IMG/VR virus record: IMGVR_UViG_3300009034_000062
Coordinates: 1 to 48,739 of that record
Strand: one strand, 5' to 3'
DNA: 48,739 nucleotides
Origin: a virus
Under the pieces are notes generated by a model. That model saw nothing but the letters and a program-made list of their open reading frames with translations. It made no database searches and was not told the DNA's origin. A program made the translations under genes and the position numbers. The stretch's first letter is position 1. Each line of letters begins with the position of its first letter. Of this stretch, positions 1 to 48,739 are shown piece by piece.

Positions 1-565
1 GAACACGAATAGCACTCACATTACGCTGTTTAGTCCTCTGAAGTTGCATCTTACTGGTGAGGCGAGTAAAGCGAAGATAGTCACTCGACTCAGGAGCACT
101 AAAATGGAACATAACCCTCACTGTTTTGCCATTCTGAAAAATGGCAAACTTCATCTCAATTCCACTCTCTGCTAAATCAAAACCACCTTCAGCCTCAATC
201 AAAGAAGCTTCTTCGGGAATATCTTCCCGTCCACTGAGAAGGAAACCACTCACTGCTTCAAGTTTGTGCCCTAAAGGAATTTTTTCTTTCCAATCTTTTT
301 GGTCTGTGAAAGGTTTTCCTTTCCAGATATAACCCTCAACTCGAATAATCAAGGTTTCCCATAGAGCCTGGTCTCGCTCTTGACGAACATTGGACATCTC
401 AATGGTATCCTTACCTTTACTTAAACCGAGCTGACTTGCTCCTTTATGATAGTCAACCCAATCGTCATAGGTAGGGATTCGGAACACATGCTTCAGTATA
501 AACTTCTGGTCTCCTCGGACTTCCCGAATAGTAAAAAAACACTCTTTCAAAGATAAATCATACAT
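1..565 (-). CDS. Partial phage protein after the tail tube gene; tail chaperone candidate
   Basis: The frame opens at an ATG at 565 and stays open to the left edge, so about 188 codons are visible and the C-terminus is missing. GGAGGAG lies 7 bases before the ATG, which fixes the start. I do not recognise the fold. The visible part is soluble and charged, with no signal peptide or membrane segment. It directly follows the major tail protein, where lambda-like siphoviruses carry the gpG-type tail assembly chaperone. That role is inferred from position only; a minor tail protein is equally possible. If it is a chaperone, a programmed frameshift would be expected beyond the edge. Confidence 0.7.
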   Translation of the reverse strand, partial: MYDLSLKECFFTIREVRGDQKFILKHVFRIPTYDDWVDYHKGASQLGLSKGKDTIEMSNVRQERDQALWETLIIRVEGYIWKGKPFTDQKDWKEKIPLGHKLEAVSGFLLSGREDIPEEASLIEAEGGFDLAESGIEMKFAIFQNGKTVRVMFHFSAPESSDYLRFTRLTSKMQLQRTKQRNVSAIRV

Positions 566-609
566 TTATTCACTCCTCCATTATAAATTTATCCAACCGC
601 AATCATGTA

Positions 610-1686
610 TTATACAGATGCGACTAAATAATCATCCACATGGTTCTGAACCGAGATTTGCACCAACGGAGCAGGAGTATCACCAGCTTTATAAAGAACT
701 GACTCTTCATCAAAAGTTACCGAGTAAGTATAAACACCATCAGCTTCATCAATAGGCATTGCAGAGTAATAAAGTCTAGGAAACTCAAACTTAATCATAT
801 GCTTATAGGTACAAGGAGCTGCCTGAGATAGAGCACCTTCACAGGTGATTTCCAATGCTAGAACTTGATTATTCAGAAAGTCATCATGCAAATCAGAATC
901 TGCTTTAAGGTCAACAACCAGGGCAGGAACAATACTTCGATTTCCAATCTCTAATCTTCCACGATAAAGACCACTAGAAGGAAAATATCCACGAGCATCT
1001 CTTGGGTCATTATTAATTGTAACAGACCAGCTTCGAACTCTTGTAGTGATGACTTCCGCAGCATCCCCTAACTTAATAACAGCAGCATTTGAAGTCAAGT
1101 ATTCAACCGTAGGCAGAGCAGGCATACTTAGAGTAGAAGCCTCTGTTTTTCCGCTACCCATAAGTTCAGCAGTCGCAGAAATATGCTCAAAACCTTCAGC
1201 AGAAATCGTCAAACTGGTAACTGCCATAGAATAGAGATACCGCTTCAGAGCAGTAGCAGCAGAAACCTTCTCAACTATGGTGGTAACAGGCATCTGAGCT
1301 GTCGCTTCAACATCTGGGTCAAAGAACGTGAACTTATGCAAATATAGATTAGGACAATTCGTAGCATCAGGCTGGGAAGTAGCAACCTTACCCATAGCAT
1401 AAGCAAGTAACCAACCTAGAATATAAGAGCTACCATCTACTGTCCTGGAAAGAGCTGTACTCCTTGCAACTTCCCAGTGGTCACTGGCAAACTCATGTCC
1501 TTTACCAACTGCTTCCCTATCGGAACGAAACTCCTTCGTAACCTCAGCAGGTCTAACTTCCCTGACAGGATGAGTAAAGGTCAAATCGCCATCAACAACC
1601 TTAGTATCATAGTCACTCTGCTTATTATTGGAGAATGCCCATTGCATCTCGATAGAACGCTGTGCTTCATAACCAGGTAATGTCAT
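610..1686 (-). CDS. Major tail (tail tube) protein
   Basis: A 358-residue protein with the character of phage tail tube subunits: beta-rich, few cysteines, a central stretch of alternating hydrophobic residues, and a conserved-looking early segment around DHWEVAR. It would polymerise into the tube through which DNA is ejected. It lies after the neck genes and before the next tail gene, the expected place for a siphovirus tube. The size also overlaps with small sheath proteins, but I see no sheath-like pattern. GGAGGAG stands 4 bases before the ATG and the stop is TAA. The identification rests on composition, size and gene order. Confidence 0.65.
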   Translation of the reverse strand: MTLPGYEAQRSIEMQWAFSNNKQSDYDTKVVDGDLTFTHPVREVRPAEVTKEFRSDREAVGKGHEFASDHWEVARSTALSRTVDGSSYILGWLLAYAMGKVATSQPDATNCPNLYLHKFTFFDPDVEATAQMPVTTIVEKVSAATALKRYLYSMAVTSLTISAEGFEHISATAELMGSGKTEASTLSMPALPTVEYLTSNAAVIKLGDAAEVITTRVRSWSVTINNDPRDARGYFPSSGLYRGRLEIGNRSIVPALVVDLKADSDLHDDFLNNQVLALEITCEGALSQAAPCTYKHMIKFEFPRLYYSAMPIDEADGVYTYSVTFDEESVLYKAGDTPAPLVQISVQNHVDDYLVASV

Positions 1687-1687
1687 T

Positions 1688-1900
1688 TTACTCCTCCAAA
1701 ACTATACTTTTTTCCTCGCTCTTCTTCTGTTTCTTCGTGACAGGTTCCGCAAACTCCTTCAAGTACTTCTCGTATATTCCCTTATCAACTTCAAACCCAT
1801 CAGGGTCATACTCACCATCATCTTTAACAGTAATTGAAAGGGTTGGAGTGGCAACTACCAAATACCTCCCCTCTTTAAGTCGAAGTTTTATTTTGCTCAT
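1688..1900 (-). CDS. Small conserved-position tail/neck protein, unknown
   Basis: About 70 residues. The N-terminal half looks like a short beta structure (KIKLRLKEGRYLVV) and the C-terminus is a lysine/glutamate-rich tail. An in-frame GTG at 1906 would add two residues, but it is part of the GAGGTGA ribosome binding site, so the ATG at 1900 is the better start. The stop is one base from the tail tube ATG, which suggests coupled translation. It is the first gene behind the TTGACA/TATATT promoter at 1918-1946. Many siphoviruses carry a small protein before the tube gene; no function is assigned. Confidence 0.75.
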   Translation of the reverse strand: MSKIKLRLKEGRYLVVATPTLSITVKDDGEYDPDGFEVDKGIYEKYLKEFAEPVTKKQKKSEEKSIVLEE

Positions 1901-1917
1901 CGTCACCTCACTAATTT

Positions 1918-1946
1918 AATATACTTTCTCTCTCTACATATGTCAA
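1918..1946 (-). promoter_or_regulatory. Sigma70-like promoter for the tail operon
   Basis: On the minus strand the -35 box is TTGACA (1941-1946), followed by a 17-base spacer and TATATT (1918-1923). It starts right after the TAG of the preceding gene and lies about 18 bases before the 1900 start. It has the same make-up as the elements at 7572-7599 and 47074-47102. Confidence 0.75.
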
Positions 1947-1949
1947 GAG

Positions 1950-2447
1950 CTAAGCAAGGTCAACCCAACGCTGACCTCTCACACGATACCCAACCCTTGC
2001 TTCAAAAATAAAATCTTCCCTATCTGCATCTGGAGCGAGTATATCAAACCTTGTAAGAATATCAAGCTCTTCTAAACCAGGGTATAACTCAATCACTCCC
2101 CCCAAATTGTTGTCGTACAAACTTCTGTACACATCCTCATACATAGCAAGCACCCCAACATTAGGAGGAGAATCCCCTGGAGAATCAGCCATAACAGCAT
2201 CCTCTTGTCCATTCTTAATCTTTCCTAACAGAATTAACTCTACTGCATTCTCAATCCATCGCTGGGCAGCCTCATAGGGGACAGATTTTGCAGATATAGG
2301 ACTTATCACAATACAATAATACTGAAAATCAGGAAGAGTTTCCTTACGGTACTTCAGGATAGCAAACACATCCACATACGATAACAAAGAAGCACCCTCC
2401 AATTCGGTCTTAATCGCAGTATAAATATCCTTTGGGAATAACGCCAT
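1950..2447 (-). CDS. Probable tail terminator / neck protein
   Basis: A 165-residue soluble protein between the HK97 gp10-like gene and the tail genes. Size, position and the opening pattern (a short helix followed by a beta strand) fit the tail terminator family (lambda gpU / gp11-like), which caps the tail tube and joins it to the head. The ATG overlaps the stop of the previous gene by one base (TAATG), and GGAGG lies upstream. The assignment is from order and size, not from a diagnostic motif. Confidence 0.5.
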   Translation of the reverse strand: MALFPKDIYTAIKTELEGASLLSYVDVFAILKYRKETLPDFQYYCIVISPISAKSVPYEAAQRWIENAVELILLGKIKNGQEDAVMADSPGDSPPNVGVLAMYEDVYRSLYDNNLGGVIELYPGLEELDILTRFDILAPDADREDFIFEARVGYRVRGQRWVDLA

Positions 2448-2911
2448 TAATCTGCCTCCTGCATTCTTACCTGTAAAGTAATAATCGTAACATGTGCTTG
2501 ACTGTCAAAATAAACAACGGACTCTGAAGAACTTCTAAGAAGAGAAGATGTTTTAGCAGCCCCAGTCGAATAAGAGGTCGACACCAATTTCTTATTGGCT
2601 TTCAAAAGAGTTCGAACTAAGCGGGCTAACTCATAAGAAGCATCCTCAGCATCTTCTACCCCATCTTGAGTATCCTGGATAACAGCACCGCAAATAATAT
2701 CCTGATGGATGATTATATACTTATCCGTAAGGTTCCCCGTTACAATATCATCAAGAAAGAAATCCCCTAAAGCAATAAACTTGTACACATCTTTAGGCAA
2801 CTCAATTCCCGCACTTGCCAAAACCACATCACATGCATCGTACAGTATGCCAGACTGAGGAATACGCTCAGCCTCAAAAATCTCGTACAATGCCTTCTTA
2901 TGCTTTATCAT
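2447..2911 (-). CDS. Neck protein of unknown role
   Basis: A 154-residue protein, mildly acidic in the N-terminal half, with a serine-rich stretch near residue 130 and a beta-like C-terminus (VTIITLQVRM). It overlaps the preceding gp10-like gene by 4 bases (ATGA) and the following gene by 1 base, so the three are translationally coupled. Its place among head-tail joining genes makes a connector or completion role likely. I do not recognise the family. Confidence 0.6.
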   Translation of the reverse strand: MIKHKKALYEIFEAERIPQSGILYDACDVVLASAGIELPKDVYKFIALGDFFLDDIVTGNLTDKYIIIHQDIICGAVIQDTQDGVEDAEDASYELARLVRTLLKANKKLVSTSYSTGAAKTSSLLRSSSESVVYFDSQAHVTIITLQVRMQEAD

Positions 2912-3402
2912 TTGAATTTGCTCTTCATACCCGATATGACTTCAGACTGAAACATCGCTCTTGCCTTCTTATTGGCATATCTATAAGCATGACTTAACAA
3001 TCTTTGTTTACGCTGACCTGCTGTCGATTCCGCACTCACCCACTCCCCTCTGTATCTCCAGACCAATCTTTTAGCCTTCCTGGGATAAATACGCTGTTTA
3101 TACCTCCCATGTAATCCTGTTCCCTGGTCAACATACGGAGGGTAGAATACTTTACCTGAGAAGTCTCCCTTCTGCCAACCAAAATGGAATGAAAAACCTC
3201 CCCTAGAATAAGTTCGCAGGTTCCAATATTTCGCAGCACTCTGCATGAAACCTGACCGAATTGGGGTTATCATTTGAAGGAATACAACAGTCGACTCTGC
3301 TAACTCTTTAGCTCTAATTTGAGTTCGGACTAAAGAAGCAGTCAGAACTCCACCAACATCAGGAGGAAACCCTCCCTTCATAGAGACTATTCGAAAATTC
3401 AT
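2908..3402 (-). CDS. HK97 gp10-like tail completion / head-tail joining protein
   Basis: A 164-residue basic protein. The family pattern is visible: an early helical region, TPIRSG near residue 65 (the 'tPv.tG' site of gp10-like proteins), and YPPYVDQGTGLHG near residue 90, equivalent to the conserved 'Y..yvE.GT' motif. The C-terminus is rich in Lys and Arg. Such proteins act at the head-tail joint. It is coupled to its neighbours by a TAATG overlap on one side and ATGA on the other. Confidence 0.75.
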   Translation of the reverse strand: MNFRIVSMKGGFPPDVGGVLTASLVRTQIRAKELAESTVVFLQMITPIRSGFMQSAAKYWNLRTYSRGGFSFHFGWQKGDFSGKVFYPPYVDQGTGLHGRYKQRIYPRKAKRLVWRYRGEWVSAESTAGQRKQRLLSHAYRYANKKARAMFQSEVISGMKSKFK

Positions 3403-3941
3403 TATCCGTCTTCTTCAGGAACATATGTCTTATCACCACGAGCAGTCTTAATCAAAGCTTCCTCATCACTATGAAGAAGTGCAACGGTTGGGAACTCATC
3501 CAAACCTGGGAACACTCTCTGGATAACTTCATACCAAACTTCCTTAAACTTAGCGTCTGTTATGAGAGACTCAGGAATCAGGATATTCCCCATATGAGCA
3601 AAGTTAGAAGCAAGAGCTAAAATTTCCCTGGTAAAAGAAACCAGCTCTTGTTCTCCGCCTCGTCCTCCAACAGAAGTAGTACGAAGCATCCCAGACTCAG
3701 CAACCCGTACACCCAAAGCAGGAAGAGCAAAACTGACAGTCAGCAAAGCCTCAGCATACATTAATTTAGTATTATAGCTTGCAGGCGTAAGTGTTCCTGC
3801 TTCAGCATCTGTGTAGTTACTCTCCCCAACAACCCTTTGGAGATGATAAGAAGTGAATTGCAAATAGAACTTAAGAGACTCGTCACTAATCCTCTTACCA
3901 AAGTTGCCCGCAGCTCGGACATTATCCAGTGAAGCAAGCAT
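3402..3941 (-). CDS. Head-tail connector (adaptor) candidate
   Basis: A 179-residue protein that looks mainly helical (YAEALLTVSFALPALG, LVSFTREILALASNFA). Its size and place two genes after the capsid match the gp6-like or gp15-like connector ring of siphoviruses. Its stop overlaps the gp10-like start. The ribosome binding site is modest (TAGGC). No diagnostic motif, so the function is inferred from position. Confidence 0.5.
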   Translation of the reverse strand: MLASLDNVRAAGNFGKRISDESLKFYLQFTSYHLQRVVGESNYTDAEAGTLTPASYNTKLMYAEALLTVSFALPALGVRVAESGMLRTTSVGGRGGEQELVSFTREILALASNFAHMGNILIPESLITDAKFKEVWYEVIQRVFPGLDEFPTVALLHSDEEALIKTARGDKTYVPEEDG

Positions 3942-3960
3942 TTATAAGCCTACCTTAAAA

Positions 3961-4449
3961 TTATTTTTTCTTTCCCTTTCCTTTACCTATCTTCTTTGGA
4001 GGCTCTTTCACAGGAGCCTCTTCTTTCGGAGCTTCTTCTTCTTCTGCTATTTCCGCTTTTTCTTCTTCTGCTATTTCCGCTTTTTCTTCTTCAGCATCCC
4101 CCTCGTAAACCTCCATCTCAGTCTTCTCTATAAAAGCTTCAGCAGCCTTCGCCTGTGCCAAGTGTTTCGACTTCAAATACTCCATAGCAATCTTAAACTG
4201 TTTCTTATCCAGAGCACCCTTAATATCTGCTTCAGAGATTTTCTTCTCTGCAATGGCTTTTCGAAGTTCATCAGCAGTAGGTCGACGAAACAGAATTTCA
4301 CCATAGACCTTATTCTGTTTCTTCATCCACCTCTCATCAGTTAATTCAGCGTACTCGGTTTCCAAAACTCCAGCTAAGACGAAGACATCTCCAACCATGT
4401 AAAGCTTACTACCAACGGTTACTCCATCTTTAGTACAAATAACTAACAT
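3961..4449 (-). CDS. Phage protein with repetitive acidic tail, head region
   Basis: A 162-residue protein. The first ~45 residues form a small beta-rich part that looks folded. The middle (ADELRKAIAEKKISEADIKG) is helical, with short repeats resembling SAP or helix-extension modules. From about residue 120 the chain is low complexity: an 8-residue unit EEKAEIAE occurs twice in tandem, followed by Pro/Glu and a Lys/Gly-rich end (GKGKGKKK). GGAGGAGG precedes the ATG. Genes of this kind often sit after the capsid gene, with unknown role. Two hairpins lie between it and the capsid gene. Confidence 0.65.
   Translation of the reverse strand: MLVICTKDGVTVGSKLYMVGDVFVLAGVLETEYAELTDERWMKKQNKVYGEILFRRPTADELRKAIAEKKISEADIKGALDKKQFKIAMEYLKSKHLAQAKAAEAFIEKTEMEVYEGDAEEEKAEIAEEEKAEIAEEEEAPKEEAPVKEPPKKIGKGKGKKK
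4037..4084. repeat. Two perfect 24-bp tandem repeats inside the acidic-tail gene
   Basis: Positions 4037-4060 and 4061-4084 are identical 24-mers, in frame, each coding for eight residues. A partial third copy follows. This is a likely slippage hot spot where the copy number may vary between isolates. Confidence 0.9.
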
Positions 4450-4495
4450 AGAATATACCTCCTCCTAGAGATTACCCACCGCCCTCCCAGCTCAA

Positions 4496-4548
4496 ATTAT
4501 AGACTGAAGGCTCAGGCTATAATCAAGCTGCTTTATTATTAAAAGCAG
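4496..4548 (-). promoter_or_regulatory. Double hairpin between capsid and downstream gene
   Basis: Two inverted repeats fill the 112-base gap after the capsid stop. The first met in transcription (4528-4548) has 7-bp arms CTGCTTT/AAAGCAG around 7 bases. The second (4496-4523) has outer arms ATTATAG/CTATAAT plus inner CTGA/TCAG around GCCT. Neither is followed by a T tract, so they look more like processing or attenuation structures than full terminators. The outer arm also contains a perfect TATAAT, with TTGATT 19 bases away, so a weak promoter is possible. Confidence 0.6.
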
Positions 4549-4561
4549 GCAAGATAGCTAA

Positions 4562-5551
4562 TTAAGTAAGAACAGTAGCATACACAATATTATCAGGACG
4601 CTGAAGAACAGGCAGAAAGTTATACTCAATCAGGAAGAATCTAGCTGATGGGTCTTTCTCAGTCCAAGATTTAGAGAATTTACCTGTGTGGTTCTTAGGG
4701 GAGTCATGGTCAGCAGAAAGACCTTCCAGAAGAATGAAAGGATTTCCACTCTTCGACATCATGATTATCTTCTTTGCAGAAATGTAAGGAACGAAGGTTT
4801 CACTTGTATCTTCATATCCACCATTGAACACGTGCCAATCCAATCCTAACAACCCTTCAATAGTTGAACTCTGTAGGTACTGCCATTTGTGTTTTTCGGA
4901 AAACAGACCCTTAATGGCTCCGTTCTTGTACACGTATTCCATCGTATCTCCTGGGAGATAGATGTCAGTAGCGTCATAACCAGTATCCTGTTGAATCAAC
5001 TTCTTCCAAGCGTAGATATTCCCGATAATATCCGCATCATAGACTCCGCTAGTTACATTATCCCACTTCACGGTAGCAGTAGGCTTGTGAGCAGTCGAGA
5101 TACCCATAGTAATAGTAGCTTTAACATCAACCTCATTGATTGTAATTACATCTTGAAGTGCTTCCCAACAATAGGACTCAATCAATCGCTCCAATCTATT
5201 ATTCAGGTCAACTGTCTCCCGACGGACAGTAGCCTCAGCATTTGCCCTTGCCATCTCCCCTGGCTCTCGGAGCCAACGAATTGTGGTAGGTTCAAAAGCT
5301 TTCTTTTCCCTGACATAGATAAAAGCGGCTGTTTTTTGCCCCACACCTAACTGAGCAACAATCTTGGCTTCCCTATTAGGGATTGTAGGGACAGCTCTCT
5401 CACGACTACCTTTTATGACATCCCACTTAGCTTCTGTAAATGGGTGAGTTTTCTTCTGGAACAAACTACGACCAACATTCTCAGGCGGAGCAACATACTT
5501 CTCAATCAAGCCTGTTAATACATTTTGTTTTAGTAAAGAAATTTCTGGCAT
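4562..5551 (-). CDS. Major capsid protein, lambda gpE-like
   Basis: A 329-residue protein, close to the usual length of the gpE-type family (about 340). Residues ~90-130 show the characteristic pattern: arginine before a Pro-Gly turn (REPGEMARANAEATVRRE), then LNNRLERLIESYCWEAL, a conserved helix with an acidic residue before the 'E..~~AL' site. It builds the icosahedral shell. It lies immediately after the decoration protein gene, as in lambda D-E. GGAGG is 8-9 bases before the ATG. It is likely one of the most highly expressed genes, consistent with the hairpins behind it. Confidence 0.8.
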   Translation of the reverse strand: MPEISLLKQNVLTGLIEKYVAPPENVGRSLFQKKTHPFTEAKWDVIKGSRERAVPTIPNREAKIVAQLGVGQKTAAFIYVREKKAFEPTTIRWLREPGEMARANAEATVRRETVDLNNRLERLIESYCWEALQDVITINEVDVKATITMGISTAHKPTATVKWDNVTSGVYDADIIGNIYAWKKLIQQDTGYDATDIYLPGDTMEYVYKNGAIKGLFSEKHKWQYLQSSTIEGLLGLDWHVFNGGYEDTSETFVPYISAKKIIMMSKSGNPFILLEGLSADHDSPKNHTGKFSKSWTEKDPSARFFLIEYNFLPVLQRPDNIVYATVLT

Positions 5552-5584
5552 TTTCTATTTCCTCCAGTATATTTCAACTCACTC

Positions 5585-6199
5585 TTAGAAAATTACGGAA
5601 TCCGCAATCTCATCATATTTAGCACCCAAATCAGTTAGAACACGAGCATCCCAGTTAGAGGCAGCAGAAACAACGGAGTACTTAGCAGCTCCACCAATCA
5701 TAACTTCGATAGCAACATCAGCACTGGTGGAATCGCCAGGAATCCTAACGAACCCAACAGCTTTTCCAGCATCCGTGCCAACTCCACCATAATGGTCATA
5801 GGTAGCGGTGATTGCAACAGCACCAGGAGCAACCACAAAGGTGATGATACCTTTGTCATAGTCACAGTGAAAATCTGTTCCCTCAGTTTTAGCTACAGCG
5901 TTGACCTTAACATTTGTCAGGGTCTTAATGTAATCGTTGGCTAGAAACCAAGTAACCTGTGTGCTGTCTCCAGTTCCAACAGCCTCATCAGTAACAGTAG
6001 CAACCCCAGGAGCATATTTAATATATTTCTTGGCTGTGGTATCCCAAGCGATTGGGTCGCCTATGGCAACAGCACCTTCTCCACTCTTTAAGTTACCAGG
6101 AGCATTATAATATGGCAAAGTTGCAAAAGCTAAGAGCTCCTTTGCTTTGGTAATCGCCACTTCAGTAACATGCGGTAATTTTATACTGTAATCAGTCAT
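5585..6199 (-). CDS. Head decoration (capsid cement) protein
   Basis: A 204-residue beta-rich protein with many Ala, Thr, Val and Gly. It includes the turn GAVAIGDPIAWDTTAKKYIK, which resembles capsid decoration proteins of the gpD/DUF2190 type, and a later AVGFV strand. Such proteins trimerise on the outside of the expanded shell. It lies directly before the capsid gene and after the protease-scaffold gene, the standard order. GGAGGAAATGAACA precedes the ATG. It is longer than lambda gpD (110 residues), so it may carry an added domain. Confidence 0.65.
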   Translation of the reverse strand: MTDYSIKLPHVTEVAITKAKELLAFATLPYYNAPGNLKSGEGAVAIGDPIAWDTTAKKYIKYAPGVATVTDEAVGTGDSTQVTWFLANDYIKTLTNVKVNAVAKTEGTDFHCDYDKGIITFVVAPGAVAITATYDHYGGVGTDAGKAVGFVRIPGDSTSADVAIEVMIGGAAKYSVVSAASNWDARVLTDLGAKYDEIADSVIF

Positions 6200-6232
6200 T
6201 GTTCATTTCCTCCAAATAATTTTTACTCACTC

Positions 6233-7552
6233 TTAAGTGGTTTTAGGAATAGTGCCTTCTTCCTGAGAAGCCGCTACCTGCTTATCTATCTCTTTCTGGT
6301 CTTCAACTGCTTCAGCCTCTTTCGCCTCTTGCTCTTCAACGCCTTTCTCACCCAGCTCCACAAACTTCTTTCCTTCTCTTCGGGTTTTTGCCATTTCCTC
6401 AAACAATGCAGCATCAGATTTATAGAGCTTCATCAAGGTAGGTTTCTCTTTCGGGAAACCAAAACCTTCTGAAAGAAGAGCAGTAACAGCAGTTTCAGCT
6501 CGCATTTCGGTCAGCTCACCTTGAATATCCTTAATCTCTTTATCTGTTTTCTCTTGAGTATTAGAAAGAGTAACAAACTTTTCGAGCAGTCCCTTCACCA
6601 CTTCCTCTGCATTCTTACTATCCTCTCCCTCATCTAACTTAAGCTCCTTTTTGAGCTTCTTCATCAACTCATCACTTAACAGCTTCTGCTTATCTTCTTT
6701 TGAGACAAGCTCTCCTTTATCAATCCTGTCACTAATGACTTTCAACTCTTCGCTATCCGAAAGCAGAGCCTCAACATCAACCTTCTCTTTGTCCTTCAGA
6801 AATTTAATGGCAATCTCTTTAGTAATTTCAGGCATGTTAATACCTCCAGCTAATTTTTCTTCACTCATAATCAGAGGGGTAAACTTCTCTTCTTTGTCTG
6901 ACAACGACACATCTTGAAATCCACTGAGCCCCTCTATATACGGATGATTAACAAGGGCAACGTGTTTAACCACAGCCCCCACGTCCTCATTTGTCTGCTT
7001 ATTTTTATACTCTAAGTCTAACCAACAACTTACTCCAGGAGCCTTATCCGAACTCTCAATGTTCGAATTCATATCTTCATCATCCACAGTCAAAACAGCA
7101 TCAAGTCCTTCATCTGTTTTAATAAATTCTTTAACCCCCCCAACTTTCATCTTCGGATTATCTGTATGAGTTAAAACAACAGGAGCCTCTACAGGAACCC
7201 CCTCTTTAAAATTATTTATAATCTGGTCAGCAACTTCAGGAGTAATTTCAAACTTCGTCTCTTTATTCTCAGGATGCACCCATACACCAAAAGCTAAAAT
7301 CTGCTTCCTCCATAGCTTTGCACCCTTCTTCTCAAAATCCTTTTTTTCATCAAAAAGAGCAAGTCTAATATTTGGCATTTTTATTCCCTCCGCCAATAGA
7401 GTCTTTTTCCCCCTCGTCTTCCGTAATGAAGTATAACACATCGCCTGAATCTGGTCATCAGGTCTATTGGGGTCACTGTGATGCAGTGTCCTTATACACC
7501 TGCTAACAAAATCCTGACTTCCCTCATCCTTGTTCGGAGTTGGTACTGGCAT
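6233..7552 (-). CDS. Prohead protease and scaffold fusion (Mu gpI-like)
   Basis: A 439-residue protein in three parts. Residues 1-50 are a short cysteine-containing module (DFVSRCIRTL ... QAMCYTSLRK) often found at the front of phage proteases. Residues ~58-210 look like the Mu gpI-type serine protease: a strand-rich region, VVLTHTDNP with a candidate catalytic His near residue 127, and the end pattern ALVNHPYIEGLSGF. The remainder is a highly charged helical scaffold (MPEITKEI onward to the C-terminus). It would organise capsid assembly and then digest the scaffold. An in-frame ATG before MPEITKEIAIKFLKD could allow the scaffold to be made separately, as in lambda C/Nu3. Confidence 0.75.
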   Translation of the reverse strand: MPVPTPNKDEGSQDFVSRCIRTLHHSDPNRPDDQIQAMCYTSLRKTRGKKTLLAEGIKMPNIRLALFDEKKDFEKKGAKLWRKQILAFGVWVHPENKETKFEITPEVADQIINNFKEGVPVEAPVVLTHTDNPKMKVGGVKEFIKTDEGLDAVLTVDDEDMNSNIESSDKAPGVSCWLDLEYKNKQTNEDVGAVVKHVALVNHPYIEGLSGFQDVSLSDKEEKFTPLIMSEEKLAGGINMPEITKEIAIKFLKDKEKVDVEALLSDSEELKVISDRIDKGELVSKEDKQKLLSDELMKKLKKELKLDEGEDSKNAEEVVKGLLEKFVTLSNTQEKTDKEIKDIQGELTEMRAETAVTALLSEGFGFPKEKPTLMKLYKSDAALFEEMAKTRREGKKFVELGEKGVEEQEAKEAEAVEDQKEIDKQVAASQEEGTIPKTT

Positions 7553-7571
7553 AAGCCACCTCCTTTAAAAT

Positions 7572-7599
7572 AATATACACAAATACCTAACCTTGTCAA
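7572..7599 (-). promoter_or_regulatory. Sigma70-like promoter for head genes
   Basis: Minus strand: TTGACA (7594-7599), 16-base spacer, TATATT (7572-7577). It lies in the 55-base gap between the 7608 gene and the protease-scaffold gene, so it would drive protease, decoration and capsid genes. Confidence 0.75.
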
Positions 7600-7607
7600 G
7601 CTCTAAC

Positions 7608-8285
7608 CTACTCTTCTCCTATTTTTTCTAGTTGTTCTAAATAAAAAGCAAGGTCACTCATCTTAAACCTACCTGCCTCATCTATAGATACACCCAGAGC
7701 ACGAGCAATCTGGAGTAGCTTCAACAGAGCAGTTCTCTTTATCGGAGCAGGAGCCTTAACCTCACTTAGTCTGGCAAGTGCATTCTTAACGTGAACTTTA
7801 TCTATCTTACCTGCAAGATTCTTATATGGCAATACCCTTAATGACCTCGGAACAGTTCGCCCGCTCTCATCTTTTCTACCTCCAGATAAAACAATAAGAA
7901 AAGCTGAATCAGGTAGTTTGTCCAGGTTAGCTTCCCGTTCAATCACTTCAACCTCCTTGATTGGCGACTCAAAATCTCTAATCAACGCATTAAACACTAT
8001 CTTCCTGTTACATTTACTTAAAAGATTCATCTCAGAAAGCAACTGCTTCTGAGGATTAACAGGAGTAGCAGGTTGAAATTGTCCCCCTCTACTTATACAT
8101 AAAGACTGTGCCATCTGAACAGGCAATTTTGCAGGAATCCTGATACTTCGAAGAGCTTTCTTACCACTAGCCAACGTGCCATAAACCAGACGTAGGGTTC
8201 CCCATTTTGTTTCTTTTTTACGAATTTCTGTGATGTTGGTGACTTGCTCATTAACCATACAACTATGCTCAGTACGGAATGGCAT
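7608..8285 (-). CDS. Phage head-region protein with MPFRTEH-type N-terminus
   Basis: 225 residues from the ATG at 8285. GGAG lies 7 bases before this ATG. The frame could be extended upstream to a TTG at 8333, but that TTG is part of a TTGACA promoter box, so the shorter form is preferred. The first residues, MPFRTEHSCMV, and the segment LRSIRIPAKLP ... GGQFQPA resemble a small module seen at the start of various phage head or protease proteins. The C-terminal ~100 residues are helical (IKRTALLKLLQIARALG). It lies between portal and protease, so head assembly is the likely setting; the activity is unknown. Confidence 0.6.
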   Translation of the reverse strand: MPFRTEHSCMVNEQVTNITEIRKKETKWGTLRLVYGTLASGKKALRSIRIPAKLPVQMAQSLCISRGGQFQPATPVNPQKQLLSEMNLLSKCNRKIVFNALIRDFESPIKEVEVIEREANLDKLPDSAFLIVLSGGRKDESGRTVPRSLRVLPYKNLAGKIDKVHVKNALARLSEVKAPAPIKRTALLKLLQIARALGVSIDEAGRFKMSDLAFYLEQLEKIGEE

Positions 8286-8304
8286 ACCTATTCTCCATAA
8301 CCTA

Positions 8305-8333
8305 AAAATAAATAAACCACCAACATTTGTCAA
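8305..8333 (-). promoter_or_regulatory. Sigma70-like promoter before the 8285 gene
   Basis: Minus strand: TTGACA (8328-8333), 17-base spacer, TATTTT (8305-8310). The -10 box ends about 20 bases from the ATG at 8285, leaving room for the GGAG site in the leader. Confidence 0.6.
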
Positions 8334-8342
8334 GCCTCAACC

Positions 8343-9758
8343 TTAAGTCCAACGCATAACACCAGCAGGAGTAGAAAAGAAACCTGGTCTAGGAAATTCT
8401 GAGAGCTCTTTATCTGTTTCTTCCTTTGCTCCAGGAGCTTTCTTCTTTCCCTCCTCATCAATTGGCTCGTTACCAACCGCCTCCATTGCCTCCCTCTCCT
8501 TCTTCATTCTCTCTTCAACCTCTTTATAATTAATCTCCAAACCTAACTCCTCTGCCACAGCCTGCTCCATCTTTATAGCAAATTCAGGACTAATTTGAGG
8601 GAATCTTGCAGCTAATAAGTTCCTGAAAGTTTCCATGATAGCTGAACGGATTGTATCTGAGAAAGGAGAGAATACCAATTTAGGATACTTTTTCGTTCCA
8701 AAATTCCAATCAATTAACTGAGGAATAACCTGAGTGTTAAAAACCTCAGCAATGTCCTCCAGAAGCGACATAAGAGACATCAAAAACAAATTGCTCTGGT
8801 CTTTAGAAAGAGCAAAACTACCTCCCTTCCCTTCTTGTCCCAGATTCATAAACTGGGTAAGAAATGCTCTAGACATCAGAGAGTCATGATGCTGAATTAA
8901 ACCTAAGAACTCAGTCAGCTTCCTGTCACTTTCAAATTTCTCGACCTCACAACCAAGAGGCATTGTCATAGCAACATGCGTTCCTAAAGCTCTTAAAGAC
9001 TCTCTAAACTTTTCAAGTGCATCTGATTTAATGTTCGGAGGATGTGAACCCATCCTAATAGGAACAGCATTCAACTGGTAAGCCAAATGAGCAATCGCAT
9101 ACAATTTATGTTTCTTATCATAGTGGTAGAAAACAGGATAAAAATCCCCCTCCCCAATATACGGGTTCTCTTCGGCATTATATACGAAATATGCAAGTTT
9201 ATCAGCCTTCCACTTTACATCCACATATCTGTCCTGAAAGGTAGTATTCTGATGAGCACCAGTTATATGCCCATGAGAATCAAAAAGCAATTTAGTACAC
9301 AAAGTACTCCGATAAGCCAATCTATCCAGCCAGTATTTCCCGTCTTCGTATCTCCACACTTTTTCAAAAATTTTATATCCATCTCGAACTGCAAGAGCCA
9401 TACGAGCGATGGCTACTCGCAAAGAGTTCTTCATTCCCCCTTCCGCAGGAGACTTGAGTAAATTAGTCTCAACAAACTTAGCCTCTTCTTCTCCTCCTTC
9501 CGCAGGCTTAATTTTAGGGCGAGACATCCTAACAGGATATTTAACTGCATTTAGAATCCCTTTAGCCTGCCCATCATTTTTAGTCATAAAAATCAGTTGC
9601 TCAACTGAAATATCTCGTACATCCAAAACATCTTTTTGGATAGTAGTTACGACTTCTTCAATAGTCCCAACAACACCTGACTCAGCTCTTTTACGTTTAC
9701 CAGGAGTCTCACTGAGACTTACCTCCTCTTCAATATCGTGAACCAATTTTACTGGCAT
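8343..9758 (-). CDS. Portal protein, Mu gp29-like (DUF935 type)
   Basis: A 471-residue protein lying directly after the large terminase. The region from about residue 55 to 330 follows the Mu gp29-type portal pattern: an early KNDGQAKGILNAVKYPVRM helix, AVRDGYKIFEKVW (typical 'dG.~~~E~~w' strand), DRLAYR, and later HLAYQLNAVPIRMG. The C-terminal ~80 residues are charged and probably disordered. The portal ring is the DNA channel of the head. A Mu-type portal next to a gpE-type capsid makes this a mosaic head module. GGAGG stands before the ATG. Confidence 0.75.
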   Translation of the reverse strand: MPVKLVHDIEEEVSLSETPGKRKRAESGVVGTIEEVVTTIQKDVLDVRDISVEQLIFMTKNDGQAKGILNAVKYPVRMSRPKIKPAEGGEEEAKFVETNLLKSPAEGGMKNSLRVAIARMALAVRDGYKIFEKVWRYEDGKYWLDRLAYRSTLCTKLLFDSHGHITGAHQNTTFQDRYVDVKWKADKLAYFVYNAEENPYIGEGDFYPVFYHYDKKHKLYAIAHLAYQLNAVPIRMGSHPPNIKSDALEKFRESLRALGTHVAMTMPLGCEVEKFESDRKLTEFLGLIQHHDSLMSRAFLTQFMNLGQEGKGGSFALSKDQSNLFLMSLMSLLEDIAEVFNTQVIPQLIDWNFGTKKYPKLVFSPFSDTIRSAIMETFRNLLAARFPQISPEFAIKMEQAVAEELGLEINYKEVEERMKKEREAMEAVGNEPIDEEGKKKAPGAKEETDKELSEFPRPGFFSTPAGVMRWT

Positions 9759-9773
9759 AGTTACCTCCTCATA

Positions 9774-11414
9774 TTATTTTGACCAAAATTCTAACCCTCC
9801 CCACGCTTCTGACTTCACACAGTTATTCACTGCCCCTGCTACTGCATCACTTCCATCTTTTCCTCTTCCTGTGCGATGTTCAATCCGCTTGCCTTTCCAG
9901 TCTATCAAAAAAGGTATCTCTTCTTCAACCAAAATCTTATTATAATATGATATGAACCGCCCCTCATATATAGAGTCCTGCCAAGTCTCATAGGCTTCTC
10001 GTGTATTATCAATAGATTGAAGCTCCACAGGGATTCCTCTGGATTCCAAGTTTTGCATCATCTGAAGAGATTGATAACCATCAAAAGTCAGCATCATCAC
10101 ATAGAACCCTCTCTGCTCTATAAACTCCAAAAGCAATCCTCTAATCTGTTCAAAATTAATTTCTCCTCCAGGAGGAGCCTGGAAATATACCAGAGCATCT
10201 TGTTTAATTAAAGGAAGGTCTATGACTATCATCTCTCCTTCCTTCTTCCCTGGTACTTCCTCCTGTTTAACTTCATAAGCATGAACAAAAGAAAAAGCAG
10301 CTCTACACCTATTCTTCGCCAAATCAACATGTCCAAATCTGGGGAAATCATCAGTACATTGAAACCAAGACTTAAAACGAAGCGTTTCTTCATCCACAGG
10401 GTTAGGAAGGTCACGTGGGAATGCTCTTGTTATCGCCACACTGTTTTTAAAGAAAGCATCCTCAGCCACTGTAGGCTCACACAGGATTCGGCAAGCAAAC
10501 CTCACAGGATTCCGCTTCTTTTCTCTTGCAAAATCCGAAGCCTTTTTTGTTGGATTTATATCAAAAGTCGACCCAAAACTTGTATACACTGCTGGGTCAT
10601 TCTTACCTTCTTCGTACCTAGCTGTAATAAAATCCCCTTTAAAACGTGGGAAAGAAAGAGACACAACTTTGCCCACTTTAGGAAAACGTGTGGTTACCGA
10701 AGACATTGCAAAGTCATGAAGAGAATTAGCAGACATTGGAATATTCTTCCGTAGTCTAGTTCTCTTCAAATCTGCCACTTCTTCTTCCGTCTTAAAGGCT
10801 GCTATCTCATCTAAGACAACAATAATCAAGTTAAGTCCCTCCTGGGCTTCAGCTTCGGAATGTCCGCTTAAAAGACTTATACCCTTCTCAAACCTAATCT
10901 CGGAAGCCAGAACTTCCGACCTGCCCTTAAAGAAAGGAGAATTTCGTACATACCTCCGTAAAGGAGCAAAGAACACATTCGCTGCCTGGTCTTTAGTGCT
11001 CGCAGTATTCAACATATGAATAGGCTCAGACCCACATGACATATCAGGAGCATAAAAGTACGCTTGAGGATTCCTTAAAGCCAGAAGCAAATAGGATATT
11101 CGAAGCAACATAATCCGAGATACAAAATCTTTACCACTGCCCTTACCCCAGAGAAGCACCAACTCATTCACATACCTCAATCGCTTCCAGCCCAAACTTC
11201 TCAATGTTGGAGTAAAATAAATCTGAGTTGCATAATCTATTGCTTCATATTGTTTAGGAGAAAGCTCAGGAAGCCCCAGAAACCGCTTATCCCGAATAAA
11301 CTCCTTTAAAGGAACAGGTTCAAACTCAAAGATAGCCTTCTTCGCCTGACTGGTTCGCTCCTCCGTCCCCAACTCATCTAATGCCTTTTGAAACACTCCA
11401 CTACTAGGCAACAT
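9774..11414 (-). CDS. terL: Terminase large subunit
   Basis: A 546-residue packaging motor. N-terminal ATPase: Walker A GKGSGKD near residue 89, preceded by LVLLW, and a Walker B-like strand LIIVVLDEIAAF near residue 195 with the catalytic Glu. The C-terminal RNase H-like nuclease begins near residue 345 with GHVDLAKNRCRAAF (first metal Asp); LTFDGYQS and the late GSDAVAGA supply further acidic residues. It cuts concatemeric DNA and pumps it into the prohead. The start overlaps the stop of the previous gene (TAATG), with GAGGAG upstream. The portal follows 15 bases after the stop. Confidence 0.88.
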   Translation of the reverse strand: MLPSSGVFQKALDELGTEERTSQAKKAIFEFEPVPLKEFIRDKRFLGLPELSPKQYEAIDYATQIYFTPTLRSLGWKRLRYVNELVLLWGKGSGKDFVSRIMLLRISYLLLALRNPQAYFYAPDMSCGSEPIHMLNTASTKDQAANVFFAPLRRYVRNSPFFKGRSEVLASEIRFEKGISLLSGHSEAEAQEGLNLIIVVLDEIAAFKTEEEVADLKRTRLRKNIPMSANSLHDFAMSSVTTRFPKVGKVVSLSFPRFKGDFITARYEEGKNDPAVYTSFGSTFDINPTKKASDFAREKKRNPVRFACRILCEPTVAEDAFFKNSVAITRAFPRDLPNPVDEETLRFKSWFQCTDDFPRFGHVDLAKNRCRAAFSFVHAYEVKQEEVPGKKEGEMIVIDLPLIKQDALVYFQAPPGGEINFEQIRGLLLEFIEQRGFYVMMLTFDGYQSLQMMQNLESRGIPVELQSIDNTREAYETWQDSIYEGRFISYYNKILVEEEIPFLIDWKGKRIEHRTGRGKDGSDAVAGAVNNCVKSEAWGGLEFWSK

Positions 11415-12436
11415 TAGCTACTCCTCTGCACATCATCGTAACCCTGGTATAAAGCTCGACCAAAAGAATATCGAACATTACGGAGACTCTTATGAGTATT
11501 ACCACAGACAAACTCCGCTCCCCAACCAGATTCTACTGCTTTCCTTGCAAACTGTCTCAAACTATAGTAATCAACCTGGGGGGACAAACAGCTTGCTATC
11601 TTTACTCCTCGCTCATTCTGAGGAACTGTCTCTTTCAACTTAAAGGCTTCTCTAAAATAACTAAATCCCTCTCCTCCCAACTTACCAAACAAATTCTCAG
11701 AAACCACTAACGGTAAATTCTTACCAAAACGCCCAACAATACTATCTACAAGGGCACTTCTCTCCTTATTACGAAAGCCACTACTCAAATCCCAAACTAC
11801 TCGAAACTTCTCGCTTTTCTCCATATACCATAACAAAATATCTTTATATTTCGGAAGACTCTTTAGTAGATATGGAATCTTATCACTAAAAGGCGTAATA
11901 AAAATAACTAAACCTCGCTCCGTCAGAATAGAAAAAATTAACTCACACAACTTCCAATGAGCCCCATCTTGAAACTGAAAATTCACCCTATTAAGATTTT
12001 CCAAATGTTGAGAAGTAAATAAAACAAACCTTGTTCCGTTGTTCAGGTTTTCAGCCAAACGATTAGCAAAAAATCGAATATCCGAAACAGTATGAGTAAA
12101 CAAAGAAGGGATACTAAACATAAGAGGAACACTCACATCTACAACATTAAAATTAAGTGTCTTTTCAAGAAGAATTTTATCCTTATCTAAGAGCTCAAAC
12201 TTCACATTCCCCGAACCTTGCACGTTAAGAAAGAAACGATTCCAAGAATGTTGGTTTACTATAATATTCTCTACATTACTAGAGGTAACACGAAAATCTA
12301 TTCTCTGATTATACACTCCCTTAAGAATAAACTCTAAATAAATCCCCGTAAAAGGAAGCCACTGTTTTCGTCTCTCCAAAAACTCAGTATCAAACTCTCC
12401 CCTCTCTCCCAGGTAAGCATCTACCCGCACCTTCAT
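11414..12436 (-). CDS. Unknown protein before the large terminase
   Basis: A 340-residue soluble protein that I cannot assign. The N-terminal ~100 residues look beta-rich (FRVTSSNVENIIVNQ, VKFELLDKDKILLEKTL). The rest alternates strands and helices in a way that could be a TIM-barrel-like or Rossmann-like domain (RFVLFTSQHLENL, GLVIFITPF, FRVVWDLSSG, LPLVVSENLFG, AEFVCGN). It sits between the small terminase candidate and terL and is coupled to terL by TAATG. A role in packaging or a phosphodiesterase/hydrolase activity are guesses. GGAGGGTTCAGGT precedes the ATG. Confidence 0.75.
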   Translation of the reverse strand: MKVRVDAYLGERGEFDTEFLERRKQWLPFTGIYLEFILKGVYNQRIDFRVTSSNVENIIVNQHSWNRFFLNVQGSGNVKFELLDKDKILLEKTLNFNVVDVSVPLMFSIPSLFTHTVSDIRFFANRLAENLNNGTRFVLFTSQHLENLNRVNFQFQDGAHWKLCELIFSILTERGLVIFITPFSDKIPYLLKSLPKYKDILLWYMEKSEKFRVVWDLSSGFRNKERSALVDSIVGRFGKNLPLVVSENLFGKLGGEGFSYFREAFKLKETVPQNERGVKIASCLSPQVDYYSLRQFARKAVESGWGAEFVCGNTHKSLRNVRYSFGRALYQGYDDVQRSS

Positions 12437-12453
12437 ACCTGAACCCTCCTTAT

Positions 12454-12852
12454 TTAAGCCCCTTCATCTACAACCTTCTTTAAACAACGAAAAACATCCC
12501 TCCGCAAACTCTCATCTACAAGAACTTTATTTAATGCTTCTACACAATTTTGAAAGAATACCTGTCTTTTTTCAAACTCTTTTGTAACCGAGTGTAATTC
12601 CCCAAAAATCATAGTCAACCAACGCTGCAATTTTTCTTGGGCGGCTTTAAATTTCTTCTCACTAAAATTTTTGGTATCCATGTCCACATTCAGAGAAGTC
12701 ACATAAGCATCAGCAACCCTGTCTATCAACATCTGATGGAAAATACTTGGCTCTTTTGAATCCCCCTTAAAAAGCGTCTCTCCTTCCTCCACCAATTTGT
12801 TATATACCCGTTTATCCTCATCCTGATACTTAGACAAATCTCTCCTGAACAT
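12454..12852 (-). CDS. Small helical protein; candidate terminase small subunit
   Basis: A 132-residue, highly charged, all-helical protein (EKKFKAAQEKLQRWLTMIFG, FRCLKKVVDEGA). It is the first gene behind the promoter at 12871-12899 and lies one gene before terL. Size, helicity and position are compatible with a small terminase, but no helix-turn-helix is obvious, so it may be something else. AGAGAGG lies before the ATG. Confidence 0.6.
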   Translation of the reverse strand: MFRRDLSKYQDEDKRVYNKLVEEGETLFKGDSKEPSIFHQMLIDRVADAYVTSLNVDMDTKNFSEKKFKAAQEKLQRWLTMIFGELHSVTKEFEKRQVFFQNCVEALNKVLVDESLRRDVFRCLKKVVDEGA

Positions 12853-12870
12853 TTTTACCTCTCTTATTAT

Positions 12871-12899
12871 AAGATAGACAAACCTTAGCGTTCTGTCAA
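12871..12899 (-). promoter_or_regulatory. Sigma70-like promoter for packaging and head genes
   Basis: Minus strand: TTGACA (12894-12899) within the last codons of dnaX, 17-base spacer, TATCTT (12871-12876), with a TATAAT a few bases further on. It separates the replication block from the packaging block, so it is a good candidate for the start of a structural transcript. Confidence 0.6.
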
Positions 12900-14000
12900 G
12901 ATTGACATAACCTCTTCGCCCTTTAGCGGCTTGGATTCAGAGGGAAGTTGTAGCAACCCTCGAACAATGTCGGATATTTCGTTAAACAAAATCTTCGGCA
13001 CTGCCATACCCTGCAACATAACACGATTAGACATGAAGCGATTAGACATAAAAACATAAGTACACTTCAACATCGCTCCATAAACAACACTCTCTCTACT
13101 CCCTGACTTCAAAGCTTGCCGAAGAAGACTTCCTAAATAATCAACAAATTGTTTCAGAAAAAGGGTAAAATCATCCTGGAACTCATGGAGTTCCTCAAAC
13201 AGACTCATCGCCTTTTCATAATTTCCTTCTTTTAATTGCATAATAATATCTTTAACAACTAAGATGTCCCCAAAAACTTCTTTCACCAATTTTTTTGTAA
13301 CCGTACCCTTTCCAAGCACAGATAATTGTTCAAGCGATACAATCACCTCTCGCAAATTATTGTTGGACAAATAATACAATTCCTTACACAGCTCTACTGA
13401 ACAGGAGGTCTTCTCTTTTTCCAAAACTGAATGTAAGAACTTTTCAATTTCAGCCCACCGAATTGGTTTAAAGCGAAACTCCAGGAGACGGCTTTTAACC
13501 GTATCAATAATCTTATCGGTCTCTGTCGTCACCAGGATGAAGAAAACTCGCTTAGGAGGCTCCTCCAAGAGCTTAAGCAGACCATTAAACGCCTCCTTAG
13601 ACATCATATGACACTCATCTAGGATTATAACCTGATACTCTACAAAAGAATAAGAACTGAGGCGGTCACGTAGCTTTCTCACATTCTCAATCGAACCAAA
13701 GAAAGAAGCATCTAATTCCATAACCCCTCCCAGTCCTTGTATTATAGGATAGCAACTTTCACATACCCCACAAGGTTCTACTCCTACTCGTTCATCACAA
13801 TTTAGAGATGCAGCGATAACTCTAGCCATTGTAGTCTTTCCGATACCACTACCCCCTCCAAAGAGAGCTCCTACAGGAAGAAGTTTCTGCTTCTCATAAT
13901 AGTTCCTCAAAATTATTTTAAAGAACTCAATAACATGCTTTTGCCCCAAAATCTCTTCAAACTTCTTTGGTCTGTATTTTATTGACCACATTATACCCAT
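12885..14000 (-). CDS. dnaX: Clamp loader gamma/tau-like subunit
   Basis: 371 residues from the ATG at 14000, chosen because GGAGG stands 6 bases upstream; a GTG at 14003 is also in frame. Bacterial DnaX features are clear: WSIKYRPKKFEEILGQ at the start, Walker A GGGSGIGKT at 48-56, a zinc site with Cys 68, 77, 80 and 83, LDEC (128-130), a sensor/arginine finger at 170-171 (KSRL), and domain III helices. It is shorter than bacterial tau and lacks the long C-terminal polymerase/helicase-binding domains, so it resembles gamma. It would open the phage beta clamp. It overlaps the radical SAM gene by 44 bases. Confidence 0.9.
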   Translation of the reverse strand: MGIMWSIKYRPKKFEEILGQKHVIEFFKIILRNYYEKQKLLPVGALFGGGSGIGKTTMARVIAASLNCDERVGVEPCGVCESCYPIIQGLGGVMELDASFFGSIENVRKLRDRLSSYSFVEYQVIILDECHMMSKEAFNGLLKLLEEPPKRVFFILVTTETDKIIDTVKSRLLEFRFKPIRWAEIEKFLHSVLEKEKTSCSVELCKELYYLSNNNLREVIVSLEQLSVLGKGTVTKKLVKEVFGDILVVKDIIMQLKEGNYEKAMSLFEELHEFQDDFTLFLKQFVDYLGSLLRQALKSGSRESVVYGAMLKCTYVFMSNRFMSNRVMLQGMAVPKILFNEISDIVRGLLQLPSESKPLKGEEVMSILTER

Positions 14001-16542
14001 CACAAACCTCCACTAACAATCCTTCTCCCTTATCTTCTCTTTCCCAAAGTCCTAGCTTTTTAACTGGGAATCTAAGAATTCTTTGAAAAGAAATATGAGG
14101 AAAAAATCCTTTTAAAAAATAACGAATTCCAACATCATGGCTCAGCCAAACTCTTATCTGTCCATCCTCTCTTATATGAACGTCCCAGAAAAATATATCC
14201 TTCTTAAGGTCAATCTCTCCCTTTCGTACCCCAGAGTAATACCTTGTTTTCGGCTGAAGAACCTTCACCTCTTTGGCTAACGCAAACTGCCTCCAAGCTT
14301 CTCGTAGCTTTTCCCTATCCCAAATACTTGTCTCCACCTCATAAGAACTTATACAATATAGTAGCTTTGGTTTTTTAACATAAAGCTTCTTGTACTGAAC
14401 AAGCTCCATCCCTGGCAGAGTATCACTATTCAAAGATTGAAATTCATGTTGGCTAATCTCTCGTCGAGTGCCCATTATAAAATAGTCATATCCACTATAC
14501 CAATTCTTATTATCTCTATCACTAAAAAACACCATCTTATTTACAGACAAAGGAAAATCCTGCAAGTAAGCTGCCCTATGAAATACTGCTTTAAAATGAG
14601 TGTTCGGTACAATCTGACAAGACTCTGGTGTCCTGTATATTACCAAATACCATTGAGCACAAGACTGCTCAGCACTCAAAGGAGTATCTAGAGCACACAC
14701 ATCCATCTTTGGCTTAACCTTCATCTCCTTCTTATCAAACTCCCCCGACTTTATTTTGAGATACGTCCTAAGTAAGGATGCCTTTGGCACTCCTCTATTC
14801 ACAATATCCCAGGGGAAAACTTCATTACTAGCCCGTTCTCTCATAATATAGTCCCAAGAAAAATCTGTCTCCTTCATCCACTTTGTTATAACCTTCTTCA
14901 TAGAATGACAGAACGAAGCATAGTAAGGTTTCTTCAATTCTACAATAGCCTTAACAAATGCCTCAGCAAATCGGGTATCTCCTAAATGCATACCCTGCAT
15001 CACCCATATAAAGTTCTCCTCAAACTTTCCACCTCCCCCCTGTGGATACTTTACAATCCGTTTAATAACTTTACCCGCTTTATTCTTAGGATTAAATTTA
15101 TCTAAAGAGTTCTTAATATCCATCCAGGGTTGTCTCTGTTCTATCGTGGGCTTCTTCCACTGAAGAGGAGTACAAGGCTCTACAAAAAGAGGAGTCCAAC
15201 TAACCTTTATTTGTATTTTAGAAGCAGTGTCTCGCATTCGAATAACCTTCTTTAGCAAAGAGAAAAACTCTTCATAGTCCTCCCAAGTTTCATCTATGTT
15301 AGCAAGCATAAAAAACTTAATTCGCTTATACCCCTTAGTGTTCATCGCAATCTGACACGCTCTCAAAATCTCCTTCTCAGTAATTCCTTTTAGAAGACGA
15401 TTTCTCAAACGCTGGGACACTCCTTCAACACCAAGAGCCAACTGATTCATTCCCAATTTACTTAAAAAACGGTCAAACTCTTGGTCACTCGCAAAAGCAT
15501 CCACTCGCATAGAAAGGGGGTCAACAAATCGGCTATATTTTGCCAGTTCATTTATCAATCCTCTCTTCTCCCCATAGTAAGCAAACTCAGTAGCGATTGG
15601 GCACAAAGACACCCCTCCCCCCTGTTTTCTATTCTCCGTTAAGGCTTTCACCATTACATCTTTACAGCGTTCTCGATAAGGTCGGTACTTCCAACCAATA
15701 CCGCAGAAAGAACACGCTCCTCGGCACCCTCTTGAAATTTCTACCTCCCCTAATCCCATTGTAGTATCCGTATAGGAAGGAATCGGCTTTGTATACATAG
15801 GAGCATTATCCAAGTCTTTACACTTAATTGCTTCAAATTTCACAGGAAATTTCGAAGACTTGGGTTTCCACTCAAGAAACTTTTCCTTATCATATTTCGG
15901 GGTATAAAACTGAGGACAAAATATATAATTATATTCTTTCTGCAACTGCTCCAACGTCCAACAATTAAGAATACCTTCTAAAATCTGAAACAGTCCAGGC
16001 TCAGCATCCCCTAGATAAATCATGTCAGCTACAGGATAAGCAATGCAGAAATTACCATACATTGCAGAACCCCCCACCATCACCATTGGGTACTTTGACT
16101 GTTCCCGCTCTCTTCTCAGCACAGGAATGCCACTCATCTCAAGCTGAAGAATAAAATTAACCCAGGGAGGAAGAAAACTCAAAGAAGTAGCAATTATATC
16201 AAAATCCCCTGCTGAATGTTTTGATTCCACGCTAAACAAAGGATACTTATTCCCTTTTGCACTAAAAAGTTTATATTCTTTTTCTGTGCTAGGAAAAAAC
16301 GCCCTCTCACAGACAACATCCTTTCGCCACTCATTAATCATCTGGTAAAGTAGAGGAAGAGTTTGGTTCCCTCTAAAATCCTCATAGCGGTAGGGAGCGA
16401 CAAGAAGTATCCTCAGCTCAGCAGAATCCCAGTCTCGATGAAATGTATTAGGCTCTCGTCCTAAATAACACTGAGGCAAATCCAGAACAGTCTTCTTTTC
16501 TTCAAGAAAATCTTTTATCTCATCTGGCGACCTATTAAACAT
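13957..16542 (-). CDS. Large radical SAM protein with B12-binding-like N-terminal domain
   Basis: 861 residues. Residues ~20-210 follow the front of the bacterial 'TIGR03960-type' radical SAM family: YLGREPN, a Rossmann-like LRILLVAPYRYED, ERAFFP, YPLFSVES, FDIIATSLSF, SGIPVL, VMVGGSAMYGN, and LGDAEPGLFQILEGI. Residues ~275-282 carry the radical SAM cluster motif CxxxCxxC (CRGACSFC), followed by a barrel with LALGVEGVSQRLRNRLLKG. The C-terminal ~300 residues are unassigned. The family's reaction is unknown. Finding it in a phage replication block, 1 base after a uracil-DNA glycosylase gene and overlapping dnaX, suggests a nucleic acid or tRNA/rRNA-modifying role, but that is inference. Confidence 0.85.
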   Translation of the reverse strand: MFNRSPDEIKDFLEEKKTVLDLPQCYLGREPNTFHRDWDSAELRILLVAPYRYEDFRGNQTLPLLYQMINEWRKDVVCERAFFPSTEKEYKLFSAKGNKYPLFSVESKHSAGDFDIIATSLSFLPPWVNFILQLEMSGIPVLRREREQSKYPMVMVGGSAMYGNFCIAYPVADMIYLGDAEPGLFQILEGILNCWTLEQLQKEYNYIFCPQFYTPKYDKEKFLEWKPKSSKFPVKFEAIKCKDLDNAPMYTKPIPSYTDTTMGLGEVEISRGCRGACSFCGIGWKYRPYRERCKDVMVKALTENRKQGGGVSLCPIATEFAYYGEKRGLINELAKYSRFVDPLSMRVDAFASDQEFDRFLSKLGMNQLALGVEGVSQRLRNRLLKGITEKEILRACQIAMNTKGYKRIKFFMLANIDETWEDYEEFFSLLKKVIRMRDTASKIQIKVSWTPLFVEPCTPLQWKKPTIEQRQPWMDIKNSLDKFNPKNKAGKVIKRIVKYPQGGGGKFEENFIWVMQGMHLGDTRFAEAFVKAIVELKKPYYASFCHSMKKVITKWMKETDFSWDYIMRERASNEVFPWDIVNRGVPKASLLRTYLKIKSGEFDKKEMKVKPKMDVCALDTPLSAEQSCAQWYLVIYRTPESCQIVPNTHFKAVFHRAAYLQDFPLSVNKMVFFSDRDNKNWYSGYDYFIMGTRREISQHEFQSLNSDTLPGMELVQYKKLYVKKPKLLYCISSYEVETSIWDREKLREAWRQFALAKEVKVLQPKTRYYSGVRKGEIDLKKDIFFWDVHIREDGQIRVWLSHDVGIRYFLKGFFPHISFQRILRFPVKKLGLWEREDKGEGLLVEVCDGYNVVNKIQTKEV

Positions 16543-16543
16543 T

Positions 16544-17122
16544 TTATTCCAAAAGCTTTATAACTACACCCATTATTTTCTTCAACTGAAAAAACTGACT
16601 TCGATTATAACATACATAAGCAGGGTGAATACTAGGAATAACATGAAACCCCATCTTATGTCGAAAGACCTGTCCGATATGACTAGCCACATGTTGAATT
16701 CCGTTGAAATACCAGTTAGTACATGCTCCGAAAGTAACCACAACTTTAGGCTTAATTGCTGAAAGACTCCGCTTCAAAAATGGAACACATGTTCTCACTT
16801 CCTGGATAGAAGGCAACCTATTCCCTTTGGTATGACAAAGATAAAGATTCGTCACAAAAACATCAGGTCTCTCTACTTCATACTCCATTAACATCTGGTC
16901 AAAAACTTGCCCCGCATTTCCCACAAAAGGACGACCAGTTAAATCTTCAGTTCTTCCAGGGTTCCTGCCTACAAACACAAGGTCTGCATCTATATTCCCC
17001 TCTCCTGGAACAGGAGAAGTACATTCCTTTCGAGCAGGACAAGCAGAGCAATTTAGAACTTCTTTTCTATACTTCTCATACCATGTCCCAGCAATATCAG
17101 TGGGATTCCAACTTACTCGCAT
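16544..17122 (-). CDS. Uracil-DNA glycosylase, family 4-like (Fe-S)
   Basis: 192 residues from the ATG at 17122, which has GAGGG 6-7 bases upstream; an ATG at 17134 has no binding site. Four Cys for a 4Fe-4S cluster are visible (25, 28, 96, 112). The motif region GRNPGRTEDLTGRPFVGNAG is the family's active-site loop, with GRNPG in place of the usual GEAPG. SIHPAYV near the end is the His-Pro motif. It removes uracil from DNA. The start overlaps the RecU-like gene. A phage that carries this enzyme is unlikely to use uracil in its own DNA. Confidence 0.88.
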   Translation of the reverse strand: MRVSWNPTDIAGTWYEKYRKEVLNCSACPARKECTSPVPGEGNIDADLVFVGRNPGRTEDLTGRPFVGNAGQVFDQMLMEYEVERPDVFVTNLYLCHTKGNRLPSIQEVRTCVPFLKRSLSAIKPKVVVTFGACTNWYFNGIQHVASHIGQVFRHKMGFHVIPSIHPAYVCYNRSQFFQLKKIMGVVIKLLE

Positions 17123-17654
17123 TCTCACCCTCATATATAGGAGTTATATAAGACAAAATCCTTTCAAAATTCCAGTACTCCTCCCCCCTCTTTTTAGGAA
17201 CAATTAAAATATTTTCATCATCCAAAATCTGCTGAAAAGGAATGCTCGCTGAATCTCCCGACTCGTCTAAAGCAACAAAATGCATCACATCCATAATCGC
17301 CACAAAGTTCACTCTCTTCATCACCTCAAACTGTTTCTGATGCTTCTCTGACACATCATACTTGCGATAATTAATCACAATATAGGCTCCACCACCATTC
17401 TGATAAACTTCCATAAGAGAGTCAATCTGGTATGTAGTCACGTTATCGAAAGCAAACCCCGTCAGGGATTTCATCCACTTCAACTCAAACGCCATGAAAC
17501 GCCCATCAACAACTGCATAACAATCATAAGGTTTTCTAGGGACGAATCTGGAGTCCCCCACTCTCGGCATATCAGGAACCTTCACAAAATGAACTTTAGG
17601 ATACCAGTACATAAAAGAAGTCCGCCATTCCTTCTGAAAAACTGTTTCTCTCAT
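17097..17654 (-). CDS. RecU-like Holliday junction resolvase / PD-(D/E)XK nuclease
   Basis: 185 residues. The nuclease core is readable: KPYDCYAVVDGRFMAFELKW supplies the Asp (PYDCY) and the E-x-K (FELK) near residues 42-58, and YQIDSLMEVYQNGGGAYIVI resembles the 'HQ..~L......Gg.~~~~i' helix-strand of RecU. It would cut branched intermediates made by the phage recombinase. The ATG overlaps the SbcC C-half stop (ATGA). The final ~30 residues overlap the start of the UDG gene. Archaeal Hjc-like enzymes are the alternative. Confidence 0.75.
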   Translation of the reverse strand: MRETVFQKEWRTSFMYWYPKVHFVKVPDMPRVGDSRFVPRKPYDCYAVVDGRFMAFELKWMKSLTGFAFDNVTTYQIDSLMEVYQNGGGAYIVINYRKYDVSEKHQKQFEVMKRVNFVAIMDVMHFVALDESGDSASIPFQQILDDENILIVPKKRGEEYWNFERILSYITPIYEGENASKLESH

Positions 17655-18292
17655 TTCATTACCTCCACAATAGTCTTTCCGTCTCTTTGCACAAAATGGT
17701 AAAGCTTATCAGCGTAGGCTCCGTAATCACCAACATGTGCCAAAAGAACAACCTGAATATCGAGCTTCTTTGCCAACTCCTTGAGTAAAGATGACATATT
17801 CTCATGATACCTCTCCGATAAATGCACCATAGCGGTGTCCAGGAGGAGGAAAGGGCTCAGCACATCCTTCATAGCAATTACAAAGAAAAGCTGTAAAAGA
17901 ATGCTTACTACCTCAGCAACTCCTCCCCCCTTCGCACCCACGACATCGCTTTGGAGGTCATTGGTTCGGATGTAGAATTCAACCTTTAGGTCTTTCCCTT
18001 CTACACCCAGTTCGGTGATAAACTGGTAGCTCGCTCCAAAGACTGTAGATAAACCATAACTTATAAAAGTCTCCAACTTACTCAAAAGCTCCTGTTCCTG
18101 CTCACCTCCTAAAGATTTAAAAAACTCTACAACCTGTATCAAAACGGTGCTCAGCCCCTTCTTCTCATCCACAGACAATCGAATTTTTACTGTCTCAGTC
18201 TCTTTCACTTCTCCTTTTATCTTTTCCTTCTCCGCCATAGAAATCAACTGAGAGAGCCGTTTCTCCAAGCCAGAAATAATCTCTCTTTTCAT
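17651..18292 (-). CDS. SbcC/Rad50-like ATPase, C-terminal half (split gene)
   Basis: 213 residues with the C-terminal half of an SMC-like ATPase and no Walker A. After a short coiled coil (~1-75) come an ABC-type signature region (GAKGGGVAEVVS, 119-130), a Walker B strand (FLLLDT, 148-153), a D-loop-like LSERY, and the His switch VVLLAH (186). The Walker B position that normally carries the catalytic Glu is Thr153. The N-terminal half with the Walker A and half zinc hook is encoded 3 kb upstream (21373-22320), so two chains would form one ATPase. The start overlaps the sliding clamp stop (ATGA). Confidence 0.8.
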   Translation of the reverse strand: MKREIISGLEKRLSQLISMAEKEKIKGEVKETETVKIRLSVDEKKGLSTVLIQVVEFFKSLGGEQEQELLSKLETFISYGLSTVFGASYQFITELGVEGKDLKVEFYIRTNDLQSDVVGAKGGGVAEVVSILLQLFFVIAMKDVLSPFLLLDTAMVHLSERYHENMSSLLKELAKKLDIQVVLLAHVGDYGAYADKLYHFVQRDGKTIVEVMK

Positions 18293-19380
18293 TTGTTAAC
18301 CATAGGAACCAGAGCCTTGCTATCGTCACTTTTGAGTACGAGAAATTCCTTATCAATAGCAACCAAAACTGACTCATCTGTGATTACCTGAAGAGCCTCA
18401 AGGAGAAGGAGCCATTTCATATCAAAACTCCGTCTAACTTCTTTTTTATTCCCTTGAAGATTAATCGGGAATGTTTCCTGGCTTTTATTTTTAAACTCAT
18501 CTTCAGCACTTAAGGTAAGTTTATTATTTTCCACTTCAAAATGAATCTCACCTGACACTTCTTTCGTTGTAAGGCTAATCCGATTGACCATAGCTTTCAA
18601 CTTTCCAACCCTCGTAAGGAACACCCCCTGTTTCTCCTCATTAAGCTTCTTCAATAAAACAGACTCGCTTGTCACAGGTACGTGGGAATGCTTACATGAA
18701 AACAAATCCTGGTTCATCTTGAAGAAATAAAAATTCCCTGTCTCCTCAAACTCAACTGTTCTCGCACCAGACAATCTGATAAACTTAATTAGTTCTAAAG
18801 CAATGATAGGCAAAGTCAATTGAAACCCTTTAGGAAGATGTGTAACAATCTCCTGATACCGACTCCCATTAGATGCCCAACAACGACCTCCTACGAAGGT
18901 GAGCTGTTTCAAATTATCCTGTATCTGTCCTCTAGAAGCTGCATAGTTAACCCGCTCCAGAGCTTTAACAAAGTTCTGAGCATCAAGCTTCATCACATTT
19001 TCTTCCTCTCCAACTGCTATCGACGGATACTTCGACAAATCGTTAAGCTTCAAGCTTCCCTTATAACTTCCCGCTTCAATGGATACTCGGTCTTTGGTAA
19101 GTAACAATCGAACCTCATCGCCATCTAACTTAGGTACTAACTCTCCAAACCTTTCTGCTTCAATCAAGACTTGTGTTGGAACTTCCATACTGATTACTTT
19201 TACTTTATCCGTATGAACAATCGCAGACAATTCTGTATCTGTTCGTGCTACCTTCAAAACATTTACATCTAATTCTAAAAGAAAACTTCGTAAAAAAGAC
19301 TCAGCGTCTGTCCCCACCAAAACTGTTCCAACTTTCCTCAAAAGATGCTCCAAAAAATCTCTCTTAACTATTATCTCCAT
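18289..19380 (-). CDS. dnaN: DNA polymerase sliding clamp, bacterial beta-type
   Basis: 363 residues, the standard length of bacterial DnaN. Three repeats of the clamp fold can be followed. Family signatures include MEIIVKRDFLEHLLRKV at the start, VLKVARTDTELSAIV, GSYKGSLKLNDLSKYPSI (domain 1/2), TDGSR-like WASNGSRYQEIV, and an end ALVPMVNK, comparable to the YLVMPMRL terminus. It encircles DNA and tethers the polymerase. T4-like phages use a PCNA-like clamp, so a beta-type clamp is unusual. It is coupled to its neighbours by TAATG and ATGA overlaps. Confidence 0.88.
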   Translation of the reverse strand: MEIIVKRDFLEHLLRKVGTVLVGTDAESFLRSFLLELDVNVLKVARTDTELSAIVHTDKVKVISMEVPTQVLIEAERFGELVPKLDGDEVRLLLTKDRVSIEAGSYKGSLKLNDLSKYPSIAVGEEENVMKLDAQNFVKALERVNYAASRGQIQDNLKQLTFVGGRCWASNGSRYQEIVTHLPKGFQLTLPIIALELIKFIRLSGARTVEFEETGNFYFFKMNQDLFSCKHSHVPVTSESVLLKKLNEEKQGVFLTRVGKLKAMVNRISLTTKEVSGEIHFEVENNKLTLSAEDEFKNKSQETFPINLQGNKKEVRRSFDMKWLLLLEALQVITDESVLVAIDKEFLVLKSDDSKALVPMVNK

Positions 19381-19700
19381 TATAAATCCTCCAAAATATT
19401 ATTTGTACCTTTCGGTTCATCTGCTCTAAACTCACTCACGACACCCTCATACTTTTGAATCTTCTCAGATAGAACATCCATTCTAGTATCTAGCTCCTTC
19501 TCAAGCTTCAAAAGGAAAGCTTCCACGTCTTTAGGAGAAACCTCCTTCCGCTTCAACAGTTTTTTAATTTCCTTCTCTATTTTCTCCTTCTCCTGTTCAG
19601 AAACCTTCTTGTTCGCCTGAGCCACAAGAATTCGCTTCTCCAACTCCCTATGACTTTCTCGTAACTGATTATACCGCTCTCTATAAGTCAAATCGGACAC
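19380..19700 (-). CDS. Small coiled-coil protein in the SbcCD/clamp cluster
   Basis: 106 residues, almost entirely heptad-like coiled coil rich in Lys, Glu and Leu (EKIEKEIKKLLKRKEVSP, LEKELDTRMDVLSEKIQKYE), ending in NNILEDL. The start is a GTG at 19700 with AAAGG 6 bases upstream; no ATG is available nearby. It overlaps the nuclease gene by 20 bases. It could supply the coiled-coil arm missing from the split SbcC, or act as an accessory subunit; this is inference from position. Confidence 0.7.
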   Translation of the reverse strand: MSDLTYRERYNQLRESHRELEKRILVAQANKKVSEQEKEKIEKEIKKLLKRKEVSPKDVEAFLLKLEKELDTRMDVLSEKIQKYEGVVSEFRADEPKGTNNILEDL

Positions 19701-20454
19701 CTCCTACCTTTGTTTTTTGCACTTTAGAATAACTGTCTGAAGGTTCCTCACACCATCGTTGCACAGGACAACCCCAGCAGTCCTTAGCAGTGATTTCCCA
19801 ATGCTCTGTCTTTATAAGCTCAATAAGCTGCCACAGCTCCTCTTCAAAGCTATGCAAGATAGATACTGTCCAATCCACTTCTTTCAAATGCTGTTTCATC
19901 AGAGGAGCGAGAAATGCCAACTTTTCTGTTTCATCACCACAATTTTTTAACAACCAAGCAAAGAAATAAAGCTGAAAAGAATCCAGATAACGGAAAGACT
20001 GTGTTATCTTTAAATCCCAAATTGCTTTTTCATCAGGAAACCATATATCTAATTTTCCTTTGAACTCGATACCATCGAGCTTAAAAGAATCACTTCTCTG
20101 AACTACAATCTTTCTCTCTGGCAGATTTTCAGCAAAAGCTGCATCTTGGAGCCTATTCACACTGATTCTCAACTTCCGAATCAATTTATCTTTATCCTCA
20201 AAATCTCGGTAACGCACCAAGACCTTACCAGCGAACCACTTGAACCAGCCTTCAGCTTTACCCTCCATCCAGTCTGTTTCATATCCCTGCTTCACCCACT
20301 TATTAAATAGTTGGTCTGCACAAATCCCAACAATAAAAGGGCGGTGGTCTACTTTATCTCTAGGTATCACCTTATCCACATACTGTAATTTTGCACGCCT
20401 ATGACATCTTTTATATGTTGATAAGAAAGTATACGAGATAGGTATATCAATCAT
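19681..20454 (-). CDS. Cas4/RecB-like Fe-S PD-(D/E)XK exonuclease
   Basis: 257 residues. The opening SYTFLSTYKRCHRRAKLQYV is typical of the RecB/Cas4 nuclease group, with the first cluster Cys near residue 17. The catalytic region is FKGKLDIWF ... AIWDLKITQ (D..., D-x-K) around 130-150, followed by the QLYFFAWLL helix. The C-terminal CWGCPVQRWC supplies three more Cys, completing a 4Fe-4S 'iron staple'. It would process DNA ends for recombination with SbcCD and RecA/UvsX. The ATG overlaps the SbcD stop by 8 bases. There is no CRISPR array or other cas gene here, so an adaptation role is not supported. Confidence 0.82.
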   Translation of the reverse strand: MIDIPISYTFLSTYKRCHRRAKLQYVDKVIPRDKVDHRPFIVGICADQLFNKWVKQGYETDWMEGKAEGWFKWFAGKVLVRYRDFEDKDKLIRKLRISVNRLQDAAFAENLPERKIVVQRSDSFKLDGIEFKGKLDIWFPDEKAIWDLKITQSFRYLDSFQLYFFAWLLKNCGDETEKLAFLAPLMKQHLKEVDWTVSILHSFEEELWQLIELIKTEHWEITAKDCWGCPVQRWCEEPSDSYSKVQKTKVGGVRFDL

Positions 20455-21376
20455 CCATCTCCTCCAAAATCTTAATTGCTTCTTTCTTTATCCGTCCAGA
20501 AACATTTTGTTTCTCTATAAAAATCTTCAACTCCTCTTTTGACATACCTTTCGGGATTGTCAACGTCTCAATATAATCAACAAAACTCTGTATCGCCTTC
20601 TCTTGCTTAACAGCCTCTCCTTTCTTTTCCATTTTAAAAATCTCATCTGGAGATTTCACTTTAAGCTCGTACAACATAGCTTTGACCTCTGTTCCCACAA
20701 CCTCAACAATAGCATAACAAACTTTACGTTCAAGAGATTGGTCAATATTCAGGACTCCTCGGCTCAATGCACCTGGAGCCACTAATTTACCATGATTCAC
20801 CTGATAGTCATGAAGATGTCCAAGTAGGAGTAGTTCAAAATAAGAATCCAACATCTCTGGAGGCATCGTTAGGAACTTATACTTCTTTTTCTTCTCCGCA
20901 ACTGAGGCATGGAACACCCCCACATCCACACCATCATGGGGAGCCACGTTCTTCGCCACAAAAGCATCTAAAGAATCCAGAGAGAAGAAGTCCCCTCCTC
21001 CATAACACCACAGATTCACTCCCTTAAAGTGACCAATCCAGTCATGCATTACACGAACAGTAGGAAGCTTACAAAGTGCCCCTAAAGGATTATACTTAAG
21101 CTCCTCAATCCGTTTATCAAAATCATGATTACCTGGAACAATGAGTAGCCTCGGAAACTCTCGATAAATCTCCGCCAACCGATTAAAGAGATAATAAGAA
21201 ATCTTTTCAGGTTTCTTTTGATGAAATACATCCCCTCCGCACACCACTAAATCACACTCCTTCGCTGGCTTAATTAACTGCTCCTGCTTCTTTAGAATAT
21301 CTTCACAATACGTACTCATTCTCATAAGAGGAGGAGTATCCGAGTTATGGGGGTCTGTAAAAAATAATATCTTCAC
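20447..21376 (-). CDS. sbcD: SbcD/Mre11-like nuclease
   Basis: 309 residues. All calcineurin-type phosphoesterase motifs are visible: FFTDPHN (D-x-H), CGGDVFHQ (GD), VPGNHDFD (GNHD), VFHAS, and LLGHLHDYQ (GHLH). It is the exo/endonuclease partner of the SbcC ATPase. The start is a GTG overlapping the SbcC N-half stop (GTGA), with GAGGTGAAGGG upstream. The C-terminal ~70 residues are charged helices and may bind the coiled-coil base of SbcC. Confidence 0.9.
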   Translation of the reverse strand: MKILFFTDPHNSDTPPLMRMSTYCEDILKKQEQLIKPAKECDLVVCGGDVFHQKKPEKISYYLFNRLAEIYREFPRLLIVPGNHDFDKRIEELKYNPLGALCKLPTVRVMHDWIGHFKGVNLWCYGGGDFFSLDSLDAFVAKNVAPHDGVDVGVFHASVAEKKKKYKFLTMPPEMLDSYFELLLLGHLHDYQVNHGKLVAPGALSRGVLNIDQSLERKVCYAIVEVVGTEVKAMLYELKVKSPDEIFKMEKKGEAVKQEKAIQSFVDYIETLTIPKGMSKEELKIFIEKQNVSGRIKKEAIKILEEMDD

Positions 21377-22320
21377 TTACCCTTCACCTCTAAAATCGAA
21401 AATTCCTTCTTGCAGAAAGGACAACTTACCATTAATTTCTTTTCAAGCTCAGCCAACTCCTCCTTCATAACCCCCAGTTGCTTCTGAGCTCGTTTTATGA
21501 AATCTGAAAAATCTCTAATCTCACCGTCACGAACTTCATACTTACCATATAAATTATACAGGTTCTCGTGGCTTGTCAGGAGCTGTTCAACCTCAGTAAA
21601 AAGCTTTTCAGGGAACTTTTCCACTGAGAATTTAGATGCCTTATCATGCTTCTCCCACTCATCCCTTAGTACTGTCACTTGTTCGTAAATATCCAAACCT
21701 TTCTTCACTCGATTCAAAACATACTGCGTCGCCTTAGCATTCAAAAGAAACTTATCCCAGTCAAACTTCTCTTTCCGTTCCAGAGCTTCTATGAGCTCTT
21801 CAAGAGCCCGCACATCCGCCTCATTTCTATTCCTCTTCAGATTAGCCTGACGAATAGCCCGAAGAAGAATATTAGAGATTAATGTCCCTAACACCCTAGC
21901 TCGCTTGGATGAAGATTCGAACAGGAGAAAAAGATTATCAAACTGTCCTCTAAAATTAGGATAAAACTTATCCCCATCAACAGACAACTGAGTCAACTTG
22001 AGAAGCTTAGCAATTTCCAGGGGCAAAGCACGATTCCGTCTCCAAACTTTCTTATTCAATTTATATTCAGGACTCTTCTCCCTTCTCTTAACCCAGACAA
22101 CCTTGTCCCCCGAAGCAAGACGCAGAGCTACCCCTACTCTATTTTCTCCTTTAGAAATGAAGGAATCCCCCAATTCACAGGTAGCTAAGGCTCTGATAGC
22201 CCGATACAGAGCAGATTTGCCCACATCGCTCTCTCCGTATATAACAGTGAACTGTCCTAGCTTTAAACCGACCTTATACAGAGACTGATAGCCCTGCACA
22301 GCTATTTCCTTAATAAACAT
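21373..22320 (-). CDS. SbcC/Rad50-like ATPase, N-terminal half with half zinc hook
   Basis: 315 residues from the ATG at 22320 (GGAG 9 bases upstream); an in-frame TTG at 22359 lies inside terminator-flanking sequence and is rejected. Walker A is GESDVGKS (29-36), then SALYRAIRAL and a beta region. A coiled coil runs from ~165 to 295. The chain stops just after CPFC (300-303), the zinc-hook CxxC, plus a dozen residues. The returning coiled coil, signature and Walker B are encoded separately at 17651-18292. It overlaps sbcD by 4 bases. Confidence 0.85.
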   Translation of the reverse strand: MFIKEIAVQGYQSLYKVGLKLGQFTVIYGESDVGKSALYRAIRALATCELGDSFISKGENRVGVALRLASGDKVVWVKRREKSPEYKLNKKVWRRNRALPLEIAKLLKLTQLSVDGDKFYPNFRGQFDNLFLLFESSSKRARVLGTLISNILLRAIRQANLKRNRNEADVRALEELIEALERKEKFDWDKFLLNAKATQYVLNRVKKGLDIYEQVTVLRDEWEKHDKASKFSVEKFPEKLFTEVEQLLTSHENLYNLYGKYEVRDGEIRDFSDFIKRAQKQLGVMKEELAELEKKLMVSCPFCKKEFSILEVKGK

Positions 22321-22344
22321 TACACACACTTCTCCAAAAGAGAG

Positions 22345-22390
22345 AAAAAGGGGTAGCAACGATTTAACGAGCTTCCACTCACGCTACCCC
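22345..22390 (-). terminator. Rho-independent terminator between the recombination blocks
   Basis: On the minus strand GGGGTAGC (from 22390) pairs perfectly with GCTACCCC (to 22350), an 8-bp GC-rich stem with a 25-base loop, followed at once by TTTTT (22349-22345). It stands between the 22453-23550 gene and the SbcC N-half gene. No clear promoter follows, so it may act as a partial terminator that lowers downstream expression. Confidence 0.7.
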
Positions 22391-22452
22391 CAACAATCCG
22401 TCTAACAGCTAATCAAAGAGCTATATGCAGATACAACACCTTGCGTCGCCAG

Positions 22453-23550
22453 TTAGTACGGACGTTTGCACTTAGCACAAGAAACTGAATGCGAAGTAAC
22501 AAAACCTCCCAGAGCTTGAATCGCTGCAACCTCTCCCCTATTCTCAATGCTGTGAGCTGTCGCTGTAATAGCATTCATAAGCTGATACAGATTCCTGGGA
22601 GCCTTTTCAACTATCTTGGTCAAGATTGCCTCACGAGACTTCTGATTGATTGCCATCTGGTCAAAGATATGAGATATGTAGGGGGGTATTGATTCATTAT
22701 TAACTGGAATATTCACTAACTTTTTCACCTTATCAACTTCCGCACTCAAAACACCAAATGCCTGCTTAACACTGTCACCAAGCCATACGTCCTGCCCATC
22801 AAAGCCTGACTTTCGATTAAATGTATGAACTTCATCTACTGAAACCATACCATTCAGGCAGGATAGAGTCAAGAGGAACGCTGAGACCTTTGAAGGGAAC
22901 TCCCCTAGCAACGAGTTCTTGAACTTGATACCACCATAAAGAAAATCTCCCTTCTGGATGTCCTTCTTATCAATTCCATACTCAAGTTCAGGAAACACCA
23001 ACCCGAATGTGGAGTTTCTCCAGGTAACATCATCAAGACCTTCAACAAGATACCTATCATTCACCTTATCAACCTGCTCGAAGATTCTGGATAGCGGATA
23101 GTAGTAGACATCTTCTCTTGCAAAGCCAGCAATCATCTGTCTGCCATCCTTATCGTCTCCTCCCCGCACAAACGCTTTAACACCAACATCTCCTTCACCT
23201 AGCCAATAGGAAAGATGAGGGAACAACAGGTCATTCGGAATCTTTCGAACATACGTAGCAGGAATTCCAATCAGTCGGCAGAGCTTTACGAAACCAGCCA
23301 TGTTCACCACATACTCTTTCTTGCCAAAACCTACTATGAAGTGCTCATCCATAGAGGGATGCAGTTGAAACTGAGTTCTCCCTCGAATGAATGCCTCTCC
23401 ACAGTCCTCAAAAGCCTCTACTCTCTGCAAAGCTTTCGATTTAGGAATGAGCTTTGCCTTTAAAGCTTTGACTCGCTCATGTGCCTTAATCTGCTGTGCA
23501 GTCTGTTTAGGCTTCTTTGCGACAGTTTTACTGCCTTGTTTCTCACTCAT
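22453..23550 (-). CDS. DUF932-like phage/plasmid protein with C-terminal zinc knuckle
   Basis: 365 residues. The N-terminus is basic (KTVAKKPKQTAQQIKAHERV). The middle resembles phage/plasmid DUF932-type proteins in general pattern: a short strand-rich part, FVRGGDDKDGRQMIAGF, a long soluble region with VGIKFKNSLLGEF-like content, and a C-terminal helix. It ends CAKCKRPY, a half zinc site. It lies one base before the RecA/UvsX stop-start boundary and ends at a terminator, so it is co-transcribed with the recombinase. Function in that family is not known; the assignment is tentative. Confidence 0.6.
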   Translation of the reverse strand: MSEKQGSKTVAKKPKQTAQQIKAHERVKALKAKLIPKSKALQRVEAFEDCGEAFIRGRTQFQLHPSMDEHFIVGFGKKEYVVNMAGFVKLCRLIGIPATYVRKIPNDLLFPHLSYWLGEGDVGVKAFVRGGDDKDGRQMIAGFAREDVYYYPLSRIFEQVDKVNDRYLVEGLDDVTWRNSTFGLVFPELEYGIDKKDIQKGDFLYGGIKFKNSLLGEFPSKVSAFLLTLSCLNGMVSVDEVHTFNRKSGFDGQDVWLGDSVKQAFGVLSAEVDKVKKLVNIPVNNESIPPYISHIFDQMAINQKSREAILTKIVEKAPRNLYQLMNAITATAHSIENRGEVAAIQALGGFVTSHSVSCAKCKRPY

Positions 23551-23551
23551 A

Positions 23552-24601
23552 TTACAGACCTCCTTTGTCTTTGAGTTTCTCGGACAACTTTTTCATTATG
23601 TCCTTTATTAACTTACCCCACTCAGAGGGGTTAGTTGCAAAATACCTACGAAGATTCTCTAGACCATGTTCCTGATGTCTTCCCAGGGTGTCTCCGCTAT
23701 ACTTCTCATCAAGATAATATCTCCCTGCTGCTTTCTGCTCGATAAAGCCCAAATTCTGCCCAACTTTAATAGCAGAATGAATATTATCTATTCCTTCATC
23801 CATTCTAATATAAATAGGGGCATGACGGTAGCTAGGAGCATACTTGTTCTTATCAACATATATCCCAACTTCAATAGCAACAACTCTATCTCGCTTACCT
23901 CCTGCAAAAATATCGAGCTGAGAAGCTTTAATAGGAGTATTCAACCGAAGCTTCATACGAATAGCTGAATAAAACTTAACAGCAGCTCCTCCAGGAGTTG
24001 TCTTACCTCCCCCCAAACCCCTAGAAATATCAATCTTACTCCGTTCCTGGTTCACAAAAATCAAACACATATTCCGTTCTCTAATAACCTTAGTCATCTG
24101 TTTCAATGCAACTGACATAACAGCAGCAGCACTCGCCACTTTAGTCTGTCCAATAACCTCTTTCATCTTCTCAATATCAAACTTAGGGGGCATCGCTGCC
24201 AAACTATCAACCACAATCAGCCCATTCTCATATTTCTCACAGAACCGAAGTATCACCATCCAGCCATCTTCCATCGACGCTGGAAACACCCGATAGTCCT
24301 TTAGTATGCCTGGGCGGATATGTAGCTTTCCCAAATACTCATCACTCACAGTACTCTCAAAATCCTCATAGAGAACAGGCATCCTCCTCTTAAGTGCCTC
24401 TTTGATAGCAGAGAGCACAAGGGTAGTCTTACCACTACCCTCCTGCCCAAAGATTTCAATAATGGAACCTAGCGGGTAGCCTCCTATCCCTGTCAGATAA
24501 TCAACTACGAAGCTACCACTCGGTAAAACATCTCCACTAAATCCAGAGCGGAAGATATTGGCACCAAACTGCCTCTCTATATCTTCTCGCCACTTTGTCA
24601 T
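23552..24601 (-). CDS. RecA/UvsX-like recombinase
   Basis: 349 residues. Walker A GQEGSGKTT (52-60), Glu-containing YEDFEST (79-84), Walker B GLIVVDSLAAM (127-137), the L1/L2-like DNA-binding region ISRGLGGGKTTPGGAAVKFY, and NQERSK before it are all RecA-core features. It lacks the long RecA C-terminal domain but has its own charged end. It pairs single strands with duplex DNA and is the centre of the recombination set (SSB, SbcCD, nucleases). AAGG lies 7-8 bases before the ATG. The leader upstream is nearly free of C. Confidence 0.9.
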   Translation of the reverse strand: MTKWREDIERQFGANIFRSGFSGDVLPSGSFVVDYLTGIGGYPLGSIIEIFGQEGSGKTTLVLSAIKEALKRRMPVLYEDFESTVSDEYLGKLHIRPGILKDYRVFPASMEDGWMVILRFCEKYENGLIVVDSLAAMPPKFDIEKMKEVIGQTKVASAAAVMSVALKQMTKVIRERNMCLIFVNQERSKIDISRGLGGGKTTPGGAAVKFYSAIRMKLRLNTPIKASQLDIFAGGKRDRVVAIEVGIYVDKNKYAPSYRHAPIYIRMDEGIDNIHSAIKVGQNLGFIEQKAAGRYYLDEKYSGDTLGRHQEHGLENLRRYFATNPSEWGKLIKDIMKKLSEKLKDKGGL

Positions 24602-24711
24602 TTTTTTTACCTTACAAAACCTGACGATACTTCACTTCACTCAACCTCACATTTCCCCACAATACTCCACCTCACTTTACCAAACTCTACACCACCCTAC
24701 AATACATAACA
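24602..24711 (-). other. C-depleted leader upstream of recA/uvsX
   Basis: Read in the transcribed (minus) direction these 110 bases contain only two C, with repeated GTG, GGT, GAG and AGG words. No hairpin, promoter or gene is visible. Such RNA would be unstructured and purine/U-rich, and could pair strongly with the template strand. A similar spacer occurs at 25605-25764. Confidence 0.6.
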
Positions 24712-25296
24712 CTAAAGCCTTTTAACTTCAAACTTACCCCAGCCTCCTCTTCTCCAAGCCATTAGATGTCCCTCTCTGCCTGCTTTTATCAGGGCGTTAT
24801 CAACATCTTTTTCATCTATTTCATCGTCATCATACTCAAGTTCAACCACAACTTTCCATTTCGGGAAAATAGCATTCGTCTTTAATTTCCCTTCACACAA
24901 CCTTGTGAAAGCAAATTTTTCTTTCTCCTTCCATAACCCCCTTAGATTTCTAGACCCATCATATTGTATAGGGAAAAAATCTACCCCTTCAGGACACTTC
25001 AAATTCAGACGATACTTTGTATTTTCCACACCAGTCCTAAAGCCACATCCTCTTGCTATTGTTGGAATCAAGACACTTTCAGGAATACCAGGCTTATTAT
25101 CCTTCAAATATAAACTCCCCAAAAACAGAATCTTCTGCATCTCCAGAATATCCGCTTCAGTTCTTTGTCTTGCACGCTTAGACTGTAACTTATTAAAAGC
25201 CACTGTCAAGGGGTCGTAAGGACTAGCCATTCGACTATTCCCCATCATTAGACCCTTACCCACACCAGTTAGCTCATACTTCAATTTTTTATACAT
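24712..25296 (-). CDS. Conserved phage protein with 'GLMMGN..MASP' N-terminus
   Basis: 194 residues from the ATG at 25296, which has GGAG 6 bases upstream; a GTG at 25302 is in the binding site. The pattern ELTGVGKGLMMGNSRMASP, then RARQRTEADILEMQKILF, GSLYL and PGIPESVLIPTI, and an end RGGWGKFEV, is that of a conserved phage protein commonly found near replication genes. In other phages it reads 'plLMhnG.~aDP'. Function unknown. It sits between two C-depleted spacers together with the HNH gene. Confidence 0.7.
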   Translation of the reverse strand: MYKKLKYELTGVGKGLMMGNSRMASPYDPLTVAFNKLQSKRARQRTEADILEMQKILFLGSLYLKDNKPGIPESVLIPTIARGCGFRTGVENTKYRLNLKCPEGVDFFPIQYDGSRNLRGLWKEKEKFAFTRLCEGKLKTNAIFPKWKVVVELEYDDDEIDEKDVDNALIKAGREGHLMAWRRGGWGKFEVKRL

Positions 25297-25304
25297 TCTC
25301 ACTC

Positions 25305-25601
25305 CTATATTTTAATTCTTTCAAAGCCAAATATAACATTCAAATCCATCTTTTCCAAATCTTCTCTATACCTAACTGTTCGAATAATATCAGTCAAAAG
25401 CAAGGAATGACATCGCTTGCAAACAGAGATGCCATCCTTTAAAGACTGCCTGCCTTTTCTATAAATCTTATGATGAACTTCCAACTGCTCAGAACATGGA
25501 ACTTTAGTCAATTTAGAGATACCAAACATTTTATCAAATTGACATTGATAACCATCTCTCTTTTTTATCGCTTCTTTTTGCTCCTTTGTAAAATTAGACA
25601 T
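25305..25601 (-). CDS. HNH endonuclease
   Basis: 98 residues. RDGYQCQ...C, LEVHHKIYRKG and ISVCKRCH form the beta-beta-alpha-metal HNH motif with zinc-binding CxxC pairs. The size fits a free-standing homing-type or packaging-associated HNH nuclease. The position inside the recombination block, beside a conserved phage gene and between unusual spacers, favours a mobile or formerly mobile origin over packaging. The ATG at 25601 is preferred; the preceding GTG is also in frame. The binding site is weak. Confidence 0.82.
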   Translation of the reverse strand: MSNFTKEQKEAIKKRDGYQCQFDKMFGISKLTKVPCSEQLEVHHKIYRKGRQSLKDGISVCKRCHSLLLTDIIRTVRYREDLEKMDLNVIFGFERIKI

Positions 25602-25604
25602 CAC

Positions 25605-25764
25605 TCTACACTACATAACATAACTACACCCTACCAAACATCACACGACATTAACTGAAGGGCTCTCAGCACAACACGTTACCTCACAACACCTAACATC
25701 ATCATCACAAAACTAAACATCACATCACCAGACAAAGCATCACTGTACCTCACCTTACCCCATT
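25605..25764 (-). other. C-depleted spacer upstream of the HNH cassette
   Basis: A 160-base gap that, in the transcribed direction, is very poor in C and rich in GTG, ATG, GAT and GGT words (for example repeated GATGATGAT). The end near 25604-25632 shares words (ACTCTACAC, TACATAAC, ACACCCTAC on the plus strand) with the 24685-24711 end of the other spacer. No promoter or hairpin is seen. Confidence 0.6.
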
Positions 25765-26652
25765 CTAAAGGTCGTCTAAGAAATCTTTCTCCTTTTCTTC
25801 TTTCTTCTCTTCCACAGGTGGAACCTCTCCTTTCTCCTCTTCTTTCTTCTCCTTAGATTCGAAATCGAAAATATCATCCTCAGATGAGGCAGCAGGCTTC
25901 TCTCCCTCAGTCGCTTTTACAGCATCTGCATCTCTACCAGTTAAAACATCTTCTTCCTCAAGCTCAACTGGAGCATCTTTAGTAGTTCGTCTCTCATAAA
26001 TAGCAAATCTACGACTCAGAGCTTCTTTATCCATATTAGCTCCAAGACACTCCATCAAATCATACTTGCCAACTTCCTCTTGAAGATATTTCTTCACATT
26101 GTCCTTGTCCTCCAACCAAGCTGCGTCTTTCTTCACTGTGATTGTCATGTTCTGGAATTTTCCTTCTTCACAGAGCAAAGCTAAATCATGGCGGTTTATC
26201 TGATTTTTATTTTTTCCACCCCACTCATCAAGAATTCCTCTAATCTCTCTGTACTTCCGATTGTCAATAATCCAGATTTCAAGCCAGTACTTCAAAGCAC
26301 CAGGGGAGAGCTTCCCCTCAAAATCAGTCTTATAACGCAGAACCCGAATTGCAAACCTACGAACTGGACGAGTTACCCTCTCAACATCTTTCAAGGATAA
26401 AGCACACATAATACAATCATCAGGACGACCTGCATCTTCTTCAACCTTGTACAAATCTGCTGGGGACTTAATCTCTTCATTCAAAAGTGCATGACAATGG
26501 ACATAACCAATACCCCTGACGAAATGACGAACAGAAGCTTCCCAGCCTTTTGTGCTAGGAATACATATCCTCGCCTTTTCGTCCTTCTTTAGCTCCAGCT
26601 TCGGGAACTCAACTCCGCCCTCTGCGGGAGCTTCCGCTACATTAAATCTCAT
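25765..26652 (-). CDS. Single-stranded DNA-binding protein, T4 gp32-like layout
   Basis: 295 residues. The N-terminal ~200 residues form a folded core with a possible zinc site (HCHALL at ~55 and CIMC at ~80). After residue 220 the chain becomes acidic and disordered, ending EKDFLDDL. This layout (OB core with zinc, acidic C-terminal tail ending in a hydrophobic/acidic tip) is that of phage gp32-type SSBs. Co-location with RecA/UvsX supports it. GGAGG precedes the ATG. The OB fold itself cannot be proven by eye. Confidence 0.65.
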   Translation of the reverse strand: MRFNVAEAPAEGGVEFPKLELKKDEKARICIPSTKGWEASVRHFVRGIGYVHCHALLNEEIKSPADLYKVEEDAGRPDDCIMCALSLKDVERVTRPVRRFAIRVLRYKTDFEGKLSPGALKYWLEIWIIDNRKYREIRGILDEWGGKNKNQINRHDLALLCEEGKFQNMTITVKKDAAWLEDKDNVKKYLQEEVGKYDLMECLGANMDKEALSRRFAIYERRTTKDAPVELEEEDVLTGRDADAVKATEGEKPAASSEDDIFDFESKEKKEEEKGEVPPVEEKKEEKEKDFLDDL

Positions 26653-26666
26653 CTTAGACCTCCTAT

Positions 26667-27080
26667 CTATTCATGACCCTCAAAACTTAATTTGAGGTCA
26701 AGTTTCATAACTTCATAATAAGACTTAAGAATATACTCAAACCTTCGAGTCCCTTCTAAAATTATCTCAACTTTTTCCATATCTCTTTTAGCAGTCTGCA
26801 CAGTATCTGGCTCCCTCAACAACTCATAAAGCCTCCGCTCTTCATAATGAAGCCCCCTATTAGCTCCATCCCTTGCTCTTCTAGCAAAGTCATCGGCTGA
26901 TACTCGATACCCTTTAATTACACCAGTCAACACGTGTTTATTCCAGGTTGCCACGCTCAAAACCTTTAATAGAAGCTGATAACGCTCCTTTAACTCAGCA
27001 GGAGCCTCACAAGAAGCCAACATCAAAGTACACAGTTTCTTCATGAGCTCTTCTAAATTCTCTATGTTAAGCTTATCCAC
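26667..27080 (-). CDS. Small helical protein in the recombination block
   Basis: 137 residues, all helical by appearance, with one Cys pair region (KLCTLMLASCEAP). It starts with GTG at 27080 behind GGGGGAAGAAA and overlaps the previous gene by 8 bases. It lies just before the SSB gene, so an accessory role in recombination (mediator type) is possible but unproven. I do not recognise it. Confidence 0.65.
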   Translation of the reverse strand: MDKLNIENLEELMKKLCTLMLASCEAPAELKERYQLLLKVLSVATWNKHVLTGVIKGYRVSADDFARRARDGANRGLHYEERRLYELLREPDTVQTAKRDMEKVEIILEGTRRFEYILKSYYEVMKLDLKLSFEGHE

Positions 27081-27375
27081 TTTCTTCCCCCTGCTTCTTC
27101 ATAAGATTTTTAACAACTTTAGTAAGTTTGTCACTCAACAGACCAAAGATTCGCTCTTTCCGCTTCTTCAACTCAGTCGAATCAATATACCCTTCACAAT
27201 ACTGAAAAAGAAGCCCTTCAAAAAGCACCAAAACATTAAACACAAACATCTTCTCCATAAGGTTACATCCATTCAGTGCTCCAGAAGGAATGTCAGCATC
27301 ACTCAGGATAAACCAGCCTTCATGCTGCTCAAAATCCTTACCTCCTGAAAAAGATACACGATGTCTTACTTCCAC
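27073..27375 (-). CDS. Unknown small protein
   Basis: 100 residues from a GTG at 27375. GGAGG stands 6 bases upstream, and this start lies next to the stop of the previous gene (27377), so the longer upstream extension is not needed. Beta-like N-terminus (VRHRVSFSG ... EGWFILSD) and a hydrophobic helix (FVFNVLVLFEGLLFQY) that is probably buried rather than membrane-spanning. Function unknown. Confidence 0.6.
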   Translation of the reverse strand: MEVRHRVSFSGGKDFEQHEGWFILSDADIPSGALNGCNLMEKMFVFNVLVLFEGLLFQYCEGYIDSTELKKRKERIFGLLSDKLTKVVKNLMKKQGEESG

Positions 27376-27376
27376 C

Positions 27377-28141
27377 TCACACCTCCAATTCCTTCTTTTC
27401 TGACTCTGTGCCCCACCGTCTTCGTTTCTCTTTAATAGCACTATTAAGCCAGAAAATATTCTTAACCAGATAACTCTTATACTGCTTCATGTACTCTAAA
27501 ACAATCTCACGAACTTTCAAGTCCTTAATCGCCAAAGTCTGTCCTACTACACTCACTGCATTAATCGCAGAACCATGTAGAAAAACAGGAACATGCTCTT
27601 GTTTTCCAGGCACACATCCCGAAGCATGAATCATTTTTGTATAAGGTAGCCAGTACTTAAGTACGTTAAAATGACAGAGCTCAGAAGCAAGGTGGGAGAA
27701 GTCAATACATAGCCCCATCCAATCTGTTTGAAAATGCCTACCAAAATCCGCCAACAGTCGAAACGGATTACCCTGCCCTGTCCTCTTTGAACGGAAGGAT
27801 TCCAGACACAAACAATACTGCTCCTCATCCACCACACTATCAGCAATTGCCATTAAATCAGAAGCCCAGGGATGCACCACAAACAAATCCACTTCAAAAA
27901 CTTTTGCTAAATTCTTCACAATCCCTGTCTCATCAACATAATCTTTGTGTGTCAAGCCTTTCGGGAGATGTATTGAAGAAACATACTCAGATGGGACATC
28001 CAACAGAGCATTGACTAAATCCAAATCTTTAAGCTCGTAGAACGCCAACTCTACATTAAACTTATACCCTTTAGTGAACTCAACAACAAATTCTACATCT
28101 TTTTTATCAGCAACAAACCAACTGATGCTTCCCTTAATCAT
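27377..28141 (-). CDS. TIM-barrel, AP endonuclease family 2 / sugar isomerase-like protein
   Basis: 254 residues. The alternation of strands and helices, with metal-ligand-like residues at strand ends (FVVHPW, CLCLESF, LCIDFSH, MIHASGC, EHVPVF), resembles the AP endonuclease 2 / xylose isomerase-like barrel, as in endonuclease IV: H, E, D/H, H, D/H order. If correct, it could be a DNA repair enzyme acting after the uracil-DNA glycosylase; many barrel members act on sugars instead. The ATG overlaps the transglycosylase stop by 8 bases and has GGAG upstream. Confidence 0.6.
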   Translation of the reverse strand: MIKGSISWFVADKKDVEFVVEFTKGYKFNVELAFYELKDLDLVNALLDVPSEYVSSIHLPKGLTHKDYVDETGIVKNLAKVFEVDLFVVHPWASDLMAIADSVVDEEQYCLCLESFRSKRTGQGNPFRLLADFGRHFQTDWMGLCIDFSHLASELCHFNVLKYWLPYTKMIHASGCVPGKQEHVPVFLHGSAINAVSVVGQTLAIKDLKVREIVLEYMKQYKSYLVKNIFWLNSAIKEKRRRWGTESEKKELEV

Positions 28142-28847
28142 CTTTGGCTCCTTTATACTTCTTCATTTTCTCCTCTATATCCATAGCATATTTCAAACTC
28201 GCTTTAGGAGTTTTACTTTCATCTGACACTAGCAACGCTTCAAAGGACTCTTTCGACCACAGATACAGACTAAAGGCTAATTTCCAGTCAGACGGAGAAG
28301 CATGACCCAACTCCATGAACCTTTGTTGGTACTCAACCAGACGTTCCAACCCCAACACTAAATTCACTTCGGGACGTAGAGCCATCTCTTTTGTCTTCTC
28401 AATCGAGACTTTGACATTCATGTACTTTTCAAGCCCTTCCTGGGCTGTAAACGGCATCTGCTGGGTTAAACCGAGTGCCCCTGCCGAAGACTCTGCCTTT
28501 GGGTCAAAAGCACTCTCTACCTCCACCCAGGACAGTATCCTCTGCCAATCAAGCCCAATAGGAACAGTACCATTCGTCCCATATTTGTGATGGTATCTAA
28601 AGACAATCCTAGCTAAGATTCTCACTTTCTCATCTTTCATAAAAACTCCTGCTTGGCTAAACAGACTATCTTCAATCGACTTATAAAGAAGAATCTCCTC
28701 ATGAATCAAGTTCAACCCTTCAAGTTTCTTCTCAAGGTTGTATATCTGCCCTTTAAACCCTTCGATTCGTACTCCTTGAACACCTACTGCTACGGATGAA
28801 GCAACGATAAGAGTAAGAATCAAATAAAGTGTCCTATCTTTTTTCAT
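28134..28847 (-). CDS. Lytic transglycosylase with N-terminal membrane anchor
   Basis: 237 residues. A hydrophobic segment (LYLILTLIVASSVAVGV, ~7-23) suggests an uncleaved anchor or signal-arrest-release type signal, followed by a coiled coil (~35-60). The SLT domain shows the catalytic Glu111 in WVEVESAFDP and the motif GALGLTQQMPFTA. It cleaves peptidoglycan and could serve as endolysin or as an entry enzyme. It overlaps its neighbours by 4-8 bases. Its place among recombination genes is unusual for a lysis gene. Confidence 0.82.
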   Translation of the reverse strand: MKKDRTLYLILTLIVASSVAVGVQGVRIEGFKGQIYNLEKKLEGLNLIHEEILLYKSIEDSLFSQAGVFMKDEKVRILARIVFRYHHKYGTNGTVPIGLDWQRILSWVEVESAFDPKAESSAGALGLTQQMPFTAQEGLEKYMNVKVSIEKTKEMALRPEVNLVLGLERLVEYQQRFMELGHASPSDWKLAFSLYLWSKESFEALLVSDESKTPKASLKYAMDIEEKMKKYKGAKDD

Positions 28848-29254
28848 CGTCTTCCACCTCCTATACTAAGGTGTTTATCAAAGATTTCCTTCGCAGCTTT
28901 TACTTCTATATCTTCCGCTCCTTTAGGAAGAATAATTCCCGACTGCTTTTTTCTAATTGCTTCCATGATTCTATTTATAGTCTCTTGTGCTTCCCTTTTC
29001 AATGTCTCCACATCAAGCTCTTTATAAATTATAAGAAACTGTTCATCCGTTATATTCATGTAATGAAACCAATCATCATTTCCCTGGATGAGCCCAGCAA
29101 AAAACTGATACAAACCCTGTTGACCAGCCTTCTTGGTAACAGAATAACATATCTTTGCTATAGAGTAGCTTTTCACCGCCATCCTAAAATTCGAGAGGGT
29201 TACTCCATGATAATACTTGACCTTACAAACTCCCCTCTTTTTATTCTTACTCAT
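28844..29254 (-). CDS. Unknown helical protein
   Basis: 136 residues; basic N-terminus (MSKNKKRGVCKVKYYHG), then helices, ending DKHLSIGGGRR. Overlaps the transglycosylase start by 4 bases and the upstream 44-codon gene by 4 bases. No family recognised. Confidence 0.65.
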   Translation of the reverse strand: MSKNKKRGVCKVKYYHGVTLSNFRMAVKSYSIAKICYSVTKKAGQQGLYQFFAGLIQGNDDWFHYMNITDEQFLIIYKELDVETLKREAQETINRIMEAIRKKQSGIILPKGAEDIEVKAAKEIFDKHLSIGGGRR

Positions 29255-29385
29255 AGAACCATCCTACAGGGACTCTTACAACTCATTTCCCTTAATATTT
29301 TGCCATTCTCATCCTTCTCCACTCCTCGCCACTTGCCAGGACAGCCCTGACACCTCTGGAACGGATAAAAATTCTTTTTCTTCAT
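29251..29385 (-). CDS. 44-residue cysteine-rich protein
   Basis: Short gene from an ATG at 29385 to a TGA that overlaps the next ATG (ATGA). It contains two Cys pairs, RCQGCPGKW near the start and SCKSPC near the end, so it probably binds zinc. The binding site is weak (AAGATTAAG), but the overlap and Cys pattern support coding. The Cys spacing resembles small zinc-ribbon proteins encoded at 34-46 kb. Confidence 0.55.
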   Translation of the reverse strand: MKKKNFYPFQRCQGCPGKWRGVEKDENGKILREMSCKSPCRMVL

Positions 29386-29407
29386 CTTAATCTTAGTAAA
29401 AGGGAGC

Positions 29408-29662
29408 CTACCCTTTGGGGTCAAGATTAACTCCTCTTATTCTAGGAACCATACATGAGTCACACCAATGAAAAATATAATACGACATGTAATACACATG
29501 AAAACGACACAACCCCATAATCTTCCGCATGTCTCTCTTAAAACCTGCAAAAATTACAAAAAACTTCCAGAATTTAAAATCTATCAAAATTCCATATGAC
29601 AAATAACTAAATCGCACATCAACTCTCAAATGTTTGCTTATCTCAATTGTCAAATTTCTCAT
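29408..29662 (-). CDS. Small basic aromatic-rich protein, uncertain
   Basis: 84 residues, rich in Phe, Tyr and Arg, with CRFHVYYMSYYIFHWCDSCM, a possible metal site. It overlaps the end of the polymerase gene by 20 bases and has GGAGG about 9 bases before the ATG. Composition is unusual, so it is less certain than its neighbours. Confidence 0.45.
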   Translation of the reverse strand: MRNLTIEISKHLRVDVRFSYLSYGILIDFKFWKFFVIFAGFKRDMRKIMGLCRFHVYYMSYYIFHWCDSCMVPRIRGVNLDPKG

Positions 29663-31808
29663 AGAATGTGCCTCCTGTGTAGAGCATAATTCGTTCCTTA
29701 TCTTCTATACCCACTCCAGAGGTATAAGAAAGTTCTTTCTCAAAGTTTTCCATCATAATAATAAACTTATTGTCTCCTGGTTTACTCCGCAAAAGAGCTT
29801 TTAACTTTCGGGTTTGCTCCTTCGTTATCTTTTTAGGGAAAGAGATAACATACGTCTTAGCTTTCTTAGAAAGAGGAGACACTACCCCTGTATTCTCATA
29901 TAGAAATCTTTCCACAAAGTCTCCAAGCCCCTCCCCTTTATTTGGGTCTTTAAGACTTCCCCAGTTCTTCCCGATTGAAACATCCACAGGAAATTCAGGG
30001 TAGCCAGGAAGCTTGTAGTGAAGCTTCTGGACACCTTCTTGAACAAGACCAAGTAAATCAACCTTTTTTGGAACTTCAAAAGACAATGAATCATGCGTAG
30101 AAAGAATCACCTTAATACCTAGCCCAGGAAACTTCTCCTGAACTAATCTCTGCATTTTCACCATACCGATTTTTAAAATATCAGCAGCAGTCCCCTGCAC
30201 CACCTGGTTATAAGCGATTCGTCCAGCTTTCATTCTATCCTTTTTCTCTGGACTGTCAAAGCCAAAAATAGGAACTCGCCTTCCAAAATATGTCTCAACA
30301 TACCCTCGACTGCTCGCCTCCTTTGCAATCATGTCAGCTCCGTGAAACATTCTAGGATAACTATCCAAATATCGGTTCCTAAAATCATCTGCTTCTTCAT
30401 AGGTTATTTCCATCTCTTCATTAAGCTTCCTGTAGAGCTCTCCTGCCCCAGCTCCATAAATAAGGGTGAAGTTAAGGGTCTTACCCAAGTACCTTTGTTT
30501 CTTAGTAACGCTATTGAGAGGCACACCAAAAATCAAAGCTGCGGTCTGAGTGTGAAAATCAACGCCTTTTGCAAAAGCTTCAAGAAGAGTAGTTTCCTGA
30601 GTTGTTCCTGCTGCCACTCTTGCCTCTATCTGTTTATAATCATATTCTAGAAACCAACAATCATTGGGGACAACAAACCCTACTCGAATATCAGAAACAA
30701 TCTTAGACTGCTCCTTACCCTTAAAATAAATCGTCCAAGTCTCTTTTCGTGGAATATTCTGCAAATTTGGGTCAGAACAACTAAACCGACCCGAAGGAAC
30801 TCCTGTCTGGTTATAGGAAGCATGGATTCGACCATCCTTCTGGATAAAAGACACATACTTCTTAAAGTAGGTACTCCTCCGCTTTGCAATCTCTTTATAG
30901 GTAACAATATTCCTCACAATTGGCTGTTTCCATTTTAAGATTTCAAGAACATCACCAGAAGTCTTCGGTTGACCTGTTGGGGTATAAGCCTTACAAGGAA
31001 GCTTCAGAATATCATACAAAGCATTCCCCAACTGTTTATAAGAGCCAATATTAAATGAAATCTTCTCTCCTGCTACCTCTGTTATTTGTGCTTCAATTAG
31101 CCTATGCAAATTCTCAAGCTCACTATCCAAATTCTTCTCTTCTGCACCGAAGAAATCTCTATCTATCAAAATCCCACTTCGTCTCAGCCAGCTAGTAACA
31201 GGAAACACTTTCTCTTCTAATTTATATATCTTGTTATCTTTCAACTTCCCATAAAGCTTCTTATAAATGAGGAACGAAGCTAGGGTATCCCGACCACAAT
31301 AATCCGCTACTGCATCAATAGAAGCCTCCGCAACGGAGTTCTTTGTTTGGCTAAGCTTCTGAGCAATCATAAACTCTCTGAAAGACTGCACTCCTACTTC
31401 TGGACACTCTACCCCTGCCACAGCCTCTAATGACAGCCCTGCGTATACTCCATGAACATACGCCAGGATACTCACATCTATACAAGGCACATCACGAGAA
31501 ATATTAGCAGAGTACTCCAAGAAATCCAAATCGAAATGAGCATTAAAAGCAACCATCGGAGCCATTCGCAGTTGTGGCTCAAAAATATGAAGAGCTTCTT
31601 CCCCATCGAAAGGTTGGTCATACTTATGTTTCAATGGAATATATGCAGCTCCAGTCCTCTCCCAACAAACACCTATCCCCACAATTTCTTCTCGTCTTGG
31701 GTCAAGTCCAGAAGTTTCCAAATCAATCGAGAAGAGTTTCCGATTCAAGGAGAGATAATCCCTGAGCTTCACAAGCTTGTCAAGCTCTCGGATAGCTTTA
31801 AATTTCAC
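29643..31808 (-). CDS. Family A DNA polymerase with 3'-5' exonuclease and extra C-terminal domain
   Basis: 721 residues, starting with GTG behind GGAGGAAGC. Exonuclease: SIDLETSGLDP (Asp29, Glu31), FNAHFDLDFL, YCGRDTLASF. Polymerase: motif A EYDYKQIEARV, motif B RYLGKTLNFTLIYG, motif C THDSLSFEV (572-574 is H-D-S; the usual Glu is Ser). There is no 5' nuclease. After the normal Pol I end (DVSIGKNWGSL) a further ~105 residues follow; KTYVISFPKKIT then LKALLRSKPGDNKFIIMM resembles the far C-terminus of bacterial DnaE. It is the likely replicative polymerase, used with the phage beta clamp and clamp loader. Confidence 0.92.
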   Translation of the reverse strand: MKFKAIRELDKLVKLRDYLSLNRKLFSIDLETSGLDPRREEIVGIGVCWERTGAAYIPLKHKYDQPFDGEEALHIFEPQLRMAPMVAFNAHFDLDFLEYSANISRDVPCIDVSILAYVHGVYAGLSLEAVAGVECPEVGVQSFREFMIAQKLSQTKNSVAEASIDAVADYCGRDTLASFLIYKKLYGKLKDNKIYKLEEKVFPVTSWLRRSGILIDRDFFGAEEKNLDSELENLHRLIEAQITEVAGEKISFNIGSYKQLGNALYDILKLPCKAYTPTGQPKTSGDVLEILKWKQPIVRNIVTYKEIAKRRSTYFKKYVSFIQKDGRIHASYNQTGVPSGRFSCSDPNLQNIPRKETWTIYFKGKEQSKIVSDIRVGFVVPNDCWFLEYDYKQIEARVAAGTTQETTLLEAFAKGVDFHTQTAALIFGVPLNSVTKKQRYLGKTLNFTLIYGAGAGELYRKLNEEMEITYEEADDFRNRYLDSYPRMFHGADMIAKEASSRGYVETYFGRRVPIFGFDSPEKKDRMKAGRIAYNQVVQGTAADILKIGMVKMQRLVQEKFPGLGIKVILSTHDSLSFEVPKKVDLLGLVQEGVQKLHYKLPGYPEFPVDVSIGKNWGSLKDPNKGEGLGDFVERFLYENTGVVSPLSKKAKTYVISFPKKITKEQTRKLKALLRSKPGDNKFIIMMENFEKELSYTSGVGIEDKERIMLYTGGTFYEKFDN

Positions 31809-32302
31809 GCTTCCTCCTGCATACGAAGAGCTTCTTTAAACTCCTCATCAAGAGAAACCCCACCACAAACAGGCTCTCGATACCCTTGTCTTTCATCCCC
31901 TACATAACCTCTCCTCTTTCTTCTTCCTGCATTCTCAGCTCTATTAGGGGCAATACGGTCAAATATCTGAGACAGCAAAACATTGCACCTCTTAAACTGT
32001 TCATAGACCTTTACACGAATCTTATATACCCTCCATAGCTTTCTATAATGCTCCACAACAACTTTCCACTCAACCCCCGCAGAAAGACAGCTCTGTGCAA
32101 ATCTGTGGTGCCTAAAACACAACAAAACCCAGGGAGCAGGATTTCTTATAACCGTATAATGATAGGAGCCAGAGTGTGACTTTCCATCCTTTCTATGCGT
32201 CTCCAAACGACCATGACAAAAACTACCCTCAAAAAAACACTTATCCCCTAATACTGCCCTCGCTTGTCTTTGAACTTCTAGTTTTCTTTCAGAAACCATC
32301 AT
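31805..32302 (-). CDS. HNH-like nuclease candidate
   Basis: 165 residues. A zinc/HNH-like block is visible: CFFEGSFC, LETHRKDG and WVLLCFRHHRF (residues ~22-70), similar to HNH motifs with the first His in LETH and the last in RHH. The remaining C-terminal part is basic and helical. It overlaps the polymerase start by 4 bases. A structural zinc protein is possible; the catalytic pattern is less clean than in 25305-25601. Confidence 0.5.
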   Translation of the reverse strand: MMVSERKLEVQRQARAVLGDKCFFEGSFCHGRLETHRKDGKSHSGSYHYTVIRNPAPWVLLCFRHHRFAQSCLSAGVEWKVVVEHYRKLWRVYKIRVKVYEQFKRCNVLLSQIFDRIAPNRAENAGRRKRRGYVGDERQGYREPVCGGVSLDEEFKEALRMQEEA

Positions 32303-32308
32303 CCACCT

Positions 32309-32542
32309 TTATTCAAACACCTCTCTGAGAATATAATAAAGTAGCCTCCAAACACTATAAGACTTTCTAGGGAAGGCTTTAATGGTGCCTATTCGCCAAA
32401 CTGCTCCTTGTTTACCCCATAGAGCATATTTATAATCACCTCGGTACATAGTGCCTGTCCCTTCATTAACAATTTCCGCTCTCGCTATTGTCCTCCGATT
32501 TTTGGCAAAAGGAGGAATTAAATCAACCGTTATCTTTACCAT
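32309..32542 (-). CDS. Conserved small phage protein (ITVDLIPP family)
   Basis: 77 residues from the ATG at 32542, which has GGAGGAGGAGC right upstream; the longer frame lacks such a site. The pattern VKITVDLIPP, RTIARAEIVNEGTGT, GDYKYAL, W and FPRKSYSVWRLL is that of a short protein found in many phages, function unknown. It overlaps the preceding gene by 20 bases. Confidence 0.75.
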   Translation of the reverse strand: MVKITVDLIPPFAKNRRTIARAEIVNEGTGTMYRGDYKYALWGKQGAVWRIGTIKAFPRKSYSVWRLLYYILREVFE

Positions 32543-32756
32543 GCTCCTCCTCCACCCGCTTCTGTTGTTCTTCAATCCTTCGAGCCACTGTCTCAAGAGC
32601 CAGAAGCTTATCCGCTATACTCTCGCTATCTTCGCACTCCCTGAACAGAGCTCGGTCAAAATCAGTAAATCTAACAGACCGTAGCTCAAACCCTTCAATA
32701 ACAAGCGATACATGATAATCATTGGTTGCTGGATGCTTATGATGCTCAAACTTCAT
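32523..32756 (-). CDS. Small unknown protein
   Basis: 77 residues. N-terminal beta-like half (YHVSLVIEGFELRSVRFTD) and C-terminal charged helix (RRIEEQQKRVEEEHG). GGAGGGT precedes the ATG, and the start overlaps the mini-A stop (ATGA). Function unknown. Confidence 0.65.
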   Translation of the reverse strand: MKFEHHKHPATNDYHVSLVIEGFELRSVRFTDFDRALFRECEDSESIADKLLALETVARRIEEQQKRVEEEHGKDNG

Positions 32757-33631
32757 TCCATACCCTCCTTCAAATCTTTCACGATGTCGTGGAGCTTATC
32801 TATATCACCTCGTTCTGCTTCTAGTATATCACTAAACTGCTCTTTATCCAAATAGTTATCCACTGCCTCCCGCACGATTCGCTCCAAATCACTAGGACTC
32901 AAAGCATCAAGTTCCCAACTATCATCTCCGAACTTAGAGACATACCATGCAGACCTGGGGTCTGACAGCTTCGCTGGATTTGGAGGAGGTTGGAACTCCT
33001 CAATCTGCTCCTGTGTTAGAGCTACATGGACAACCTCAATCTTCTCTGCTTCAAACTCAAAGAGCCTTTCTTCTATATCCCTTAACATATCTAGCCCACT
33101 TGGGTCGTGGTCTCCAACATAAAGAATCACCACATGCTTCTTATTCATCTTAAATCGCTCAGCAGCCCTGTACATCGCTGAACAACTTGAATACCCTCTG
33201 TTCACCATGAGACTAACATGAAACCACTTGGACACTCGCTTCAAGATATTAGACACAGCATCTTTTTCCGTCCAGATTTCAATAAGAGAAGACTGTCCCT
33301 CCTGTCTATTCCGTTTATATTGATTAATAGTATCTTCAAGAGCTTCTTCAACATCATTCACTGCATATTCAAGATAAGGAATTCGAAGTCTATCTTCCAA
33401 ATAATTCCAGTCAGTAAACCCACACATTCGAGCAGTCACCATCACATTGCTCAACTTTGCGTACTCCTGAACTCTGTTTGGGATAATATTGCGAGCAACA
33501 AGCTGATAGTAGAGCTGTCTCAAAGTAAGCCTGTAACCCTCAGAAGCGTAATCCTCCAGGATAGAGTTCGCATGACCAATCAAGAGCTGTCTGTCTCCTG
33601 AAATCCTCTGACTTTTAAATGCTTCTTTCAT
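32753..33631 (-). CDS. Topoisomerase VI A / Spo11-like (mini-A) protein
   Basis: 292 residues, shorter than Topo VI A (about 360-390). A winged-helix-like front contains RLTLRQLYYQLVARN (35-48), with Tyr41/42 in the place of the cleavage tyrosine. The Toprim domain shows the Glu in EIWTEKDA (~118) and D-x-D in VGDHDPSGLDM (~173). The layout matches the 'mini-A' group described in mobile elements, which lack a B subunit. No Topo VI B gene is visible here. It may cut or nick DNA in replication or recombination. Start ATG overlaps nothing; GAGGTGAGAG lies upstream. Confidence 0.82.
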   Translation of the reverse strand: MKEAFKSQRISGDRQLLIGHANSILEDYASEGYRLTLRQLYYQLVARNIIPNRVQEYAKLSNVMVTARMCGFTDWNYLEDRLRIPYLEYAVNDVEEALEDTINQYKRNRQEGQSSLIEIWTEKDAVSNILKRVSKWFHVSLMVNRGYSSCSAMYRAAERFKMNKKHVVILYVGDHDPSGLDMLRDIEERLFEFEAEKIEVVHVALTQEQIEEFQPPPNPAKLSDPRSAWYVSKFGDDSWELDALSPSDLERIVREAVDNYLDKEQFSDILEAERGDIDKLHDIVKDLKEGME

Positions 33632-33639
33632 CTCTCACC

Positions 33640-33912
33640 TCATTTAAACACGATTGACCGCTCATCTCGCTTTTTCCCAAGAGCAAACCCACATTTATTG
33701 TATCCAACACATTCTTTCATATGGTGTGTAGATAAACTATAATAACAGATACCATGACTTCTAAAACATGTCACTTTATGAGGCTTAAACAATGCCTTAC
33801 GCAATTCTTGAACCATTTTATACTTTTTCTTCGGTGGCTCATAACCAGAAGATAAATGAGCATCATATAACTCTAAAAGATGTAACAAAAGACTTCTCTC
33901 AAAAGTTTCCAT
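33640..33912 (-). CDS. Small Cys/His-rich protein
   Basis: 90 residues. The second half has several Cys and His (VTCFRSHGICYY, THHMKECVGYNKCGF), likely a zinc site. A serine of the N-terminal half and the EPPKKKYKM stretch add positive charge. The binding site is weak (TAGAG). Function unknown. Confidence 0.6.
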   Translation of the reverse strand: METFERSLLLHLLELYDAHLSSGYEPPKKKYKMVQELRKALFKPHKVTCFRSHGICYYSLSTHHMKECVGYNKCGFALGKKRDERSIVFK

Positions 33913-33914
33913 CT

Positions 33915-34421
33915 CTACAATCTACAAATCTTATCTATTCCGTTATCCCAACCAATGTATACGTCTCCCCCGTTAGGCACAATAGATGGGAAATGCCCGA
34001 TACACATTATAAGCATGGAATGAGAGCTGAAAAAAGCAGGTCTATATAGAATAAGATAATCTATACACTTACCATGAACAGCATTCACCCACGTATCATC
34101 TGCATCCATAACAAACCCCTTAATGGTCTTGTTCTTTAGCGGTTTAGTAATCCTGACTATTTTACTGTGAGGAATATCGTCCAAGCTTTTATGGTTGTTC
34201 AAGTCAGGCAGGTAGTCCTCACCATTAACAAGAGCGACTCTCACCTTATCCTTTTCCCAGTTCAGTTTACCATTGAAAATTGCCTCCTTCGCTATTCTGT
34301 ACAAACCATGAGTACGAAAGTCATCTGGATATTCCACATTCGCACTCGCTGGCTTCAACTTCATCAGAGGCAGAGCCATAGTGACAACCCCCACTGTCCT
34401 CATAAATTCTCTTCTTTTCAT
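33915..34421 (-). CDS. Common phage protein fused to a Tat signal peptide
   Basis: 168 residues. Residues 1-28 look like a twin-arginine signal: KRREFMR, a moderately hydrophobic stretch (TVGVVTMALPLM), and a cleavage-like PASA. The rest follows a widespread phage protein of unknown role: LYRIAKEAIFNGKLNW, VRVALVNGEDYLP, SLDDIP, GFVMDADDTWVNAV, YLILYR, and PNGGDVYIGWDNGIDKICRL. That family normally has no signal peptide. If exported, the folded protein would reach the periplasm or cell surface. GAGGATAAAAC precedes the ATG, and the start overlaps the previous stop (ATGA). Confidence 0.8.
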   Translation of the reverse strand: MKRREFMRTVGVVTMALPLMKLKPASANVEYPDDFRTHGLYRIAKEAIFNGKLNWEKDKVRVALVNGEDYLPDLNNHKSLDDIPHSKIVRITKPLKNKTIKGFVMDADDTWVNAVHGKCIDYLILYRPAFFSSHSMLIMCIGHFPSIVPNGGDVYIGWDNGIDKICRL

Positions 34422-34588
34422 GTTTTATCCTCAATGAACTTAACTGATATAAGCTTACAGTTCTCAGAAAAGTTCTCCTCAATAATCGACTCTTCAAACT
34501 GCTCTCTAATATTATCCAAGAGTTCCTGCCCTTTATAGTCAATTTCATTCTCATCAAAATCAAAATGAAGTACCACTTCAACTTTCAT
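34418..34588 (-). CDS. 56-residue acidic protein
   Basis: Short gene on the minus strand from the ATG at 34588 to TGA at 34418, too short for many gene callers. It overlaps the Tat-signal gene and the upstream gene (both ATGA), with GAGAGGG upstream. It begins MKVEVVLHFDF, is rich in Glu and Asp, and has a helix (LLDNIREQFEESII) and a final strand. Probably a small alpha/beta protein of unknown role. Confidence 0.6.
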   Translation of the reverse strand: MKVEVVLHFDFDENEIDYKGQELLDNIREQFEESIIEENFSENCKLISVKFIEDKT

Positions 34589-34749
34589 TCTTTATCCCTC
34601 TCAAAAACAAACTTTAATTTACCTGGACTCCCCTTAGTCTTCTCAGGCAAAGGAGAATAACCGTACTTAGAAAGGAACCCTATAAGAAGAAAGGATAAAG
34701 TGGGTTTGGCATCCAGGACAGTAATAGTCAATTTTACTTTTCTGCTCAT
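34585..34749 (-). CDS. 54-residue small protein
   Basis: Starts at the ATG at 34749 with GAGGAAGAA upstream (an extension to 34791 has no support and covers the neighbour). Begins MSRKVKLTITVLDAKPTLSF, beta-like, then a glycine-poor helix and a basic end. It is coupled by ATGA overlaps on both sides. Function unknown. Confidence 0.6.
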   Translation of the reverse strand: MSRKVKLTITVLDAKPTLSFLLIGFLSKYGYSPLPEKTKGSPGKLKFVFERDKE

Positions 34750-34925
34750 TTCTTCCTCGGTCTCTCCATAGGTCGATGACAGAACAAACAAATAAAACGT
34801 CCTGTCCCAACTCCATCCTTCCCTATCTCTATCGGGTAGCAGTCCTTGTCCCCTCTAGTAGGAAAAGTACAATAGACCTTAGATGGAGGCTTAGAAGGAC
34901 TAATTCCAGGGTAGTTAGCCATCAT
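34746..34925 (-). CDS. 59-residue zinc-ribbon-like protein
   Basis: Begins with two adjacent ATG codons (34925 and 34922), overlapping the previous stop, and ends in an ATGA overlap. Cys18, Cys28 and the pair in FICLFCHRP suggest one zinc ion. The proline-rich front (YPGISPSKPPSK) is likely disordered. No match by eye; one of several zinc-ribbon miniproteins in this region. Confidence 0.6.
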   Translation of the reverse strand: MMANYPGISPSKPPSKVYCTFPTRGDKDCYPIEIGKDGVGTGRFICLFCHRPMERPRKK

Positions 34926-35098
34926 TCTTCCTCTTCGTCTGCTTCAAACCATACATTTCCGCCAGTGTCAATACTCTCGACGGTGCCCTCCCACATACAT
35001 GGAAAGTTAGTACAGCTTACTAAATCCCCTACAAAGACTTCCTCATTAAGTTCGATAATATTGTCACACTCTGGACATACCGCAGTTTGTTCAGGCAT
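34922..35098 (-). CDS. 58-residue LysW-like zinc-ribbon protein
   Basis: Start ATG at 35098 with GGAGGAAATA upstream. The sequence ALVCPECD-type front (TAVCPECDNIIELNEEVFVG) and SCTNFPC, with an acidic C-terminal end EADEEEE, resembles LysW/ArgW carrier proteins in size, zinc site and acidic tail. LysW ends in EDWGE; the last residues here are different, so carrier function is unproven. No lysine biosynthesis gene is near. Confidence 0.6.
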   Translation of the reverse strand: MPEQTAVCPECDNIIELNEEVFVGDLVSCTNFPCMWEGTVESIDTGGNVWFEADEEEE

Positions 35099-35109
35099 TA
35101 TTTCCTCCT

Positions 35110-35499
35110 TTATACTAATTCAAACTCTACAAAAATGCTCTTAATAAAAGCCTTGCATTCTTCTATCGTATGTGGCTCCGCTCCCCACCCGAATAATTCC
35201 GTAGCCTTTTCATCTATCCGTGACTGTTCCACCTGTCTCGATTCTTTCAATGTGTTTGCAAAGTTTTTAAGCATTCCATATAGCCAGCCAAGACTCGCAT
35301 GTTCACCCCATTCAGGCTTCCAGTTCATCTTCAGCCACTCTTCTATGAACTTATCTGTTATTTTGGACTTGACAATAAAGCTCTTCCATAGTTGCTCTTT
35401 TATTTGCTGGCGAGCTTCTTCCATACCCTCAGAAGAACTAACCGCATCAAAGGCGGTGTCTAACTTCACTATAAGCTCTTGTTCGGTAAGATTACTCAT
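35110..35499 (-). CDS. Helical protein of unknown role
   Basis: 129 residues from the ATG at 35499 (AAGGAG before it). Mostly helical, acidic front (MSNLTEQELIVKLDTAFDAV), Trp-rich centre (EEWLKMNWKPEWG), and Glu/Lys helices. It overlaps the repeat-containing gene by 8 bases. Function unknown. Confidence 0.65.
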   Translation of the reverse strand: MSNLTEQELIVKLDTAFDAVSSSEGMEEARQQIKEQLWKSFIVKSKITDKFIEEWLKMNWKPEWGEHASLGWLYGMLKNFANTLKESRQVEQSRIDEKATELFGWGAEPHTIEECKAFIKSIFVEFELV

Positions 35500-35707
35500 G
35501 TTTCTTCTCCTTTTCACGTTTTATTTTCAAACGGTAAGCTCTTTGCTGAGATACCCGTTTATCCCGATTCTTTAAATAGTTCGCCCTCTTAGAAGCCTTA
35601 CGGGACTCTTTTGTCCTCAAATAATACTCTCTCTGGTAAGCTGCTAGTTTATCCCGATTCTCAGCACGATACTTCTTCTGATAAGCCGACAGCTTACTAG
35701 ACTTCAT
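35492..35707 (-). CDS. Very basic repeat protein
   Basis: 71 residues, rich in Lys, Arg and Tyr. A ~17-residue unit repeats: LSAYQKKYRAENRDKL, LAAYQREYYLRTKES, and YLKNRDKRVSQQRAYR. This pattern occurs at the front of some phage HNH proteins and free-standing small proteins and is probably nucleic-acid binding. GTGAAGGG precedes the ATG. It overlaps both neighbours. Confidence 0.6.
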   Translation of the reverse strand: MKSSKLSAYQKKYRAENRDKLAAYQREYYLRTKESRKASKRANYLKNRDKRVSQQRAYRLKIKREKEKKHE

Positions 35708-36108
35708 CCCTTCACCAGAAAACGCTTCAGAACTCTCCGTACAGTAGCAATCATCAAATCCTGGTGGTCTACAGTAAGCCTATCCCAGGGCACTTGTGAC
35801 CTCTTCTGTGTTTTATGCTTAAACGATGGAGCGAGCTCCTCATAAACCTCATGGAACTGCTTAGCGATTATCTTCTCTTCAAGCTCACCAAAATTATCTG
35901 CTCGGTCTCTCAGCAAGCCTACTTTTTTCTCTAAGGCATCCAACTCTCTCATCAATAAAGCACAGAAACTACGCTCGCTGATTGTCTTGTTAGCCCACTG
36001 ACCAAAGAGCTCCCGACACGTCACAGCCTGCTTTACAATACCATCCAGAATCTCAAGCTTTAAGTCGATGATACGCATCCGTTTGTCTTTCTTCTTAATT
36101 CTTATCAT
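35704..36108 (-). CDS. Helical basic protein of unknown role
   Basis: 134 residues, helical throughout, with LKLEILDGIVKQAVTCRELF, ALEKKVGLLRDRADNF and a basic C-terminus. GGAGGAGAG lies before the ATG. It overlaps the small membrane protein gene by 14 bases. Unknown function; a structural or regulatory role is equally possible. Confidence 0.65.
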   Translation of the reverse strand: MIRIKKKDKRMRIIDLKLEILDGIVKQAVTCRELFGQWANKTISERSFCALLMRELDALEKKVGLLRDRADNFGELEEKIIAKQFHEVYEELAPSFKHKTQKRSQVPWDRLTVDHQDLMIATVRRVLKRFLVKG

Positions 36109-36373
36109 CTCTCCTCCTTCCCTTTAGAATAAAAGCTATGATAACTGTTATTATCGGAGACAGGTTAGCTAGTATCTTCACCCAATCTCCTACTTCCTCT
36201 TTAAACTGATAATATGTAGCCCCTCCATCTGCATCTCTTCCTGCTTCAACCAAATCTGCCTCTGAAATTGTCTGAGGAATCTGAGGCACAATCACAGGTC
36301 TGACGAACAGAAAGAAGGTCAACCCCATAGCAAAGATTATCAATGCCCAGGACAATGCTGTTCGTATATTCAT
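36095..36373 (-). CDS. Two-segment membrane protein, holin candidate
   Basis: 92 residues. Hydrophobic segments at ~8-26 (SWALIIFAMGLTFFLFV) and ~68-85 (ILANLSPIITVIIAFIL), short charged C-terminus (KGRRRDDKN), typical of class II-type holins in size and layout. The neighbours 36370-36864 (signal peptide) and 36876-37019 (one membrane segment) fit a membrane-active cluster. No endolysin is adjacent, so holin is only a candidate. Confidence 0.55.
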   Translation of the reverse strand: MNIRTALSWALIIFAMGLTFFLFVRPVIVPQIPQTISEADLVEAGRDADGGATYYQFKEEVGDWVKILANLSPIITVIIAFILKGRRRDDKN

Positions 36374-36864
36374 CTTAAAAACTCCACTACCTGCCTCAAG
36401 TCCTGCCTCTCTTCTGGGTGCAGTCCAATTTGATTACCATCAATCTTGATAAGCAGGTTTTCGGCATTAGCCATCCTTAGAAGCAGATGGAATGACACAT
36501 AGACTCGTATTCTCTCCATCGCCAGTTTTCTTTGTTCCCTCTGAACCTGCGGATGGGCATCCAAAACGTGCTTCTCCTCATTAGTCCAAATTTGAACCTC
36601 CCGACAATCCGTTAGCCTTATTTCCCGATTCAACGAAATCCAGGACAGTTCAATCTCTACTTGGTCAGGGGAGGGGGCAATTCGACCCTCATGCCTCACC
36701 TCAATAACAAGCCTGGGCTGTTTCCAGGGGTTTAGCTTCATAGGCTGTTCTGGATTCGTATTGATAAATGTCATATTCGACTTTTCATCATAATTCTTCC
36801 AGACCTCAGCCGTCCCAACGACCCACATAGATAAAACTCCAATCAATATAAAAATCTTCCTCAT
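36370..36864 (-). CDS. Exported protein of unknown role
   Basis: 164 residues from the ATG at 36864 (GAGGAGG upstream; the longer upstream frame is the shadow of the neighbour's region). It has a short hydrophobic N-terminus (KIFILIGVLSMWVVGTAEVW), probable signal peptide, then beta-rich sequence (PRLVIEVRHEGRIA, VEIELSWISLNREIRL) and a helical C-terminal part. It is coupled to the holin candidate (ATGA). A periplasmic spanin-like function is not supported by motif. Confidence 0.6.
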   Translation of the reverse strand: MRKIFILIGVLSMWVVGTAEVWKNYDEKSNMTFINTNPEQPMKLNPWKQPRLVIEVRHEGRIAPSPDQVEIELSWISLNREIRLTDCREVQIWTNEEKHVLDAHPQVQREQRKLAMERIRVYVSFHLLLRMANAENLLIKIDGNQIGLHPEERQDLRQVVEFLR

Positions 36865-36875
36865 CACTTTCCTCC

Positions 36876-37019
36876 TCAATAAAGTCCTGAATCCCAATAC
36901 CTCTCCCAATTGCAAGTCTTCAGGCTCCAAAGAACTCCTCCAATAAGACAAGCAATTAGGAACCATTTAATAATGGAGTAAAGACAACCAAAGTCATTCT
37001 TAAATTCCTCCCAGCTCAT
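36876..37019 (-). CDS. 47-residue single-pass membrane protein
   Basis: Short gene with GGAGAGTGAG before the ATG at 37019. It begins MSWEEFKNDFGCLYSIIKWF and has one hydrophobic segment, IIKWFLIACLIGGVLWSL, with Cys residues flanking it. It ends at TGA 36876. It stands between the exported protein gene and the 37021 gene with no spare room, which supports coding. Function unknown. Confidence 0.6.
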   Translation of the reverse strand: MSWEEFKNDFGCLYSIIKWFLIACLIGGVLWSLKTCNWERYWDSGLY

Positions 37020-37020
37020 C

Positions 37021-37533
37021 TCACTCTCCACTATAACCTACATCCTGAATCGCCTGGAGTATCTCCTCGTATCGCTCCTGTTTCTCTTCTTCCGTGAGCT
37101 CTTCATCAATCTCAAGGTCAATATCTTCCAACTCACCAATCATCTCTTCGACTGAATCATACCGACCTTGTAGGAGTTCTCCAGTGGGAGCATCCTGTAG
37201 CGATTCTGGCATGTTGTCTCGCTTCTCTTCTGTTTCATCTCTAAGCTCCTCAAGCTGACCCTTAATACTATCAATAACATTCTGAGCATCCTCTTTAATA
37301 GCTTCGATGGTTAAGGCTGCCATATCATCTTCAATCCCGTAGAGAGTAGCCATGAAGTCCGAAGAAGTCATCTGACTTCTTGTGGGCTTACACGCCAAAC
37401 AAAGCGGGCGAAGCTTCTGAAATCGGGTCTTAGAGAACCTGTAGTACTCATCTCCTACCTGGATAGGACTTCCGCACACAGAGTTGGAGCAGAAGTACAC
37501 CTTCCTAGCTTTTTGTCTTTTTAAAGTACTCAT
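37021..37533 (-). CDS. Conserved phage zinc and coiled-coil protein
   Basis: 170 residues. The N-terminal ~50 residues hold a zinc site (FCSNSVCGSP and LCLACK), followed by MTSSDFMATLYGIEDDMAAL, and a long acidic coiled-coil rest (EELRDETEEKRDNMPESLQ, ELLQGRYDSVEEMIGELE). This arrangement, including NMPESLQ, is a common phage protein of unknown function. The stop is 1 base before the next start, and the ATG overlaps the NUDIX stop. Confidence 0.7.
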   Translation of the reverse strand: MSTLKRQKARKVYFCSNSVCGSPIQVGDEYYRFSKTRFQKLRPLCLACKPTRSQMTSSDFMATLYGIEDDMAALTIEAIKEDAQNVIDSIKGQLEELRDETEEKRDNMPESLQDAPTGELLQGRYDSVEEMIGELEDIDLEIDEELTEEEKQERYEEILQAIQDVGYSGE

Positions 37534-37967
37534 TGTGGGAATACTCCTTCAAACCTCACTGGTCTCTTCACCCCGTCATCAAAACACAAAGGGATAAGCC
37601 AGTAGAGATTCTTTACTAAATTATTTGGTAAATCCTTTACAGGAAATTTCATCACCGACTCGTCTGTCACTGTCCTCGCCTCAGCAAACTGGCGGGCATT
37701 GCCTAACCCATATAGAAAATAACAGATACACTCATTGTAATCGCCATCCAAGCCTTTAAATATAGCAAACATATTCCAGGCTTCAAAGAAGACTCCTGCC
37801 TCCTCCTGGAACTCTCTGGTCATAGCCTCATAAGCACTTTCTCCATCTTTAATACGACCTCCCACACCGTTCAGCAAACCCTCCTGCCAGTGCGGGCGAT
37901 TCTTCTTAAGGAGCACCACATTCTCCCCCTTTAAGTCGAAGAGGAACCCAACCACCCAAGTCTTCAT
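37530..37967 (-). CDS. NUDIX hydrolase
   Basis: 145 residues. The complete NUDIX box GxxxxxEx7REUxEExGU is seen at ~37-59 (GGRIKDGESAYEAMTREFQEEAGVF), preceded by LLNGV and by the usual first strand (WVVGFLF). It could remove oxidised or unwanted dNTPs, or act on capped RNA. AAGGGAGGAACAAT lies before the ATG. The start overlaps the 55-codon upstream gene (ATGA). Confidence 0.85.
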   Translation of the reverse strand: MKTWVVGFLFDLKGENVVLLKKNRPHWQEGLLNGVGGRIKDGESAYEAMTREFQEEAGVFFEAWNMFAIFKGLDGDYNECICYFLYGLGNARQFAEARTVTDESVMKFPVKDLPNNLVKNLYWLIPLCFDDGVKRPVRFEGVFPQ

Positions 37968-38131
37968 ATTGTTCCTCCCTTCGGCTCGTTATCAATAACC
38001 ACTCCGAAGATTCGTATGCCCCACTCTCGCTCACCCCACTTATTCACGCTCCAGTAACCTGTAAGAAGCCATTTGAAGAACCCATCACCTAAACGCCTGC
38101 ATTCTTTTCTTGAATGATATTTTATGCTCAT
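37964..38131 (-). CDS. 55-residue protein
   Basis: Short gene from ATG 38131 (GGAGAGATGTC before it) to TGA 37964, overlapping both neighbours by ATGA. It begins MSIKYHSRKECRRLGDGFFK and is rich in Trp (WLLTGYWSVNKWG, EREWG). Probably a small beta protein. Function unknown. Confidence 0.6.
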   Translation of the reverse strand: MSIKYHSRKECRRLGDGFFKWLLTGYWSVNKWGEREWGIRIFGVVIDNEPKGGTI

Positions 38132-38316
38132 GACATCTCTCCAGACAACCCCAACAATTTCACCCGTACCACTTTCATTTTTATCCCTCCTCTATTCTCA
38201 AGAACTCTGCGGACTTTCTCTTCTATAATCTTTTCAATCCCCTCATTGGTTTTTACTTCTCCCCCTTCCACAATTACGTCCAAATCTAAAATGACCATTG
38301 CTGCGTATTCCATCAT
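38128..38316 (-). CDS. 62-residue small protein
   Basis: Begins MMEYAAMVILDLDVIVEG, beta-alpha layout with a basic end (GIKMKVVRVKLL). It overlaps its neighbours by ATGA on both sides. GGAGAATAA precedes the ATG. Function unknown. Confidence 0.6.
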   Translation of the reverse strand: MMEYAAMVILDLDVIVEGGEVKTNEGIEKIIEEKVRRVLENRGGIKMKVVRVKLLGLSGEMS

Positions 38317-38429
38317 TTATTCTCCTTTGGACAAATCTTATGAACCCAAATATTCTTAACCTTCTTTCTGTTTTTCTTCTTAACCCTCCGCTTGAGCCCA
38401 CGCTTTATACATCTAGGACAAATGCTCAT
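38313..38429 (-). CDS. 38-residue basic zinc-knuckle-like protein
   Basis: Tiny gene from ATG 38429 to TGA 38313 with ATGA overlaps on both sides and GGAG upstream. CPRC near the start, a very basic centre (KRGLKRRVKKKNRKKVKN) and a Cys near the end suggest a small nucleic-acid-binding protein. Confidence 0.55.
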   Translation of the reverse strand: MSICPRCIKRGLKRRVKKKNRKKVKNIWVHKICPKENK

Positions 38430-38632
38430 TTCTTCTCCACTTCAAACACCTTTATCGACACAGTAAAATACATCCGTCTTTTACAGTTAGAGCACTCAGC
38501 AGGCATGTCCTTGTACACGCCTATAATAAAGTCCCAGGGCAAAAATTCCACCCCACACGCACATCTTGTAAGAGGCAGACACTCATCATCATTAAGCTGG
38601 AACTTTACTTCATCTGTTATGTCTTTATCCAT
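38426..38632 (-). CDS. Zinc-ribbon protein
   Basis: 68 residues from ATG 38632 (GGAG 8 bases upstream). Cys positions LPLTRCACG and ECSNCK form a likely zinc ribbon. Acidic front and beta-like end (MYFTVSIKVFEVEKK). Unknown role. Confidence 0.6.
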   Translation of the reverse strand: MDKDITDEVKFQLNDDECLPLTRCACGVEFLPWDFIIGVYKDMPAECSNCKRRMYFTVSIKVFEVEKK

Positions 38633-38637
38633 ATCTC

Positions 38638-38802
38638 TCACTCCAATGCCAAATAATAAGTCTGCCCGCAGAACTCACATGTAAAAGCTCTCAGCATCAA
38701 GGTAGTAACTTCAGAGTTGAATACTTCATCCCACTCATGGAACTCAAGAAGAGAACCAGGAAGCAGATGCATCTTACAACAGGAATAGTCTTTAACTTTC
38801 AT
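38638..38802 (-). CDS. Zinc-ribbon protein
   Basis: 54 residues from ATG 38802, which follows the neighbour's TAG closely; a longer form to 38826 is in frame. Cys pairs YSCCKM and FTCEFCGQTY. Unknown role; one of the miniprotein array. Confidence 0.55.
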   Translation of the reverse strand: MKVKDYSCCKMHLLPGSLLEFHEWDEVFNSEVTTLMLRAFTCEFCGQTYYLALE

Positions 38803-38806
38803 CTCT

Positions 38807-39016
38807 CTAATAATCCCACCAGTCATCTATCATTTCTTTCAAGAGCTCCGTGAGAAGAACCTCTTCGCAGGCACAACCAAAAGCTTTGCCCAATTTGGTA
38901 ATTTTATCTCCGAACTCGCCTTTCCATTTTCTAGCCATCTCATAGTAGTATTCTTTTCTCCACAACATCTCCAATCTTAAGCCGTACATAAAGCCTAACA
39001 ATTCTTTAATGTTCAT
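38807..39016 (-). CDS. Helical small protein
   Basis: About 69 residues from ATG 39016. Helical (NIKELLGFMYGLRLEMLW) with a Cys pair (FGCACEE) and acidic end (DDWWDY). It overlaps the preceding gene by 11 bases; GGAG is close to the ATG, so the exact start is uncertain. Unknown role. Confidence 0.5.
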   Translation of the reverse strand: MNIKELLGFMYGLRLEMLWRKEYYYEMARKWKGEFGDKITKLGKAFGCACEEVLLTELLKEMIDDWWDY

Positions 39017-39173
39017 TCTCTCCAATAAGCTCCACAAATTCTGGATAACACTCATGACAGAATGCAATGAAATGTGTGCACAGGTGGTCTAGCCAGATGA
39101 CTGTTCTCGGACAGCCTACTTCTCCACACTCATTACATTCCAGGGCTTCATCCAGAATCTTTTCTATTTTCAT
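39006..39173 (-). CDS. Cys/His-rich zinc protein
   Basis: 55 residues from ATG 39173, with GAGGTGTT upstream. CNECGEVGC, LCTHFIAFCHEC gives two probable zinc sites. A longer frame upstream lacks a site. Function unknown. Confidence 0.55.
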   Translation of the reverse strand: MKIEKILDEALECNECGEVGCPRTVIWLDHLCTHFIAFCHECYPEFVELIGENEH

Positions 39174-39418
39174 AACACCTCTACTCCTGCCTCCTTGAGC
39201 ATCTCTCTTAGAAGATTCGACAGTTGCCCAGGATGTTGTCCTACCTGGAATTCTTTGAACTTTAACCACCACTTTTGTATAAACGACTCTGGAACTTTTA
39301 AAAATCTATCTTCATTCGGAGTCTGCTCATCGTGAACGCAATATTTTCCCCCATGATATAAACACTCTTCTTGCTCTTGGTTCCAGTAGCTACAAGAACA
39401 ATCTTTCTTTATGCTCAT
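39170..39418 (-). CDS. Cys-rich small protein
   Basis: 82 residues; CSCSYWNQEQEECLYHGGKYC holds four Cys and a His in 20 residues, then a helical C-terminal half (FIQKWWLKFKEFQ, LSNLLREMLKEAG). ATGA overlaps with both neighbours. Probable zinc binder of unknown role. Confidence 0.6.
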   Translation of the reverse strand: MSIKKDCSCSYWNQEQEECLYHGGKYCVHDEQTPNEDRFLKVPESFIQKWWLKFKEFQVGQHPGQLSNLLREMLKEAGVEVL

Positions 39419-39657
39419 TCAAATTCCTCCCTTGTTTTCTTCTCTTCAAAAGTTCGTGCAACATGCTCTTTCACAAAGAAGGTTCTGTCGCATGTTTGAC
39501 AAGTAAACTCCTGGGGTGCCTCCTCCCCATGATATGTTATAAGCCCTTCGAATATCTCCGAGTCAGAATCCAAACTATGTGATTCCTCACAATAAGGACA
39601 GACAATACTCCGTTGTCTTCTAAATTCTTCCACAAGTTTGTCAATCTCTTTACTCAT
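39415..39657 (-). CDS. Zinc-ribbon protein with charged ends
   Basis: 80 residues: helical start (KEIDKLVEEFRRQRS), CPYCEE ... CQTCDRTFF zinc ribbon, and a charged helix at the end. Typical small adaptor-like layout. GGAGAGGG precedes the ATG. Behind it a 90-base gap (39658-39747) holds nothing I can name. Confidence 0.6.
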   Translation of the reverse strand: MSKEIDKLVEEFRRQRSIVCPYCEESHSLDSDSEIFEGLITYHGEEAPQEFTCQTCDRTFFVKEHVARTFEEKKTREEFE

Positions 39658-39747
39658 ACCCTCTCCCCTTACTGTAGTACTGCTCTGCTGACAGACAACG
39701 GTTAATATACCCGCCAGCGAGCAAGTAAGAAATGGGAAATATCCATA

Positions 39748-40104
39748 TCAGCGTTTCTCCCTCAATTCTTTAGCCTCAAGAATTTTTGCTACCCCTTCTC
39801 GTTCCAATCTATCGGCTTTTTCTTCTCTTTCTTTTTTATCTTCCTCCTCCTGTTCAAGACGCTCCTTACTCTTCTTCATTTTCTTTCTAGGAATCAATTT
39901 ATATAAAAATTCTCCTCTACCATGAGAATACTTCTTATCATATTTATGACACCCAGGCTGTCCATTACAGGGCTCATTGCTCAAGCCATGATACCCTAAA
40001 CTTATGCCTTTCGCACACTTATAAGTTCGAGACCGCCCGTACAAACCAACAAGATAGATATGAATCAGACAGTGCTCACAAACTTCATCCATATAATACA
40101 TCAT
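39748..40104 (-). CDS. Zinc-binding front with coiled-coil tail
   Basis: 118 residues. Cys/His-rich front (VCEHCLIHI, KCAKG, EPCNGQPGCHKYDK) followed from residue ~70 by a charged coiled coil (KKMKKSKERLEQEEEDKKER). The ATG overlaps the previous stop (TAATG). The N-terminal part resembles phage 'PCNGQ..CH' small proteins that may bind iron or zinc. Unknown role. Confidence 0.6.
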   Translation of the reverse strand: MMYYMDEVCEHCLIHIYLVGLYGRSRTYKCAKGISLGYHGLSNEPCNGQPGCHKYDKKYSHGRGEFLYKLIPRKKMKKSKERLEQEEEDKKEREEKADRLEREGVAKILEAKELREKR

Positions 40105-40391
40105 TAATTCTCTGTCTCATCTAGATAGTTAGGAAAAGTGATGCCTGGGAGCTTTTCTGCACTGAGAATCTCAAACTCAGCCCACAAGCCTTCCGTCACT
40201 TCTGGACAAGGTTCTCCTTTAGCCAAACATTTAATAGCCATCATCCTGAAATTCATCGCTCCACCAAAAAGACAGGCTCGCTTAATATATCCAATACATG
40301 CATAGCACATCAAATCGCAGAAGGGTTTATTGCCAAGAAAGCCTATCATCGGTTTACCAGTACAACAGTGCAAGGTACATACTCCCTGCAT
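40104..40391 (-). CDS. Cys-rich protein, possible Fe-S or zinc site
   Basis: 95 residues. Eight or more Cys in the first half: CTLHCC, FCDLMCYACIG, and RACLFGG, plus AIKCL and EPCPE. The density suggests a metal cluster. ATG 40391 has GGAGAGCCC upstream. It overlaps the delta-like gene by 38 bases. Function unknown. Confidence 0.55.
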   Translation of the reverse strand: MQGVCTLHCCTGKPMIGFLGNKPFCDLMCYACIGYIKRACLFGGAMNFRMMAIKCLAKGEPCPEVTEGLWAEFEILSAEKLPGITFPNYLDETEN

Positions 40392-41313
40392 GGGCTCTCC
40401 ATCTCAGTAAAGAAAATACCAAATACAATCGACGATATAAGCTCTTGTAATCCACTTTTTTCAGTTCCTTTTGGTACTCACAATAGCGGTGTAAACGTAT
40501 GCCCAATTTAGAAGAAGCCGTCGTTGCCTTCATAAAACTCGTACTCTTAACACGAAGTCGCAAAATAAGTTCCTGGTATAACCTTTCAAAAAATTTTGAT
40601 GAATCTACTCCTCGAAAACTGTATTTCAACACCTCCTGCTTCCCTCTACTAAAAAGACTCTTAACAAGAAATGTCTCAGGTTCTCTTCTAAGTAAACCAA
40701 GCAGATGTAAATCTGATACCCTGAGCTCTTCCCTACCAAGAGCCTCTAAAATAAAGATTATATTAAATAAAGTATCATGCGTCATAGCTTCTGATGTCAA
40801 ATCGAACAGAACAGATTTATCTGGAATTTTATGAATACCAGAAACTACAAGGCGGGCTGTAACAAAACCACCAAACTTAAGTCCTCGCATCTCCAGGTCT
40901 GGCTTCTTAGAACAATCCACCACAACTCCCTTACTGAACTTTTTGTATATCTCACGAAAAGTAGGCAATATTTCTGAGGACGCATCAACAATAACTGAAC
41001 GCCCTGACAGCCTTGACAGCCCATCTAACAGCTTTTTAGTCGTCTCCTTGCCTACAAGGTCAGGAGCCCATACAATCGTCCTTATACCGAAAGCAGACGC
41101 ATGAAGAATATCTAAAGGATTCTCCTTAATCTCATCAAGATGATACCACACTCTTAAAGTATCTCCCTTACCCTGCTTCTTATTCGTATTTTCAATCCTT
41201 CGATGAAGAACCTTTAAAGCATCCTCTCGGAGACGGGACTCTCCTCCCACCAAAGCGTACACCTTATGCTTTGCGGGTGCTCCGAAGTTATGAAGAAATT
41301 GTAGATACGTCAT
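40354..41313 (-). CDS. Clamp loader delta-like subunit
   Basis: 319 residues. The beginning HKVYALVGGESRLREDALKVLHRRI matches the front of HolA/delta ('yll.G.E.~L...~l~~l'). A Rossmann-like AAA+-like domain follows (TIVWAPDLVGKETTKKL, VIVDAS, GVVVDCSKK), then a helical middle and a collar-like C-terminus (LRLHRYCEYQKELKKVDYKSL). It has no Walker A, as expected for delta. Together with delta-prime (4-base overlap) and dnaX it would form a phage clamp loader. The identification is by pattern and context. Confidence 0.6.
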   Translation of the reverse strand: MTYLQFLHNFGAPAKHKVYALVGGESRLREDALKVLHRRIENTNKKQGKGDTLRVWYHLDEIKENPLDILHASAFGIRTIVWAPDLVGKETTKKLLDGLSRLSGRSVIVDASSEILPTFREIYKKFSKGVVVDCSKKPDLEMRGLKFGGFVTARLVVSGIHKIPDKSVLFDLTSEAMTHDTLFNIIFILEALGREELRVSDLHLLGLLRREPETFLVKSLFSRGKQEVLKYSFRGVDSSKFFERLYQELILRLRVKSTSFMKATTASSKLGIRLHRYCEYQKELKKVDYKSLYRRLYLVFSLLRWRAHAGSMYLALLYW

Positions 41314-42089
41314 CCGAGCACCTGAGCCATCTTATAACTAATAAGAAAAGGAAAGAGATACTTCTCCATAACAATATCCGTACCCAAAAAAGTATTTAGG
41401 TGTTTTTCAAATTTTCCAGTTCGAAGAAATTTGCAAACTTCCAACTCCTTAGCTGTGAAAATAACATTCTGCTCTTTCGCCTTAAGCCATTCATAAAACA
41501 AATAGACGAAACAATTCCCCTCCGCCTTCTCCTTTTCTTTCTCTTCCTCTTTAGGCTCCCCCATCTCAACAAACTGATTAAAAAGAATATGAAAATTCTC
41601 CCTTGAGCTGTGCTCCAGATTATACATAAAAGCAATAAACCGCTCTCTGGAACTTAACATATCCCAAATGAACAGGGGAGGATAAATATGCAGATAACTG
41701 AACTCTTCTTTGAACTGCTCCGCATTATGGGCTTCCAGGAAGTCCTTCACTGATTCGCTCTCTACATTGAGTCGCCTACCTAAAATGACACAACGACTCC
41801 GAATAGAAAGAGGATAGGCAGATAACACTCTGTATCCATAGAACCAGATTTGCCCTTGAAGATATTTGTATTCAAGGACACTTAAGAAGACCCCAAAATT
41901 ATCATAGTATAGGTTCTCGGTATCCACCAACAAGACCTCATCTTTATTAGAAGTCCTCTTAAACACATCCACAGAATTTCGAATGGTATCTCTTGAAGTA
42001 ACATCACAATCGTAGAACTTGGAACCCCCCGCAAAAAACTCTCTTCGAGTCCCCAACCAGATTTGATGTAGATTAAGCTCCTCACCCAT
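41310..42089 (-). CDS. Clamp loader delta-prime-like protein
   Basis: 259 residues. The order of strands and the motif around SIRSRCVILG (residues ~97-106) recall the 'SRC' arginine-finger motif of DnaX and HolB. DEVLLVDTENLY resembles the Walker B strand of an inactive AAA+ domain. There is no Walker A and the front is short, so it would be a truncated delta-prime. It overlaps the delta-like gene by 4 bases and directly follows the sigma-like gene. Less certain than delta. Confidence 0.5.
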   Translation of the reverse strand: MGEELNLHQIWLGTRREFFAGGSKFYDCDVTSRDTIRNSVDVFKRTSNKDEVLLVDTENLYYDNFGVFLSVLEYKYLQGQIWFYGYRVLSAYPLSIRSRCVILGRRLNVESESVKDFLEAHNAEQFKEEFSYLHIYPPLFIWDMLSSRERFIAFMYNLEHSSRENFHILFNQFVEMGEPKEEEKEKEKAEGNCFVYLFYEWLKAKEQNVIFTAKELEVCKFLRTGKFEKHLNTFLGTDIVMEKYLFPFLISYKMAQVLG

Positions 42090-42638
42090 CTAGAAACCGT
42101 CCTCCAACTTTCTCCGCAACAACTGACGCATTCTGGACAAAGCAAACTTTAACTGGTGGTCTTTACATTGAAGGCGGGGTACAATATATTTATACCGCAC
42201 CCCACCCTCTTCTAAAAAAGAGAGAAAACACAAACGAAAAAGCCTTCCAAGATTTATAGTATCATAAACACAGTAATTACTCAAGAATTTCTGAAAATAA
42301 CTAAGCCGTTCCTGAACCTCAACCCACTCAGAAAAGTCATCTTTATACGCTACGTTCATCAAATCCTCCTCATTTTGAAATGAAACTTTATTAAGTCGGT
42401 ATCTATCCCGAACCCAAAGCCCAAACAACTTCTTCCGTACATAAGAAGAAAAGAAAGGCATTAATGTGCCCCTTGCCTTATCATAAGTTCTCTTAAAACT
42501 CTCACTGAAGAATAAAAAATCCACTGTGATGTCGTGGGCTATCACTTTGTAATAATCAAAAGAAAAGTATCCAGTTCCAAGAACAATCTCATATGCCCTC
42601 TCATTAAGGACGGGGTACAATCCTTCAATATCAGACAT
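42090..42638 (-). CDS. Sigma-70-like factor (region 2 and 4 pattern)
   Basis: 182 residues. RTYDKARGTLMPFFSSYVRKKLFGLWVRDRYR (residues ~50-80) follows the sigma region 2.1-2.3 pattern ('fDp.rg..F.tya...ir..~~r'). The end, with an EEGGVRYKYIVPRLQ-like core and FALSRMRQLLRRKL, resembles the region 4 helix-turn-helix ('eGlsy.eIa..l...~.rar..lr'). It could direct host RNA polymerase to phage late genes. It ends exactly one base before the delta-prime-like gene. Sequence similarity is weak; a coincidental helical pattern is possible. Confidence 0.5.
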   Translation of the reverse strand: MSDIEGLYPVLNERAYEIVLGTGYFSFDYYKVIAHDITVDFLFFSESFKRTYDKARGTLMPFFSSYVRKKLFGLWVRDRYRLNKVSFQNEEDLMNVAYKDDFSEWVEVQERLSYFQKFLSNYCVYDTINLGRLFRLCFLSFLEEGGVRYKYIVPRLQCKDHQLKFALSRMRQLLRRKLEDGF

Positions 42639-42657
42639 CTAACACTCCTATTAAAAA

Positions 42658-43170
42658 TCAAACTACACTATAATCAAAGACTATAAGCCTCGAATTTTTA
42701 ACCCCACAAAACTTCTTCGCCCAACAGAACTGGACAACCACTGGCTCTTTCACTTTTTCAAGAATCGCAGTTAGTATCCGAACAATACAACGCATCTTCA
42801 CACTCTCTACTAGCTCGACTGTACTGAATCGCACAGGTTGTTTCTTCGAAATACTATACTCGCCCGTCCCATCTAAATCAAATCTCACCCATCCTTTAAA
42901 CTCATAAGACACATCTTCCATTACAATTACTTTATATTTATGCTCAAGGACAACAGATTCAACAAAAATCGAACCCAACGGGAGGTTGGGACGGTGTAAA
43001 GAAGAACTTCCATCCTTCTGAGCAGCAAGGATAGTCAGTGTCTTTGGTCTCTGAAAGTGCTCAATTAATAACTGGAACGTCCCATTCTTCCAACTCGAAT
43101 TAGGGTTCACCACAAAAAGCGGGACATTAAAGCCCCACTCAACGAGCTGAAGGAACCTATCAACCTGCAT
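42658..43170 (-). CDS. Unknown protein upstream of the sigma-like gene
   Basis: 170 residues from ATG 43170 with GGAGGAAG directly upstream; longer frames lack a site. Alpha/beta layout (FNVPLFVVNPNSSWKNG, LTILAAQKDGSSSL, VIVMEDVSYEFKGWVRFDL). No membrane segment or motif that I recognise. Overlaps the zinc-ribbon gene by 11 bases. It may be structural or a DNA-associated protein; this is open. Confidence 0.65.
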   Translation of the reverse strand: MQVDRFLQLVEWGFNVPLFVVNPNSSWKNGTFQLLIEHFQRPKTLTILAAQKDGSSSLHRPNLPLGSIFVESVVLEHKYKVIVMEDVSYEFKGWVRFDLDGTGEYSISKKQPVRFSTVELVESVKMRCIVRILTAILEKVKEPVVVQFCWAKKFCGVKNSRLIVFDYSVV

Positions 43171-43411
43171 CTTCCTCCTTAATCTCCACAGGCTTGCCTT
43201 GCACATGAGCACAATGGGGGCAAGCCTCCATAGGCTGACTCTGTATAACAGAAATCGCTCCAAAGGAAGCTCCCTCTTCACCAGGAGGAGGCTCAGATGC
43301 TTCCGTGTGACCTAGTTCATAAATAACGATAAATCTCTTCTTGCACTTCTCACACTCACTTCGGACTAGAGTAATTTCCCCCCAAACTTTCTTGATTTTT
43401 TGAAACCGCAT
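43160..43411 (-). CDS. Zinc-ribbon protein
   Basis: 83 residues. SECEKCKKRFIVIYELG near the start and EACPHCAHVQG near the end, separated by a Gly/Pro/Glu-rich loop, form a split zinc ribbon. GGAGAGAG precedes the ATG, which follows the tRNA-like element. Function unknown. Confidence 0.65.
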   Translation of the reverse strand: MRFQKIKKVWGEITLVRSECEKCKKRFIVIYELGHTEASEPPPGEEGASFGAISVIQSQPMEACPHCAHVQGKPVEIKEEDAG

Positions 43412-43434
43412 ATCTCTCTCCTTAGAAAGGAAAA

Positions 43435-43497
43435 GCTGGGGTGGGGTTTACACCCACAGTACTTAAAGTACGACTAGGAGCGTCCTCCTACCCAGCA
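43435..43497 (-). ncRNA. tRNA-like cloverleaf, degenerate
   Basis: 63 bases on the minus strand fold into four stems: outer GCTGGG/CCCAGC (6 bp), a second hairpin TAGGAG/CTCCTA around GACG, a third GTACT/AGTAC around TTA, and a fourth GTGGG/CCCAC around TGTAAAC. The order is that of acceptor, D, anticodon and T arms, but the D loop is only four bases and the T loop lacks TTC. If the third loop is read as a 7-base anticodon loop, the anticodon would be UUA. The base before the outer stem gives the same U-U mismatch as in the real tRNA next door. It may be a decayed or truncated tRNA. Confidence 0.5.
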
Positions 43498-43524
43498 TAC
43501 CTTAGTTAAACGCAATCCTTATTC

Positions 43525-43599
43525 TGGTAGCGGGGGTGGGATTCGAACCCACATGGAGCTGTGTATGAGACAGCCGAGTTACCGTTACTCTACCCCGCA
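43525..43599 (-). tRNA. tRNA with anticodon CAU (Met type)
   Basis: Acceptor stem GCGGGG/CCCCGC, D arm GAG/CTC, anticodon arm GCTGT/ACAGC with loop CTCATAC (CAU), variable loop TCCAT, T arm GTGGG/CCCAC with loop TTCGAAT, and an encoded ACCA end. The outermost pair is U1-U72, a mismatch as in bacterial initiators (which use C-A), but the anticodon stem lacks the three G-C pairs of initiators. It could be elongator Met, initiator-like or Ile2 (with C34 modified). Phage tRNAs usually suit codon usage. Confidence 0.9.
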
Positions 43600-43620
43600 C
43601 CACCAACAAAACATCGCCTT

Positions 43621-43809
43621 CTATCTCGTCATATCCTTCTGATAACGAGCGATGGCATTCAGAACCATTGGAGAGAAGTCCTTGTATACTTTCTGGTGTT
43701 TCGCTAACCTGCGGAGATGACTCCGTTGGTGTTTTTTCAACAACGTGTACATCTTGCATTTCTGAGCATCTCTCCCATATTTAGTCCTCTTATGACCATT
43801 GTGTGCCAT
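43621..43809 (-). CDS. Small basic protein before the tRNA
   Basis: 62 residues, rich in Lys, Arg, His and Gln (AHNGHKRTKYGRDAQKCK, HQRSHLRRLAKHQKVY). Likely DNA- or RNA-binding. GGAGGTCATC precedes the ATG. Just upstream a second GGAGGTGTC ATG ATG GCT TAC TAA forms a four-codon reading frame, so the start region looks duplicated. The 85-residue frame over the tRNA is a shadow. Confidence 0.65.
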   Translation of the reverse strand: MAHNGHKRTKYGRDAQKCKMYTLLKKHQRSHLRRLAKHQKVYKDFSPMVLNAIARYQKDMTR

Positions 43810-43863
43810 GATGACCTCCGTTAGTAAGCCATCATGACACCTCCTACAGATATTAACATATCA

Positions 43864-44091
43864 TTATCCTTTATTTTTAAAATCAAACTTAAGCTGAAAA
43901 ACCTGCCCGCCTGCCTCAGCAACATGTATACGAATTCCCGTATTCTTTACACTCACATACGCTTCTATCGCTCCAAAGTCCTTTTCTATCTTATCTTCCA
44001 ATTTATGCCTCTGGTCGTGCAAAGCAACAAATGTGTCATACAACATTTGTGCATATGGTTCAAGCTTTTTTTGCCATTCCCTTCTAGTCAT
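43864..44091 (-). CDS. Small protein, unknown
   Basis: 75 residues from ATG 44091 (GGAG upstream; a GTG immediately before is also in frame). Helical first half (TRREWQKKLEPYAQMLYDTF) and beta second half (AYVSVKNTGIRIHVAEAGG). Overlaps the next gene by 8 bases. Unknown role. Confidence 0.6.
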   Translation of the reverse strand: MTRREWQKKLEPYAQMLYDTFVALHDQRHKLEDKIEKDFGAIEAYVSVKNTGIRIHVAEAGGQVFQLKFDFKNKG

Positions 44092-44266
44092 CACTTTTCT
44101 CCTTCATACGCTCACACTTCTCGATAGTAACAGTCACATCATTAAAAAACGACCTCATAGCTGATTGAAGGCGATTCTTAAAGATTCTTGGGGCTTCCTT
44201 GTCAGGAGTACTATTATACAAAAGCCCTTCGCACACAAACGAAGCAGTAACTCTGTATCTACCCAC
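44084..44266 (-). CDS. Small protein, unknown
   Basis: 60 residues from a GTG at 44266, with a weak site. Begins GRYRVTASFVCEGLLYN and ends in a charged helix (VTIEKCERMKEKSDD). Overlaps both neighbours. Unknown role. Confidence 0.5.
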   Translation of the reverse strand: MGRYRVTASFVCEGLLYNSTPDKEAPRIFKNRLQSAMRSFFNDVTVTIEKCERMKEKSDD

Positions 44267-44537
44267 GATTCACTTCTTCCAACTTCTCCCGCAGTGAGTT
44301 GTACATATGGTGGTGGAACGCCTGCGATGCCAAGTACAACGCCTTCACTCCCTTCGCAAATTCAAGCGATGGAACTTCTCCAACAGGAACACGAATTTTG
44401 GTCTCAAATCCGTTCTTGCCAGTCTTTTTAATCTCAAACTCAATCGCTATCGGTTCTGCATCCAAATCAATATCGGCAGCGTCCTCCACCTGTGGGTACA
44501 TCCATCTAGTCTTAACCTGAATATCATCAGCACCCAT
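44259..44537 (-). CDS. Small protein, unknown
   Basis: 92 residues. Acidic front (QVEDAADIDLDAEPIAIEFE), then VRVPVGEVPSLEFAKGVKA-like beta-helix and a charged helix. GGAGACG lies upstream at long spacing. It follows the small membrane protein gene directly. Unknown role. Confidence 0.6.
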   Translation of the reverse strand: MGADDIQVKTRWMYPQVEDAADIDLDAEPIAIEFEIKKTGKNGFETKIRVPVGEVPSLEFAKGVKALYLASQAFHHHMYNSLREKLEEVNRG

Positions 44538-44539
44538 TT

Positions 44540-44704
44540 CTAATCGTCTCCGTTCCCTTTGTCATCATCAGGCTCGTCTTCTCCACCGCCTCCTCCGCCA
44601 GGTGTACCTGGTGAGGGGATAGATTTCTTATCCGCTTTTCTAAAGAAAAGGAACAGAAATCCCGCACCAAAAAGCAGTAAAAGAAATACGTCAAATCCAG
44701 ACAT
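44540..44704 (-). CDS. 54-residue single-pass membrane protein with Gly/acidic tail
   Basis: Short gene from ATG 44704 (GGAGGCTTAA upstream) to TAG 44540. One hydrophobic segment, SGFDVFLLLLFGAGFLFLFF, then a basic step (RKADKK), a Pro/Gly stretch and an acidic end (EDEPDDDKGNGDD). Likely an inner-membrane miniprotein; function unknown. Confidence 0.65.
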   Translation of the reverse strand: MSGFDVFLLLLFGAGFLFLFFRKADKKSIPSPGTPGGGGGGEDEPDDDKGNGDD

Positions 44705-44716
44705 TTAAGCCTCCTT

Positions 44717-45208
44717 CTATTTATGCTTATAAGTTTTCTTCGCTCCTACCACCTTCTTGAACTCTCTGCTATCAGGAATATCTCTTTCTCCATCTTCTTT
44801 AAATTTTATAATAGGAAACCATGAGAGTATCTCATACTTATCAACAGGGAGCCCGTCCCCTTTTACTTCGGGATTTGAGTCAAAAATCCGCTCGCCATCC
44901 CAATACAGAACATGAGTATTCGCTTTGAACCTCTGGGATTTAACGACAACATAAGCAGGGTAATCGTGAAGACGGAAATGTATTTTCAGCCCAGTGTCTC
45001 TGGACATAAACGAACTTGCTTCCTTATGACTGTATCCAACTCCGACGGCATAGCCCTTACTCAGAAGATATTTGTAAAAATCCAAATCGCTGTGTGGAGG
45101 AAGCTTATGAGCAAAAAAGTCTTTGAACTCAGCCACAGTTGTCCCAGTCGCCATAGCTGCCACACATGCGACACATGACACTTTATCCGTTTGTTTGATT
45201 GCTTTCAT
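44717..45208 (-). CDS. Peptidase C39-like cysteine protease candidate
   Basis: 163 residues. The front KVSCVACVAAMATGTTVAEF places Cys12 or Cys15 as nucleophile, as in C39 peptidases ('~~~C~~a~~am~~'). NTHVLYWDGERIFDSNP gives a His near residue 98 and an Asp/Asn after it, the order expected of the family. It lacks a transporter domain. It could cleave phage or host proteins, or be an inactive homologue. AAAGGAG precedes the ATG. Confidence 0.6.
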   Translation of the reverse strand: MKAIKQTDKVSCVACVAAMATGTTVAEFKDFFAHKLPPHSDLDFYKYLLSKGYAVGVGYSHKEASSFMSRDTGLKIHFRLHDYPAYVVVKSQRFKANTHVLYWDGERIFDSNPEVKGDGLPVDKYEILSWFPIIKFKEDGERDIPDSREFKKVVGAKKTYKHK

Positions 45209-45365
45209 CGTTCTCCTTTTCCTCGATTACAGTGACCTCTCCCGAAAAAGTAATAACACCGTTCTCAATTTTTTCTATCTCAAAGTGCTCACACATCCAC
45301 ATTAGCTCACCAAATGTTAATGGTTTCTCCACATCTATCTCTAGAGGAGGTTCTTCCTTACCCAT
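45183..45365 (-). CDS. Small acidic protein
   Basis: 60 residues from ATG 45365, with GAGGCAGGAC upstream inside the methyltransferase end. Begins MGKEEPPLEIDVEKPLTFGE and ends in an acidic tail. It overlaps both neighbours (8 and 26 bases). Unknown role. Confidence 0.6.
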   Translation of the reverse strand: MGKEEPPLEIDVEKPLTFGELMWMCEHFEIEKIENGVITFSGEVTVIEEKENDESNQTNG

Positions 45366-46164
45366 GTCCTGCCTCAATTACTTCCAGCAACCTCATCCCG
45401 ATTGCTGTAATGACTGGGATGCTCACCGCATTGCCCATCAGCCTCATCCTCACGCTGTCCAACCTGTCGGAAAACCTTGAAGTCGTTCTGCCGACTCTGG
45501 TAGCATCTTTTTTAATGTGCCATCCCTGCTTAGAATGTCGGGGACGTGCCCACCCCCTTTTGGTGTCCTCAACGTCGGTGAATAGGCTGTGAAAATACGA
45601 AGCTGTTTTTCGCTGAATCCTTTGTACTTGTTGTGGATTAAAGCGACAGTCTCTCCGAACACAGAAGATAAACACACGCTTTCGATTCTGCGGTAAACCA
45701 AACGCAAGAGTGTTGAGCACGGCATATTCCCACTCATATCCCAGCTTCTCGATTTCGATAAGAGCAAAGGCTTTGAACCTAAGAAATCCCTCAACATTTT
45801 CGAGTAGCATGTATTTTGGCTGTTTCGCCTCTGCAATTCTGAACAGTTCAAGAAGTAACCTGCCCTCCTTGCCTTTGTACCCTTTGCCCGTCCCCTGACG
45901 GGAAAAATCTGGACAAGGGAATCCCGCAGTGAGGAGGTCATGGTCTGGGATGTCGTCTGGGTGAATCTCATGTATATCCCGCTCAACTAGCTCTCCATCT
46001 CCGAAGTTCTTTCTGTACACGTCACACGCATCTCGGTCATTATCATTCGCCCAGATACACCTGAACTCTTCGCCAGCCCGCTCCAGCCCAAGCCTGAATC
46101 CACCAACTCCGCAGAACATCTCAATGAATGTGATTTCATTTCTTTTTCTTAAGTAAGTACTCAA
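45358..46164 (-). CDS. DNA (cytosine-5) methyltransferase
   Basis: 268 residues from a TTG at 46164 (GAGGGAT upstream); the next ATG would cut into motif I. Motif I FCGVGG (17-22), motif IV PCPDFS with Cys84 (usual PCQ..S), ENVE (122-125), QNRKRVF (motif VIII), and GNAVS near the end (motif X) are all present. It methylates C5 of cytosine in a short target. It is shorter than M.HhaI (327), so the target recognition domain is small. No restriction enzyme gene is near, so it is probably an orphan that protects phage DNA or regulates it. Confidence 0.88.
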   Translation of the reverse strand: MSTYLRKRNEITFIEMFCGVGGFRLGLERAGEEFRCIWANDNDRDACDVYRKNFGDGELVERDIHEIHPDDIPDHDLLTAGFPCPDFSRQGTGKGYKGKEGRLLLELFRIAEAKQPKYMLLENVEGFLRFKAFALIEIEKLGYEWEYAVLNTLAFGLPQNRKRVFIFCVRRDCRFNPQQVQRIQRKTASYFHSLFTDVEDTKRGWARPRHSKQGWHIKKDATRVGRTTSRFSDRLDSVRMRLMGNAVSIPVITAIGMRLLEVIEAGHG

Positions 46165-46306
46165 GTGTATCCCTCAAAAGATGAACGCTCAAGCTTATGA
46201 GCGTCTCTATCGCTTTTATATCATCTATCTCACCCTCATCCCAATGCTCGAACATATCGTTAACATCGAAATGAAAATCCGATATAATCGTCTTAAGTGG
46301 CTTCAT
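46136..46306 (-). CDS. Small acidic helical protein
   Basis: 56 residues from ATG 46306 with GGAGAACG upstream. Acidic front (FHFDVNDMFEHWDEGEIDDI) and helical end with KKKK. It overlaps the methyltransferase start by 29 bases. Unknown role. Confidence 0.55.
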   Translation of the reverse strand: MKPLKTIISDFHFDVNDMFEHWDEGEIDDIKAIETLISLSVHLLRDTLEYLLKKKK

Positions 46307-46472
46307 CGTTCTCCGCATCTTCGAGCTTTGACTCTTCTTCTTTTACGAGCCACTCGACCCAACACTCACGCCCGCAGAAATGAGCCTCTTCATAACACTT
46401 AAACTCAACAGCCAACTCGACAAGGCAGTTCTCACATACATCAACGTCTCCTCCGCATACATTACAGCTCAT
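46293..46472 (-). CDS. Zinc-binding small protein
   Basis: 59 residues from ATG 46472. Cys at CNVCGGDVDVCENC and FCGREC suggest zinc sites. It overlaps the previous gene end by 11 bases, with AAGAG as the site. Unknown role. Confidence 0.55.
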   Translation of the reverse strand: MSCNVCGGDVDVCENCLVELAVEFKCYEEAHFCGRECWVEWLVKEEESKLEDAENDEAT

Positions 46473-46890
46473 TTCTCTTGACCCACTTCTTATAAGAGCC
46501 CCATCCTGCCACGATTGCGGACGCAACCATAGCAACACAAGCGAAAGTCAGGAATATCTTGCCTCCTCTGCTCCAATCCTCAAATATCCCATATTTCTCC
46601 GACCATGCGAGATAGGTTGGGAAGGCTCCGAGTGCGATATACGCTAGGAAGAACGAGAACGCAAGCATCTTCATCCAGAACTTCCGCCTCTGCCATCGCC
46701 ATTTCTTCAGAAGTGCAGCTAACTTCAGGAGGTGTTCTGGTGGGGATTCTTTTTCCAGTGCCTGCTGGGAGCAGGCTGGGGATTCTTCTTTTTCCGCAAT
46801 TGAGCCTTTTAGCTCTTCGATGAGCTCTCGGTTGGGCTTGTAGTAGGTCTTTTTGGGTTCTTTTTCCGTTGTGGTGTCGTGCTTTCTCAT
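46462..46890 (-). CDS. Two-segment membrane protein, first gene of the long operon
   Basis: 142 residues. Charged N-terminal half, then hydrophobic segments at ~72-92 (FWMKMLAFSFFLAYIALGAF) and ~112-130 (IFLTFACVAMVASAIVAGWG), with a short positively charged loop end (KKWVKRNEL). It could be a membrane factor acting on host envelope (for example superinfection exclusion or holin-like). It is the first gene downstream of the tandem promoters. ATTTCAA before the ATG is a weak site. Confidence 0.6.
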   Translation of the reverse strand: MRKHDTTTEKEPKKTYYKPNRELIEELKGSIAEKEESPACSQQALEKESPPEHLLKLAALLKKWRWQRRKFWMKMLAFSFFLAYIALGAFPTYLAWSEKYGIFEDWSRGGKIFLTFACVAMVASAIVAGWGSYKKWVKRNEL

Positions 46891-46951
46891 TTGAAATTTT
46901 GCGTTTTCCGTTTTTTAAAGACTCCTCAGTGTGAAAAATCTCATTACACAG

Positions 46952-46980
46952 ACTATACCTTACTCCAGGGAAAATTGCAA
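46952..46980 (-). promoter_or_regulatory. Sigma70-like promoter P2 of the long operon
   Basis: Minus strand: TTGCAA (46975-46980), 17-base spacer, TATAGT (46952-46957). About 60 bases before the 46890 start, so the leader is short. Confidence 0.65.
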
Positions 46981-47003
46981 GTGATTTCTTAAAGTTTTTT
47001 GAG

Positions 47004-47039
47004 GGGAGGAGCAACAGTCTGGCAACCGACGCTCCTCCC
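47004..47039 (-). promoter_or_regulatory. Perfect 9-bp stem-loop between P1 and P2
   Basis: GGGAGGAGC and GCTCCTCCC flank an 18-base loop. Transcripts from P1 would contain it. No T tract follows on the minus strand, so it is not a standard terminator. One arm includes GGAGGAG, a ribosome-binding-like word, so it could be a leader control element or a mRNA-stabilising hairpin. Confidence 0.6.
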
Positions 47040-47073
47040 AAACTAAGGAGTTAATCTATGGATAAGCACTTAT

Positions 47074-47102
47074 AATATACCCTGGCATCCCTCGGTTGTC
47101 AA
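47074..47102 (-). promoter_or_regulatory. Sigma70-like promoter P1 of the long operon
   Basis: Minus strand: TTGACA (47097-47102), 17-base spacer, TATATT (47074-47079), a near-consensus early-type promoter. It overlaps the stop codon of the small frame at 47099-47248. Confidence 0.8.
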
Positions 47103-47248
47103 GCGTCCCCTGGCTCATCCGTCGGGGGGCGAATCCTGGGAAATTTCAGGGTAAAATTTTTAGGTAAAATATTATATAAAAAATTTTTGGCAAAAAGTAT
47201 ACCATCCCTATTAAGGTAACCTGAATAACACAAGAATGTTTTTATCAT
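47099..47248 (-). CDS. 49-residue possible protein upstream of P1
   Basis: Frame from ATG 47248 with GAGG 5-6 bases upstream to TGA inside the P1 -35 box. Begins MIKTFLCYSGYLNRDGILFA and ends PTDEPGDA. The centre is AT-rich DNA (poly-A/T), so protein composition is partly dictated by base content. It may be a leader peptide or a chance frame. Confidence 0.35.
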   Translation of the reverse strand: MIKTFLCYSGYLNRDGILFAKNFLYNILPKNFTLKFPRIRPPTDEPGDA

Positions 47249-47290
47249 AAAATCCTCGTTTTGCCTTAGCATCCTGAGAAGCATCCTGTC

Positions 47291-47488
47291 TTAGTCAATA
47301 GGATATAGCAAGTTATCTATATCATTTGCGGCTTGTCTTAGCATCCTGGCTTGCTCATTTAACTTAATCGCTGTACTAACTTTAAGGTCTTGGCTTGATA
47401 TTGTCATCTCGATATATGTAGCTTGCTTTTTATAACTATCTCTTTGACTAACTAAAGATAATCTTAAAGCATCCTCTGTCTTGCTCAT
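47291..47488 (-). CDS. Small helical protein
   Basis: 65 residues from ATG 47488 with GGGGGTGATACT upstream. Begins MSKTEDALRLSLVSQRDSYK and is helical (MLRQAANDIDNLLYPID at the end). Downstream of the stop, the words AGCATCCTG and relatives are repeated. Unknown role. Confidence 0.6.
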   Translation of the reverse strand: MSKTEDALRLSLVSQRDSYKKQATYIEMTISSQDLKVSTAIKLNEQARMLRQAANDIDNLLYPID

Positions 47489-47652
47489 AGTATCACCCCC
47501 TATATAATAATGTAGCTTGGGGACGTGCAACTGATTTTTAACTCTTTATAAGATAAGGTAATCAAGGCAAACTAAAAAGATAATCATCTTAGGCTATTGC
47601 TTTATAAAAGCAAAACTCTTTCATTGCCTAAAAGCTATCTATAACAATTGCC

Positions 47653-48009
47653 TTAACTCTGTTTTTTTGCTTCTCTTGTCTTTTGTCGCCTAAGAGCAGC
47701 TCTTAGTTTGACAAAATTCTCTGAGGTCTTGAATTGACCTGCTTTATCTTTTGCAACTTGGAGGGGCAACTTAGAAAACAATATCAACTTAGCGATTGTA
47801 TCAGCACCCTCTTGAAGTGATACTCCATCGCTAGTACGTACAACATAAGAAATAGAACCTTTTTGACCTGTTACACTAGCACGAAAAGACTTGTTATCAA
47901 ATGCAACAACTTCAACACGTCCAACTTTTTTGACCTCAGATAAAAGACTGTCAAAACTTGTCGCCTCTGATTCAATATCAATAGCGACTAAATCAGTGTC
48001 TTTTATCAT
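47653..48009 (-). CDS. Small soluble protein, first gene at the right end
   Basis: 118 residues. Acidic front (KDTDLVAIDIESEATSFDSL), then beta-rich middle (VEVVAFDNKSFRASVTGQKG, SISYVVRTSDG) and a basic helical end (LRAALRRQKTREAKKQS). GGAGAG lies upstream at longer spacing. It could be a DNA-binding regulator, but no motif is visible. Its gene is behind the promoter at 48176-48202. Confidence 0.65.
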   Translation of the reverse strand: MIKDTDLVAIDIESEATSFDSLLSEVKKVGRVEVVAFDNKSFRASVTGQKGSISYVVRTSDGVSLQEGADTIAKLILFSKLPLQVAKDKAGQFKTSENFVKLRAALRRQKTREAKKQS

Positions 48010-48085
48010 TTGTGTCTTCTCTCCTCTGCTACACGTCCCCTATTGCTACTATCTTATAAAAAGCTAAATTGTAAAATAACTTAAG

Positions 48086-48139
48086 TCAAGATTAAACTAT
48101 CTTGAATAATCAAGAGAGAATTACTCTTGCGGCTTTTTT
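48086..48139. promoter_or_regulatory. TCAAGA/TCTTGA inverted repeats and a plus-oriented hairpin with T run
   Basis: TCAAGAT (48086-48092) and ATCTTGA (48099-48105) form a palindrome, a third TCAAGA lies at 48110-48115, and CAAGAG/CTCTTG (48111-48116 and 48124-48129) form a hairpin followed on the plus strand by CGGC and six T. It looks like a plus-strand terminator, yet no plus-strand gene is present to the left, so operator or leader structure functions are also possible. Confidence 0.5.
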
Positions 48140-48175
48140 CATTGCTCTTCGTTCTCTCTTGCATGATACCCCAAG

Positions 48176-48202
48176 CTTATAGGAAAAGACTCCGTTTGTC
48201 AA
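48176..48202 (-). promoter_or_regulatory. Possible promoter upstream of the right-end genes
   Basis: Minus strand: TTGACA (48197-48202), 15-base spacer, TATAAG (48176-48181). The spacer is shorter than ideal, so strength is uncertain. Confidence 0.5.
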
Positions 48203-48321
48203 GTATTATTTGCATTTATTTTAAAATATTTTTCATGCTACTTCGAGCGTTTTTGTGCCAAATTGACAGCATCCTGAGAATAACCCCGCCCCGATTCCCT
48301 GCCTTGATTCCTGACATCCTG

Positions 48322-48485
48322 CCAACCCCTTCCCAACCTATCCGCCCAACCTGTCGCAATTACCGCTTCCAATTTTCCCTAAACCCTATTACCCCTGCAC
48401 AACCTGGGGCATCCTACCAACCTACATACCAACCTGGAAACCAACCTACCGAGCTACCTATCCTGCCCAGAAAATCCTACCAACC
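48322..48485. repeat. Iterated CCAACC motif, partly in helical phase
   Basis: CCAACC occurs at 48322, 48333, 48346, 48417, 48429, 48441 and 48480 on the plus strand. The steps 48322-48333-48346 are 11 and 13 bases, and 48417-48429-48441 are exactly 12 bases. The 12-mer ATCCTACCAACC occurs twice (near 48411 and 48475), and CGCAATTACC occurs twice (near 48355 and 48489). The minus strand is G-rich. Candidate binding-site array (origin or packaging signal). Confidence 0.65.
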
Positions 48486-48739
48486 CGACGCAATTACCAG
48501 CCCGTCAGTTTCCCCAAACCCTCAACCTAACCTACCTATTAAGAAACCTACCCACGCTGGTAAGAAACTCTGACATATGGTTCAGTAATCCATCCACAGA
48601 GCAGAAATGTTCCTCAGCCTGACCAGAATTGTTAGCTTAACCCCCGTAACAACCTAAAGCGGTATTCAACCTGACTACCCCTGTGCACATTTTCTACCGA
48701 GAGGATTTGAAGTCTATTTATACCAACAGCTTCCAGGGA
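48486..48739. other. Non-coding right edge
   Basis: No gene, tRNA or promoter recognised in this segment. Further AACCT words occur at about 48523 and 48669, so the array above may continue beyond the edge. The plus-strand frame from 48127 to 48573 covers the repeats and is not regarded as a gene. Confidence 0.6.

Follow-up and report, generated by a model that had tools for sequence, protein, structure and literature searches.

A phage radical SAM protein with a predicted TruA-like C-terminal domain, encoded beside dnaX

What is a radical SAM enzyme doing inside the replication operon of a phage? The question is raised by a linear viral contig of 48.7 kb (IMG/VR record IMGVR_UViG_3300009034_000062, 48,739 nucleotides; the whole of it is hereafter the window), in which a first-pass annotation, made from the sequence alone, had picked out a long radical SAM protein. 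That annotation read it as a radical SAM family of cells sitting in a phage replication operon, and suggested that it modifies a nucleic acid. Here we ask what the protein is made of, how it is distributed and inherited among phages, and which substrate is the most probable.

The gene and its neighbourhood

The reading frame of 861 residues is genuine, has the coordinates first given for it, and lies on the minus strand together with the genes around it (Table 1). Its position between a uracil-DNA glycosylase (UDG) gene and dnaX was also correctly described: a single base separates the UDG stop at 16544 from the radical SAM ATG at 16542, while at the other end the dnaX start codon and its likely ribosome-binding site are located inside the radical SAM frame. 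The most probable start of DnaX is the ATG at 14000, which is preceded by GGAGG; the two genes would thus overlap by 44 nucleotides.

Table 1. Features of the radical SAM gene and of the surrounding replication operon in the window
Feature	Coordinates	Strand	Evidence or remark
Radical SAM protein fused to a predicted TruA-like domain (861 residues)	13957..16542	minus	Genuine ORF
Predicted N-terminal B12-binding-type Rossmann region, residues ~43-228	15859..16416	minus	PF19864; cobalamin radical SAM alignment from ~residue 41
Radical SAM core, residues ~260-505	15028..15765	minus	PF04055; structure superposition
CxxxCxxC cluster motif (CRGACSFC), residues 273-280	15703..15726	minus	Three Cys kept in 27/27 phage sequences
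Predicted C-terminal TruA-like (DUF2344-like) domain, residues 628-852	13987..14661	minus	AlphaFold model; hhalign
DnaX clamp loader	12885..14000	minus	TIGR02397, E 1.1e-71, 242 bits vs cut-off 250
Family-4 uracil-DNA glycosylase (UDG)	16544..17134	minus	TIGR00758 above cut-off; PF03167
RecU-like Holliday junction resolvase	17097..17654	minus	PF03838 above gathering score
SMC/RecN-type ATPase, 213 aa, conserved in phage module	17651..18292	minus	PHROG 15167, E 5e-21
DnaN sliding clamp	18289..19380	minus	PF02768 and PF00712 above gathering scores; TIGR00663 below cut-off
PDDEXK nuclease, conserved in module	19681..20454	minus	PF12705
SbcD-like metallophosphoesterase, conserved in module	20447..21376	minus	PF00149

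Three minor observations concern this neighbourhood and its functions. The slot before UDG is occupied by the RecU-type resolvase in the window and by a RuvC-like protein in a relative (L007, 6879-7430; a weak match), which is possibly a non-orthologous replacement. Between dnaX and the terminase gene, a 340-aa protein (11414-12436) is conserved in all relatives of the window lineage; it has no family match, and its AlphaFold model (pLDDT 86) combines a beta-sandwich with a TIM barrel, in the manner of a glycoside hydrolase. Finally, a possible HolA (delta subunit) is encoded at 40354-41313 (TIGR01128, E 0.003, below the cut-off), so that DnaN, DnaX and this protein together may give the phage a clamp-loading set of its own.

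Domain composition and bacterial relatives

By sequence, the protein belongs to the radical SAM superfamily, as PF04055 (Radical_SAM) matches residues 267-430 with 51.6 bits against a gathering score of 29.5, and the CxxxCxxC motif, first noticed as CRGACSFC, is intact. Ahead of it, PF19864 (Radical_SAM_N2) exceeds its Pfam gathering score at residues 64-194. In an AlphaFold model of the window protein built with 27 sequences (pLDDT 86, pTM 0.89), residues 44-525 superpose on MgmA (PDB 9ccb, Z 19.9), the methyl-coenzyme M reductase glutamine C-methylase, and the N-terminal part of the model is matched by CysS, TsrM, OxsB, MTAB, MiaB and RimO at Z 14-16 (14.2 for RimO, which acts on ribosomal protein S12). 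PF19864 and the fold shared with MgmA, CysS, TsrM and OxsB over residues ~41-525 (Z 14-20) point to a B12-binding-type Rossmann domain ahead of the radical SAM barrel, in line with the B12-domain-like front proposed at first. Reading residues 1-260 revealed no DxHxxG motif, so it is from the fold that cobalamin binding is predicted, and an enzyme of the cobalamin radical SAM type is what we infer. Similarity to these proteins is confined to the fold: MgmA, CysS, TsrM and OxsB are 11-16% identical to the phage protein, have other substrates and lack a TruA-like domain. The methylthiotransferases MiaB, MTAB and RimO are alike in their radical SAM core and N-terminal shape (Z 14-15), but the phage protein remains below their NCBIfam cut-offs and does not have their N-terminal three-Cys cluster domain.

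Profile searches against radical SAM subfamilies, which the first-pass annotation had advised, bear out the resemblance to the TIGR03960 family that it had named. The NCBIfam profile (rSAM_fuse_unch) aligns with residues 21-601 at E 3.4e-65, and six relatives score 207-233 bits against it. Chance is no explanation: six further viral contigs have orthologues with 51-71% identity at this position, with the order of the genes unchanged, two of these contigs apparently being a single phage. Since its 220.7 bits amount to less than half of the curated cut-off (462.3 bits), the phage protein counts as a relative of TIGR03960, and not as a member of the family as curated.

In bacteria, TIGR03960 and its partner TIGR03936/DUF2344 form a widespread pair; in one bacterial phylum, of which 81 genomes were sampled, TIGR03960 exceeded its cut-off in 75. 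Within the stretches read, gene context separated the bacterial genes (L066-L083) into two paralogous types. Those of type 1 are followed by DUF2344 and mostly by RNase E/G, then by L21, Prp and L27 where the stretch reaches that far; those of type 2 are without DUF2344 and adjoin a laccase-domain protein and YggS. A natural fusion of type 1 (L070, 876 aa) has the domain order of the phage protein. Besides this order, the bacterial pair and the phage protein have in common Radical_SAM_N2, the CxxxCxxC motif, an RPxRER-type motif and a DUF2344-like C-terminus. They differ in that the phage protein is fused, shows only about 25% identity, and is encoded in a replication operon instead of the bacterial RNase G - L21 - L27 operon.

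The first-pass annotation had not mentioned the C-terminal domain. In the AlphaFold model, TruA superposes on residues 628-852 (VIA-align Z 11.0, 185-200 residues, 3.3-3.8 Å) and Pus1, Pus3, Pus10 and TruB match the same residues at Z 8-10, so that this region is predicted to have the pseudouridine synthase (TruA/Pus1/Pus3) fold. A direct sequence match between the phage C-terminus and TruA was not found. Neither PF10105 (DUF2344; 16-18.5 bits vs cut-off 23.8) nor TIGR03936 (17.2 vs 71.9 bits) reached its threshold, both leaving traces at residues 683-789, and homology became visible profile-to-profile only, when a profile of phage C-termini aligned with bacterial DUF2344 over 206 columns (hhalign E 2.5e-5, probability 75%). 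DUF2344 itself looks TruA-like: it can be aligned in register with TruA over 53 columns (E 1.3e-4), and chains of TruA and Pus1 rank near the top of its PDB sequence matches, weak as these are. Our search of the literature on TIGR03960 and DUF2344 found no paper giving a function, and one useful paper, on Pfam clans, which groups DUF2344 with families forming the pseudouridine synthase domain (PMC7955657).

Although the phage domain shares its fold with the tRNA pseudouridine synthases TruA, Pus1 and Pus3 (Z ~9-11), it is 5-11% identical to them and is joined to a radical SAM enzyme. The catalytic Asp, which belongs to the RTDxGVH loop, is expected within residues 673-684; in 27 phage proteins, aligned in an inferred register, this loop contains no conserved acidic residue, only S674 and G684 being kept. 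An active pseudouridine synthase half is therefore ruled out, and we take the domain as a probable RNA-holding relic.

Distribution and inheritance among phages

Wider scans of viral sequences recovered many further copies, with 23-33% identity. Of 43 phage records, 37 encode a long form that includes the TruA-like domain and six a short form of ~650 aa that lacks it. Wherever the region downstream is visible in a long-form record, dnaX follows on the same strand (36/36; the distance ranges from -13 to 3273 bp, with a median of 725, and in one case is counted across the contig ends), the 37th record being a contig end. As several records are near-duplicates of one phage, the independent lineages are fewer, roughly twenty. 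One common gene order is SbcD, PDDEXK nuclease, DnaN, 213-aa ATPase, radical SAM gene, DnaX. As a clue to function, the DnaX neighbour is general, whereas UDG, found in 8 of the 43 records, is not, and is ruled out as the key partner. In the reverse direction, the gene is present upstream of dnaX in 33 of 69 informative phage dnaX loci and missing in 36, in some of which the ATPase directly abuts dnaX, and in others of which unrelated genes are found in its place. The long-form gene is thus bound to dnaX where present, but many modules do without it.

Some observations stand apart from this pattern. The short form (L127, L128, L129, L147, L150 and L154) is TIGR03960-like, forms a clade of its own and is without the dnaX neighbour. 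In one module without the radical SAM gene, the ATPase and DnaX are immediately preceded by an RtcB RNA ligase (L198, 4701-6053). No PHROG family matches the radical SAM protein, and no convincing copy was found in isolated phage records: a match in 'Microcystis phage MaAM05' (MW495066.1, 1-12603; L018) was set aside, its neighbours being ispG, ispH, mqnC and trpS, and the record looks like bacterial DNA at that end.

In pairwise comparisons, the gene diverges in step with DnaX (Mantel r 0.96, n=21), DnaN (0.95) and the ATPase (0.94), and dN/dS is 0.04-0.14 in four close pairs. The gene is under purifying selection and is inherited together with the replication genes. In a tree of 54 proteins, the long phage form, with 27 rows, is a separate clade on a long stem (SH-aLRT 100), and the short phage form, bacterial type 1 and bacterial type 2 also fall apart from one another. 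Against the phage profile, no cellular copy exceeded 240 bits, whether in the 398 genomes from one phylum or in the 81 from a second, and long-form phage copies with complete reading frames reached more than 700. The scores and the long stem rule out a recent capture from a host, and place the protein in a virus-only clade, at a distance from all cellular copies sampled; closer relatives in cells may exist, since sampling in depth was limited to two phyla. It was therefore inaccurate to describe the protein as belonging to a cellular family lodged in a phage operon. More generally, phage replication modules can thus include a radical SAM enzyme as a core gene passed on vertically, and not as an occasional metabolic passenger.

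The window belongs to a lineage that has changed within this clade. Outside the lineage, each of the 21 full-length, long-form phage sequences has a four-Cys motif (CxxxC..CGxC) after the radical SAM domain, and 19 of the 21 end in a zinc-ribbon-like C-terminus, one of the two exceptions being a gene cut by the contig end; all six window-lineage proteins lack both. The four-Cys motif corresponds to the C-terminal DCRxxxCxxCG of most aligned bacterial TIGR03960 members. Cysteines C241, C314 and C457 are specific to the lineage, and C396 is shared with one other group. This makes the window lineage a derived variant in which both Cys motifs were lost, and its chemistry may differ for that reason.

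Possible substrates

Our best reading, to which we assign a probability of about 0.5, is that the protein is a cobalamin-type radical SAM enzyme which modifies a structured RNA, the TruA-like domain being catalytically inactive and serving to hold that RNA. The radical SAM half (residues ~41-525) would make a carbon-centred modification, for example a C-methylation; the TruA-like part (residues 628-852), devoid of the conserved catalytic Asp, would hold the RNA, probably a host tRNA or rRNA; and the enzyme would be produced along with the replisome proteins, its gene being a constant member of a presumably early operon. What leads us to this reading is how the tail is predicted to fold, the company of RNase E/G and ribosomal proteins in the operon of the bacterial relatives, and the enzyme family to which the catalytic half belongs. 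The nucleic-acid modification put forward by the first-pass annotation gains support from this C-terminal TruA/Pus1/Pus3 fold, which argues for RNA more than for DNA. Several facts weigh against this reading: the substrate of MgmA, the best structural match, is a glutamine in a protein; the genes around it are always DNA-replication genes, which would fit DNA or replisome proteins equally well; half of the comparable phage dnaX loci are without it; and the missing sequence match to TruA, the missing DxHxxG and the Cys motifs lost in the window lineage count against it too.

An alternative that overlaps with this reading if the substrate is RNA is that the protein is a phage-encoded replacement for the TIGR03960/DUF2344 pair of the host, acting on the host substrate. 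The domain order of the natural bacterial fusion and the frequency of the bacterial gene in the phylum sampled speak for it, but a separate deep clade at ~25% identity, the loss of the C-terminal Cys motif in the window lineage and a wholly different gene neighbourhood speak against it, and it ranks below the main reading in probability. Still less probable is that a base of the phage DNA is modified during replication, for instance against restriction, by an enzyme whose TruA-like domain was repurposed for DNA binding. The fixed place beside DnaX and near DnaN, and the UDG directly upstream in the window lineage, would agree with this, but the C-terminus is predicted to fold like enzymes acting on RNA, and UDG is not conserved. 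A DNA hypermodification route of the thymidylate-synthase type is unsupported, the corresponding hydroxymethylase (PF00303) being found in 1 of 36 records, many of them fragments; and, apart from a lineage-specific C5 DNA methylase, annotation of part of the window brought up no further gene for DNA hypermodification. The least probable is the modification of a protein (clamp loader, clamp or ribosomal protein), which the similarity to MgmA and RimO and the proximity of L21 and L27 in bacteria and of DnaX in phages would suit, but which leaves the whole TruA-like domain unexplained.

Returning to RNA modification, the fusion in phages of the TIGR03960/DUF2344 pair with its TruA-like domain leads to a concrete prediction, that of a radical modification of RNA. 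That the conserved substrate is a tRNA encoded by the phage itself is unlikely, as the window has a tRNA-Met, one relative a tRNA-His and the others no tRNA. PADLOC gave no match for the protein, and on that ground a defence or anti-defence gene was ruled out. We tentatively propose, at somewhat less than even odds, that cobalamin radical SAM enzymes with a dead TruA-like holder constitute an undescribed family of phage RNA-modifying enzymes, which would have a permanent place in the replication operons of many uncultured phages and would modify host RNA during infection, perhaps tuning translation or shielding tRNA from anti-phage nucleases. If true, phage biology would gain a further class of enzymes that modify RNA.

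Two further genes of the window are worth reporting. A C5 cytosine DNA methylase is encoded at 45358-46164 (PF00145, E 4e-60) and is not found in the relatives compared. At 27377-28141, a TIM-barrel protein conserved in the window lineage shows weak similarity to AP endonuclease 2 (E 2e-4) and to CbiR, a cobamide-remodelling protein (E 0.006); its product could act in base-excision repair or in cobamide chemistry.
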